A stretch of DNA of 36,300 nucleotides from an uncultured Opitutia bacterium (GTDB lineage: Bacteria; Verrucomicrobiota; Verrucomicrobiia; Opitutales; UBA953): NCBI GenBank assembly GCA_903913915.1, contig CAIWNE010000069.1, positions 1 to 36,300 on the forward strand. Reading direction: 5' to 3'. Positions 1 to 36,300 of the stretch are shown one piece after another. A program made the position numbers and the translations under genes. The notes below the pieces were generated by a model, which worked only from the letters and a program-made list of their open reading frames with translations, did no database searches and was not told the origin of the DNA. The number at the start of each line of letters is the position of its first letter. Positions within the stretch are counted from its first letter, which is position 1.

Positions 1-1
1 C

Positions 2-124
2 GGCTGCAAGAACCTCAAGACCCGCCCCACCGGCCGCCTGGCCGACGTCGCCCCGACCCTGCTCGCCCTCATGGGCCTGCCGAAGCCGGCGGAGATGACC
101 GGCGAGTCGCTGATCGCCGGGTAA
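2..124 (+). CDS. gpmI: 2,3-bisphosphoglycerate-independent phosphoglycerate mutase, C-terminal end (partial)
   Basis: Only the last 40 codons are in the window; the gene continues off the left edge. The visible end reads [19 protein letters not shown] followed by [11 protein letters not shown]. This matches the well-conserved C-terminus of the cofactor-independent phosphoglycerate mutase, which interconverts 3- and 2-phosphoglycerate in glycolysis in the cytoplasm with two manganese ions. The catalytic serine and the metal ligands lie outside the window and cannot be checked. A hairpin terminator follows about 30 bases downstream. Other alkaline-phosphatase superfamily members, such as sulfatases, share the 'DVAPTLL..MG' phrase, but the closing 'P.EMTG.SL' favours GpmI. 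Confidence 0.8.
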
Positions 125-153
125 GCACCGCTTCAGGTTACAGGTGGCAGGCT

Positions 154-189
154 AAAAACCTCCGGACTTAGGTTCGGGGGTTTTCTTTT
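154..189 (+). terminator. intrinsic terminator after gpmI
   Basis: Left arm AAAACCTCCG (155-164) pairs with right arm CGGGGGTTTT (175-184), with one T-G pair and a 10-base loop. The right arm ends in T residues and is followed by CTTTT. It lies 30 bases after the gpmI stop. The A-rich left flank means it could also act on the opposite strand, for the M48 protease gene that ends at 256. Confidence 0.65.
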
Positions 190-233
190 GGCATCTCCCA
201 CCACCTGCTTCCCGCCACCTGGATAGATGCCCC

Positions 234-261
234 AGGACAGCACGTGGTGCTGTCCCTACCT
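234..261 (-). repeat. REP palindrome, GGTAGGG foot, family A
   Basis: On the minus strand the copy reads GGTAGGGACAGCAC, CAC, GTGCTGTCCT: 9-base arms GGACAGCAC/GTGCTGTCC around a three-base loop. The same palindrome recurs at 8006, 8572, 13976, 19980 and 20084. The TAG of its foot is the stop codon of the M48 protease gene (256-258). Confidence 0.85.
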
Positions 262-2160
262 GTTCAGGCCGGTCGCGAAGCTGATGCCGAGCGAATCGGC
301 GACGGCGCGCACGATCTCGACTTCGGCGGGCTCAGCCTTGCCGTCGTTCAGCATGGCCACGCCGCAGGCGCGGACGAATTTTCGGCGATCGTAGACGCTC
401 TGGCTGGCGATGACGGCCAAGGCGTCGTCCACCTTCTGCAGGTCGACCTGGTCCGCCGGCAGGATCGCCGAGCTGACGCCGATCAAGCCCAAGGCGCCGA
501 CGCCGAACTGATAGGCCCGCGCCTGCTCCTCGGGCGGCTCGCTGGAGGTCCTCACGACGGCCGAAAGCACGAGACCGCAGGCCGCCGGCAGGTCACCCTC
601 GCGAGGTACGAGGTGCTGCTCCTTGGAAAGATACCTCCACATCGACGCCTGGATCAGCAGCACGACCAGTCCGTCCTCGGCATCGTAGCCGACCTTCTCG
701 ATCGCGAGACGGAAGAGGGCTTGCTGCTCCGGCGAGAGCTGACGCAGGGCCGGCATGGAAAGGTCGAGCAGCGGCACGCGCGAACCCGCCGGCAGCTCAC
801 GCAGGCGAGGCTCGAACCTTTCCGCTTCACGGGAGACTTCGCCTCCGGCGAGCCCGCGGGCCTGCTCGAGCTGGGCGGCGCGCAACGAGGGGTCGCGACG
901 GAGCAGCAGCCCAAGGACCAGCCCCATCGCGCTGACGGGATCCTGCGAGGCCTCGCGGAGGTCGGTCGGAATCGTACCGCGGAACCCGACCGAATCCTGG
1001 ATCTGGAGATCCGTCGGGGCGGTGCGCACCGTTGAGGGCAGCGGTGGCGGTGCGACCCTGCCCGTCGGCGCAAGCCCAAGCACCGGCTCTTCGGCCGGAA
1101 CTTCGATCGGCATGACGTCGGGAATGATCCCGTCGAAAGCGGGATCGATGAGCCGGATACGTTCGTTGATGGGCGGGTGCGTGGAGAAGAGGAACTCCAT
1201 GAAACCGCCCGAAGACGCGAAGAAGAGGTGCTGTGACTCGAGGTCGGCGTTCGAGCCGGCGCGCTTCGCGCCGGACATCCCGGCGACCTTCTTCAAGGCC
1301 GAGGCCAGACCGAGCGGATTACGCGTGAACTGGACCGCCGAGGCATCCGCGAGGTATTCGCGCTGACGGGAAACGGAGGCTTGGATCACCTTCGCGAAGA
1401 AGACGCCGCCTAGGCCGATGAGCACGACCCCAAGGCCGGCGATCGCGAGGGGCCATGGTCGCGAATTACGGTCGCTATCGCCCGACGTCAGGCCGGTCCG
1501 GATGAGGATGTATCCCAGCTGAGCGAGAGCGGTCAGGCCGGCGACGGCGCCGATGATGCGGAGGCTCAGCTTCATGTCGTCGTTGCCGATATGGCTGAAC
1601 TCGTGGGCGATGACGCCCTGCAGTTCGTCGCGGGTCAGGTGGACGAGCGCGCCGCGGGTGACGCCGATGGCGGCGTCCTGCGGGTCGTTGCCCGCCGCGA
1701 AGGCGTTGATCGTGGCGTCGCCGTCGATGACGTAGCACAGCGGGACGGGCAGGCTCGCCGCGAGGGCGATCTCCTGCACGACGTTGAGGTAACGACGTTC
1801 GGCGAGGTCGGTCGTGTTCGCGCCGACCAGACGGCCGCCGAGACGTTCCGCGATGGCGCCGCCGCCCTTGGCGAGTTCGGCGATACGCAACAGGCTGCCG
1901 CCGACGATGACGAGCAACGCCAGGCCCGTCGTGAAAAAGAAGAGCTTCGGCTGGACCCAGTCGTGCGGCCCGTCGCCGAAGACGATCGTCGACCGATGGC
2001 GGAAGCCCGTCGGCACCGTGTGGAAATCGCCGAGCAGGACGCCGACCACGTAGAGCGAACCCGTCAGGACCAGGATCGCCAACACGAGCAGCACGAGCAG
2101 CTTGGTCGTGCGTCCGCGGGCCTCATCCTGGGCCCGGAAGAAATTCATCGTATCGGCCAT
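256..2160 (-). CDS. M48 family membrane zinc metalloprotease with long C-terminal extension
   Basis: A 634-residue membrane-bound endopeptidase of the HtpX/M48 family, expected to cut membrane or misfolded proteins with its active site facing the cytoplasm. The zinc motif HEFSH is at residues 186-190. The third ligand is probably the Glu of REYLADASA near residue 270. Hydrophobic segments lie at about 20-44, 73-95, 203-225 and 234-258. The family core is about 290-350 residues. Here a further stretch of roughly 300 residues follows, Pro-rich at first and then helical and Leu/Ala-rich, with no domain I recognise. It is the last gene of a lemA / membrane protein / M48 set, 15 bases after its neighbour, and LemA-M48 pairing is common in bacteria. 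The stop codon TAG is contributed by a REP element. Confidence 0.88.
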   Translation of the reverse strand: MADTMNFFRAQDEARGRTTKLLVLLVLAILVLTGSLYVVGVLLGDFHTVPTGFRHRSTIVFGDGPHDWVQPKLFFFTTGLALLVIVGGSLLRIAELAKGGGAIAERLGGRLVGANTTDLAERRYLNVVQEIALAASLPVPLCYVIDGDATINAFAAGNDPQDAAIGVTRGALVHLTRDELQGVIAHEFSHIGNDDMKLSLRIIGAVAGLTALAQLGYILIRTGLTSGDSDRNSRPWPLAIAGLGVVLIGLGGVFFAKVIQASVSRQREYLADASAVQFTRNPLGLASALKKVAGMSGAKRAGSNADLESQHLFFASSGGFMEFLFSTHPPINERIRLIDPAFDGIIPDVMPIEVPAEEPVLGLAPTGRVAPPPLPSTVRTAPTDLQIQDSVGFRGTIPTDLREASQDPVSAMGLVLGLLLRRDPSLRAAQLEQARGLAGGEVSREAERFEPRLRELPAGSRVPLLDLSMPALRQLSPEQQALFRLAIEKVGYDAEDGLVVLLIQASMWRYLSKEQHLVPREGDLPAACGLVLSAVVRTSSEPPEEQARAYQFGVGALGLIGVSSAILPADQVDLQKVDDALAVIASQSVYDRRKFVRACGVAMLNDGKAEPAEVEIVRAVADSLGISFATGLNR

Positions 2161-2175
2161 GGGCCGCGAAGCGTC

Positions 2176-2838
2176 TTAGGCGACGGCCTTAGGCGAAAAA
2201 AGGCGCTCGTAAGCCGCCGAATGCATCAGGCCGGCCATGGGAAGGGTCGCGAAGACGCCGATGAAGCAGGCGATCAGGCCGACATAGGCGACCAACGCGG
2301 AAACGATGAACAGCAGGAGCGCCCAACCCCAGTGAGGGGTGATGGCCTGACGGCTGATTTCCATGCATTCCCAGAAGCTTCCGCGCTTTTCGCCGAGGAG
2401 CTTCCAGGAGAAAGACCAGGCGAACAGGAGGTAGATGCCCGGCAAGATGAGGCAGACGAGGCCGAGCATGCCGATGACGATCATGGAAAGGTACATCAGG
2501 GCGCCCTGGCCGAACGAATCAAAGCCGCCGAACATGTCCGAGAAGGAAGCCTGCTCGCCGCGGATGACCTTCAAGTTATGCCGGCTGTATCCGACCATCA
2601 GAGGAGGAAGCAGCAGCAACATGGCGAGCTGACCGACGACGGGAATCAGCGACAGCGCGATGACCGGCGCGAACGACAGCATGAAGACGAAGTTCCTGAA
2701 CACGATGTTCCAGAAATCGCGCTTCAGGGCCGAGAGCGCGGCCTCGAAGCATGCGCCGACGGCGAAGGGCGAAGGCGAATGACGGGCGACCTGCACGAGG
2801 CCGTTCTGTTCCGGATTCAAGGTGGCGAAGAGAGACAT
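2176..2838 (-). CDS. multi-pass membrane protein of the LemA-M48 cluster
   Basis: A 220-residue protein with about five or six hydrophobic segments and a soluble N-terminus of about 45 residues. Examples are VFMLSFAPVIALSLIPVV, MLLLLPPLMVGYS, YLSMIVIGMLGLVCLILPGI and WALLLFIVSALVAYVGLIA. The overall look, with long amphipathic helices joining pairs of membrane spans, resembles DUF975/DUF4013-type integral membrane proteins of unknown function; that assignment is tentative. It sits 31 bases after lemA and 15 bases before the M48 protease gene, so all three are probably co-transcribed. A role in membrane quality control with the protease is inferred only from position. Confidence 0.75.
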   Translation of the reverse strand: MSLFATLNPEQNGLVQVARHSPSPFAVGACFEAALSALKRDFWNIVFRNFVFMLSFAPVIALSLIPVVGQLAMLLLLPPLMVGYSRHNLKVIRGEQASFSDMFGGFDSFGQGALMYLSMIVIGMLGLVCLILPGIYLLFAWSFSWKLLGEKRGSFWECMEISRQAITPHWGWALLLFIVSALVAYVGLIACFIGVFATLPMAGLMHSAAYERLFSPKAVA

Positions 2839-2869
2839 GGCGCGGAATGATCAGGGTGAGATAAGCGCC

Positions 2870-3487
2870 TCAGAACTTGACCGTCGGGGCGGCCTTCTCG
2901 GCTTCCTCCGCCTTGAAGAACTCCGCGGCGGCGAAGCCGAAGGCGTTGGCGACGAACACCTGCGGGAAGGTCTCGCGGGCGTTGTTATAGAACAGGACGG
3001 CGTCGTTGAAGGCCTGGCGGGCGAAGGCGATGCGGTTCTCGGTCGAGGTGAGCTCTTCCATCAGGGCGCGCATGTTGGCGTCGGCCTTGAGCTGCGGGTA
3101 CTGTTCGGAGACGACCATGAGTTTGCCGAGCGCGCCGCTGAGGCCGGCTTCGGCCTGGCTGAGGTCGCGCATGGCGGCGGGGTCGTTCGGGTTGCCGGCG
3201 AAACGGACGTTGGCCTGGGTGGCCTTGGCGCGGGCCTCGATGACGGCGGTGAGCGTGCCGCTTTCGTGGGCCATGTAGCCCTTGGCGGTCTCCACGAGGT
3301 TCGGGATCAGGTCGTAGCGGCGCTTGAGCTGCACGTCCACCTGGGCGAAGGCGTTCTTGCAGGCGTTACGCAGGCCGACGAGGCCGTTGTAGATGCCGAC
3401 GCCCCAGAGGGCGGCGATGACGAGGGCACCGACGATGACGAGCAGGACGACGAGCAGGATGGCGGCGATGGGCATGATGGAACCCAA
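2870..3487 (-). CDS. lemA: LemA family protein
   Basis: A 205-residue LemA-family protein. One N-terminal membrane segment (about residues 5-28) is followed by the conserved YNGLVGLRNACKNAFAQVDV and LKRRYDLIPNLVETAKGYM blocks. These mark the four-helix bundle that LemA proteins expose at the membrane. The length is typical. The molecular role of the family is poorly defined; it is often encoded beside M48/HtpX-like proteases, as here, where the membrane protein and protease genes follow within 31 and 15 bases. The start at 3487 gives a good membrane anchor. A TATAAT hexamer lies about 52 bases upstream on the minus strand. Confidence 0.9.
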   Translation of the reverse strand: MGSIMPIAAILLVVLLVIVGALVIAALWGVGIYNGLVGLRNACKNAFAQVDVQLKRRYDLIPNLVETAKGYMAHESGTLTAVIEARAKATQANVRFAGNPNDPAAMRDLSQAEAGLSGALGKLMVVSEQYPQLKADANMRALMEELTSTENRIAFARQAFNDAVLFYNNARETFPQVFVANAFGFAAAEFFKAEEAEKAAPTVKF

Positions 3488-3538
3488 GGTACCCGGGCTA
3501 GCAGGGCCTGCAAGTCGGCAAGGGCCCGGGGGTTGATA

Positions 3539-3544
3539 ATTATA
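3539..3544 (-). promoter_or_regulatory. possible -10 element upstream of lemA
   Basis: On the minus strand the bases read TATAAT, inside a short AT-rich patch (3533-3545) in otherwise GC-rich sequence, 52 bases before the lemA start. No convincing -35 hexamer is seen at 16-18 bases spacing, so this is suggestive only. Confidence 0.3.
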
Positions 3545-3580
3545 GGCGTGAATTGGAACGCCCCACCCCGGCTCCGGGCC

Positions 3581-4453
3581 TTAGGCGGCCTTTTCGAGGC
3601 GGGAGCAGACCTCGTCGATCAGGAACGCCGGGGTCGACGCACCGGCGGTGACGCCGACGGTGCCGACGCGGGCGAGCGCCGCGAAGTCGAGTTCCGCCGC
3701 GGTCTCGACATGGAAACAAGGCAGCCCCTGGATCTCGACGAGCTTGGCGAGCTTCACGGTATTGGCCGAATGGCGGCCGCCGATGACGACGATCGCCTGG
3801 CATCCCTGTTTCTGAAGCTCGAGGATGTCGGCCTGGCGGTCCTTGGTGGCTCCGCAGATGGTGTCGAAGACCAGGGCGGAGGGAAAACGCGCCTTCAACC
3901 GGGCGCCGAGTTTTTCGAACTCGTCGGTGAACATCGTCGACTGGGAGACCATGCAGACGTGGGCGCCGAGGTCCGGCAACGCGTCGATCTCGGCCTCGGA
4001 AGCGATGACATAGCCCCTCCCTTCCGCGTAACCAAGCAGGCCGATGACCTCCGGATGCTTCGGGTCGCCGAAGATGACGGTGGCGAAGCCCTTGCGGGCG
4101 TGCAGGCGCACCTTGCCGGCGATGATACCGACGTCGGGACAGGTGGCGTCGCGGAATTCCATGCCGAGCGACTTCAGGTAATCGCGTCGCTCAGGCGAGA
4201 TGCCGTGCGCGCGGACGACCATGACGGCCCCGGCGTCGGTGGACTTCGACACCTCGAGCTTCGCTTCGCTGCGGTAATCGCCGACTTCGCGGATGCCCTC
4301 GCCGGTGAGGACCTCCATCATCTGGCGGTTATGGATCAAGGGGCCGTCGGTGTAGACGGGATGGCGGCCCTTCTGCGCGTATTCGCGGGCGATATCGATG
4401 GCGCGTTCGACGCCCCAGCAGAAACCCGCGGACTTGGCTCGGATGACCTTCAC
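3581..4453 (-). CDS. ispH: 4-hydroxy-3-methylbut-2-enyl diphosphate reductase
   Basis: IspH (290 residues) catalyses the last step of the non-mevalonate (MEP) isoprenoid pathway, reducing HMBPP to isopentenyl and dimethylallyl diphosphate on a [4Fe-4S] cluster. The three cluster cysteines are all present: Cys12 (SAGFCWGVERA), Cys105 (DATCPDVG) and Cys200 (DTICGATKDRQ). Substrate-binding histidines are visible in PLIHNRQ (His41) and DPKHPEV (His133), with SQST at 171-174. The start at 4453 gives the canonical MKVIRAKSAGFCWGV N-terminus, with the first cysteine at residue 12. It stands about 90 bases upstream of lemA on the same strand but may be transcribed separately. Confidence 0.97.
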   Translation of the reverse strand: MKVIRAKSAGFCWGVERAIDIAREYAQKGRHPVYTDGPLIHNRQMMEVLTGEGIREVGDYRSEAKLEVSKSTDAGAVMVVRAHGISPERRDYLKSLGMEFRDATCPDVGIIAGKVRLHARKGFATVIFGDPKHPEVIGLLGYAEGRGYVIASEAEIDALPDLGAHVCMVSQSTMFTDEFEKLGARLKARFPSALVFDTICGATKDRQADILELQKQGCQAIVVIGGRHSANTVKLAKLVEIQGLPCFHVETAAELDFAALARVGTVGVTAGASTPAFLIDEVCSRLEKAA

Positions 4454-4500
4454 GGCTCCAAGGTGCGGGCAAGCCCGCCCGATTCAAGCAAAGTCCCGCC

Positions 4501-5151
4501 TTACTTGGCCGGGACACCCCAGACTTCGGCCTCGATATAGTCGTTCGAGGGTCCGGCGGAATTGCCCTTGGAGTAGAAGCGGACGTAGCGGCCCTTGACG
4601 GCCGGGCTGACGGCCATCACGCGGCCTTCGTTGGACTCGTAGTAGCAGTAGTCCTTGCCCTTGCCCAGGCCGAGTTCGTTCTCGGAATCGTTGTTGTAGA
4701 CGGTGGTGACGTCCTTCTTGAAGGCGGGGTCGTTGGAAATCTGGACGACGACGTCGAAGTAGACGCGGCGCTCGCGATGGAAGTGCCAGAGCGCGATGGC
4801 GCTGATCTCGGCCTGCTTGGCGAGGTCGATCTGCATCCAATGGGCGCCACGCGGGAGCTCGACCTCGAAGCCTTCTTCCCCGCCCTTGTCACCGTCGGTG
4901 AGGTAGGAGAAGTCGCCGGCGGCGGCCTCACGGGCGCTGGAGGTGACATTGCAGCCCTTGGCCAGGTTGACGGCTTCGGCGGGCACCTTGGGCAGCTTGC
5001 GCGGAGCGGCGGACACCGGCTCGAGGTTGTTGATCTTCATCGGGCGCGGCGTGCCGAGGGCGACGGACTTCGGCAGGACGAGCGGGAGCTCCTTGTCTTC
5101 GGCGAAAAGAGCCAAGGGCAGAGCGAGGAGGCAGAGAGCGAGGTGCTTCAT
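4501..5151 (-). CDS. secreted discoidin (F5/8 type C)-like domain protein
   Basis: A 216-residue protein. The start at 5151 gives a clean signal peptide (MKHLALCLLALPLALFA, cleavage near AEDKE). An in-frame ATG 33 bases upstream would add a non-hydrophobic leader and is less likely. From about residue 60 a discoidin / coagulation factor 5/8 type C-like beta-sandwich can be read: NLAKGCNVTSSA, then LTDGD, WMQIDLAKQAEISAIALWHF, and near the end GRYVRFYSKG followed by YIEAEVWG. Such domains usually bind carbohydrate or other surface ligands. No catalytic domain is attached. It follows the sensor kinase gene by 42 bases on the same strand. Function beyond exported ligand binding is not evident. 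Confidence 0.75.
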   Translation of the reverse strand: MKHLALCLLALPLALFAEDKELPLVLPKSVALGTPRPMKINNLEPVSAAPRKLPKVPAEAVNLAKGCNVTSSAREAAAGDFSYLTDGDKGGEEGFEVELPRGAHWMQIDLAKQAEISAIALWHFHRERRVYFDVVVQISNDPAFKKDVTTVYNNDSENELGLGKGKDYCYYESNEGRVMAVSPAVKGRYVRFYSKGNSAGPSNDYIEAEVWGVPAK

Positions 5152-5193
5152 GGTAAGGGGTTTGAATTGAGACAACGGAACCAAGGGCTGGTT

Positions 5194-6363
5194 TCAAGCC
5201 TTCGGGGCTTCGAGGGTGCGGAAGCGGCGGTGCTTGAGGGGGAAACGCAGGATGACGGTCGTCCCGACGTCGGGCGTGCTCTGGATGTCCACGGTGCCGC
5301 CATGAGCCCGGAGGATGCGGAGCAGGATCAGCATGCCGATACCCCCGCCGGAGGCCTTGGTGGTGTAATAGGCGTCGAACACGCGGGTCAGCTTGTCGGC
5401 CGGGATGCCCACGCCGGTATCGCGGATGGAAAGCACGACCCACTCGTCGTCCGAAGACAGCTTCACATGGATGTCGCCGCCGCGGTCCATGGCCTCGAGG
5501 GCGTTCTTCATCACGTTGAAAAGCGCCTGCTTGATCTGGTTGCGGTCGCCGAGGATGAGAGGGAGTTCGCCCGGGACGTCGAGCGAGACGCGCACGCCGA
5601 GCTGCTCCATCTGCTCGCGCAGGAGGCCGGTGGCCTCGGCGACGACGGCGACGAGGTCGGTGTCGGTCAGATGCGGCGGAGTCTGGCGCACGGCCCCGAG
5701 GAAATCGCGGACGATGCCGTCCAGTCGATTGATCTCGCCCTGGCAGACTTCGGCGGCCTTGCGCACCTTGGCGGCGGCGGGCGAATCGCCCAGCTTCGCG
5801 GCCTCGCGCTGGAGGAGCTGGAGATGGATGCCGATCGCGTTCAGGGGATTGCCGACCTCATGGGCGACGCCGGCGGCGAGCGAGACGATGGAATCGATGC
5901 GTTCGCTCTCGACGCGGTCCTCGGTCTGCACGCGTTCCTTGGTGACGTCGCTCAGGACGGCCACGCGACGGCTGCGTTCGGCCCCCTGCTGCTCGCCGAC
6001 GCGCGTGAGGTGGAGGTTGAGGAGACGCGGCTCCGGATAGCGGACCTCGAGTTCGCGGGTCAACGCGCCGACGGTCTCGGGCAGTTCGAGGGCCTGGGCG
6101 ATGTCGGGCGAAAGACGCCGCAGCTCGGCGCCGTTGACGTCCTCGGGATTGACGCCGAGCAGCCGGACCGCCGACGCGTTGGCGTACTCGATGGCACCGT
6201 CATGGGAGAGCACGATCACGCCCTCGCGGAGCGTGTCCAAGACCGTCTCCATGAGGTCGCGCTCGCGTTCGAGTCGGCGGACGAGGATGGCGAGGTTCTG
6301 CGCGTCGAGGTCGTCGATGCGGCCCAGCACGCGATCAAGGGGGCTGAAACGACGGCGGGCCAT
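5194..6363 (-). CDS. PAS-domain sensor histidine kinase
   Basis: A 389-residue soluble histidine kinase. A short coiled-coil-like N-terminus (residues 10-45) precedes a PAS domain at about 45-150 (REGVIVLSHDGAIEYANASA). The dimerisation/phosphoacceptor domain has His168 in AAGVAHEVGNPLNAI. The ATPase domain shows the N-box (Asn287 in NVMKNALEAM), G1 (RDTGVGIP, 314-321) and G2 (SGGGIGM, 338-344). The H-box resembles NtrB/AtoS-type kinases. No membrane segment is seen, so the signal is probably cytoplasmic. No response regulator lies in the window, so it is an orphan here. It starts one base after the coaB stop and probably shares its transcript. The linkage to coenzyme A synthesis may be incidental. 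Confidence 0.9.
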   Translation of the reverse strand: MARRRFSPLDRVLGRIDDLDAQNLAILVRRLERERDLMETVLDTLREGVIVLSHDGAIEYANASAVRLLGVNPEDVNGAELRRLSPDIAQALELPETVGALTRELEVRYPEPRLLNLHLTRVGEQQGAERSRRVAVLSDVTKERVQTEDRVESERIDSIVSLAAGVAHEVGNPLNAIGIHLQLLQREAAKLGDSPAAAKVRKAAEVCQGEINRLDGIVRDFLGAVRQTPPHLTDTDLVAVVAEATGLLREQMEQLGVRVSLDVPGELPLILGDRNQIKQALFNVMKNALEAMDRGGDIHVKLSSDDEWVVLSIRDTGVGIPADKLTRVFDAYYTTKASGGGIGMLILLRILRAHGGTVDIQSTPDVGTTVILRFPLKHRRFRTLEAPKA

Positions 6364-6364
6364 G

Positions 6365-7021
6365 TCAGGAAGCCGGGCGCGCCGCGACGAGGCGGGCGAT
6401 CACGTCGATGAGCTGACGGGCGACGACGGCCTTCGAAGCCGGGCCGAGCACCTCGCGGAAGCCGTTTCGGCCGAGCAGGATGAGTTTGTTGCGATCGGAA
6501 CCGAAGGCTCCTTCGGTCCCGGCCACGGAGTTGGCGGCGATCAGGTCGAGCCCTTTGCGCTCGAGCTTGTCGAGCGCGTTGGCTTCGACGTTCTCGGTCT
6601 CGGCGGCGAAGCCCACGAGGAACTGGTCGGTGCGGCGCTCTTCCGAGAGGGCGGACACGATGTCGGGGACCGGCTCAAGCTCGACGGTCAGGCCTTGGCC
6701 GTCCTTCTTGAGCTTCTGCGGCGCGGTCGTCTTCGGACGCCAGTCGCTGACCGCGGCCGTCATGATGAGTACGTCGCACGGGCCGAACAGGGCTTCGGCC
6801 TGACGCTGCATCTCGGCGGCGGTGACGACCGGATAGACCATCACGCCGGCGGGTTCGGGCAACGAGACCGGGCCCGCGACGAGGTCGACCGACCAGCCGG
6901 CTTCCTTCGCCGCGGCCGCCAAGGCGAAGCCCATCTTGCCCGTCGACGGGTTGCTGATGAAGCGAACCGGGTCGAAGAACTCGCGGGTGGGACCGGCGGT
7001 GATGAGGCAGCGGAGGGACAA
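6365..7021 (-). CDS. coaB: phosphopantothenate-cysteine ligase (CoaB-type, stand-alone)
   Basis: The product joins 4'-phosphopantothenate and cysteine in coenzyme A synthesis. The family signature is clear: [20 protein letters not shown], then [18 protein letters not shown] and AANSVAG. Only the synthetase half is present, with no CoaC flavoprotein domain in front, so the decarboxylase must be encoded elsewhere. I place the start at a TTG (7021), giving [15 protein letters not shown], 218 residues. The frame stays open upstream to an ATG at 7219, but that stretch is repeat sequence (GCGGTTGGCGG and GGAAACCGG elements) and is unlikely to be translated. No ATG lies closer. The sensor kinase gene follows after one base. 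Confidence 0.88.
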
Positions 7022-7050
7022 GGGGAGAAAGCGGAGGGGAGACGGCGGGT

Positions 7051-7067
7051 TGCGGTTGGCGGTTAGG
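7051..7067 (+). repeat. GCGGTTGGCGG element (family D)
   Basis: TGCGGTTGGCGGTTAGG, present in inverted orientation at 7296-7319. The same motif recurs at 14874, 15013, 22155 and 27379, always between genes. It lies just upstream of the proposed coaB start. Confidence 0.65.
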
Positions 7068-7165
7068 CCAAGCCACCAAGACACCTTGGCCGAGGATGGG
7101 GGCGGAAACAATAGAGAAGGGGTAGGAATAGGGGTGTGGGTAGAGGTAGGAAAGACAATGAAAGC

Positions 7166-7246
7166 AAAGGGAGACCGGAAACCGGAATGAATGCTGCGGA
7201 TATCAATGCCCCCAGCCAATCATCCGGTCTCCGGTTTCCCTTTGAG
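7166..7246. repeat. inverted pair of GGAAACCGG elements (family C short form)
   Basis: AAAGGGAGACCGGAAACCGG (7167-7186) is followed by an inverted, longer copy at 7212-7246 (CCAGCCAATCATCCGGTCTC, then CGGTTTCCCTTTGAG). Related copies are at 12628-12645, 12797-12830, 23718-23753 and 28750-28775. With the outer D elements (7051 and 7296), this makes a nested palindrome filling the 365-base gap between coaB and rdgB. No gene is seen in that gap. Confidence 0.65.
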
Positions 7247-7295
7247 TGATATATGCCCGCCACCTGCCACCCGAATACCGGCCTCTTTCTTTGAT

Positions 7296-7319
7296 CCCAA
7301 CCGCCAACCGCTAACCGCC
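7296..7319 (-). repeat. GCGGTTGGCGG element (family D), inverted copy
   Basis: CCCAACCGCCAACCGCTAAC, then CGCC: the reverse complement of the copy at 7051-7067, extended by a further repeat unit. Together they bracket the GGAAACCGG pair. Confidence 0.6.
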
Positions 7320-7386
7320 GGACGCAAAGACCTCTCCGCCACCCCTATCCCTTGCCTTCTTATCCCGTCGTGCCCACATTCCCGCC

Positions 7387-7995
7387 ATGGACATCTTTCT
7401 GGCGACGGGCAACGCGCACAAGGCCGAGGAATTCGGACGCATGTTCGCCAAGGCGCGCCTCGACGTCCGCGTGCGCTCCGCGAAGGAACTCGGCGGCATG
7501 CCTTACGTCGAAGAGATCAGCGGCACCTTCAACGGCAACTGCCGCATGAAGGCCGAAGCCCTGCGGGCGATCGCGCCGCGCAAGGCCTGGGTGCTCGCCG
7601 ACGACAGCGGGCTCTGTTGCGATGCGCTGCAGGGCGGTCCCGGCGTCGACTCCGCGATCTACGCCGGCATGGGCGCGACCGACGCGCAGAACCGCGCGAA
7701 ACTTCTCGAGGCGATGAAGAAGGCTCCTCCCCATAAGCGCGGCGCACGCTTCGAATGCCACCTCATCCTCCTCGGACCCAACCAGGAAGTCGGCAAGTTC
7801 GTCGGCCAGTGCTGGGGCAAGATCCTCGAGGCCGAGGTCGGCACCGAGGGCTTCGGCTACGATTCGCTCTTCGTGCCCGCCAACGAGGAACGCACCTTCG
7901 GCGAGCTCAGCCCGGCGAAGAAGGATTCCATCAGCCACCGCGCCAAGGCCTTCCAGCTCATGGCGGCGTGGATGCGGGAGAACGGGGTGGCGTAA
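7387..7995 (+). CDS. rdgB: RdgB/HAM1 family non-canonical purine NTP pyrophosphatase
   Basis: A 202-residue house-cleaning enzyme that hydrolyses ITP, dITP and XTP to the monophosphate and pyrophosphate, keeping deaminated purines out of nucleic acids. The N-terminal substrate loop is ATGNAHKAEEF (6-16). The acidic metal/catalytic stretch is LADDSGLCCDAL (70-81, Asp72-Asp73). The base-recognition region is GFGYDSLFVP. The closing block is FGELSPAKKDSISHRAKAF. Length and order are typical. The start at 7387 puts the conserved 'IFLATGN' directly at the N-terminus. It is divergent from coaB across a repeat-filled gap. A REP palindrome follows 10 bases after the stop. Confidence 0.95.
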   Translation: MDIFLATGNAHKAEEFGRMFAKARLDVRVRSAKELGGMPYVEEISGTFNGNCRMKAEALRAIAPRKAWVLADDSGLCCDALQGGPGVDSAIYAGMGATDAQNRAKLLEAMKKAPPHKRGARFECHLILLGPNQEVGKFVGQCWGKILEAEVGTEGFGYDSLFVPANEERTFGELSPAKKDSISHRAKAFQLMAAWMRENGVA

Positions 7996-8005
7996 GTGGT
8001 CTCGA

Positions 8006-8032
8006 GGTAGGGACAGCACCACGTGCTGTCCT
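8006..8032 (+). repeat. REP palindrome, GGTAGGG foot, family A (left flank of RAYT)
   Basis: GGTAGG precedes arms GGACAGCAC and GTGCTGTCC, which are separated by CAC. It lies 50 bases upstream of the RAYT start and is in inverted orientation to the copy at 8572-8598 on the other side of the gene. Confidence 0.9.
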
Positions 8033-8081
8033 AAGGCATTCCCCTTCTTCCTGAGACTGCCATGCGCCACTTAAGTGCCGC

Positions 8082-8573
8082 ATGCCGTTCTACTCCCGAG
8101 ATTCCCTTCGTAATCGGCGACCGGAGTGGGTCGACGAGTATGATCCGCTCTTCATAACCCTCTGCCATAAGCGGAGAGGAATTCATCACTTTGATAGTCC
8201 CGACGCGTGGCAGCACTTATTAGACGCATGTATGCACGCTAAGAAAGTCGGCCGGTGGAACCCGATGCTGCTTCTGGCTATGCCAGATCACCTGCATATC
8301 ATTGCGAAGATCCCGCGAAACCCCGACATCACCAGCACGCTCGGCGAACTGAAACGCGACTACTCGCATCGCCTAAGGACTGAGTGGCAGAAAGGTGGCT
8401 TCGACCATCGTCTCAGGTCGTACGAGCATTACCTCGAAAAGAGGGACTATATCCTGATGAATCCCGTCAGGGCCGGCTTCATTTTGAAGCCAGCTGATTG
8501 GCCATACTCAGCGTGGTGGAAAACCAAAGGATATGAACAGCCTGAGGGTGTCAGGGAATACTTCGGAGATTAG
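8082..8573 (+). CDS. REP-associated tyrosine transposase (RAYT, Y1/IS200-like HUH nuclease)
   Basis: A 163-residue Y1-type transposase. The HUH motif is MPDHLH (67-72, His70 and His72). The likely catalytic Tyr94 is in LKRDYSHRL. The C-terminal block RDYILMNPVRAGFILKPADW followed by PYSAW is typical of the RAYT branch of the IS200/IS605 superfamily. These enzymes cut single-stranded DNA at REP hairpins through a 5' phosphotyrosine link and are thought to spread REP elements. The gene is flanked by inverted copies of one palindrome (8006-8032 and 8572-8598), as expected for a RAYT with its own REPs. Base composition is clearly less GC-rich than in its neighbours. The TAG stop lies at the edge of the downstream REP. 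The HUH and Tyr residues look intact, so activity is plausible. Confidence 0.92.
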   Translation: MPFYSRDSLRNRRPEWVDEYDPLFITLCHKRRGIHHFDSPDAWQHLLDACMHAKKVGRWNPMLLLAMPDHLHIIAKIPRNPDITSTLGELKRDYSHRLRTEWQKGGFDHRLRSYEHYLEKRDYILMNPVRAGFILKPADWPYSAWWKTKGYEQPEGVREYFGD

Positions 8574-8598
8574 GACAGCACGTGGTGCTGTCCCTACC
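8572..8598 (-). repeat. REP palindrome, GGTAGGG foot, family A (right flank of RAYT)
   Basis: On the minus strand: GGTAGG, then arms GGACAGCAC and GTGCTGTCC around CAC. The inverted partner is at 8006-8032. It begins within the RAYT stop codon and fills the gap to the convergent opcA gene, where it may also act as a terminator-like hairpin. Confidence 0.9.
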
Positions 8599-8610
8599 TC
8601 ATGAAAACGC

Positions 8611-9579
8611 TTAGAAGAACACCGCTTCGGACAAGGCTTCGGGGGCGGCCATCAGCGCGACGCGCTGGGTGACCGGCGCGGACTGGCGGCTGCGCGTGAA
8701 GGTGATGATCGCGCGCGTGCCCTTGTCGGCATGCTCCCAGGAGAAACGGGCGCCGTCGGCGTAGACCCACTCGGCGTCGAGATTGTCGCCGGGCGGCGGC
8801 TGCGGCGAGGTCGCGAACTCGGCGGCGAGGTGCGAACGAGAAAGCCCGGCGCAATGCGTCAGGCAGCCGCGCATCCATTCGAGGAGGCCGGAGGCTTCGC
8901 CCTTGAGGCCGGCGCCGTAGTTGACGGTGACGGAACGCAGGCCGCGGACGAGTTCGGCCGGCGCGTGCGCGGCGAGGAACTGGCCGAGCGCCTGGCGGAC
9001 CGGCAGGCAGCGCGCGACGGCGAGGTCGCGGACGGACTTCGGGTTCGGGAAAGCGAGCTTGAAGAATTCGTCGCCCACGAGCGAGCGATCGGCCACGACG
9101 CGACGGCAGCGCGAGGTCCACGCGAGCCACGGCTTGAACTCATCGACGGTGACGCCATGAGCCCAGACGTTGACCGGAAGGTCGCCTTCGAGCCAGGTGG
9201 ACACGAGCGACTCCAGCTCGGCCGTAGGCGCGCCATGGGCGAGCATGAGCGCCTCGCAGCAACGCTTGCCGCGACGGGACGGGTCGAAGAAGCAGAGGAC
9301 GTTGACCTTGGCCTCGAGCGTAGCGGCGGCCTCGGCGACCGGACGGGCGGCGAGGATGACGAGACGGCAAGGATAGCGCTGGGCGAAACGGATGGCTTCG
9401 TCGAAACGAGCCTGCGCATCCTCGGGCGAGACGCCCGCGCCGAACATCAGCACGAGGTTCATCTGCGAGGCGCGCGCGGCCTCTTCGCCTTCGTCGGCCC
9501 ACGCCTTGTCGAGCGACGGGAGGACGGCGGAGATCTTGACCGGGAAACCCGGGAGCGCGTCGATCAGCGGGTGGGCCAT
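8611..9579 (-). CDS. opcA: glucose-6-phosphate dehydrogenase assembly protein OpcA-like
   Basis: A 322-residue protein resembling OpcA, an allosteric partner needed for assembly or activity of glucose-6-phosphate dehydrogenase in cyanobacteria and actinobacteria. Support is moderate at sequence level: an N-terminal alpha/beta domain with MNLVLMFG and PCRLVILAARPV, a WADEGEEAARASQMNL stretch, then a C-terminal half with WVYADGARFSWEH. Context is strong, since it starts two bases after the zwf stop, the usual arrangement. No catalytic motif or membrane segment is seen. An unrelated protein that happens to be coupled to zwf cannot be excluded. Confidence 0.78.
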   Translation of the reverse strand: MAHPLIDALPGFPVKISAVLPSLDKAWADEGEEAARASQMNLVLMFGAGVSPEDAQARFDEAIRFAQRYPCRLVILAARPVAEAAATLEAKVNVLCFFDPSRRGKRCCEALMLAHGAPTAELESLVSTWLEGDLPVNVWAHGVTVDEFKPWLAWTSRCRRVVADRSLVGDEFFKLAFPNPKSVRDLAVARCLPVRQALGQFLAAHAPAELVRGLRSVTVNYGAGLKGEASGLLEWMRGCLTHCAGLSRSHLAAEFATSPQPPPGDNLDAEWVYADGARFSWEHADKGTRAIITFTRSRQSAPVTQRVALMAAPEALSEAVFF

Positions 9580-9581
9580 GA

Positions 9582-11126
9582 TCAGCGGCCGGCGTTGCGC
9601 CAGGCGTGGCCGTGGGCGGCCAGGAGGGCGTCGCCGCCCGCGGGACCCCAGGAGCCGGCGGCGTAGGTTTCCATGCCTTCGCGGCCCTGCTTCTGCCAGC
9701 TCTGGAGGAGCGGCGTGAAGAGGCGCCAGGAGGCTTCGGTCTCGTCGCCGCGGATGAAGAGCGTGCGGTCGCCGACGATGCCGTCGAGGATCAGGCGCTC
9801 ATACGCTTCGGGCGTGTTGGAACCGTAGGTGGTGGCGTAGCGGAAGCTCAGGCGGACCGGCTGCGTGCGGGGCTCGAGGCCGGGCACCTTGGAGTTGAGG
9901 ACGAGCGTGGTGCCTTCGTCGGGCTGGATCTGGATGACGAGGCGGTTCGGCGCGAGGTCGTAACGGGCGTCGCCGGCGAAGAGGCCGGACTCGGGCTGCT
10001 TGAACTGGATGGCGATCTCGGAGACGCGGCGGGCGAGGCGCTTGCCGGAACGCATGTAGAACGGGACGCCGGACCAGCGGCTGTTCTCGATCGAGAAACG
10101 CAGCGCGCAGAAGGTCTCGGTCGCGGAATCCTTCGGGATGTCCTTCTCGGCGAGATAACCGGGGACCTTCTCGCCAGCGGAGAGACCGTCCGCGTACTGG
10201 GCGCGGACCGCGTCGGCGCCGGCGCCGAGGCGCAGCGGCTGGATCGATTCGAGCAGCTTGACCTTCTCGTCGCGGATGTGTTCGGCCGAAAGCGAACGCG
10301 GCTGCTCCATCGCGACGAGCGCGAGGAGCTGCATGGTGTGGTTCTGCAGCATGTCGCGCGTGGCGCCGCTGCCGTCGTAGTAGCCGCCGCGGGTGCCGAC
10401 GCCGAGCTCCTCGGCGACGGTGATCTGGACGTGGTCGACGTGGCGACGGTTCAAGAGCGGCTCGAGGATCGGGTTGGCGAAACGCAGGACGAGGAGGTCC
10501 TGGACGGTCTCCTTGCCGAGGTAGTGGTCGATGCGGAAGATCTGCGACTCGCGGAAGTTGCGGGCGGCGACGGCGTTGAGGTGGACGGCCGAGGCGAGGT
10601 CCTTGCCGAACGGCTTCTCGATGATGACCTTGCTCTCGAGGTCGGTGCCGACGCCGCGGGCGGCGAGACCCGACTGGCCGAGGTTCTCGAGGATCGGCTC
10701 GAAGACCGTGGGCGGGGTCGAGACGTAGAAGACCAGCTGCAGGGGGCGGCCGGCGCGCTTCTCGGCCGCGGCGATCTGCTCCTTCAGGGCGGCGAAGGCG
10801 GAGGGGTCATCGTAACCGCCGGCCTGGTAGGTCGTGTTGTCCTCGATACGCTTCCAGATCTCCGGGCGGAACTCGCGGCGGGAGAACTTCTTCAGGTCGG
10901 CCGCGGCCTGGGTGCGGAACTCGGCGTCGGGCACCGGCTTGCGGCCGAAGCCGATGAGGTGGAAATCGGCGGGCAGCAGGCTGTCGACCGCCAGGTTGTA
11001 GAGGGCGGGCAGGAGCTTGCGGGCGGCCAGGTCGCCGGAGGCGCCGAAGATGACCACGCAGGTGGGCTGGGCGCCCCGGTGCTTGCTCAGGCCGGAGAGG
11101 AACGGATGACGGTCGGTGTCGGACAT
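9582..11126 (-). CDS. zwf: glucose-6-phosphate 1-dehydrogenase
   Basis: A 514-residue enzyme catalysing the first step of the oxidative pentose phosphate pathway: glucose 6-phosphate plus NADP+ to 6-phosphogluconolactone plus NADPH. The dinucleotide fold shows IFGASGDLAARKL (26-38). The substrate loop EKPFGKD is at 170-176. The active-site motif RIDHYLGKE is at 198-206 with the catalytic His. The C-terminal half carries YMRSGKRL and other family blocks, and full length is typical. It lies between yraN (6 bases upstream) and opcA (2 bases downstream) on the same strand, so the three are almost certainly one transcript. Confidence 0.97.
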   Translation of the reverse strand: MSDTDRHPFLSGLSKHRGAQPTCVVIFGASGDLAARKLLPALYNLAVDSLLPADFHLIGFGRKPVPDAEFRTQAAADLKKFSRREFRPEIWKRIEDNTTYQAGGYDDPSAFAALKEQIAAAEKRAGRPLQLVFYVSTPPTVFEPILENLGQSGLAARGVGTDLESKVIIEKPFGKDLASAVHLNAVAARNFRESQIFRIDHYLGKETVQDLLVLRFANPILEPLLNRRHVDHVQITVAEELGVGTRGGYYDGSGATRDMLQNHTMQLLALVAMEQPRSLSAEHIRDEKVKLLESIQPLRLGAGADAVRAQYADGLSAGEKVPGYLAEKDIPKDSATETFCALRFSIENSRWSGVPFYMRSGKRLARRVSEIAIQFKQPESGLFAGDARYDLAPNRLVIQIQPDEGTTLVLNSKVPGLEPRTQPVRLSFRYATTYGSNTPEAYERLILDGIVGDRTLFIRGDETEASWRLFTPLLQSWQKQGREGMETYAAGSWGPAGGDALLAAHGHAWRNAGR

Positions 11127-11132
11127 CGGAGT

Positions 11133-11555
11133 CTAGAAGCGGCGCCGTCCGAAGAGGACTTCGCCACGGTGTTGAAGGAGGCGGACGGTGCCTTTCTTGC
11201 AAACCAGAACTTCCACGACGTCGAAGCGCGTATGACACTTGCCCCCGATTTGACGGATCCAGGCCGCCGCGGCCCGCCGCAAAGCCGTCTTTTTCCGTCG
11301 ATTCACGGCCCAATACCCTTCCCCGCCGGCTTCCGCCGTCCGTGTCTTCACTTCGACGAAAACCAGCACCTCGCCTTCGAGGACGACAAGGTCGACTTCG
11401 TCGCGACCATGCCGCCAGTTGAGGGCGAGGCAACGGCCTCCGAGCCGGCGGTAATATGCCTCGGCCTGCCTCTCCCCGAACGCGCCGAGGTGCGTCGACG
11501 CAGGACGCCCATGCCACCAGGTCAGGAAAGCTTTCCGCAGTTCGGAGAAAATCAT
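11133..11555 (-). CDS. yraN: UPF0102 / YraN family nuclease-fold protein
   Basis: A 140-residue protein with the UPF0102 signature: GAFGERQAEAYYRRLG, then LNWRHGRDEVDLVVLEG and LVFVEVKTR. The pattern of Glu, Asp and the ExK of 'VEVKTR' is that of a PD-(D/E)XK nuclease fold related to Holliday-junction resolvases. No activity is firmly established for the family. I chose the ATG at 11555 because the conserved block then starts about 25 residues in. An ATG further up (11672) would run through the start region of the divergent TIM-barrel gene. It heads the yraN-zwf-opcA run. Confidence 0.85.
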   Translation of the reverse strand: MIFSELRKAFLTWWHGRPASTHLGAFGERQAEAYYRRLGGRCLALNWRHGRDEVDLVVLEGEVLVFVEVKTRTAEAGGEGYWAVNRRKKTALRRAAAAWIRQIGGKCHTRFDVVEVLVCKKGTVRLLQHRGEVLFGRRRF

Positions 11556-11658
11556 GTCGGATGGCACCCAAAACGGGGCATTTCCGCCACACCGCGACCG
11601 AGGGGTTCTTGACCTAGGGAACCCTAGGCCCCTTTCTCTGTCCTTACACCCCACACCC

Positions 11659-12510
11659 ATGCGTCTCCTCACCCTCCTCGCCCTCGCCGCCGCCGCTTGC
11701 GTCAGCGCCGAACCGATCCCCGAATCCTACCGCCAGAACGGCTGGTTCGTCGGCGCCCAAGCCTACACCTTCAAGGAGTTCTCCTTCTTCGAAGCCATCG
11801 CCAAGACCAAGGAAGCCGGCGGCAACGTCATCGAGCTCTTCCCGGGACAGACCCTCAAGCCGGGCTCCAAGGACAAGGTCCACCACACGATGTCCGACGC
11901 CGCGTTCGCCGAGATGAAGGCCGAGCTCGACCGTCAGGGCGTCCGCGCCGTGAACTACGGCGTCGTCGGAGCCAAGAACGCCGACGAAGTGAACCAGATC
12001 ATGGCCTTCGCCAAGAAGCTCGGCCTCTACTCCGTCTGCACCGAATCCACCGAACAGATCGCCGCGTGGGAAAAGGCCGCCATCGAGACCGACGTGAAGG
12101 TCGCCTTCCATGAGCACGGCAGCCGCCCGACCAAGGACGGCAAGATCGACACGAAGTACAAGGTCTGGCACCCCCTCTACATCCTCGGCGTCGTCGAGAG
12201 CCGCGACCACCGCGTCGGCGCCTGCGCCGACATCGGCCACTGGGCCACTTCCGACCTGAGCTCCGTCTGGTGCCTCAAGGTCCTCGAAGGCCGCATCATC
12301 AGCGTCCACCTCAAGGATAAGTCCGAGTTCGGCCACAAGGCCGGCGTCGTCGTCGCCGGCAAGGGCGTCGTCGACGTGGACGGCTGCCTCAAGGAGCTCA
12401 TCCGCCAGAAGTTCGACGGCCATATCTCCGTCGAACACGAAGCCGACTGGAAGGACAGCGTCCCCCAGGTCAAGGCCGACATCGACTTCGTCAAGGCCCA
12501 CGCGAAGTAA
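11659..12510 (+). CDS. secreted TIM-barrel sugar phosphate isomerase/epimerase-like protein
   Basis: A 283-residue protein. The ATG at 11659 gives a standard signal peptide (MRLLTLLALAAAACVSA, cleavage before EPIPES). An in-frame ATG at 11554 would place non-coding-looking sequence in front. The mature part is a xylose isomerase-like TIM barrel (AP endonuclease 2 superfamily): GAQAYTFKEFSFFEAI near the start, KEAGGNVIEL, metal-site-like AFHEHG, ACADIGHW and SVEHE near the end. These match the usual Glu/Asp/His ligand positions of sugar epimerases. Such exported versions are abundant in Verrucomicrobiota and Planctomycetota. The substrate is unknown. A strong terminator follows, so it appears to be transcribed alone, divergently from yraN. 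Confidence 0.85.
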   Translation: MRLLTLLALAAAACVSAEPIPESYRQNGWFVGAQAYTFKEFSFFEAIAKTKEAGGNVIELFPGQTLKPGSKDKVHHTMSDAAFAEMKAELDRQGVRAVNYGVVGAKNADEVNQIMAFAKKLGLYSVCTESTEQIAAWEKAAIETDVKVAFHEHGSRPTKDGKIDTKYKVWHPLYILGVVESRDHRVGACADIGHWATSDLSSVWCLKVLEGRIISVHLKDKSEFGHKAGVVVAGKGVVDVDGCLKELIRQKFDGHISVEHEADWKDSVPQVKADIDFVKAHAK

Positions 12511-12533
12511 GCCGCGCCCGCCGCGCGAACATC

Positions 12534-12561
12534 AAGCCCCCGGATACCGGGGGCTTTTTTG
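12534..12561 (+). terminator. intrinsic terminator
   Basis: Perfect 8-base stem GCCCCCGG (12536-12543) and CCGGGGGC (12547-12554) around ATA, followed by six T. It lies 26 bases after the TIM-barrel gene stop. Confidence 0.9.
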
Positions 12562-12584
12562 TGCGCGCGCACGGAGCGCGTGGG

Positions 12585-12619
12585 GATCTGCTGGCATGGT
12601 GAACAGCTGCGAAGCAGAA
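12585..12619 (+). repeat. CTGCTGGCATGGTGAAC element (family E), single copy
   Basis: CTGCTGGCATGGTGAAC (12588 on) followed by AGCTGCGAAGCAG. It matches one arm of the long hairpin at 22996-23077. It is one of several repeats filling the 446-base gap between two convergent TIM-barrel genes. Confidence 0.6.
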
Positions 12620-12663
12620 ACACCAGGCAACCGGAAACCGGAAAGGATTCGGCGGGGATACTT

Positions 12664-12788
12664 TTAAGGTCCCAGGTCTCGGCCGTCGGGCATAAGGTTC
12701 TGGTGTTCAGGTTCGGGTACAGGTCCCGGGCCTGATTCCCGCACCCGTACCCGTACCAGAACCCGCACCGGAGCCCCGGGACCTGAAA
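12664..12788 (-). repeat. roughly 125 bp dispersed element with inverted ends (family C long form)
   Basis: Read on the minus strand this closely matches 23761-23887. Both contain GGGACCTGTACCCGAACCTG and ACACCAGAACCT, then CGACGGCCGAGACCTGGGAC. A third, shorter copy is at 14911-15006. The ends are inverted (GGTCCCAGGTCTC at one end, a related GGTCCCGGGGCTC complement at the other). GGAAACCGG elements sit on both sides (12628-12645 and 12797-12830). No open frame is shared among copies, so it is non-coding. Confidence 0.75.
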
Positions 12789-12796
12789 ATGTCTCC

Positions 12797-12830
12797 CCAG
12801 CCAATGATCCGGTCTCCGGTTTCCCTTTGA
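12797..12830 (-). repeat. GGAAACCGG element (family C short form)
   Basis: CCAGCCAATGATCCGGTCTC, then CGGTTTCCCTTTGA: the inverted form of the copy at 23718-23753 and nearly identical to 7212-7246. Confidence 0.65.
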
Positions 12831-12849
12831 GATTACACTTCCCACATCG

Positions 12850-12905
12850 GGTAGGGCCAAGCATCCCTGCTTGGCCGCGGCCGACCAAGGATGGTCGGCC
12901 CTACC
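12850..12905. repeat. REPIN-like double palindrome, GGTAGGG foot at both ends (family B)
   Basis: Two hairpins back to back: GGTAGGGCCAAGCATCCCTG with CTTGGC, then a CGCG spacer, then GCCGACCAAGGATGGTCGGC and CCTACC. Both outer ends carry the GGTAGGG foot, pointing outward. Near-identical 56-base copies are at 14055, 23644 and 28781, and a half copy at 20008. Confidence 0.85.
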
Positions 12906-12915
12906 TCTGGACAGC

Positions 12916-12945
12916 TAGGGCAGCAGGCGGTGCTGCCCCACCCTC
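12916..12945. repeat. REP-like palindrome GGCAGCA/TGCTGCC (variant A')
   Basis: TAGGGCAGCAGGCGGTGCTG followed by CCCCACCCTC. A near-identical copy is at 14120-14150, again directly beside a 56-base double palindrome. Confidence 0.65.
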
Positions 12946-12956
12946 GAGACAGAACC

Positions 12957-13922
12957 TCACTCCGCAATCGCGGCCTTCAGTTCCTTGAGCATGCGCTTCA
13001 ATTCGCCAGGAGTGTCGTAATTCTTCCGGCCCATGGGCAGCGACTCGATCGGCAGGTAGCCGTTGTAACCGGCGTCGCGGGCGATCTTCACGATCCTGCG
13101 CATGTCGGTGAGCGGCTTGTTCGGCTTGCCGAACGGGGTCTCCTTGACCTGCCAGTTCACGGCGAGCGGCGCGGTCAGGGCGATGTCGACGTACGGGTCG
13201 GCGGTGAGGTACTTGCCGGTGTCCACGATGGCGCGGCAGTTCGGGTGGTTCACGCGCCTGATCAGGCTGACGTGCTCCGCGCCGCTGGTCAGGAAATCGC
13301 CGTGGTTCTGCACGCCGATGAAGATGCCATGCTTGGCGGCGAATTCGGAGCACTCGCGGAAATCGTCGGCCATCCAGCCTTCGACCTGCTCGCGCGTGGC
13401 GCCGCCGGCGACGTCGGGCCATTTCTTGCCCGGGATATTGGTGTCGGCGAAGACGCGCAGCACGGGAGCGCCGAGCTTCACGCAGACCTCCACCCAGTCC
13501 TTGACGCGCTGCACGCCATCGGCGCGCATGGCCTTGTCGGCGGTCGTGAAATCGTGCTTCACGCCGCTGCCGCTGATCTCCAGTCCGAGACGGAAGGCCT
13601 CGTGCTTGACCGCGAAGATCTCGGCGTCGGTCGGGACCTTGGGGTAGCTGGCGAAGAAGTAGCCCGTGACGTCGATCGCGTCGAAGCCCGCTTCGGCGGC
13701 GAAGTTCAGGAGCTGGCTCATCGTCATGCCCTTCGGGTTGTTCGGCTCCTTGAGGCCGAGGTTGAGCTCGACGTAGAACGAGTAGGCGTTGAGCGAGGTG
13801 CGCAGGCGCGAAATCTTGGCGGCCGGCGCGGACTCCGCGGCGCGCGCGGTCAGGCCGAGCGCGGCGAGCGACAGCCAGGCGGAGTGTTTCAGGAATTCAC
13901 GACGAGGGGTGGCGGAGGGCAT
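12957..13922 (-). CDS. Tat-exported TIM-barrel sugar phosphate isomerase/epimerase-like protein
   Basis: A 321-residue protein opening with a twin-arginine leader (TPRREFLKHSAWLSLAALGL, cleavage near ARAAESA). The mature part is an AP endonuclease 2 / xylose isomerase-like TIM barrel: YVELNLGLKEPNNP, GFDAIDVTGYF, FIGVQNHGDF, RAIVDTGKYL, and GYNGYLPIESL near the C-terminus. These correspond to the usual metal-ligand strands, with Glu, His and Asp candidates. It ends convergently with the other TIM-barrel gene, separated by repeats, so the two are not one operon. Tat export suggests it folds, perhaps with metal, before crossing the membrane. The substrate is unknown. Confidence 0.87.
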   Translation of the reverse strand: MPSATPRREFLKHSAWLSLAALGLTARAAESAPAAKISRLRTSLNAYSFYVELNLGLKEPNNPKGMTMSQLLNFAAEAGFDAIDVTGYFFASYPKVPTDAEIFAVKHEAFRLGLEISGSGVKHDFTTADKAMRADGVQRVKDWVEVCVKLGAPVLRVFADTNIPGKKWPDVAGGATREQVEGWMADDFRECSEFAAKHGIFIGVQNHGDFLTSGAEHVSLIRRVNHPNCRAIVDTGKYLTADPYVDIALTAPLAVNWQVKETPFGKPNKPLTDMRRIVKIARDAGYNGYLPIESLPMGRKNYDTPGELKRMLKELKAAIAE

Positions 13923-13975
13923 GGGGAGACAGTGTGCAAAAGTGCGAAGGGGAAAAAGGGCAAAAGTGAACCCAA

Positions 13976-14002
13976 GGTAGGGACAGCACCACGTGCTGTC
14001 CT
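13976..14002 (+). repeat. REP palindrome, GGTAGGG foot, family A
   Basis: GGTAGG then GGACAGCAC/GTGCTGTCC around CAC, identical in the core to the RAYT-flanking copies. Confidence 0.85.
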
Positions 14003-14019
14003 AGTCTGTTACCTTTGGT

Positions 14020-14050
14020 AGGGTCGGGAACGCGTCACGACATAGCCTGC
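14020..14050 (+). repeat. GTAGGG-footed element, family H
   Basis: TAGGGTCGGGAACGCGTCAC, then GACATAGCCTG. The same sequence with one change occurs in inverted orientation at 20043-20070. It has an imperfect GTCGGGA/TCACGAC stem and begins with the same GTAGGG foot as the other families. Confidence 0.65.
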
Positions 14051-14054
14051 ATCG

Positions 14055-14110
14055 GGTAGGGCCAAGCATCCTTGCTTGGCCGCGGCCGACCAAGGATGGT
14101 CGGCCCTACC
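14055..14110. repeat. REPIN-like double palindrome, family B
   Basis: Same 56-base arrangement as 12850-12905, differing by one base in the first loop (ATCCTTGC against ATCCCTGC). Confidence 0.85.
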
Positions 14111-14119
14111 TCGAGACAG

Positions 14120-14150
14120 CTAGAGCAGCACGCGGTGCTGCCCCACCCTC
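14120..14150. repeat. REP-like palindrome GAGCAGCAC/GTGCTGCCC (variant A')
   Basis: CTAGAGCAGCACGCGGTGCT, then GCCCCACCCTC; near-copy of 12916-12945. It abuts the end of the intradiol dioxygenase gene. Confidence 0.65.
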
Positions 14151-14153
14151 GCG

Positions 14154-14825
14154 TCACCCTTCCGGCGTGAACCCGAGGACGACATCCCAGCGCGCGGACA
14201 GCTCCCCGGCCTTGGAGCCTTTGAGGGGATTGAAGTCCAGCGAGACGCTCGCGCGCTGCGCAGGGTCCTTGATTTCCCGGAAGACCATGTCGTTGGCGTT
14301 GAGCTCGTGACCCTTGATATAGCACTGGGTGATGAGCTCCTTCTTGCCCTTGATACGCACGGCCATGTGGATGTGCGGCGTCCTCGGCTTATACGGCACG
14401 GGCTTGATGGTCCGGAAGACATACTCGCCATTGGAGCCAGTGAGGAAACGTCCGAAGCCCTGGAAATTACCGTCCCGCTTGTCCGCGTTCCCGGTCTTGG
14501 TGTGGATGTAAGCGCCGTTGTTGTCCGCCTGCCAGATCTCGACCAACGCGTTGCGTACCGGATCGCCATGCTCGTCCAAGATGCGCCCTGACAGCCAGGC
14601 GATCTCGCCGACCGCCGGCGTGACGCTGTTGTTCACGATGATCAGGTCGTTGTCGGTATCGAGCGGCAGCTTGTCGGGATAGAACGGGCCTTCGGTCTGC
14701 TTCGGCGTGCGGACCAGCGCCTCGGCGAAGGCGCCAGGCATGGCGAACATCGCCGCGCCCAAGGCCACCTGGCGGAGGAAATCACGGCGGGCACGGAGAT
14801 CGGCAGGCAGAGGGGGTAAGGCCAT
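14154..14825 (-). CDS. Tat-exported intradiol ring-cleavage dioxygenase
   Basis: A 223-residue protein of the protocatechuate 3,4-dioxygenase / catechol 1,2-dioxygenase superfamily, which splits catecholic rings between the hydroxyls using non-haem Fe(III). The four expected ligands are present: Tyr106 (NNGAYIHTK), Tyr145 (KPVPYKPRTP), His151 and His153 (PHIHMAV). The start of the fold is marked by EGPFYPDKLP (45-54). The N-terminus has a twin-arginine leader (RARRDFLRQV, 11-20, then ALGAAMFAMPGAFA). I use the ATG at 14825; the frame is open further up but runs through repeat DNA. No other aromatic-degradation gene is nearby, so the substrate is open; exported intradiol-like enzymes of unknown substrate are widespread. 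Confidence 0.88.
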   Translation of the reverse strand: MALPPLPADLRARRDFLRQVALGAAMFAMPGAFAEALVRTPKQTEGPFYPDKLPLDTDNDLIIVNNSVTPAVGEIAWLSGRILDEHGDPVRNALVEIWQADNNGAYIHTKTGNADKRDGNFQGFGRFLTGSNGEYVFRTIKPVPYKPRTPHIHMAVRIKGKKELITQCYIKGHELNANDMVFREIKDPAQRASVSLDFNPLKGSKAGELSARWDVVLGFTPEG

Positions 14826-14873
14826 GACGGGAGGGATAAGGGTAAAAAGGTTAAGGGGCAAGGGGGAGGTTTT

Positions 14874-14902
14874 GGCGGTAAGCGACTGGCGGTTGGCGGT
14901 TA
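14874..14902 (+). repeat. GCGGTTGGCGG element (family D)
   Basis: GGCGGTAAGCGACTGGCGGT, then TGGCGGTTA. The inverted partner is at 15013-15035, with the long family C element between them. Confidence 0.6.
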
Positions 14903-14910
14903 TAATAATT

Positions 14911-15006
14911 CTCGGATCGCGGGTGCAGTTGCTTAACCCGGGACCTGCACCCGAACCCGAATACCCGAACCTGGCACCCGACGGCCGAGACCTGAGACCT
15001 GAAAAT
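14911..15006 (+). repeat. dispersed element, partial third copy (family C long form)
   Basis: Shares CCGGGACCTG, CACCCGAACC and CACCCGACGGCCGAGACCTG with 23761-23887 and the inverted 12664-12788. It is shorter and more diverged on its left side. Confidence 0.65.
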
Positions 15007-15012
15007 GCAGTT

Positions 15013-15035
15013 CCCAACCGCCAACCGCTGACCGC
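15013..15035 (-). repeat. GCGGTTGGCGG element (family D), inverted copy
   Basis: CCCAACCGCCAACCGCTGAC, then CGC. With 14874-14902 it brackets the family C element, as the pair 7051/7296 does at the other locus. Confidence 0.6.
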
Positions 15036-15047
15036 ACCCACCCTTGA

Positions 15048-17144
<2,097 letters not shown>

Positions 17145-17148
17145 GGCC

Positions 17149-17931
17149 ATGTTCGCGCTGTCTTTCCCGAAGGAGATTCCGAGCTTCGGGAAGACGATGA
17201 CATTCATCGCGCTCAACGATCTGTCGCATTACCTGCTCTTCGCCGGGATCGCCTGGCTGCTCGGCTATGTGCTTTTCCAGGGCTGGTGGCATAAACGCAA
17301 GATCATCCAGGAGATGCCGACCGGCGCCGACATGCGACGCGAGGCGATGTGGTCGGCGCTCACCGTGGTCATCTATGGCCTCGTCGGCGGCAGCACCCTT
17401 GCGCTCAAGAAACTCGGCTGGACACAGATCTACACCACGGTCGACGACTACGGCTGGGGCTGGTTCTGGGGCAGCATCGTCGTGGTGATCTTCGTGCACG
17501 ACGCCTACTTCTACTGGACGCACCGGCTCATCCATCACCCGAAGCTGTTCCGCTTCTTCCACGGCGTGCACCATGAGAGCCATAACCCCAGCCCGTGGGC
17601 GGCTTATTGCTTCAGCCCCGGCGAAGCCGTCATCCAGGCGGGCATCTTCCCGCTCGTCGCGCTGACCATGCCGATCCACCCGGGCGCCTTTGGGATCTTC
17701 ATGCTGTGGCAGATTACCTTCAACGTCGCGGGCCACACCGGCTACGAATTCCACGCCAAGTGGCTCATGGATTCCTGGCTCGGCAAGTTCCTGAACACCC
17801 CGACGAACCACATCCAGCACCACGACAGCTTCAAGGGGAACTACGGCCTCTACTTCAATTATTGGGACCGCTGGATGGGCACCAACCACGCCGACTACGA
17901 AAACCGCTTCCGCGAAGTAACGTCGCGATAG
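17149..17931 (+). CDS. sterol desaturase / fatty acid hydroxylase family membrane protein
   Basis: A 260-residue di-iron membrane oxygenase-like protein. The three histidine clusters of the family are HRLIHH (125-130), HGVHHESH (138-145) and HIQHH (221-225). Hydrophobic segments lie at about 27-45, 66-86, 103-120 and 160-195. Family members hydroxylate or desaturate sterols, fatty acids, sphingoid bases or carotenoids; the substrate here cannot be told. The ATG at 17149 lies four bases after ligA, so the two are probably co-transcribed; a second ATG at 17197 is possible. The stop codon lies within a short repeat (17929-17942) that recurs at 18482-18496 on the far side of the next gene. Confidence 0.85.
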   Translation: MFALSFPKEIPSFGKTMTFIALNDLSHYLLFAGIAWLLGYVLFQGWWHKRKIIQEMPTGADMRREAMWSALTVVIYGLVGGSTLALKKLGWTQIYTTVDDYGWGWFWGSIVVVIFVHDAYFYWTHRLIHHPKLFRFFHGVHHESHNPSPWAAYCFSPGEAVIQAGIFPLVALTMPIHPGAFGIFMLWQITFNVAGHTGYEFHAKWLMDSWLGKFLNTPTNHIQHHDSFKGNYGLYFNYWDRWMGTNHADYENRFREVTSR

Positions 17932-17942
17932 CTAATTAGTAT
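17929..17942 (+). repeat. short direct repeat flanking a low-GC gene, left copy
   Basis: TAGCTAATTAGTAT. The right copy at 18482-18496 reads TAGCTAAATTACTAT: one extra A and one change. They bracket the 17936-18448 gene and could mark an insertion. Confidence 0.4.
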
Positions 17943-18448
17943 CCGAGAATTAGGACGCCCTTTAACGGAAGCGTCATTCGGCGAGATGCATAAAGGGCGT
18001 CAAAGAAAGCCAAGACTGCCGTGAAGTCGTTCTTACCACGGTAGTCATTCCTGACTGCAATAACCACATGATCCACGTCTTGCATCATGCAGGCTTCAAA
18101 AAAGTCCTTAAGGAATTGGTTGTTAACGACCGCACGCCCTGCCTCGACCTCAACAACCACTCGACCCGAGGCATGATGGGCATCCACGTTGAAGGTTTTA
18201 TCGATAGCGCCATTAAGCCCAAACAGTACAGGGACGGCTATTTTATCGTCGGCCTTCTTGGATGTCTCGACCTTAAAACCTGCCGCGGTTAATCCAGGCT
18301 CAATCGCGGCAAGTACAGCGTTACTATCGTGCTCATGCTTTGAGGAATCAACCGACGGAAACACTCGCTCAAAGGACTTGATAACATCAAAAACTTCCGG
18401 CGACGGAAGATGTGATTTCGGGAAATGAATCCAGTTAAGCTGCCCCAT
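17936..18448 (-). CDS. unknown low-GC protein, possible PD-(D/E)XK (BglII/BamHI-like) nuclease fold
   Basis: A 170-residue protein with base composition well below its neighbours (many AT-ending codons), pointing to recent acquisition. The C-terminal half reads FNVDAHH, then VVVEVEAGRAVVNNQFLKDF, MMQDVDHVVIAVRNDY and a closing LPLKGVLILGY. An Asp, then ExE on a beta strand about ten residues later, followed by a helix and a hydrophobic strand, is the layout of BamHI/BglII-type endonuclease cores, where ExE or ExQ replaces ExK. This is pattern reading, not a family match. No methyltransferase or second defence gene is nearby, so a restriction role is unproven. It is convergent with the desaturase gene and bracketed by a short direct repeat. 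Confidence 0.7.
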   Translation of the reverse strand: MGQLNWIHFPKSHLPSPEVFDVIKSFERVFPSVDSSKHEHDSNAVLAAIEPGLTAAGFKVETSKKADDKIAVPVLFGLNGAIDKTFNVDAHHASGRVVVEVEAGRAVVNNQFLKDFFEACMMQDVDHVVIAVRNDYRGKNDFTAVLAFFDALYASRRMTLPLKGVLILGY

Positions 18449-18481
18449 AGTTTGAGCAAATCCACAGCTCCTGTCCGAAGC

Positions 18482-18496
18482 TAGCTAAATTACTAT
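18482..18496 (+). repeat. short direct repeat flanking a low-GC gene, right copy
   Basis: TAGCTAAATTACTAT; see 17929-17942. It lies in an AT-rich stretch between the unknown gene and the epimerase gene. Confidence 0.4.
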
Positions 18497-18518
18497 GCCA
18501 GCATTACATTACTTAAGG

Positions 18519-19448
18519 CTAGGTCTTCAGTTTTTCCGAGTACAGGTGATCCAGCGCGCCGGGCAGTTCGGGGTAGGTGAAGCGGAAGCCCTCGGCGAGG
18601 AGCCTTGAAGGCACGCCACGACGGCCGGTCAGGGCGAGCACGGGCTCGGTCCGGAAAAGCCAGCAGCCGAGCGGCATCAGCCACACCGGGGTCGGCGGGC
18701 ACCACGGACGCCGCAGCACGCGGCGCAGTTCGCCCATGAGAGTGGCGTTGGGCACGGCATGCGGCGTGGCCACATTGTAGACCCCTTGCATCGAAGCGTC
18801 ATCGATCGCGCGGAGGAAGACCCTGATCATGTCCTCCTCGTGGATCCAGCTGATGTACTGGCGGCCGGAGCCGACCGTCCCGCCAAGGAAGCACTTCGTC
18901 AGCACTTCGAGGAAACGCAGGGCGCCGGCGCTGCGGCCGAGGACGAAACTGATGCGCAACCACGTCCGACGGACGCCCGGAGTAGGACTTTCCTCGAAGG
19001 CTTTCTCCCAGCGCAGACAGGTATCGACCGGGATGCCTTCGCCGGGCGGAGCGTCTTCGTCGCAAAGCCGGTCACCGGCGTCGCCGTAGATGGCCATCGA
19101 TCCCGTCTGCACCCAGGCCTGCGGCGGCCGGGCGCAACGACGGATGGCTTCGGCGACCACCTTGACCGAATCGACGCGCGAGGTGTTGATCTCGGCGAGC
19201 GCTTCCGGCGTGTAACGGCAATTCACGTTCTTGCCCGCGAAGTTCACCACCGCATGGGCACCTTCGAACATATCGGCCCAAGGACCAAGCGTGCGTCCAT
19301 CCCAGTAGACTTCCCGATAGCCCTGACGGGTGGCGTCGGGATGGCGGGTCAGCACGATGACCTCATCGCCTGAGGCGACCAACCGTTCGGCCAGCGCTCG
19401 GCCGAGGAAACCCGAACCACCCGCCAAGATGATGCGACGCTTGGACAT
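18519..19448 (-). CDS. TIGR01777 family NAD(P)-binding epimerase-like protein
   Basis: A 309-residue extended short-chain dehydrogenase/reductase of the YfcH/SulA-like TIGR01777 family. The Rossmann start is IILAGGSGFLGRALAERLV (5-23). NFAGKNVNCRYTPEALAEIN and TSRVDSVKVVAEAI follow, then QTGSMAIYGD. The C-terminal DUF1731-type segment includes WLMPLGCWLFRTEPVLALTG, then SRLLAEGFRFTYPEL. The reaction is unknown for the family; in several bacteria it is fused or adjacent to an SRPBCC protein of the kind encoded at 24808-25329. Length and start are typical. It stands alone on the minus strand, divergent from the ankyrin gene 86 bases away. Confidence 0.9.
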   Translation of the reverse strand: MSKRRIILAGGSGFLGRALAERLVASGDEVIVLTRHPDATRQGYREVYWDGRTLGPWADMFEGAHAVVNFAGKNVNCRYTPEALAEINTSRVDSVKVVAEAIRRCARPPQAWVQTGSMAIYGDAGDRLCDEDAPPGEGIPVDTCLRWEKAFEESPTPGVRRTWLRISFVLGRSAGALRFLEVLTKCFLGGTVGSGRQYISWIHEEDMIRVFLRAIDDASMQGVYNVATPHAVPNATLMGELRRVLRRPWCPPTPVWLMPLGCWLFRTEPVLALTGRRGVPSRLLAEGFRFTYPELPGALDHLYSEKLKT

Positions 19449-19534
19449 GGACCTGATATTTTCGGACGGCTGAACGCTGTCGACCCTTCTTCGGGCTTCT
19501 CAAACCCTGCCCCGACCTCAGTCTACACCCACGG

Positions 19535-19984
19535 ATGAGCACAGCTTCCCACCCTCTTCTCCCCGAAGCCGCCGCCGAGCTCGCCCGCAAAGGCGATACC
19601 GCCGGATTGGCGGCGATGCTCAAGGACGGCCTGGCCGTCGATGCGCAGGACGCCAAAGGCAACACGTTGCTGATGCTGGCGTCTTATCACGGCAAGGCGG
19701 ATACGGTCGCGATGTTGCTCAAGGCCCGCGCCTCGGTCGACCTCCGCAACGCCAAGGGTCAGACGCCCCTCGGCGGCGTGGCTTTCAAGGGCTATGCCGA
19801 CATCGCCACCCTGCTCCTCGACGCCGGGGCGAATCCGCTCGCGGACCAAGGCGGCCAGACACCGGTCGACTACGCCACGATGTTCGGTCGCCAGGAAATC
19901 CTCGTCCTCCTCCGCGAGCGCCGCGGCGCCGCGGCCAAACCGACCCGCTGGTTCAGCAAGCTGATCGGGTGGATCAGGAGGTAG
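19535..19984 (+). CDS. ankyrin repeat protein
   Basis: A 149-residue soluble protein of about three or four ankyrin repeats. Two clear ones are DAKGNTLLMLASYHGKADTV with AMLLKARASVD, and NAKGQTPLGGVAFKGYADIA with TLLLDAGANP. A degenerate last one is GGQTPVDYATMFGRQEILVL. An N-terminal helix pair (LLPEAAAELARKGDTAGLAA) acts as a cap, and the tail is basic (WFSKLIGWIRR). Such proteins mediate protein-protein contacts; no partner can be named. The TAG stop (19982-19984) belongs to the foot of a REP element, so the basic C-terminal end may have been reshaped by the insertion. Confidence 0.87.
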   Translation: MSTASHPLLPEAAAELARKGDTAGLAAMLKDGLAVDAQDAKGNTLLMLASYHGKADTVAMLLKARASVDLRNAKGQTPLGGVAFKGYADIATLLLDAGANPLADQGGQTPVDYATMFGRQEILVLLRERRGAAAKPTRWFSKLIGWIRR

Positions 19985-20006
19985 GGACAGCACCACGTGC
20001 TGTCCT
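19980..20006 (+). repeat. REP palindrome, GGTAGGG foot, family A
   Basis: GGTAGG, GGACAGCAC, CAC, GTGCTGTCC. The TAG is the ankyrin gene stop codon. It pairs with an inverted-foot copy at 20084-20110 to form a compound element. Confidence 0.88.
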
Positions 20007-20007
20007 C

Positions 20008-20036
20008 GCGGCCGACCAAGGATGGTCGGCCCTACC
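20008..20036 (-). repeat. half of a family B REPIN
   Basis: GCGGCCGACCAAGGATGGTC, then GGCCCTACC: the right half of the 56-base element, joined directly to a family A palindrome in place of the usual left half. Confidence 0.75.
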
Positions 20037-20042
20037 CGGCAC

Positions 20043-20070
20043 AGGCTATGTCGTGACGCGATCCCGACCC
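20043..20070 (-). repeat. family H element, inverted copy
   Basis: CAGGCTATGTCGTGACGCGA, then TCCCGACC: reverse complement, with one change, of 14022-14050. Confidence 0.65.
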
Positions 20071-20083
20071 ACCCCATCGCAGA

Positions 20084-20110
20084 AGGACAGCACCACGTGC
20101 TGTCCCTACC
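20084..20110 (-). repeat. REP palindrome, GGTAGGG foot, family A
   Basis: The foot (CCTACC on the plus strand) is at the right end, but the loop reads CAC on the plus strand, unlike the other minus-oriented copies (234 and 8572), which read GTG. This looks like inversion or recombination at the palindrome. Confidence 0.85.
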
Positions 20111-20146
20111 TTTCCCTCTGGTCTCCCTTCGGGCAGCGTCCATCCT

Positions 20147-22141
20147 ATGCTGACCCCGATGAGCTATCCGCTGCTTTGCCTGACGGCCCTGCTGGCCGCG
20201 CTGACACCCTTACGCGCTGAGACGCTGCCTCCGCTGCAGGACGGCAAGGTACCGCAGAACCTCGATGAGCTGTGGGCAGGGTATGACCCGCGCAAGGAGC
20301 CCCTCGAAGCCGAAGTGACGAAATCCTGGGAGGTCGACGGCGTCGCCTGTCGGATCGTCCGATACCGCGTCGGCACCTTCAAGGGACAGCCGGCCACGAT
20401 CGCGGCGTTCTATGCCGCGCCGAAGGGCGCGAAGCTGCTGCCCGGCCTGATGCACATCCACGGAGGCGGCCAGTCCGCCAACCTCGGCAACGTGCTCTCG
20501 GACGCGAAGCGCGGCTATGCGAGCCTGTCGCTCAACTGGGGCGGCAACAAGATGACGCTGAATAACGGCAAGGTCTACGACGGGCCGAACACCGACTGGG
20601 GCGCGCTCGACGCCACGCACCCGCCGCAGCGCAACAAGGTCAACCACTTCGCCGGCGGCATCGCGCCCGACGCCTTCACGCTCGATGCCGTCGAGTCGCC
20701 GCGCAACGGCAACTGGTTCCTGGTCACGCTCGCGGCTCGCCGCGGACTGACCTTCCTCGAAAGCCAGCCGGAGGTCGACCCCGCGCGCCTCGGCGTCTAC
20801 GGCCATTCGATGGGCGGACGGCTCACGACCCAGCTCACCGGCATCGACCCGCGCGTGAAAGCGGCCGTACCGTCCTGCGGCGGCTCAGGCGACCTCACCG
20901 CCACGCCCGACGAGGTACCCGGCGGCCAACGCTCCAAGGCCACGCCGCTCGAATTGGCGACGGTCTCGGAGAACCCCTACATCCGCCGACTCGCGGCGCC
21001 GACGCTCTGGTTCTCGCCCACCAACGACTTCCACGCGCACATGGACAACATGACGTGGAACTGGCGCAGCGTGCCCGACGCGCTCCTGCGGCTCAGCGTA
21101 TCGCCGCACTTCAACCACCGGCACGACCATGCCAGCTCGCTGACCCAGCACCTCTGGTTCGAGACCTACCTCAAGGGGAAGACCGGACTCATCCCGACCA
21201 CGCCCAAGATCGCGATCGAACTCGGCCGTACCCAAAAGATCGTCGTCACGCCGGACCCCGCGCTGCGCTGTCAGACCGTGCGGATCTACTTCAGCCAGGA
21301 CGTCCATGAGCTGACCCGCTTCTGGCGCAGCGCCGAAGCCCGCCAGGAAAACGGACGCTGGATCGCCGAGGCTCCGCTGATGGATCCGACGCAGCCGCTC
21401 TTCGCCTACGCCAACGTCGTCTACGCGACCCCGGAAGCGTATCGCAAAATCGCCAATCCGCCGGGCACCGCGAACTCGGACACCTACTTCTTCAGTTCCC
21501 GCGAGACTTGGGCCACACCGGCCCTGCTCAAGGCCACCGGAGCGGAAGCGACCGACAAGCCCGAGCGGATGATCTGCGCGGACAGCGCCGCTTGGGGCGA
21601 CTGGTATCAGCTCAACGCGGGTAACCCCGACCTCTGGAGCGTGTTTACCCGCAAGGTGAAGGATCCGAAGTGGCGCGGGCCCACGGGAGCCAAGCTCCGC
21701 TTCGAGATCGCCGCCCGCGAAGACAGCTGGCTAGCCGTACGATTCACCAGCAACGAATGGGGTGCTTTCACCGCGGACCAGAAGGCCGACTACGCCGCCG
21801 TGCAAAAACTTCAGGTCAAGGACGGCTGGGCCTCCGTCGAAGTCGACCTCGCGGACCTGCATCCGATCGGCGCCACCAAGGGCAAGCTCGCCGATTGGAG
21901 CACCCTGACCGATATCGGCCTGACACCCAACATCCCGGCGGAACTCAAGACCCCGGAGATGACCCCTGCCAAAGGTTGGACCCGCGGGTTCGAACTCAAG
22001 GTACGCAATCTGCGCTGGGAAGGCGGCACCTATGCCGAGAGGAAGCAGTCGCCTGCGACCCTGACCGAAGCTGAGCGCACCAAGGCCTTCAACGACTCCA
22101 TCAAGGCTTCCCTCGAACAGGAGAAGAAGGATCGGAAATAA
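20147..22141 (+). CDS. secreted alpha/beta hydrolase (dienelactone hydrolase / acetylxylan esterase-like) with C-terminal beta-sandwich-like region
   Basis: A 664-residue exported hydrolase. A hydrophobic leader (about residues 8-24, ending LRAETLP) precedes an alpha/beta-hydrolase domain. HIHGGG (103-108) supplies an oxyanion-hole-like turn, GVYGHSMGG (217-224) carries the nucleophile Ser221, and candidate acid and His lie in SPTNDFHAH and FNHRHDHASS (about 293-330). The C-terminal part from about 480 (SAAWGDWYQLNAG, LRFEIAAREDSWLAVRFTSN) looks like a beta-sandwich of a carbohydrate-binding type. A polysaccharide esterase role fits the other secreted sugar-active genes here but is inference. 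A second ATG at 20159 is an equally good start. It begins just after a compound REP cluster. Confidence 0.83.
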   Translation: MLTPMSYPLLCLTALLAALTPLRAETLPPLQDGKVPQNLDELWAGYDPRKEPLEAEVTKSWEVDGVACRIVRYRVGTFKGQPATIAAFYAAPKGAKLLPGLMHIHGGGQSANLGNVLSDAKRGYASLSLNWGGNKMTLNNGKVYDGPNTDWGALDATHPPQRNKVNHFAGGIAPDAFTLDAVESPRNGNWFLVTLAARRGLTFLESQPEVDPARLGVYGHSMGGRLTTQLTGIDPRVKAAVPSCGGSGDLTATPDEVPGGQRSKATPLELATVSENPYIRRLAAPTLWFSPTNDFHAHMDNMTWNWRSVPDALLRLSVSPHFNHRHDHASSLTQHLWFETYLKGKTGLIPTTPKIAIELGRTQKIVVTPDPALRCQTVRIYFSQDVHELTRFWRSAEARQENGRWIAEAPLMDPTQPLFAYANVVYATPEAYRKIANPPGTANSDTYFFSSRETWATPALLKATGAEATDKPERMICADSAAWGDWYQLNAGNPDLWSVFTRKVKDPKWRGPTGAKLRFEIAAREDSWLAVRFTSNEWGAFTADQKADYAAVQKLQVKDGWASVEVDLADLHPIGATKGKLADWSTLTDIGLTPNIPAELKTPEMTPAKGWTRGFELKVRNLRWEGGTYAERKQSPATLTEAERTKAFNDSIKASLEQEKKDRK

Positions 22142-22154
22142 ATAATAGGTGGAA

Positions 22155-22281
22155 GCGGCTGGCGGTTGGGGAATGCCGTTCGCCGCAGGGCGAACCAAGG
22201 TAGGGGCACGATTCATCGTGCACTCCTGTTCGGAGGGCACGGCGTAGCCACGCCCCACCCCTCGGCCGCCCTGCGGCGGCC
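22155..22281. repeat. chain of small palindromes between convergent genes
   Basis: In order: a family D piece (22155-22171), hairpin GTTCGCC/GGCGAAC (22179-22196), GGTAGGGGCACGAT with ATCGTGC (22199-22221), a GGGCACGGCGTAGCCACGCC piece (about 22234-22253), and hairpin GGCCGCC/GGCGGCC (22264-22281). The third has the same GGTAGGG foot as the RAYT-flanking elements, with another stem. No gene is seen. Confidence 0.65.
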
Positions 22282-22301
22282 AGAGACGGAAAGCCTCCGG
22301 C

Positions 22302-22940
22302 TCAGACGACTGCCGGCAGCTGGTCCAGCGACGTGATGAAGACGTCGGCGCCGGCCTTCACCTTGGCGCGGACGGCATAACGGCCGAAGCCGACCACCTT
22401 GTCGGCGTCGCCCTTGACCTCGAGGTCGCTCGCGCCGTCGCCGACCATGACGACGTGGGTGGCCTGGTGCTCAGCGCGGAGGCGGCGGGCGACGACGTTC
22501 TTGCCCTTGGACCGGCAGGTCGGGCAGGACTCGTCGAAACCGGCGTAGGAGCCATCGGCGTTGAAACGAAGGATGACGGCTTCGACGCGGGCGATGCCAA
22601 GGAAAGCGGCGAGAGGCAGGATGGCCTGGGTGAAGCCGCCGCTGACGATGGCGATCGTCCAGCCGGCGGCGCGGAGCTTTTCCAAGGTGGCCTTGGCGGT
22701 GGGCTCGACGGTCGCGATGTACTTCGCGCCGATCGCTTCGAGCTCGGCCTTGGTCGGCTTGATGATCTCGAGGCGCTTGGCGAAGATGGCTTCCATCGGC
22801 GTGCCGCCGTCCATGGCCGCGTTGGTCATGTCTTCGACGGCCTTGAAGGTCTCCGGCCCCCGCAGGCGGCCGAGTTCGTCGATGCCCTCGATGGACGAGA
22901 GGGTCGAATCACAGTCGAGGAGGAGGAGCTTCGTGGCCAC
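22302..22940 (-). CDS. SerB-like HAD-family phosphatase
   Basis: A 212-residue haloacid dehalogenase-type phosphatase close to phosphoserine phosphatase (last step of serine synthesis). HAD motif I is LLDCDSTLSSIEGID (7-21) with nucleophile Asp9 and acid Asp11, and the conserved Glu of 'SIEGIDE' as in SerB. Motif II is Ser100 in AIVSGGF, the motif III lysine is in SKGKNVV (144-150), and motif IV is MVGDGASDLE (165-174). The helical cap includes TPMEAIFAKRLEIIKP, as in SerB. An unusual CPTCRSKG (139-146) adds a CxxC pair. Substrate is inferred from overall resemblance; another small phosphomonoester is possible. It is transcribed alone, convergent with the esterase gene. Confidence 0.85.
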   Translation of the reverse strand: MATKLLLLDCDSTLSSIEGIDELGRLRGPETFKAVEDMTNAAMDGGTPMEAIFAKRLEIIKPTKAELEAIGAKYIATVEPTAKATLEKLRAAGWTIAIVSGGFTQAILPLAAFLGIARVEAVILRFNADGSYAGFDESCPTCRSKGKNVVARRLRAEHQATHVVMVGDGASDLEVKGDADKVVGFGRYAVRAKVKAGADVFITSLDQLPAVV

Positions 22941-22995
22941 GAGGGACTACAAACCGCGGCGCGGACAAGGTCAAGTAAGGGCGGTACACGGGGGT

Positions 22996-23077
22996 CTGCT
23001 GGCATGGTGAACTGCTGCGAAGCAGCTTCGGGCCGACCCCGCTGGATTGGGTTCGCAGCAGTTCACCATGCCAGCAG
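22996..23077. repeat. hairpin element with perfect 26 bp arms (family E)
   Basis: The left arm (22996-23021) starts CTGCTGGCATGGTGAACTGC. The right arm (23052-23077) is its exact reverse complement, with a 30-base centre (23022-23051). One arm's sequence also occurs alone at 12588. No open frame is apparent inside. Confidence 0.8.
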
Positions 23078-23150
23078 TTCCCCCACTTCCAGGAAGGTAA
23101 ACCGCCGCGGCACATGATGCGCTTGCCACCCATGTAGGGGCTGGATACGA

Positions 23151-23564
23151 ATGGGTTCTACCATGGCCTGTACCGCTCCTACCTCCGCCTCCGAAGTCTT
23201 CTGCCGCTCCGCCAAGTGCACCCGCTGGGCCGCCCGCCTCGCCCTGCTCGGCGCGATCATCCTGACGATCGTCCTCGTGAAGGGCGGCGCCGAGTTCATC
23301 CACAACTCGACCACCGGCAACGTCGGCACCGCGGAGCGGATCGTCGGACATCTGACCCACTTTTCCGCGCTCATCGTCCTGCAAGTCGCGCTCATCATCC
23401 TCGCTCGCCGTCGCTTCTCCGCCGCTCATCACGCCCAGGTGAAGTCGAACAACCTCAAGGCCCTCGAACTGCTCGCGGCCTCCGCGACCGACGAAGCCAC
23501 GAAGAAGGAATTCCTCGCCCGCGCCGCCGACCTCGTCGCCGGCAAGCCCGGTTGCTGCAAGTAA
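23151..23564 (+). CDS. small membrane protein of unknown function
   Basis: A 137-residue protein that I do not recognise. Two hydrophobic segments (AARLALLGAIILTIVLVKG at about 27-45, and HFSALIVLQVALIILARRR at about 69-87) are joined by a short polar loop (AEFIHNSTTGNVGTAERIVG). The cytoplasmic-looking tail is Ala/Lys-rich helix and ends GKPGCCK. The first 25 residues contain three cysteines (ACTAPTSASEVFCRSAKC). With the final CC this could suggest redox or metal sensitivity, but that is speculation. A second ATG at 23163 (MACTAPTS) is equally possible. Codon use matches the neighbouring genes, and a good terminator follows, supporting a real monocistronic gene. Confidence 0.75.
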   Translation: MGSTMACTAPTSASEVFCRSAKCTRWAARLALLGAIILTIVLVKGGAEFIHNSTTGNVGTAERIVGHLTHFSALIVLQVALIILARRRFSAAHHAQVKSNNLKALELLAASATDEATKKEFLARAADLVAGKPGCCK

Positions 23565-23582
23565 GCGAAGCCCTCACCTCGC

Positions 23583-23611
23583 AAAAAGGACGGCCACGGC
23601 CGTCCTTTTTT
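23583..23611 (+). terminator. intrinsic terminator
   Basis: AAAAA, then stem GGACGGCC (23588-23595) and GGCCGTCC (23598-23605), then six T. It lies 19 bases after the small membrane protein gene, and the A/T symmetry makes it potentially bidirectional. Confidence 0.88.
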
Positions 23612-23643
23612 GTGCCCGGATAATGACCTATGCCGCATCCTAA

Positions 23644-23699
23644 GGTAGGGCCGACCATCCTTGGTCGGCCGCGGTCGAGCAGGGATGCTCGACCCTACC
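23644..23699. repeat. REPIN-like double palindrome, family B (swapped stems)
   Basis: GGTAGGGCCGACCATCCTTG with GTCGGC, then GCGG, then TCGAGCAGGGATGCTCGACC and CTACC. It is the reverse-complement form of the copy at 28781-28836. One hairpin is CCGACCA/TGGTCGG and the other TCGAGCA/TGCTCGA. Confidence 0.85.
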
Positions 23700-23717
23700 C
23701 AAGACAGGAGGCGTAAA

Positions 23718-23753
23718 CTCAAGGGGAAACCGGAGACCGGATGATTGGCTGGG
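23718..23753 (+). repeat. GGAAACCGG element (family C short form)
   Basis: CTCAAGGGGAAACCGGAGAC, then CGGATGATTGGCTGGG; inverted relative to 7212-7246 and 12797-12830. It is followed directly by the long family C element. Confidence 0.65.
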
Positions 23754-23760
23754 TGATGCA

Positions 23761-23887
23761 TTTCGGGTCCCAGGTCTCAGGCGCGGGTTCAGGCGCTGGT
23801 ACGGGTGCGGGAGTCAGGCCCGGGACCTGTACCCGAACCTGAACACCAGAACCTGATACCCGACGGCCGAGACCTGGGACCCGAAAG
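23761..23887 (+). repeat. roughly 125 bp dispersed element with inverted ends (family C long form)
   Basis: It begins TTTCGGGTCCCAGGTCTC and ends GAGACCTGGGACCCGAAAG. The two ends are near-perfect inverted repeats of about 18 bases. The interior holds degenerate ACCCG/CGGGT and AACCTGA repeats that can also pair. The closest copy is 12664-12788, inverted. With the terminator and the REPIN it fills the 431-base gap before the ThuA gene; no gene is seen there. Confidence 0.75.
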
Positions 23888-23995
23888 TATCCCCGACGTA
23901 TCCTTCCCGGTTCCCATTGCTGGCCTGCCTACCCCTACCCCTTTCCTCACTTTTGCACCTTTGCACTTTTGCACCTTTGCACTCAATCTCCCCCC

Positions 23996-24805
23996 ATGCG
24001 CTGCCTCCTACCCCTGCTCGCTTTCGTCACCGCCTTCGCGGCCGACGCCCCTGCGCCGCTCCGCGTCTTCATCCGCTGCGGCCCCAAGACCCACGGCCCG
24101 GGCGACCATGATCATCCCGCCTTCGCGCGCGACTGGCAGCCGTTGCTCACCGCGGCCGGCATGAAGGCCTCCGTCGGCGATGCCGACGACAAAGGCGTGC
24201 AGACCTTCCCCTCCGACGACCAGCTCGCCCAGACCGACGTCCTCATCATCCACCGCCAGGGCGGCGGCGACTTCAAGCCGGACGAAAAAGCCCGCGTCGA
24301 GAAGTTCGCGGCCCGCGGCGGCAGCTTCGTCGTGATCCATGCCGGCGCGGTCGCCGGCAACGCGGCCTCCGCCGATTTCTACAAGGACCTCGTCGGCGGC
24401 TCCTGGCGCCAGAAGGTCACCAAGTGGCGCGAAGGGCCCATGGAGCTCGCGTTCGTCGACAAGGCCCACGGCATCACCAAGGACATCGCCGACTTCGGGA
24501 TGAAGGACGAGATCTACTACGACATGGACCTGCGCGACGACATCCATGCGCTCGCGACTTCCGTCACCCCGAAGAAAGGCGAGAAGCCCGACATCCAGAC
24601 GCAGCTCTGGACGTACGAGAAGGCCGGCGCCCAGCGCGCGTTCGTCTTCATCCCCGGCCACACCTACGCCAACTTCAGCCGCGTCGACGTGAAGCTCCTG
24701 CTCCTCCGCGGCATCGCGTGGGCCGGCCGCCGCGCCAACGTCGGCGAATACGACACGTGGGCGAAGGTGTCGCTCTCGCCCTACACGCCGCCTCCGGCCA
24801 AGTAG
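23996..24805 (+). CDS. secreted ThuA domain protein
   Basis: A 269-residue protein. The ATG at 23996 gives a signal peptide (MRCLLPLLAFVTAFA, cleavage near ADAPAP); a frame extension to 23969 is unlikely to be used. The mature part is a ThuA-like (trehalose-utilisation, class I glutamine amidotransferase-like) domain: CGPKTHGPGDHDHPAF, TDVLIIHRQGGGDF, ARGGSFVVIHAGAV, GITKDIADFGMKDEIYYD and FIPGHTYANF. ThuA proteins are linked to sugar metabolism and are very numerous in Verrucomicrobiota and Planctomycetota. The catalytic residues are not settled for the family. The closing GIAWAGRR is typical. It is convergent with the SRPBCC gene, with two bases between stops. Confidence 0.87.
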   Translation: MRCLLPLLAFVTAFAADAPAPLRVFIRCGPKTHGPGDHDHPAFARDWQPLLTAAGMKASVGDADDKGVQTFPSDDQLAQTDVLIIHRQGGGDFKPDEKARVEKFAARGGSFVVIHAGAVAGNAASADFYKDLVGGSWRQKVTKWREGPMELAFVDKAHGITKDIADFGMKDEIYYDMDLRDDIHALATSVTPKKGEKPDIQTQLWTYEKAGAQRAFVFIPGHTYANFSRVDVKLLLLRGIAWAGRRANVGEYDTWAKVSLSPYTPPPAK

Positions 24806-24807
24806 GC

Positions 24808-25329
24808 CTAGCAGCCGAGGATCTCGCGGATCTTCGCGCGGCGATAGCGGAAGATGCGGTGGACCTTCGACTTCACGAACGGATAGGCGACCTCGCCGAT
24901 CGGCCAGAGCGGCAGCTTGTAGAGGACTTCGTCGTCCATGCGCGTCTTGCCGCCTTCGTCGGCGAACGTGTGCGTATGGAACCAGACGGCGTACGGGCCC
25001 TTGACCTGCTCGTCGGCGAAGGCGTAAGGCGGCTCCCAGTGGGTGATGCGCGTGCGCCAGCCGAACGGCACGCCGCTCATCTTCAGGTCATAGTCGATCA
25101 AGGCGCCCTGCCTCATCACGATCGGCAGCGGGGTCTTGATGCGGAAGCTCAGTTCCGGCGGGGTGATCGCCTGGAGGTTCTCGGCCTTGGAGAAGAATTC
25201 GAACACCTGCTCGATGGGCAGCGGCAGGAGCGTGCTTTCGAAGTAGCGGTGGACGCCGGTGGGGAGCGAGTTCGGTTTCGCGAGATGGTCGCGGCGGTGG
25301 GCGCGGATGACGTCGCTGTAATCGGACAC
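24808..25329 (-). CDS. SRPBCC family ligand-binding protein (COG4276-like)
   Basis: A 173-residue single-domain protein of the SRPBCC/START-like fold, which forms a deep hydrophobic pocket. Typical phrases are YFESTLLPLPIEQVFEFFSK, LQAITPPELSFRI, GALIDYDLKMSGVPFGWRTR, TRMDDEVLYKLP and a basic tail KVHRIFRYRRAKI. The start is placed at a GTG (25329) giving MSDYSDVIRAHRR. The frame is open for a further 100 codons but that portion overlaps the divergent gene at 25447 and has no family resemblance. COG4276 proteins are often fused or adjacent to TIGR01777 epimerases; one lies about 5 kb away. The ligand is unknown. Confidence 0.83.
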   Translation of the reverse strand: MSDYSDVIRAHRRDHLAKPNSLPTGVHRYFESTLLPLPIEQVFEFFSKAENLQAITPPELSFRIKTPLPIVMRQGALIDYDLKMSGVPFGWRTRITHWEPPYAFADEQVKGPYAVWFHTHTFADEGGKTRMDDEVLYKLPLWPIGEVAYPFVKSKVHRIFRYRRAKIREILGC

Positions 25330-25446
25330 GGTGGGTGGCGTTGAAGGCAGGCTGGCGGGCCGCAGGCGGGGTGTCAAGGGACGCCCATAGGGCAAGGGCG
25401 TGCGGCGGGCACCGCCCGGGCTTCCCTTGGAGGACACCCTTTTCCA

Positions 25447-25977
25447 ATGGCCTCCCCCCATTCCCGTCGCAAGACCACCGGCGCCTTCGGCAACAACAAG
25501 CCCCGCGACATCAAGCGCGACTTCTCCCGCCCTGAGCCGGCCCCGGTCGACACGACCCCGCGGGAGCTCAATCTTGCCGACAGGTTCAGCCTTTATGCGG
25601 AGATCATCATGGAAGATGCGACCCGCGACAGCCACCTCACCCAGAAAGGTGCGATTAAGAAGGCGATGGAAGGCGCATTAAGGATTTCCCAAGCCTGCTG
25701 GAATGCCGCCGTCGAAGGACCTGAGGGAGTTAAAAAGACCAAGGAGCACCTCTTCAGCCAGCTCGGAAAGACGATTTCCAAAGAGCAGCTCGAAGAACTG
25801 ATCGACGAAATGGTGAAGCGGAAGAACGAGATGTACCCCGACGACAAGGTGCTTATCACCAACGTCCTCCCCGACTTCAAATACAAGGGGCCCATGCGTT
25901 TCCGTATCCAGGCTGTGAACATCAACCCCGAAGGCGTGAGCAAGGCAGACCTCTCCGACCTCATCGGAGGAAAGTAA
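25447..25977 (+). CDS. protein of unknown function
   Basis: A 176-residue soluble protein that I do not recognise. The first 40 residues are basic, Pro-rich and probably disordered (SPHSRRKTTGAFGNNKPRDI). From about 42 it is helical: NLADRFSLYAEIIMED, GAIKKAMEGALRISQACWNA, and a charged stretch SKEQLEELIDEMVKRKNEMY. The end (FKYKGPMRFRIQAVNINPEG) is more strand-like. No signal peptide, membrane segment or catalytic motif stands out. Codon use in the middle is somewhat less GC-biased than in neighbours. It is divergent from the SRPBCC gene, and a GGAGG sequence lies 12 bases before the ATG. The pyrC gene follows on the same strand after about 50 bases. Confidence 0.75.
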   Translation: MASPHSRRKTTGAFGNNKPRDIKRDFSRPEPAPVDTTPRELNLADRFSLYAEIIMEDATRDSHLTQKGAIKKAMEGALRISQACWNAAVEGPEGVKKTKEHLFSQLGKTISKEQLEELIDEMVKRKNEMYPDDKVLITNVLPDFKYKGPMRFRIQAVNINPEGVSKADLSDLIGGK

Positions 25978-26030
25978 GGGGCCTTTTCCCGTTTGCGGTG
26001 GCCGTGGTTTCAGGCTGAATGAGCCTGCCC

Positions 26031-27377
26031 ATGTCCACCGTCGTCCTCCGCAACGCCGAGATCATCAACGAAGGCCGTCGCCTCCGCGCCGACGTCCTCA
26101 TCCGCGCCGGCCGCATCGAGCGGATCGGCACGATTCCGGCCGGCACGAAAGCCGACCAGGAATACGACCTGACAGGGAAGCTACTTCTGCCCGGTCTCAT
26201 CGACGACCAGGTGCACTTCCGCGAGCCCGGCCTGACCCATAAGGCGTGCATCGCCAGCGAAGCCCGCGCGGCCGTCGCCGGCGGGGTGACGTCGTTCATG
26301 GAGATGCCGAACACGAACCCGACGGCCACGAACCATGAGGAACTCGAGAAGAAGTTCGCCATCGGCGCGGCGACCTCGGTCGCCAACTACTCCTTCTTCT
26401 TCGGCGCGACCAATACCAACCTCGACGCCGTCAAGGCCACCGATCCGCGCAAGGTCTGCGGCGTGAAGGTCTTCATGGGCTCCTCGACCGGCGACATGCT
26501 CGTCGACCGCGCGGAGACGCTCGAAGGCATCTTCCGCCACTCCCCCACCCTCATCGCGACGCATTGCGAGGACACCCCCCGCATCAAGGCCGCCGAAGCC
26601 GCCGCCAAGGCGAAGTGGGGCGAAGACGTCCCCGCCGGCGAACACCCGCGCATCCGCGACGCCGAAGCCTGCTACGCCTCCTCGTCGATGGCCGCCGAGC
26701 TGGCCCGGCGCCCTGACGCGCGCCTGCACATCCTGCACATCACGACGGCGAAGGAGCTCTCGCTCTTCAGCGCGGCGCCGCTCAAGGGCAAACGCCTGAC
26801 CGCCGAAGCCTGCGTGCACCACCTCTGGTTCGCCGAAGAGGACTACGCCCGCCTCGGCCACCAGATCAAATGCAACCCGGCCGTGAAGACGTCCGCCGAT
26901 CGCGCCGCGGTGCGCGCGGCCGTGGCCGCCGGAGTCATCGACGTCATCGCGACCGACCACGCCCCGCACACGCGCGAGGAGAAGGCGCAGACCTACTTCA
27001 AGGCCCCGTCGGGCCTGCCGCTCGTCCAGCATTCGCTCCAGGTCCTCCTCGACCTCGTCGCGCAGGGCGTGCTCACGCTCGAGACCGCCGTCGAACGCGC
27101 CTGCCACGCCCCCGCCGTGCTCTTCGGCGTCGAAGGCCGCGGCTTCGTCCGCGAAGGCTGCTGGGCCGACCTCGTCGTCGTGGACCCCAAGAAGCCCTAC
27201 ACGGTCAAGACCGGCAACATCCTCTACCAGTGCGCCTGGTCGCCCCTCGAAGGCCACACCTTCGGCAGCACCATCGAACGCACCTTCGTCAACGGCGTCT
27301 GCGTCTTCGAAGACGGCCAGATCCGCCCCGACGCGCCGAAAGGCATGCGGCTGACGTTCGATGGGAATGCGCGGTAG
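26031..27377 (+). CDS. pyrC: dihydroorotase, class I type, QxH metal motif
   Basis: A 448-residue dihydroorotase (pyrimidine synthesis; carbamoyl aspartate to dihydroorotate) of the amidohydrolase superfamily. The start MSTVVLRNAEIINEGR at 26031 matches the usual N-terminus; an ATG 12 bases earlier is possible. The first metal motif reads LPGLIDDQVHFREPG, where most class I enzymes have HVHxREPG, so the first His is Gln. This is, as far as I recall, the form common in Bacteroidetes-type enzymes. The bridging Lys lies in GVKVFMGSSTG; metal histidines lie in ATHCED and ILHITT; the catalytic Asp is in IATDHAPHT. Length and order are typical, so it is probably active. Confidence 0.92.
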   Translation: MSTVVLRNAEIINEGRRLRADVLIRAGRIERIGTIPAGTKADQEYDLTGKLLLPGLIDDQVHFREPGLTHKACIASEARAAVAGGVTSFMEMPNTNPTATNHEELEKKFAIGAATSVANYSFFFGATNTNLDAVKATDPRKVCGVKVFMGSSTGDMLVDRAETLEGIFRHSPTLIATHCEDTPRIKAAEAAAKAKWGEDVPAGEHPRIRDAEACYASSSMAAELARRPDARLHILHITTAKELSLFSAAPLKGKRLTAEACVHHLWFAEEDYARLGHQIKCNPAVKTSADRAAVRAAVAAGVIDVIATDHAPHTREEKAQTYFKAPSGLPLVQHSLQVLLDLVAQGVLTLETAVERACHAPAVLFGVEGRGFVREGCWADLVVVDPKKPYTVKTGNILYQCAWSPLEGHTFGSTIERTFVNGVCVFEDGQIRPDAPKGMRLTFDGNAR

Positions 27378-27378
27378 T

Positions 27379-27410
27379 TGCGGTTGGCGGTTAGCGGTAA
27401 GCGGTTGGGA
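27379..27410 (+). repeat. GCGGTTGGCGG element (family D)
   Basis: TGCGGTTGGCGGTTAGCGGT, then AAGCGGTTGGGA: tandem GCGGTTnGCGGT units directly after the pyrC stop. The rest of the gap to tgt (27411-27594) holds only an 8-base inverted repeat GGATTGAG/CTCAATCC (27426 and 27471). Confidence 0.6.
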
Positions 27411-27594
27411 AAATGCCGCTGAAGAGGATTGAGTTGAAAAGATGGTAGGCTTGAGCGGACCCGTGCCTTTCTCAATCCAGCCCTCCACTCAGTCCTCAAT
27501 TCAGACCTCCCCTGCCGAACAGGGTACCTGAACGCTATCCGCTTGTGTTGTCTTCGGCCCTAAACTCCATACTCCCGACCCTAGCCCCCGCGCC

Positions 27595-28737
27595 ATGTTC
27601 ACCCTCCTGAAGACCGATACGACGACGGCCGCCCGCCTCGGCGTCCTGAAGACCCCCCACGGGGAGGTCCGCACGCCGGTCTTCATGCCGGTGGGCACGC
27701 AGGCCACGGTCAAAGGCCTCTCGCCGCAACAGGTCGCCGAGACGGGCGCCCAGATCCTGCTCAGCAACACCTACCACCTGAACCTGCGCCCGGGCCGAGA
27801 GATCGTGCGCGCCGCCGGCGGTCTCCATAAGTTCATGCACTGGGACAAGCCGATCCTCACGGACAGCGGCGGCTTCCAGGTCTTCTCGCTCGCGAAGCTC
27901 CGCACGATCACCGACGAGGGCATCCACTTCAGCTCACACCTCGACGGCAACAAGCTGTTCCTCGACGTGAAGGACTGCTTCGACATCCAGGACGCGCTCG
28001 GCTCCGACATCGCGATGGTGCTCGACGAGTGCCCGCCCTACCCCTGCGACCGCGCCTCGTGCGAAGTCGCGGTGAACCGCTCCATCCGCTGGGCGAAGGA
28101 GATGCTCCAGCTGGCCAAGGACCGCGGCTTCCTCGCCTCGGGCCGCCACCTGTTCTGCATCAACCAGGGCTCGGTCTACGACGACCTTCGCATCCGCTGC
28201 GCCGAAGAACTCGGCGGACTCGACTTCCCCGGCCATGCCATCGGCGGCGTGAGCGTCGGCGAACCCGAGGAGCACATGCTCCACCAGGTCGGCCTGGTCG
28301 CCCCGCTCCTGCCCAAGAACAAGCCCCGCTACGTCATGGGCGTCGGCACCCCGCCCCAGCTCCTCCGCATGGTCGCCCTCGGGGCCGACATGTTCGACTG
28401 CACGATGCCCACCCGTATCGGCCGCCACGGCGGCGCGTTCACGCCCGACGGCCCGATCAGCGTGAAGCACCTGCGCTACCGCGAAGACCACCGTCCGCTC
28501 GTCGAAGGCATGGACAACTACACCTGCCGCCATTTCTCGCGCGCCTACCTGCGTCACCTGCATCACGCCGGCGAACAGCTCGGCGGCACCCTGCTCGCCC
28601 TGCACAACATCCACTTCCTCCAGGACCTCATGGCCCAGGCCCATGCGCACATCGCCGCGGGCGATTTCGCCTCCTGGTCCAAGGCCTGGTGCGAACGCTA
28701 CGAAGCCGGCGCGAAGGACGAGATTCCCGCGGACTAG
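27595..28737 (+). CDS. tgt: queuine/preQ1 tRNA-ribosyltransferase, zinc site incomplete
   Basis: Tgt (380 residues) exchanges guanine-34 for preQ1 in tRNAs for Asp, Asn, His and Tyr. Key residues are present: Asp90 in LTDSGGFQVFSL, the base-pocket Asp in LDECPPYPCDR (144), GGVSVGEP (217-224), and the nucleophile Asp268 in DMFDCTMPTR with the tRNA-recognition TRIGRHGGAFT. The family's structural zinc site is CxCx2C...H. Here the positions are Met306, Asn308, Cys311 and His337, so two of the three cysteines are missing (EGMDNYTCRHFSRAYLRHL). The rest of the C-terminal domain is well conserved. It starts within 220 bases of pyrC on the same strand, but a repeat-bearing gap separates them. Confidence 0.95.
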   Translation: MFTLLKTDTTTAARLGVLKTPHGEVRTPVFMPVGTQATVKGLSPQQVAETGAQILLSNTYHLNLRPGREIVRAAGGLHKFMHWDKPILTDSGGFQVFSLAKLRTITDEGIHFSSHLDGNKLFLDVKDCFDIQDALGSDIAMVLDECPPYPCDRASCEVAVNRSIRWAKEMLQLAKDRGFLASGRHLFCINQGSVYDDLRIRCAEELGGLDFPGHAIGGVSVGEPEEHMLHQVGLVAPLLPKNKPRYVMGVGTPPQLLRMVALGADMFDCTMPTRIGRHGGAFTPDGPISVKHLRYREDHRPLVEGMDNYTCRHFSRAYLRHLHHAGEQLGGTLLALHNIHFLQDLMAQAHAHIAAGDFASWSKAWCERYEAGAKDEIPAD

Positions 28738-28749
28738 AGGCAGGCACAG

Positions 28750-28775
28750 AGGGAGACCGGAAACCGGGAGATTGG
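28750..28775 (-). repeat. GGAAACCGG element (family C short form)
   Basis: GGGAGACCGGAAACCGGGAG, then ATTGG, immediately followed by a REPIN. Confidence 0.5.
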
Positions 28776-28780
28776 ATCGA

Positions 28781-28836
28781 GGTAGGGTCGAGCATCCCTG
28801 CTCGACCGCGGCCGACCAAGGATGGTCGGCCCTACC
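28781..28836. repeat. REPIN-like double palindrome, family B
   Basis: GGTAGGGTCGAGCATCCCTG with CTCGACC, GCGG, then CCGACCAAGGATGGTCGG and CCCTACC. It lies between the convergent tgt and Fe-S carrier genes; a decayed GGTAG piece follows at about 28841. Confidence 0.85.
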
Positions 28837-28887
28837 ATAAGGTAGCACACGGGGCGTCCCTACCCAACGCCTTGCTTTACCCTGCGG

Positions 28888-29256
28888 TCAAAGCGAGAAA
28901 CTCTCCCCGCAGGAACAGCTGGCCTTGGCGTTGGGGTTCGAGAACTTGAATCCGCCTCCGATCATCTTGTCGGAGTAGTCGAGCTGCGTGCCCCGGAGAT
29001 AGAGGGCCGACTTCGGATCGACCAGGACTTCGACTCCTTCTGAGCGGACGAGGATGTCGGCCGGCTTGGCCTCGCCGACGAAACGCATCTTGTAGGAAAG
29101 CCCGTTGCAGCCTCCCCCGGAGATCGCGACCCGGAGGAAATTGCCTTGGGCCTCCCGGGCCGCCAATGCGCGGACCTTGACCCCGGCCGGAGCCGTCAGG
29201 CGGATCAGGCGCTCGTCGGCGACGCGCGGGCTGGCGGCTGCGGTGGTGGTATCCAT
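28888..29256 (-). CDS. A-type iron-sulfur cluster carrier (IscA/ErpA/SufA family)
   Basis: A 122-residue protein carrying or scaffolding Fe-S clusters for delivery to target enzymes. The three conserved cysteines are Cys50 (ISGGGCNGLSYKM) and Cys114/Cys116 (KASCSCGESF). The middle phrase VLVDPKSALYLRGTQLDYSD and GGGFKFSNPNA are diagnostic. An extra N-terminal tail of about 15 Thr/Ala-rich residues precedes the core; no shorter Met start exists before LIRLTAPA. The sequence alone does not separate IscA, ErpA and SufA types, and no isc or suf partner genes are in the window. It is divergent from the tRNA-Val gene. Possible clients here include IspH. Confidence 0.93.
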   Translation of the reverse strand: MDTTTAAASPRVADERLIRLTAPAGVKVRALAAREAQGNFLRVAISGGGCNGLSYKMRFVGEAKPADILVRSEGVEVLVDPKSALYLRGTQLDYSDKMIGGGFKFSNPNAKASCSCGESFSL

Positions 29257-29380
29257 CTCCGCGTAAAATGGCGGCGAACTCCCTCAAAGACAAGCCGCCA
29301 CGCCGATCAGGCCCCTCCCTGCAGGAAAACAGGCTTGCCCGCCTCCCTCCCCGGAGGGATATGATGCCTTCCCGGGTAAC

Positions 29381-29457
29381 GGTCGCGTAGCTCAGTTGGT
29401 TAGAGCGCAGCATTCACATTGCTGAAGTCACAGGTTCAAGTCCTGTCGCGACCACCA
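29381..29457 (+). tRNA. tRNA-Val (anticodon CAC)
   Basis: A complete 77-base cloverleaf including encoded CCA. Acceptor GGTCGCG (29381-29387) pairs with CGCGACC (29447-29453), followed by A and CCA. The D-arm is GCTCAGTTGGTTAGAGC. Anticodon stem CAGCA/TGCTG holds loop TTCACAT with anticodon CAC at 29415-29417. The T-arm is ACAGG-TTCAAGT-CCTGT. It reads GTG valine codons. Confidence 0.96.
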
Positions 29458-29506
29458 CCCGGGATCGCTTCGCCGGCCTGACATCGTCCGGAGGATTCTA
29501 TTAGTT

Positions 29507-29512
29507 TATAAT
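29507..29512 (+). promoter_or_regulatory. possible -10 element in AT-rich patch
   Basis: TATAAT within an AT-rich island (29495-29515) between the tRNA and the next gene. A CTGACA lies 23 bases upstream, too far for a standard -35. An inverted repeat TAATTAGG/CCTAATTA (29529-29536 and 29556-29563) follows and could be an operator or a hairpin in the leader. Confidence 0.25.
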
Positions 29513-29649
29513 ATTACCTCCCGGATTGTAATTAGGTGTTCCCAGCAAACTGTCGCCTAATTATTCCATGGACCTTCGCTGGCGTCTCCTTGCGGGCCGA
29601 CGCCAGCGAGCCGACCTCTCCTTTCCTCCCGCCCTCCTTTCCGCCTCAG

Positions 29650-29997
29650 ATGTCCGAGTCTTCGAAACTGCCCGACGGTCTTCCCGAGCTCCTCGCCCAC
29701 CTCCACGAACGACAGGAGAAGCGCGGCAACTGCACCATGAGGGACCGGGCCGAGCTCTGGCTCCGCTTCGGCGGTGAGCAGATGGACATCAGCCCGCCCA
29801 ACTTCCACCACGCCCTGGCCACGTGGCTGGCCAACGCCGGCCTGGTCCACAAGGACAAGACGCAGGACGTCGCCGCGGTCCTCTACTGCCTCGGCGTCAC
29901 GAACTCCAACAACCTCTTCCAGAAGGTCAACCAGGGCAAGCTCGTCGCGCTGGGCATCGGCAAGAACGGCCGACGCAACGCGAAGAGCAAGAAGTAG
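29650..29997 (+). CDS. small protein of unknown function
   Basis: A 115-residue soluble protein that I cannot assign. The ATG at 29650 starts MSESSKLPDGLPELLAHLHE. The body is helical with a charged start (HERQEKRGNCTMRDRAELWL), a central FHHALATWLANAGLVHKDKT that resembles a small helical or winged-helix DNA-binding unit, and a basic end (GIGKNGRRNAKSKK). The basic tail suggests nucleic-acid contact, but nothing more specific can be said. The frame is open 114 bases further upstream, but that part overlaps an AT-rich leader and does not look coding. It is convergent with priA, with nine bases between the stops. Confidence 0.72.
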   Translation: MSESSKLPDGLPELLAHLHERQEKRGNCTMRDRAELWLRFGGEQMDISPPNFHHALATWLANAGLVHKDKTQDVAAVLYCLGVTNSNNLFQKVNQGKLVALGIGKNGRRNAKSKK

Positions 29998-30006
29998 GCC
30001 GGCGCC

Positions 30007-32265
30007 TCAGGCGCAGTCCTGGGCGTCGACGTCGATGACGTCGATGACATCCTCGTCGCCGAGGATCTTCCCGCGGAGCGGCAACAGGGCCGCGAGGAGC
30101 GACTTCACGCCGGTGACGAGATACCAGATGTGCACGCGGTGCTGGTCCTGGACTTTCTCGAACGGACACGGCGCCGGGCCGCGGATCTCACAGAGGCCGG
30201 GGTGCAGCCGTTCGAGTTCCTTCACCCAAGCGTCGGCGACGAAGTTGACCTTCTCCGCGTTGCGGCCGCGGAAGACATGCCGGATGAGATGACGTTCCGG
30301 CGGGTAGCCGAACTCCGAGCGCTTCTCGAGCTCGGCGGCGGCGAAGCCGTGGAAATCGAGTCGCTTGGCGAACTGGATCGGATCGGAAGCCGGCTGGAAG
30401 CTCTGGACGACGACCACGCCTTCGAGGTTACCGCGGCCGGCGCGGCCGGCGACCTGGGTGAGCAGCTGGAAGGTACGCTCGGCGGCGCGGAAGTCCGGCA
30501 GCTGCAGCGAGAGGTCTGCGTCCAGGATGCCGACGAGCGTCACCCGCGGGAAGTCGAGCCCCTTGGCGATCATCTGCGTACCGAGGAGCATGTCGTATTT
30601 CCCGGCACGGAAATCCGAGAGGACCTTGCGGAACAGGTCCTTCTTGCCCATGGTATCCGCATCGATGCGGGCCACGCGGGCGCGGGGGAACAGCTGGGCG
30701 ATGGTCTCCTCGACCTTCTGGGTGCCGTACCCCTTCCAGCGGACCTTCGGGGAGCGGCAGCTCGGGCAGAGCACCGGGGCGCGCTCCTGGTGGTTGCACA
30801 GGTGGCAGCGGGCGGTGTCGTCGGTCCGGTGGAGCGTCAGCGAGACGCTGCAACGCTTGCACTGCACGGCCTCGCCGCAATCCGGGCAGACCAGCGAGCG
30901 CGAATGGCCGCGTCGGTTCAGGAAGAGGATGGACTGCTCGCGGCGTTCGAGGCGGGCGCGGATGCCATCGGTGAGCTCGCGAGAGAGGATGTGCTGTCCC
31001 TTCGCATGCAGGACCTCGCGGCGCATGTCCACGATGCGGAACGCCGGCATCGGACGGTCGTCCACGCGTTTCGCCATCACGTCCAAGGCGTAGCGGCCGG
31101 CCGAAGCGTTCTTCCAGGTCTCCAGCGAAGGCGTCGCCGAACCCAGGACGCAGGCCGCGCCGAGGATAGAAGCGCGCATCACCGCGACATCGCGGCCGTG
31201 ATACATCGGCGTCTCGCCCTGCTTGAAGGAAGGCTCGTGCTCCTCGTCGACCACGATCAGCCGGAGGTTCGGCAGCGGGGCGAAGACCGCCGAGCGGGCG
31301 CCGACCACCACCCTCGCCTGCCCGAGCGACATCGCCATCCAGGCGTCGAAACGTTCGCCGGCGGAAAGATGGCTGTGCCATACGACCACCTTGGCGCCAA
31401 GGTCGGCGAGGCGGGAACGGAGCCGGCCGACCGTCTGCGGCGTGAGCGCGACTTCGGGGACGAGGAAGATCGCCGAGCCTCCTTCGGCCACGACCTTGCG
31501 GATGAGCGCCACGTAGACCTCGGTCTTGCCGGAGCCGGTGACGCCGTGGAGCAGATGCGCCCGGAAGGCCTTTGAATCGAGGGTCTTCGTCACGGAATCG
31601 ACCGCGGCGACCTGCTCGGGGTTCAGTGTGTGTCCGGCCGAGGCGACGGTCTCCCCTTCGGCGTAAGGATCGTTGTAAGCCACGCGCCAGAGGACGCTGG
31701 CGTCCTCCTTGACCGTGCCGGCCTTGATGAGGGCGTCCACGGCCTGCTGGGCGACGCCGAGGCCTTCGACCATCTTGGCACGATCGGCGGGCTCCTTCTG
31801 ACCGGAAAGGTAATCGATGACCTGCGCCTGGCGCGGGGCCTTCTTGCGGAGCTTCGCAAGCGCCTCGGCTTCGGGCGGCGCGACAAGCGTGAGCAGGCGA
31901 CGCAGCACCGGGCGGACGCCTTTGCGGACCGCGGCGGGCAGGACGGTCTCCAGGACGGAGTTCAGCCCGCAGCCGTAGTAACTCGCCATCCATTCGGCCA
32001 GCTTGCAGCAGTCCGGCGTCATCACCGGTTGCTCGTGTTCGAGCGAGATCACGCTGCGCAGGCGCGCGGAGGGAGGGGGCTCGGCCGGATATTTCCAGAC
32101 CACGCCGATGCTCGTGCGGCCGCCAAGCGGCACGCGGACCAGCTGGCCGACCTGCAGGATATCCTTCAGCGCCGCGGGCACGGAATACGAGTAGGCCCGG
32201 GCCCCGCCGTCGAACGGGACCACCTCGGCGACGCCGGGTTCGATTTCTCCGAAGAGATCGGGCAC
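30007..32265 (-). CDS. priA: primosomal protein N', replication restart helicase
   Basis: PriA (752 residues) is the 3'-5' superfamily 2 helicase that reloads the replicative helicase at stalled forks. The N-terminal DNA-binding domain (residues 1-110) precedes Walker A GVTGSGKTEVY (241-251) and DEEH (340-343). Motif GSATPSLE is at 375-382. The zinc-binding insertion has all eight cysteines: 460, 463, 469, 472, 487, 490, 500 and 503. GTQMIAKGLDFP and QVAGRAGRG follow. The C-terminus ends in an unusually acidic tail (DEDVIDVIDVDAQD). It is the last gene in the minus-strand run from gatA, 57 bases after the SGNH hydrolase gene. Confidence 0.97.
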   Translation of the reverse strand: MPDLFGEIEPGVAEVVPFDGGARAYSYSVPAALKDILQVGQLVRVPLGGRTSIGVVWKYPAEPPPSARLRSVISLEHEQPVMTPDCCKLAEWMASYYGCGLNSVLETVLPAAVRKGVRPVLRRLLTLVAPPEAEALAKLRKKAPRQAQVIDYLSGQKEPADRAKMVEGLGVAQQAVDALIKAGTVKEDASVLWRVAYNDPYAEGETVASAGHTLNPEQVAAVDSVTKTLDSKAFRAHLLHGVTGSGKTEVYVALIRKVVAEGGSAIFLVPEVALTPQTVGRLRSRLADLGAKVVVWHSHLSAGERFDAWMAMSLGQARVVVGARSAVFAPLPNLRLIVVDEEHEPSFKQGETPMYHGRDVAVMRASILGAACVLGSATPSLETWKNASAGRYALDVMAKRVDDRPMPAFRIVDMRREVLHAKGQHILSRELTDGIRARLERREQSILFLNRRGHSRSLVCPDCGEAVQCKRCSVSLTLHRTDDTARCHLCNHQERAPVLCPSCRSPKVRWKGYGTQKVEETIAQLFPRARVARIDADTMGKKDLFRKVLSDFRAGKYDMLLGTQMIAKGLDFPRVTLVGILDADLSLQLPDFRAAERTFQLLTQVAGRAGRGNLEGVVVVQSFQPASDPIQFAKRLDFHGFAAAELEKRSEFGYPPERHLIRHVFRGRNAEKVNFVADAWVKELERLHPGLCEIRGPAPCPFEKVQDQHRVHIWYLVTGVKSLLAALLPLRGKILGDEDVIDVIDVDAQDCA

Positions 32266-32322
32266 AGGGGTAGCCTCGCCGAGGCGAAGCGGGGATTCAA
32301 GCGAGGGTTACCGACCGGACCC

Positions 32323-33486
32323 TCATTTGCCTTCCGGCTTCTCGCCCTTGACCAGCGGGCTGGCCGGAATGGCGACCTTGGCCGGCTCGTCCGGGTGCGT
32401 CGGGTCGAACGGAATGACCGAAGCCGCCAGGAAAGGCGCCAGCTCCGGGACGCCGCTCCGGATACCCTCGACCGCGCAACGGGCCATCTCGTAGGCCCCA
32501 TAGGCGCTGAAGTGCGTGTCGTCGCGAAGCGGCGCCGTCTGCCCGGGGAAGGTGTTCGCCGGGTAATGGAGGAGCGCCAGCTTGCTCGGCTCGACGCCGA
32601 GGGCCTGATACACCTGCTTCGAGGTCGCGTTGAGGTCGATCAACGGCACGGCCAGCTCCTTGGAGACGCGGCGGACGGCTTCCGGGAAATCGCCCAGCGA
32701 TTCGAAGACCTTGCCCTGCTCGTCGAAGCGACGGCGGGCCACGGCGGTGATCAGCACCGGTTTGCCTCCCTTGGCCCGGATCGCGGCGACATAGTCGCGG
32801 AGGCTGTTGGAATAAGTCGTGAAGGCGCCGACGCCCTCCCCTTTCTCCTTCTGGTCGTTATGGCCGAACTGGATCAGCACGAAGTCGCCGGGGCGGAGCT
32901 GGGCGAGGATCTTGTCGAAGCGGTGTTCGCCCTTGAAGGATCGGAGCGCCCGGCCGGATTCGGCGTGGTTGGCGACCGCGGCCTTCGGGCCGAAGAACAG
33001 CGGCAGCGCCTGCCCCCAGCCGACGTACGGTTCGTGGTTCTGGTCGCAGACCGTCGAGTCGCCGGCGAGGAAGATGCGGATCACCGACGGATCCGCCGGC
33101 AGCACCGAGACCAGGCGGGCCCGGCCGGCGGCGCCGAGGAATTCGAGCGAGAGCGAGTCGTCCCACGTAGGCATGCCGACCGGGTTGCCCCTGAGCGCCA
33201 CGCGACCGCCGACGTACTCCGGACGACGGACATCGACGAGGAAGCTGCGGGTCTCCGTGCGACCTTTCGGCACCGTGACGTCGAGGGCCATCAGCCGGCG
33301 GGCCTCGGCCTTAAGCGTCGTGACCGAGTCGACATCGGCCGCGCCGAACTCGACCGTCACCTGGTAGATGCCTTCGGGGCGCGGCTCCCGATAGGCAGCG
33401 GAGGGATGCTCGACCGAACCGACGAAGACGAAGCCATCCGCCGCGGTGGCGGCAAGGGCCAGACAACAGCAGACGAGGCGGAGCAT
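32323..33486 (-). CDS. secreted SGNH hydrolase, rhamnogalacturonan acetylesterase-like
   Basis: A 387-residue exported esterase. The ATG at 33486 gives a signal peptide (MLRLVCCCLALAATAADG). A frame extension of 14 residues to 33528 is less likely. Residues about 20-130 form a beta-rich N-terminal domain. The SGNH domain carries block I FLAGDSTVCD (nucleophile Ser144), block II ESGRALRSF (Gly178), block III QFGHNDQ (Asn210) and block V RDDTHFSAYG (Asp322 or 323, His325). This layout with 'GDSTV' and 'DDTHFS' is that of rhamnogalacturonan acetylesterases (CE12), which remove acetyl groups from pectin. It starts 13 bases after the membrane protein gene in the gatAB run, an unusual company for a pectin esterase. 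Confidence 0.9.
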   Translation of the reverse strand: MLRLVCCCLALAATAADGFVFVGSVEHPSAAYREPRPEGIYQVTVEFGAADVDSVTTLKAEARRLMALDVTVPKGRTETRSFLVDVRRPEYVGGRVALRGNPVGMPTWDDSLSLEFLGAAGRARLVSVLPADPSVIRIFLAGDSTVCDQNHEPYVGWGQALPLFFGPKAAVANHAESGRALRSFKGEHRFDKILAQLRPGDFVLIQFGHNDQKEKGEGVGAFTTYSNSLRDYVAAIRAKGGKPVLITAVARRRFDEQGKVFESLGDFPEAVRRVSKELAVPLIDLNATSKQVYQALGVEPSKLALLHYPANTFPGQTAPLRDDTHFSAYGAYEMARCAVEGIRSGVPELAPFLAASVIPFDPTHPDEPAKVAIPASPLVKGEKPEGK

Positions 33487-33499
33487 AAGGAGAGGTCGA

Positions 33500-34201
33500 T
33501 CAGGCGTGGACGTCCGTGGCCGGAACACCCGAATGGGCCGCGATGCGGGCGCACATGAGGGCCCAGAAACAACCGATGCAATTGGCCACGACCAGCTGAA
33601 GGTCGGTGGGCATGCTGTAGAAGATGAGCGTACCGGGGAACCAGACGAAATAGTTCGTCAGCAGGTTGGGGAGGACCAGGCGGCGATACCAACCCGACCC
33701 CATCGCGGCACGCAGGCGGGCGGTATCCCAGCCGCAATCCTTCCAGAGGTGGGAGATGGCGTTGAACGGCGCGCCGATGAAGATCGTGAAGCCCGCCATG
33801 TCCACCGTCACCTTGAGCAGCACGGTGCGAAGATTGGCCTCACTCCCGAACCAATCGGCCTGCAGGTGGTAGAAACAGGTGATCAGCATGCCCATCGAAC
33901 CCCACCAGACCATGCTATGGATGAGGTCGCCGAGCGGGTGGGCCGGACGTAGCCCGCGGAAGATCATGCGGAAGCCCCAGGGAATGAGCCCGGAGGTGAT
34001 CGCCGTGCAGATCGCGGCGAAGGTCAGCGGGTGGGCCTTGTTGACGTCACCGATGCGATTGAGCGCGGCGGCGACGGCAGGCACATGGTAATAAGCGACG
34101 ACCAGGCCGGCCGCGGCCAGCATGATGATCGCCAAAGGCAGCGCGTTATCGCGGGCCGCCTTGATGCCGGCGGTCAGCGGCGAAGCGTCGGGCTCGTTCA
34201 T
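33500..34201 (-). CDS. multi-pass membrane protein, possibly Mpv17/PMP22-like
   Basis: A 233-residue protein with about five hydrophobic segments: LPLAIIMLAAAGLVVAYY, HPLTFAAICTAITSGLIPWG, IHSMVWWGSMGMLITCFYHL, a segment after LLKVTVDMAG, and a C-terminal LVVANCIGCFWALMCARIA. The C-terminal half (LKVTVDMAGFTIFIGAP, then NLLTNYFVWFPGTLIFYSMP and the closing Trp segment) recalls the 'DQ...P' and 'NF..VP' phrases of Mpv17/PMP22 proteins, which are putative channels of unsettled function. That match is loose. Its start overlaps the gatB stop by four bases (ATGA), so translation is coupled to gatB. Confidence 0.75.
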   Translation of the reverse strand: MNEPDASPLTAGIKAARDNALPLAIIMLAAAGLVVAYYHVPAVAAALNRIGDVNKAHPLTFAAICTAITSGLIPWGFRMIFRGLRPAHPLGDLIHSMVWWGSMGMLITCFYHLQADWFGSEANLRTVLLKVTVDMAGFTIFIGAPFNAISHLWKDCGWDTARLRAAMGSGWYRRLVLPNLLTNYFVWFPGTLIFYSMPTDLQLVVANCIGCFWALMCARIAAHSGVPATDVHA

Positions 34202-35703
34202 GCGAGGAACTTGCGCAGCAGCTGGTCGATGAGGACCGGGTTGGCCTTGCCCTGCGTACGCTTCATGATCGGACCCTTGAGCGCATTGATGGCCTTCTCG
34301 TTGCCGGCGCGGTATTCGGCGATGGACTTGGCGACGGCGGGGTCGGCGATGACTTCCTGGACGATCTTCTCGAGCTCGCCGGTGTCGCTGTTCTGGCGAA
34401 GGCCCTTGGCGTCGACGATGGCGGCGGCGTCCTTGCCCGACTTGAACATCTCGGCGAAGACTTCCTTGGCCTGCTGCTTGGAGATCACGCCGTCATCGGT
34501 CAGCTTCACCAGACCGGCGAGCTGCGCGGGCTTGATGGGGCAGGACGAGAGCGAGAGCGGCGCAGCGGCCGCTTCGTCAAAGGCGCCCGCGGCGCCCGCC
34601 GAGGCGGCGAGGTCGCGGAGCAGGTCGTTCGCCACGAGGTTGGCGATGCCCGACGGGTTGGCCGGGTGGGCGGCCACGGCGGCCTCGAACCATTCGGCGA
34701 GGGCGCGGTCGTTCACGAGCACCGAGGCGGCGGTGTAAGGCAGGCCGAGCTTCTCGACGTAGCGACGCTGGCGGTCGTAGAGGTTTTCCGGGACCTGCTT
34801 GGCGAGGCGCGTGACGGTGTCGCGCGAGATCTTCAGGGTCGGGATGTCCGGATCCGGGAAGTAGCGGTAGTCGTGCGCGTCTTCCTTGTCGCGCAGGACG
34901 TAACCACGGGCGAGTTCGGCGTTCCAACCGCGGGTCTCCTGGGTGATCGAGCGGCCGGCCTCGAGTTCGCGGATCTGGCGGGCGGTCTCGTAGATGACCG
35001 TGTCGCGGACGCTCGAGATCGAATTGAGGTTCTTGGTCTCGGTGCGGGTGCCGAGCTTCGCGTCGCCGCGGCGGCGGACGGAGACGTTGCAGTCGCAACG
35101 CAGCTGGCCCTTCTCCAGGTCGCAGTCGGCGACGCCGGCCTGGGTGAGCATCGCGACGAGCGAGCGCAGGAAAGCTTCGGCTTCGGCCGAGGAACGGAGG
35201 TCCGGCTCGGTGACGATCTCGAGGAGCGGCACGCCGGCGCGGTTATAGTCGACCAGCGAGCCGCTGCCCGCGTGGCTGAGCTTGCCCACGTCCTCTTCGA
35301 GGTGCGCGTGGTGGATGCGGATGAACTTGTGCTCGCCCATCACGTTGCGCGAAGCGCCCGGGAGCTCGATCTCGACCTGGCCGCCGACGACGACCGGGAA
35401 ATCCTTCTGGGTGAGCTGGTAGTTCTTCGGATTATCCGGGTAGAAATAGTTCTTACGGTCCCAGGCGCAGCGCTCGGGGACCTCGGCGCCGACGACGAGG
35501 CCGAAGAGGATGGCCTTCTCGACCGCCTCGCGGTTCACGACAGGGAGCGTACCGGGGAGACCGAGGACGACCGGGTCGACCTGCTCGTTGGGCTCCTTGC
35601 CGAAACCCCAGGGGGACGACGCGAAGACCTTGGCGCGGGTGTGCAGCTGGACGTGGACCTCGAGGCCGATGACGACTTCCCAATCAGAAGGTACGTTGCT
35701 CAT
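34198..35703 (-). CDS. gatB: aspartyl/glutamyl-tRNA amidotransferase subunit B
   Basis: GatB (501 residues) is the kinase-like subunit of the GatCAB complex, which converts mischarged Glu-tRNA(Gln) or Asp-tRNA(Asn) into the amidated forms with ATP. Diagnostic blocks are EVVIGLEVHVQL at the N-terminus, HLEEDVGKLSH, DYNRAGVPLLEIVTEPDL, RCDCNVSVR and TETKNLNS, then RYFPDPDIP. The C-terminal YqeY-like tRNA-binding domain ends GPIMKRTQGKANPVLIDQLL. It overlaps gatA by four bases (ATGA) and the next gene by four bases, so the three are translationally coupled. gatC is not seen and presumably lies beyond the right edge. Confidence 0.97.
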   Translation of the reverse strand: MSNVPSDWEVVIGLEVHVQLHTRAKVFASSPWGFGKEPNEQVDPVVLGLPGTLPVVNREAVEKAILFGLVVGAEVPERCAWDRKNYFYPDNPKNYQLTQKDFPVVVGGQVEIELPGASRNVMGEHKFIRIHHAHLEEDVGKLSHAGSGSLVDYNRAGVPLLEIVTEPDLRSSAEAEAFLRSLVAMLTQAGVADCDLEKGQLRCDCNVSVRRRGDAKLGTRTETKNLNSISSVRDTVIYETARQIRELEAGRSITQETRGWNAELARGYVLRDKEDAHDYRYFPDPDIPTLKISRDTVTRLAKQVPENLYDRQRRYVEKLGLPYTAASVLVNDRALAEWFEAAVAAHPANPSGIANLVANDLLRDLAASAGAAGAFDEAAAAPLSLSSCPIKPAQLAGLVKLTDDGVISKQQAKEVFAEMFKSGKDAAAIVDAKGLRQNSDTGELEKIVQEVIADPAVAKSIAEYRAGNEKAINALKGPIMKRTQGKANPVLIDQLLRKFLA

Positions 35704-36300
35704 AGGGCGGCTTGCTGGTGGGCGTAACCATGGGCGGCCTCGAAGAGACGGCCCGCGGCGAGGAGCTTGGCTTCGGAGAGCGGCGCTCCGACGAGGTGGA
35801 AGCCGACCGGGAGATGGCCGGACTTGCCGCAGGGGACCGAGATCGCCGGAAGGCCGGCGAGGTTCGCGGGAATCGTGAAGATGTCCTCCAGATAGAGCTG
35901 CAGCGGATCCGAAGCCTTCTCGCCGACCTTGAAGGCGGGCGTCGGCACGGTCGGAGTGAGCAACATGTCGACACCGGCGAGGGCGGCCAAGTATTCGGCG
36001 CGGATCTTCGCGCGGGCGCGGAGGGCGCGGACGTAATACGCGTCGGCGTAACCGGCGCTGAGCACGAATGTGCCGAGCAGGATGCGCCGCTTCACTTCGG
36101 GGCCGAAGCCTTCGGAGCGGCTCGCCGTCATCATCTCGACCGGCGTGCCGGCGACCGGGGAGCGATGGCCGTAGCGGACGCCGTCATAGCGGCCGAGGTT
36201 CGAGGAAGCCTCGGCGGTCGCGACGACGTAGTACGTCGGCACGGCGAGATCGGCGGAGGGCAGTTCGACCTCGGAGATCGCGCAACCCTGGGTGCGGTAG
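35700..36300 (-). CDS. gatA: aspartyl/glutamyl-tRNA amidotransferase subunit A, C-terminal part (partial)
   Basis: The C-terminal 199 residues of GatA, the glutaminase/amidase subunit of GatCAB; the gene continues past the right edge with no start in the window. The visible part begins YRTQGCAISEVELPSADLAV and runs into PTYYVVATAEASSNLGRYDG, a hallmark of GatA. SEGFGPEVKRRILLGTFVLS and the tail FEAAHGYAHQQAAL follow. The Lys-Ser-Ser catalytic triad lies in the missing N-terminal half. The stop overlaps the gatB start (ATGA). Confidence 0.96.
   Translation of the reverse strand, partial: YRTQGCAISEVELPSADLAVPTYYVVATAEASSNLGRYDGVRYGHRSPVAGTPVEMMTASRSEGFGPEVKRRILLGTFVLSAGYADAYYVRALRARAKIRAEYLAALAGVDMLLTPTVPTPAFKVGEKASDPLQLYLEDIFTIPANLAGLPAISVPCGKSGHLPVGFHLVGAPLSEAKLLAAGRLFEAAHGYAHQQAAL

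Follow-up and report, generated by a model that had tools for sequence, protein, structure and literature searches.

The RAYT locus and its surroundings

The window, by which we mean the whole stretch of 36,300 nucleotides that was analysed, forms contig C69 of a draft genome of 2.53 Mb (148 contigs, 94% complete). It carries a gene for a REP-associated tyrosine transposase (RAYT, or TnpAREP), framed by two inverted REPs that we named A type and lying between two genes in what we call the rdgB-opcA slot. The features of the slot and the dispersed REPs in the window are:

7387-7995, + strand: rdgB-like gene, left border of the slot
8006-8031, + strand: left REP, A type, GTAG foot outward, ending 50 bp upstream of the RAYT ATG
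8082-8573, + strand: RAYT/TnpAREP gene, 163 aa, with the HUH motif H70-L-H72 and the putative nucleophile Tyr123
8573-8598, - strand: right REP, A type, GTAG foot outward, exact inverted copy of the left REP
8611-9579, - strand: opcA-like gene, right border of the slot
235-260, - strand: dispersed REP, exact copy of GGTAGGGACAGCACCACGTGCTGTCC
13976-14001, + strand: dispersed REP, exact copy of GGTAGGGACAGCACCACGTGCTGTCC
19980-20005, + strand: dispersed REP, exact copy of GGTAGGGACAGCACCACGTGCTGTCC
20085-20110, - strand: REP-like copy with 3 mismatches, loop reversed relative to the foot

The neighbouring genes are presumably rdgB, opcA and zwf, and these names are used below on that assumption. 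The right REP and the RAYT gene overlap by one base, since the final base of the stop codon TAG is also the inner end of the REP. The original prediction, made from the letters of the window, placed a RAYT between inverted REP copies whose GTAG foot adjoins the hairpin and faces outward; both flanking REPs are indeed exact 26-mers arranged in this way. It also listed four dispersed copies, three of which are exact, whereas the one at 20085-20110 is not a standard REP copy because its loop is reversed.

Close relatives of the RAYT stand in two named records, at 85% identity in an Opitutales MAG and at 82% in an uncultured Opitutae MAG, and the DNA of these records is identical to loci from two genomes of our comparison, G044 and G048. 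Two further RAYT genes were noticed in the same genome as the window, at G000:C33:69914-70330 (L079) and G000:C70:36489-36920 (L081). They are 36-37% identical to the window RAYT, and each has different REPs of its own.

Family, fold and predicted nucleophile of the RAYT

The NCBIfam model NF047646 (REP-associated tyrosine transposase) matched residues 22-143 with 72.8 bits (E 2.6e-20) against a cut-off of 80, which is a naming threshold and no biological feature. The score was 22.3 against a cut-off of 23 for Pfam PF01797 (Y1_Tnp), and 12.4 against 55 for NF033573 (IS200). A sequence search of the PDB (E up to 1) returned a sole match, the TnpAREP structure 4er8 (E 6e-13). We also built an AF2 model with 37 family members as input (mean pLDDT 88), for which Foldseek again gave 4er8 as the top fold match (E 1e-10), the IS608 and ISDra2 transposases ranking lower.

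Residue conservation was scored in an alignment (A1) of 37 RAYTs out of 59 loci. T26, H70, W102, Q103, F107-R110 (including D108 and H109), Y123, N127 and P128 were invariant in 37/37, and H72 and R112 were conserved in at least 90%. Tyr94, originally named as the catalytic residue, was ruled out as the nucleophile, because position 94 is variable among the 37 proteins while Tyr123, part of YILMNP, does not vary and lines up with the YIYINP motif of 4er8. The predicted catalytic nucleophile is Tyr123, not Tyr94. The HUH pair His70 and His72, described as intact, is so by the same alignment.

According to the part of PMC6006769 available to us, the E. coli residues that contact GTAG are W94, Q95, E100, H101 and R104. 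They align with W102, Q103, D108, H109 and R112 of the window RAYT and are thus kept, except that D108 replaces E100, an exchange known in subclasses including 2.5 and 2.7 (PMC6006769, in part). Two motifs described in the accessible text of PMC2817692 as confined to RAYTs, a conserved N-terminal Thr and NP(L/V)(R/K)xG, are present as T26 and as NPVRAG at 127-132. The family match, the 4er8 fold and the GTAG-contacting residues, together with the inverted flanking REPs and the copies across the genome, bear out the view of a RAYT with dispersed REPs.

In the excerpt of PMC6006769 that contains Table 1, group 3 (subclass 2.5) is characterized by DH[LF]H, WQ, YI[VI]ANP, a median length of 151 aa and a short REP. 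The window locus matches in DHLH, WQ and the short perfect REP, and in part in YILMNP and 163 aa; judged by motif only, Bertels group 3 would be the closest group.

The A-type REP and its copies in the genome

The A-type REP is the 26-mer GGTAGGGACAGCACCACGTGCTGTCC, which consists of a GTAG foot and a 9-bp perfect palindrome with a 3-nt loop. Genome-wide we counted 21 exact copies, 30 at ≤2 mismatches and 38 at ≤3 mismatches, the last count including two exact copies of a related REP, the G type, while the same pattern read backwards as a control gave 0. The palindrome is therefore not rare, whereas its confinement to a handful of places had been named as the outcome that would refute the original prediction. 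In the window, the single arm GGACAGCAC (≤1 mismatch) occurred 21 times against a shuffle mean of 9.63 (sd 3.15, largest 16; 100 shuffles).

To the base context, 29 of the 30 copies at ≤2 mismatches contributed, one near a contig end being omitted. The base directly after the hairpin was T in 29/29, the base preceding GGTAG was A in 83%, and conservation dropped just beyond these two positions. Since conservation falls off just outside the REP, its dispersal looks like that of single REPs; close inverted A-A pairs were few (C7 1281/1350, C124 3564/3638).

The short perfect hairpin, the 3-nt loop and the adjoining CT resemble the group 3 REP of Stenotrophomonas maltophilia, given in the available part of PMC8266576 as an 8-bp perfect palindrome with a 3-nt loop and cleavage at CT; the TnpAREP proteins that have been studied cleave at a CT next to the hairpin. 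DHLH and WQ also agree with subclass 2.5 (PMC6006769, in part). The differences from group 3 as there described are YILMNP instead of YI[VI]ANP and a stem of 9 bp instead of 8 bp.

We compared the dispersed REPs of the window with the aligned places in relatives. The REP at 235-260 was found in all three relatives with anchors there (G029, G053 and G044; five others had none); its GTAG foot contains the TAG stop of a 634-aa ORF at 256-2160 (- strand). No REP lay at the place of 13976-14001 in the five comparable relatives (G029, G053, G032, G026 and G068). The REP at 19980-20005 was present in G029, a decayed partial copy in G032 and none in G026. The REP-like copy at 20085-20110 was missing from G029 at the aligned place; there, the window has a 36-nt stretch that directly follows a GGTAG also present in G029. 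These single-site differences fit insertion beside GTAG, as single cases without proof value.

Further GTAG-footed hairpins, at 12851 and 12904, at about 14017-14041 and at 20006-20080, are of other REP types, so that several REP families share one window. One of these hairpins resembles the REP found beside the RAYTs of the L060/L050 clade.

RAYT clades and REP types in the family and genus

Relatives of the window RAYT were found by protein search in 34 of the 79 genomes of the family, and RAYT-like matches in 136 of 276 sampled genomes of the order. From 63 protein matches we obtained 58 loci by omitting the four weakest (G072, two in G007, and G042:C11) and merging a second piece (G042:C107); a Pfam match of 22% identity (L097) brought the set to 59 loci. 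Outward GTAG hairpins lay on both sides at 41 of these Y1-transposase loci, on one side at 13 and on neither at 5, some loci being truncated by contig ends. With the same finder, 3 of 2000 random intervals had hairpins on both sides and 128 on one; the random intervals are not gene-adjacent, and the contrast of 41/59 with 3/2000 is somewhat flattered. The finder is blind to imperfect REPs: at two of the loci without a hairpin (L060, L050, L076, L096 and L097), namely L060 and L050, imperfect copies of GGTAGGGTCGGGACCGCGTCACGAC were seen by eye on both sides.

The protein tree comprised 49 rows, ten of the 59 loci being left out as short, broken or distant. A-, G- and T-type REPs are told apart by paired changes within the same stem, and each type, matched by inspection, corresponds to one protein clade (SH-aLRT 89 for 7 A rows, 99 for 4 T rows and 99 for 5 G rows). 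More distant RAYT clades, again by inspection, have other REP stems. In this genus, RAYT clades, as matched by inspection, go with their own REP sequences, and by our reading of the tree there are more than ten clades with differing REP sequence.

REP copy number and RAYT carriage

Exact A-type REPs numbered 436 in 40 of the 55 genomes of the genus, and exact G-type REPs 385 in 41 of the 55. At ≤3 mismatches, which admits exact G-type copies, the A pattern was found in 44 of the 55, and in 1 of 24 genomes of the family's other genera. Among A-RAYT carriers, exact A-type copies amounted to 21 in the genome of the window, 18 in G025, 34 in G029, 37 in G044, 9 in G048, 18 in G057 and 22 in G068, giving a median of 21 (n=7) against 4.5 (maximum 29) in the other 48 genomes (p=9e-5, ancestry ignored). 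The G-RAYT carriers likewise had more exact G-type copies (G041 28, G043 11, G046 23, G047 30, G051 32 and G029 9) than the other 49 genomes, with a median of 3 (p=3e-4, ancestry ignored). The A/(A+G) fraction ranged from 0.39 to 0.91 in six A-only carriers and from 0.07 to 0.42 in five G-only carriers (p=0.004, ancestry ignored).

For a phylogeny-aware test, we used independent pairs on a host tree of 40 rows. Of six pairs for the A type, a mean of 3.1 to 4.9 went the expected way and 0 to 1 the opposite way, with a median p of 0.06-0.25, both depending on the threshold. For the G type, 1.0 to 2.0 of four pairs agreed with expectation and none ran counter to it (p 0.5-1). The direction of the carrier excess therefore holds, but it is not significant once ancestry is counted. 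Some genomes without the corresponding RAYT detected had many copies, namely G076 (29) and G042 (25) for the A type and G068 (34) and G031 (24) for the G type. Some of these cases are incomplete genomes (G076, 64%). In G031 (91% complete), neither the search of the family nor that of the order gave a RAYT match. The comparison of relatives, proposed earlier as a check, thus came out in the expected direction before ancestry was considered and was tempered by ancestry and by non-carriers with high counts. REPs abundant without their RAYT are reported in the accessible text of PMC3686654 for pseudomonads and stenotrophomonads too.

The rdgB-opcA slot in related genomes

We found rdgB matches in 42 genomes; G030 and G052 were left out as poor or partial, and several of the remaining 40 end before opcA. 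A RAYT gene with its two flanking REPs, a REPtron, of A type occupies the slot in one orientation in six genomes (that of the window, G044, G048, G029, G057 and G068), its feet lying 75-76 bp upstream of the coding region and 27 bp past the last codon, with one foot, in G048, being GCAG. The idea that all seven A-type REPtrons sit in the slot was rejected (6/7), since that of G025 is separated from opcA by about 1.2 kb, has other genes as neighbours and is encoded on the opcA strand.

Other genomes differ. The rdgB of G047 is nearly identical to those of G057 and G068 (no branch longer than 0.0014), and its slot contains a G-type REPtron in the opposite orientation, with a RAYT 54% identical to that of the window. 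The left A-type REP in G047 is broken off after GGTAGGGACAGCACCAC, and a partial G-type REP is retained on the right side of the slot in G057. The G047 contig belongs to a draft genome, measures 5.8 kb and ends some 0.2-0.3 kb past the REPtron; the extra bases TATC at its left join make an assembly error somewhat less likely without excluding one. We did not press TATC at the joins as an element boundary, as its three cases come from related genomes. G027 lacks a RAYT in the slot, where a perfect hairpin with two feet, GGTAGGGACAGCACCACGTGCTGTCCCTACC, has flanks that resemble those of the window. G035, G051 and G043 have just half a REP, the first half, while G053 and G065 have REP pairs of other types, partly degenerate in G065. 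The remaining genomes, a number of them within the carriers' clade, have unrelated or very short spacers.

A search with a degenerate pattern (≤1 mismatch) found two-footed REPs at 16 places, 10 of them without mismatch, in 13 of the 79 genomes. All belong to the genus of the window, none lies in the window's own genome, and only that of G027 is tied to the slot. In the host tree, the genomes with a half REP or a two-footed REP branch off outside those that carry the REPtron; these states may therefore be what is left of a lost REPtron, or else an older REP that was there first. With G025 excluded, the A-type REPtron at or near the slot requires no fewer than 3 changes on supported branches, and 6 when G025, whose copy lies outside the slot itself, is included. 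Taken together, the comparison of relatives suggests that the framed RAYT gene can be lost from, or swapped at, a chromosomal slot. The breaks fall in REP loops or arms, and the RAYT, slippage between palindromes and inter-strain recombination can each produce them.

Selection on the RAYT gene

Among 15 carrier pairs, RAYT dS was finite in 7 (6 distinct, G057 being the same as G068), saturated in 7 and zero in 1. In the 6 distinct pairs dN/dS was 0.05-0.12, a rough figure with some dS values above 1, which means, for the pairs with finite dS, that the RAYT is under purifying selection. Where finite, its dS was about 2- to 4-fold above that of rdgB, opcA and zwf; with dS thus raised or saturated, descent at the site need not have been strictly vertical. 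RAYT GC3 was 0.64 against 0.88-0.94 in the neighbours, and lower GC3 and exchange between strains are possible causes of the raised dS. A RAYT identity below that of neighbouring proteins is also described in the accessible text of PMC2817692. The earlier notion of a domesticated transposase is plausible, given the same site in six genomes and the low dN/dS, but it is unproven.

Interpretation of the locus

We consider, with a probability of about 0.9, that the locus is a REPtron, namely a single-copy Y1 HUH RAYT/TnpAREP gene with two cognate REPs and about 30 to 38 dispersed copies. The flanking hairpin is probably recognised by the window RAYT. By homology, the protein would bind the single-stranded REP as GTAG plus the 9-bp perfect hairpin with its 3-nt loop, and would cleave at the CT directly after the hairpin, the T of which every copy examined retains. 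Strand transfer would then seed new REPs over evolutionary time, as copy number and site differences between relatives suggest. The gene itself would stay mostly static at one site under purifying selection and, as the junctions in relatives indicate, would occasionally be lost or swapped for another RAYT-REP unit through breaks inside REPs; the agent may be the RAYT, replication slippage or recombination. Weighing against this reading are the NF047646 and PF01797 scores just short of their cut-offs, the genomes with many REPs and no corresponding RAYT detected, the loss of significance of the carrier excess once ancestry is counted, and the raised or saturated RAYT dS.

An ordinary IS200/IS605-type insertion sequence, transposing and multiplying as a unit with the REPs as its terminal hairpins, would share the HUH/Y1 fold and have hairpins at both ends, and the different unit in the same slot of G047 could be read in its favour. 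It is nevertheless very improbable here: no near-identical second copy was found in the genome, the two other matches being those of 36-37% identity; YILMNP is of RAYT type rather than the IS200 Y---Q motif (PMC6006769, in part); the NF033573 score is far below its cut-off; and the ends are formed by inverted REPs that also occur dispersed as solo copies. It is hardly credible that the palindromes are ordinary intrinsic terminators, or RNA hairpins under selection at the ends of genes, whose position next to a RAYT is incidental, even though two hairpins in the window abut stop codons. An identical 26-nt sequence including the GTAG foot recurs at 21 places, hairpins flank RAYTs on both sides far above the random control, and the sole Rfam match in the window, a tRNA, lies at another place; the tie of stem sequence to RAYT clade refutes this explanation in part.

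A further alternative concerns only the mechanism at the slot and is compatible with the locus being a REPtron. Replication slippage together with homologous recombination, without a role of the RAYT, has in our judgement an even chance of accounting for the differences in G047, G027 and the half-REP genomes. REPs are palindromic and hence near-direct repeats of each other, the breaks fall within loops or arms, short words such as CGTG are shared near the joins (by eye), and deletion by slippage requires no enzyme. Slippage alone, however, leaves the inverted second REPtron in the slot unexplained, as well as the three REP-in-REP joins, from the related G047 and G057, that resume with TATC. 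It is a tentative, rather doubtful idea that the REPtrons of this genus are exchangeable cassettes, cut out between their REPs or replaced at a GTAG-footed slot with the RAYT taking part. We regard it as similarly speculative that excision would leave a two-footed fused REP and that replacement would be by another REPtron or a REPIN. Were REPtrons such cassettes, the view that they do not move as units would have to be revised.

Comparison with known REPtrons

The REPtron of the window resembles those of Stenotrophomonas and Pseudomonas, as described in the available parts of PMC2817692 and PMC3686654, in that the RAYT lies between two inverted GTAG REPs, RAYT and REP co-vary, the chromosomal position is conserved, the protein changes faster than its neighbours, and REPs may outlast the RAYT and be abundant without it. 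It differs in belonging to another phylum, and its some 30-38 copies stand at the low end compared with the 37-427 perfect copies given there for Stenotrophomonas. In the orthoswitch described in the published text available, the REP class changes and the RAYT is orthologous, whereas here a sister genome holds a non-orthologous, inverted RAYT-REP unit. Within the same phylum, Opitutus terrae is rich in GTAG repeats according to the accessible part of PMC3733652; these GTAG-tagged palindromes of Verrucomicrobia are likened to ours by description, not by REP sequence, and that part does not describe the rdgB-opcA slot. Excision of REP doublets has been published for gammaproteobacteria (PMC3116915, in part).

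The main features of the locus are already published for gammaproteobacteria, and the fresh part is the rdgB-opcA slot. In the open-access literature, as far as its text was available, we found neither a slot at which a whole RAYT-REP unit had given way to a non-orthologous one in inverse orientation nor an interpretation of a two-footed REP as the trace of a lost REPtron. The well-studied RAYT/REP pattern is hereby extended to a genus with many RAYT clades, which offers a natural data set on specificity and co-evolution. Since the slot is occupied, swapped or emptied in related genomes, loss, gain and replacement of RAYT units become directly testable.

Other elements near rdgB

Several further elements were observed around the slot. 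A second slot lies about 4.1-4.7 kb downstream of rdgB, beyond zwf, and contains a G-type REPtron in G043, G051, G046, G041 (cut by the contig end) and G029, while other genomes, including that of the window, have other REPs there. A palindromic filler, AAAGGGAGACCGG...GGTCTCCCTTTG, recurs in the rdgB-opcA spacer of G042, G062, G046, G034 and G069 and in other spacers (G026, G029), and is possibly another miniature element. At L140 and L142 (G057 and G068), an extra stretch of about 1.35 kb, followed by a degenerate REP, lies between the REPtron and opcA, placed as if it had been carried between REPs.
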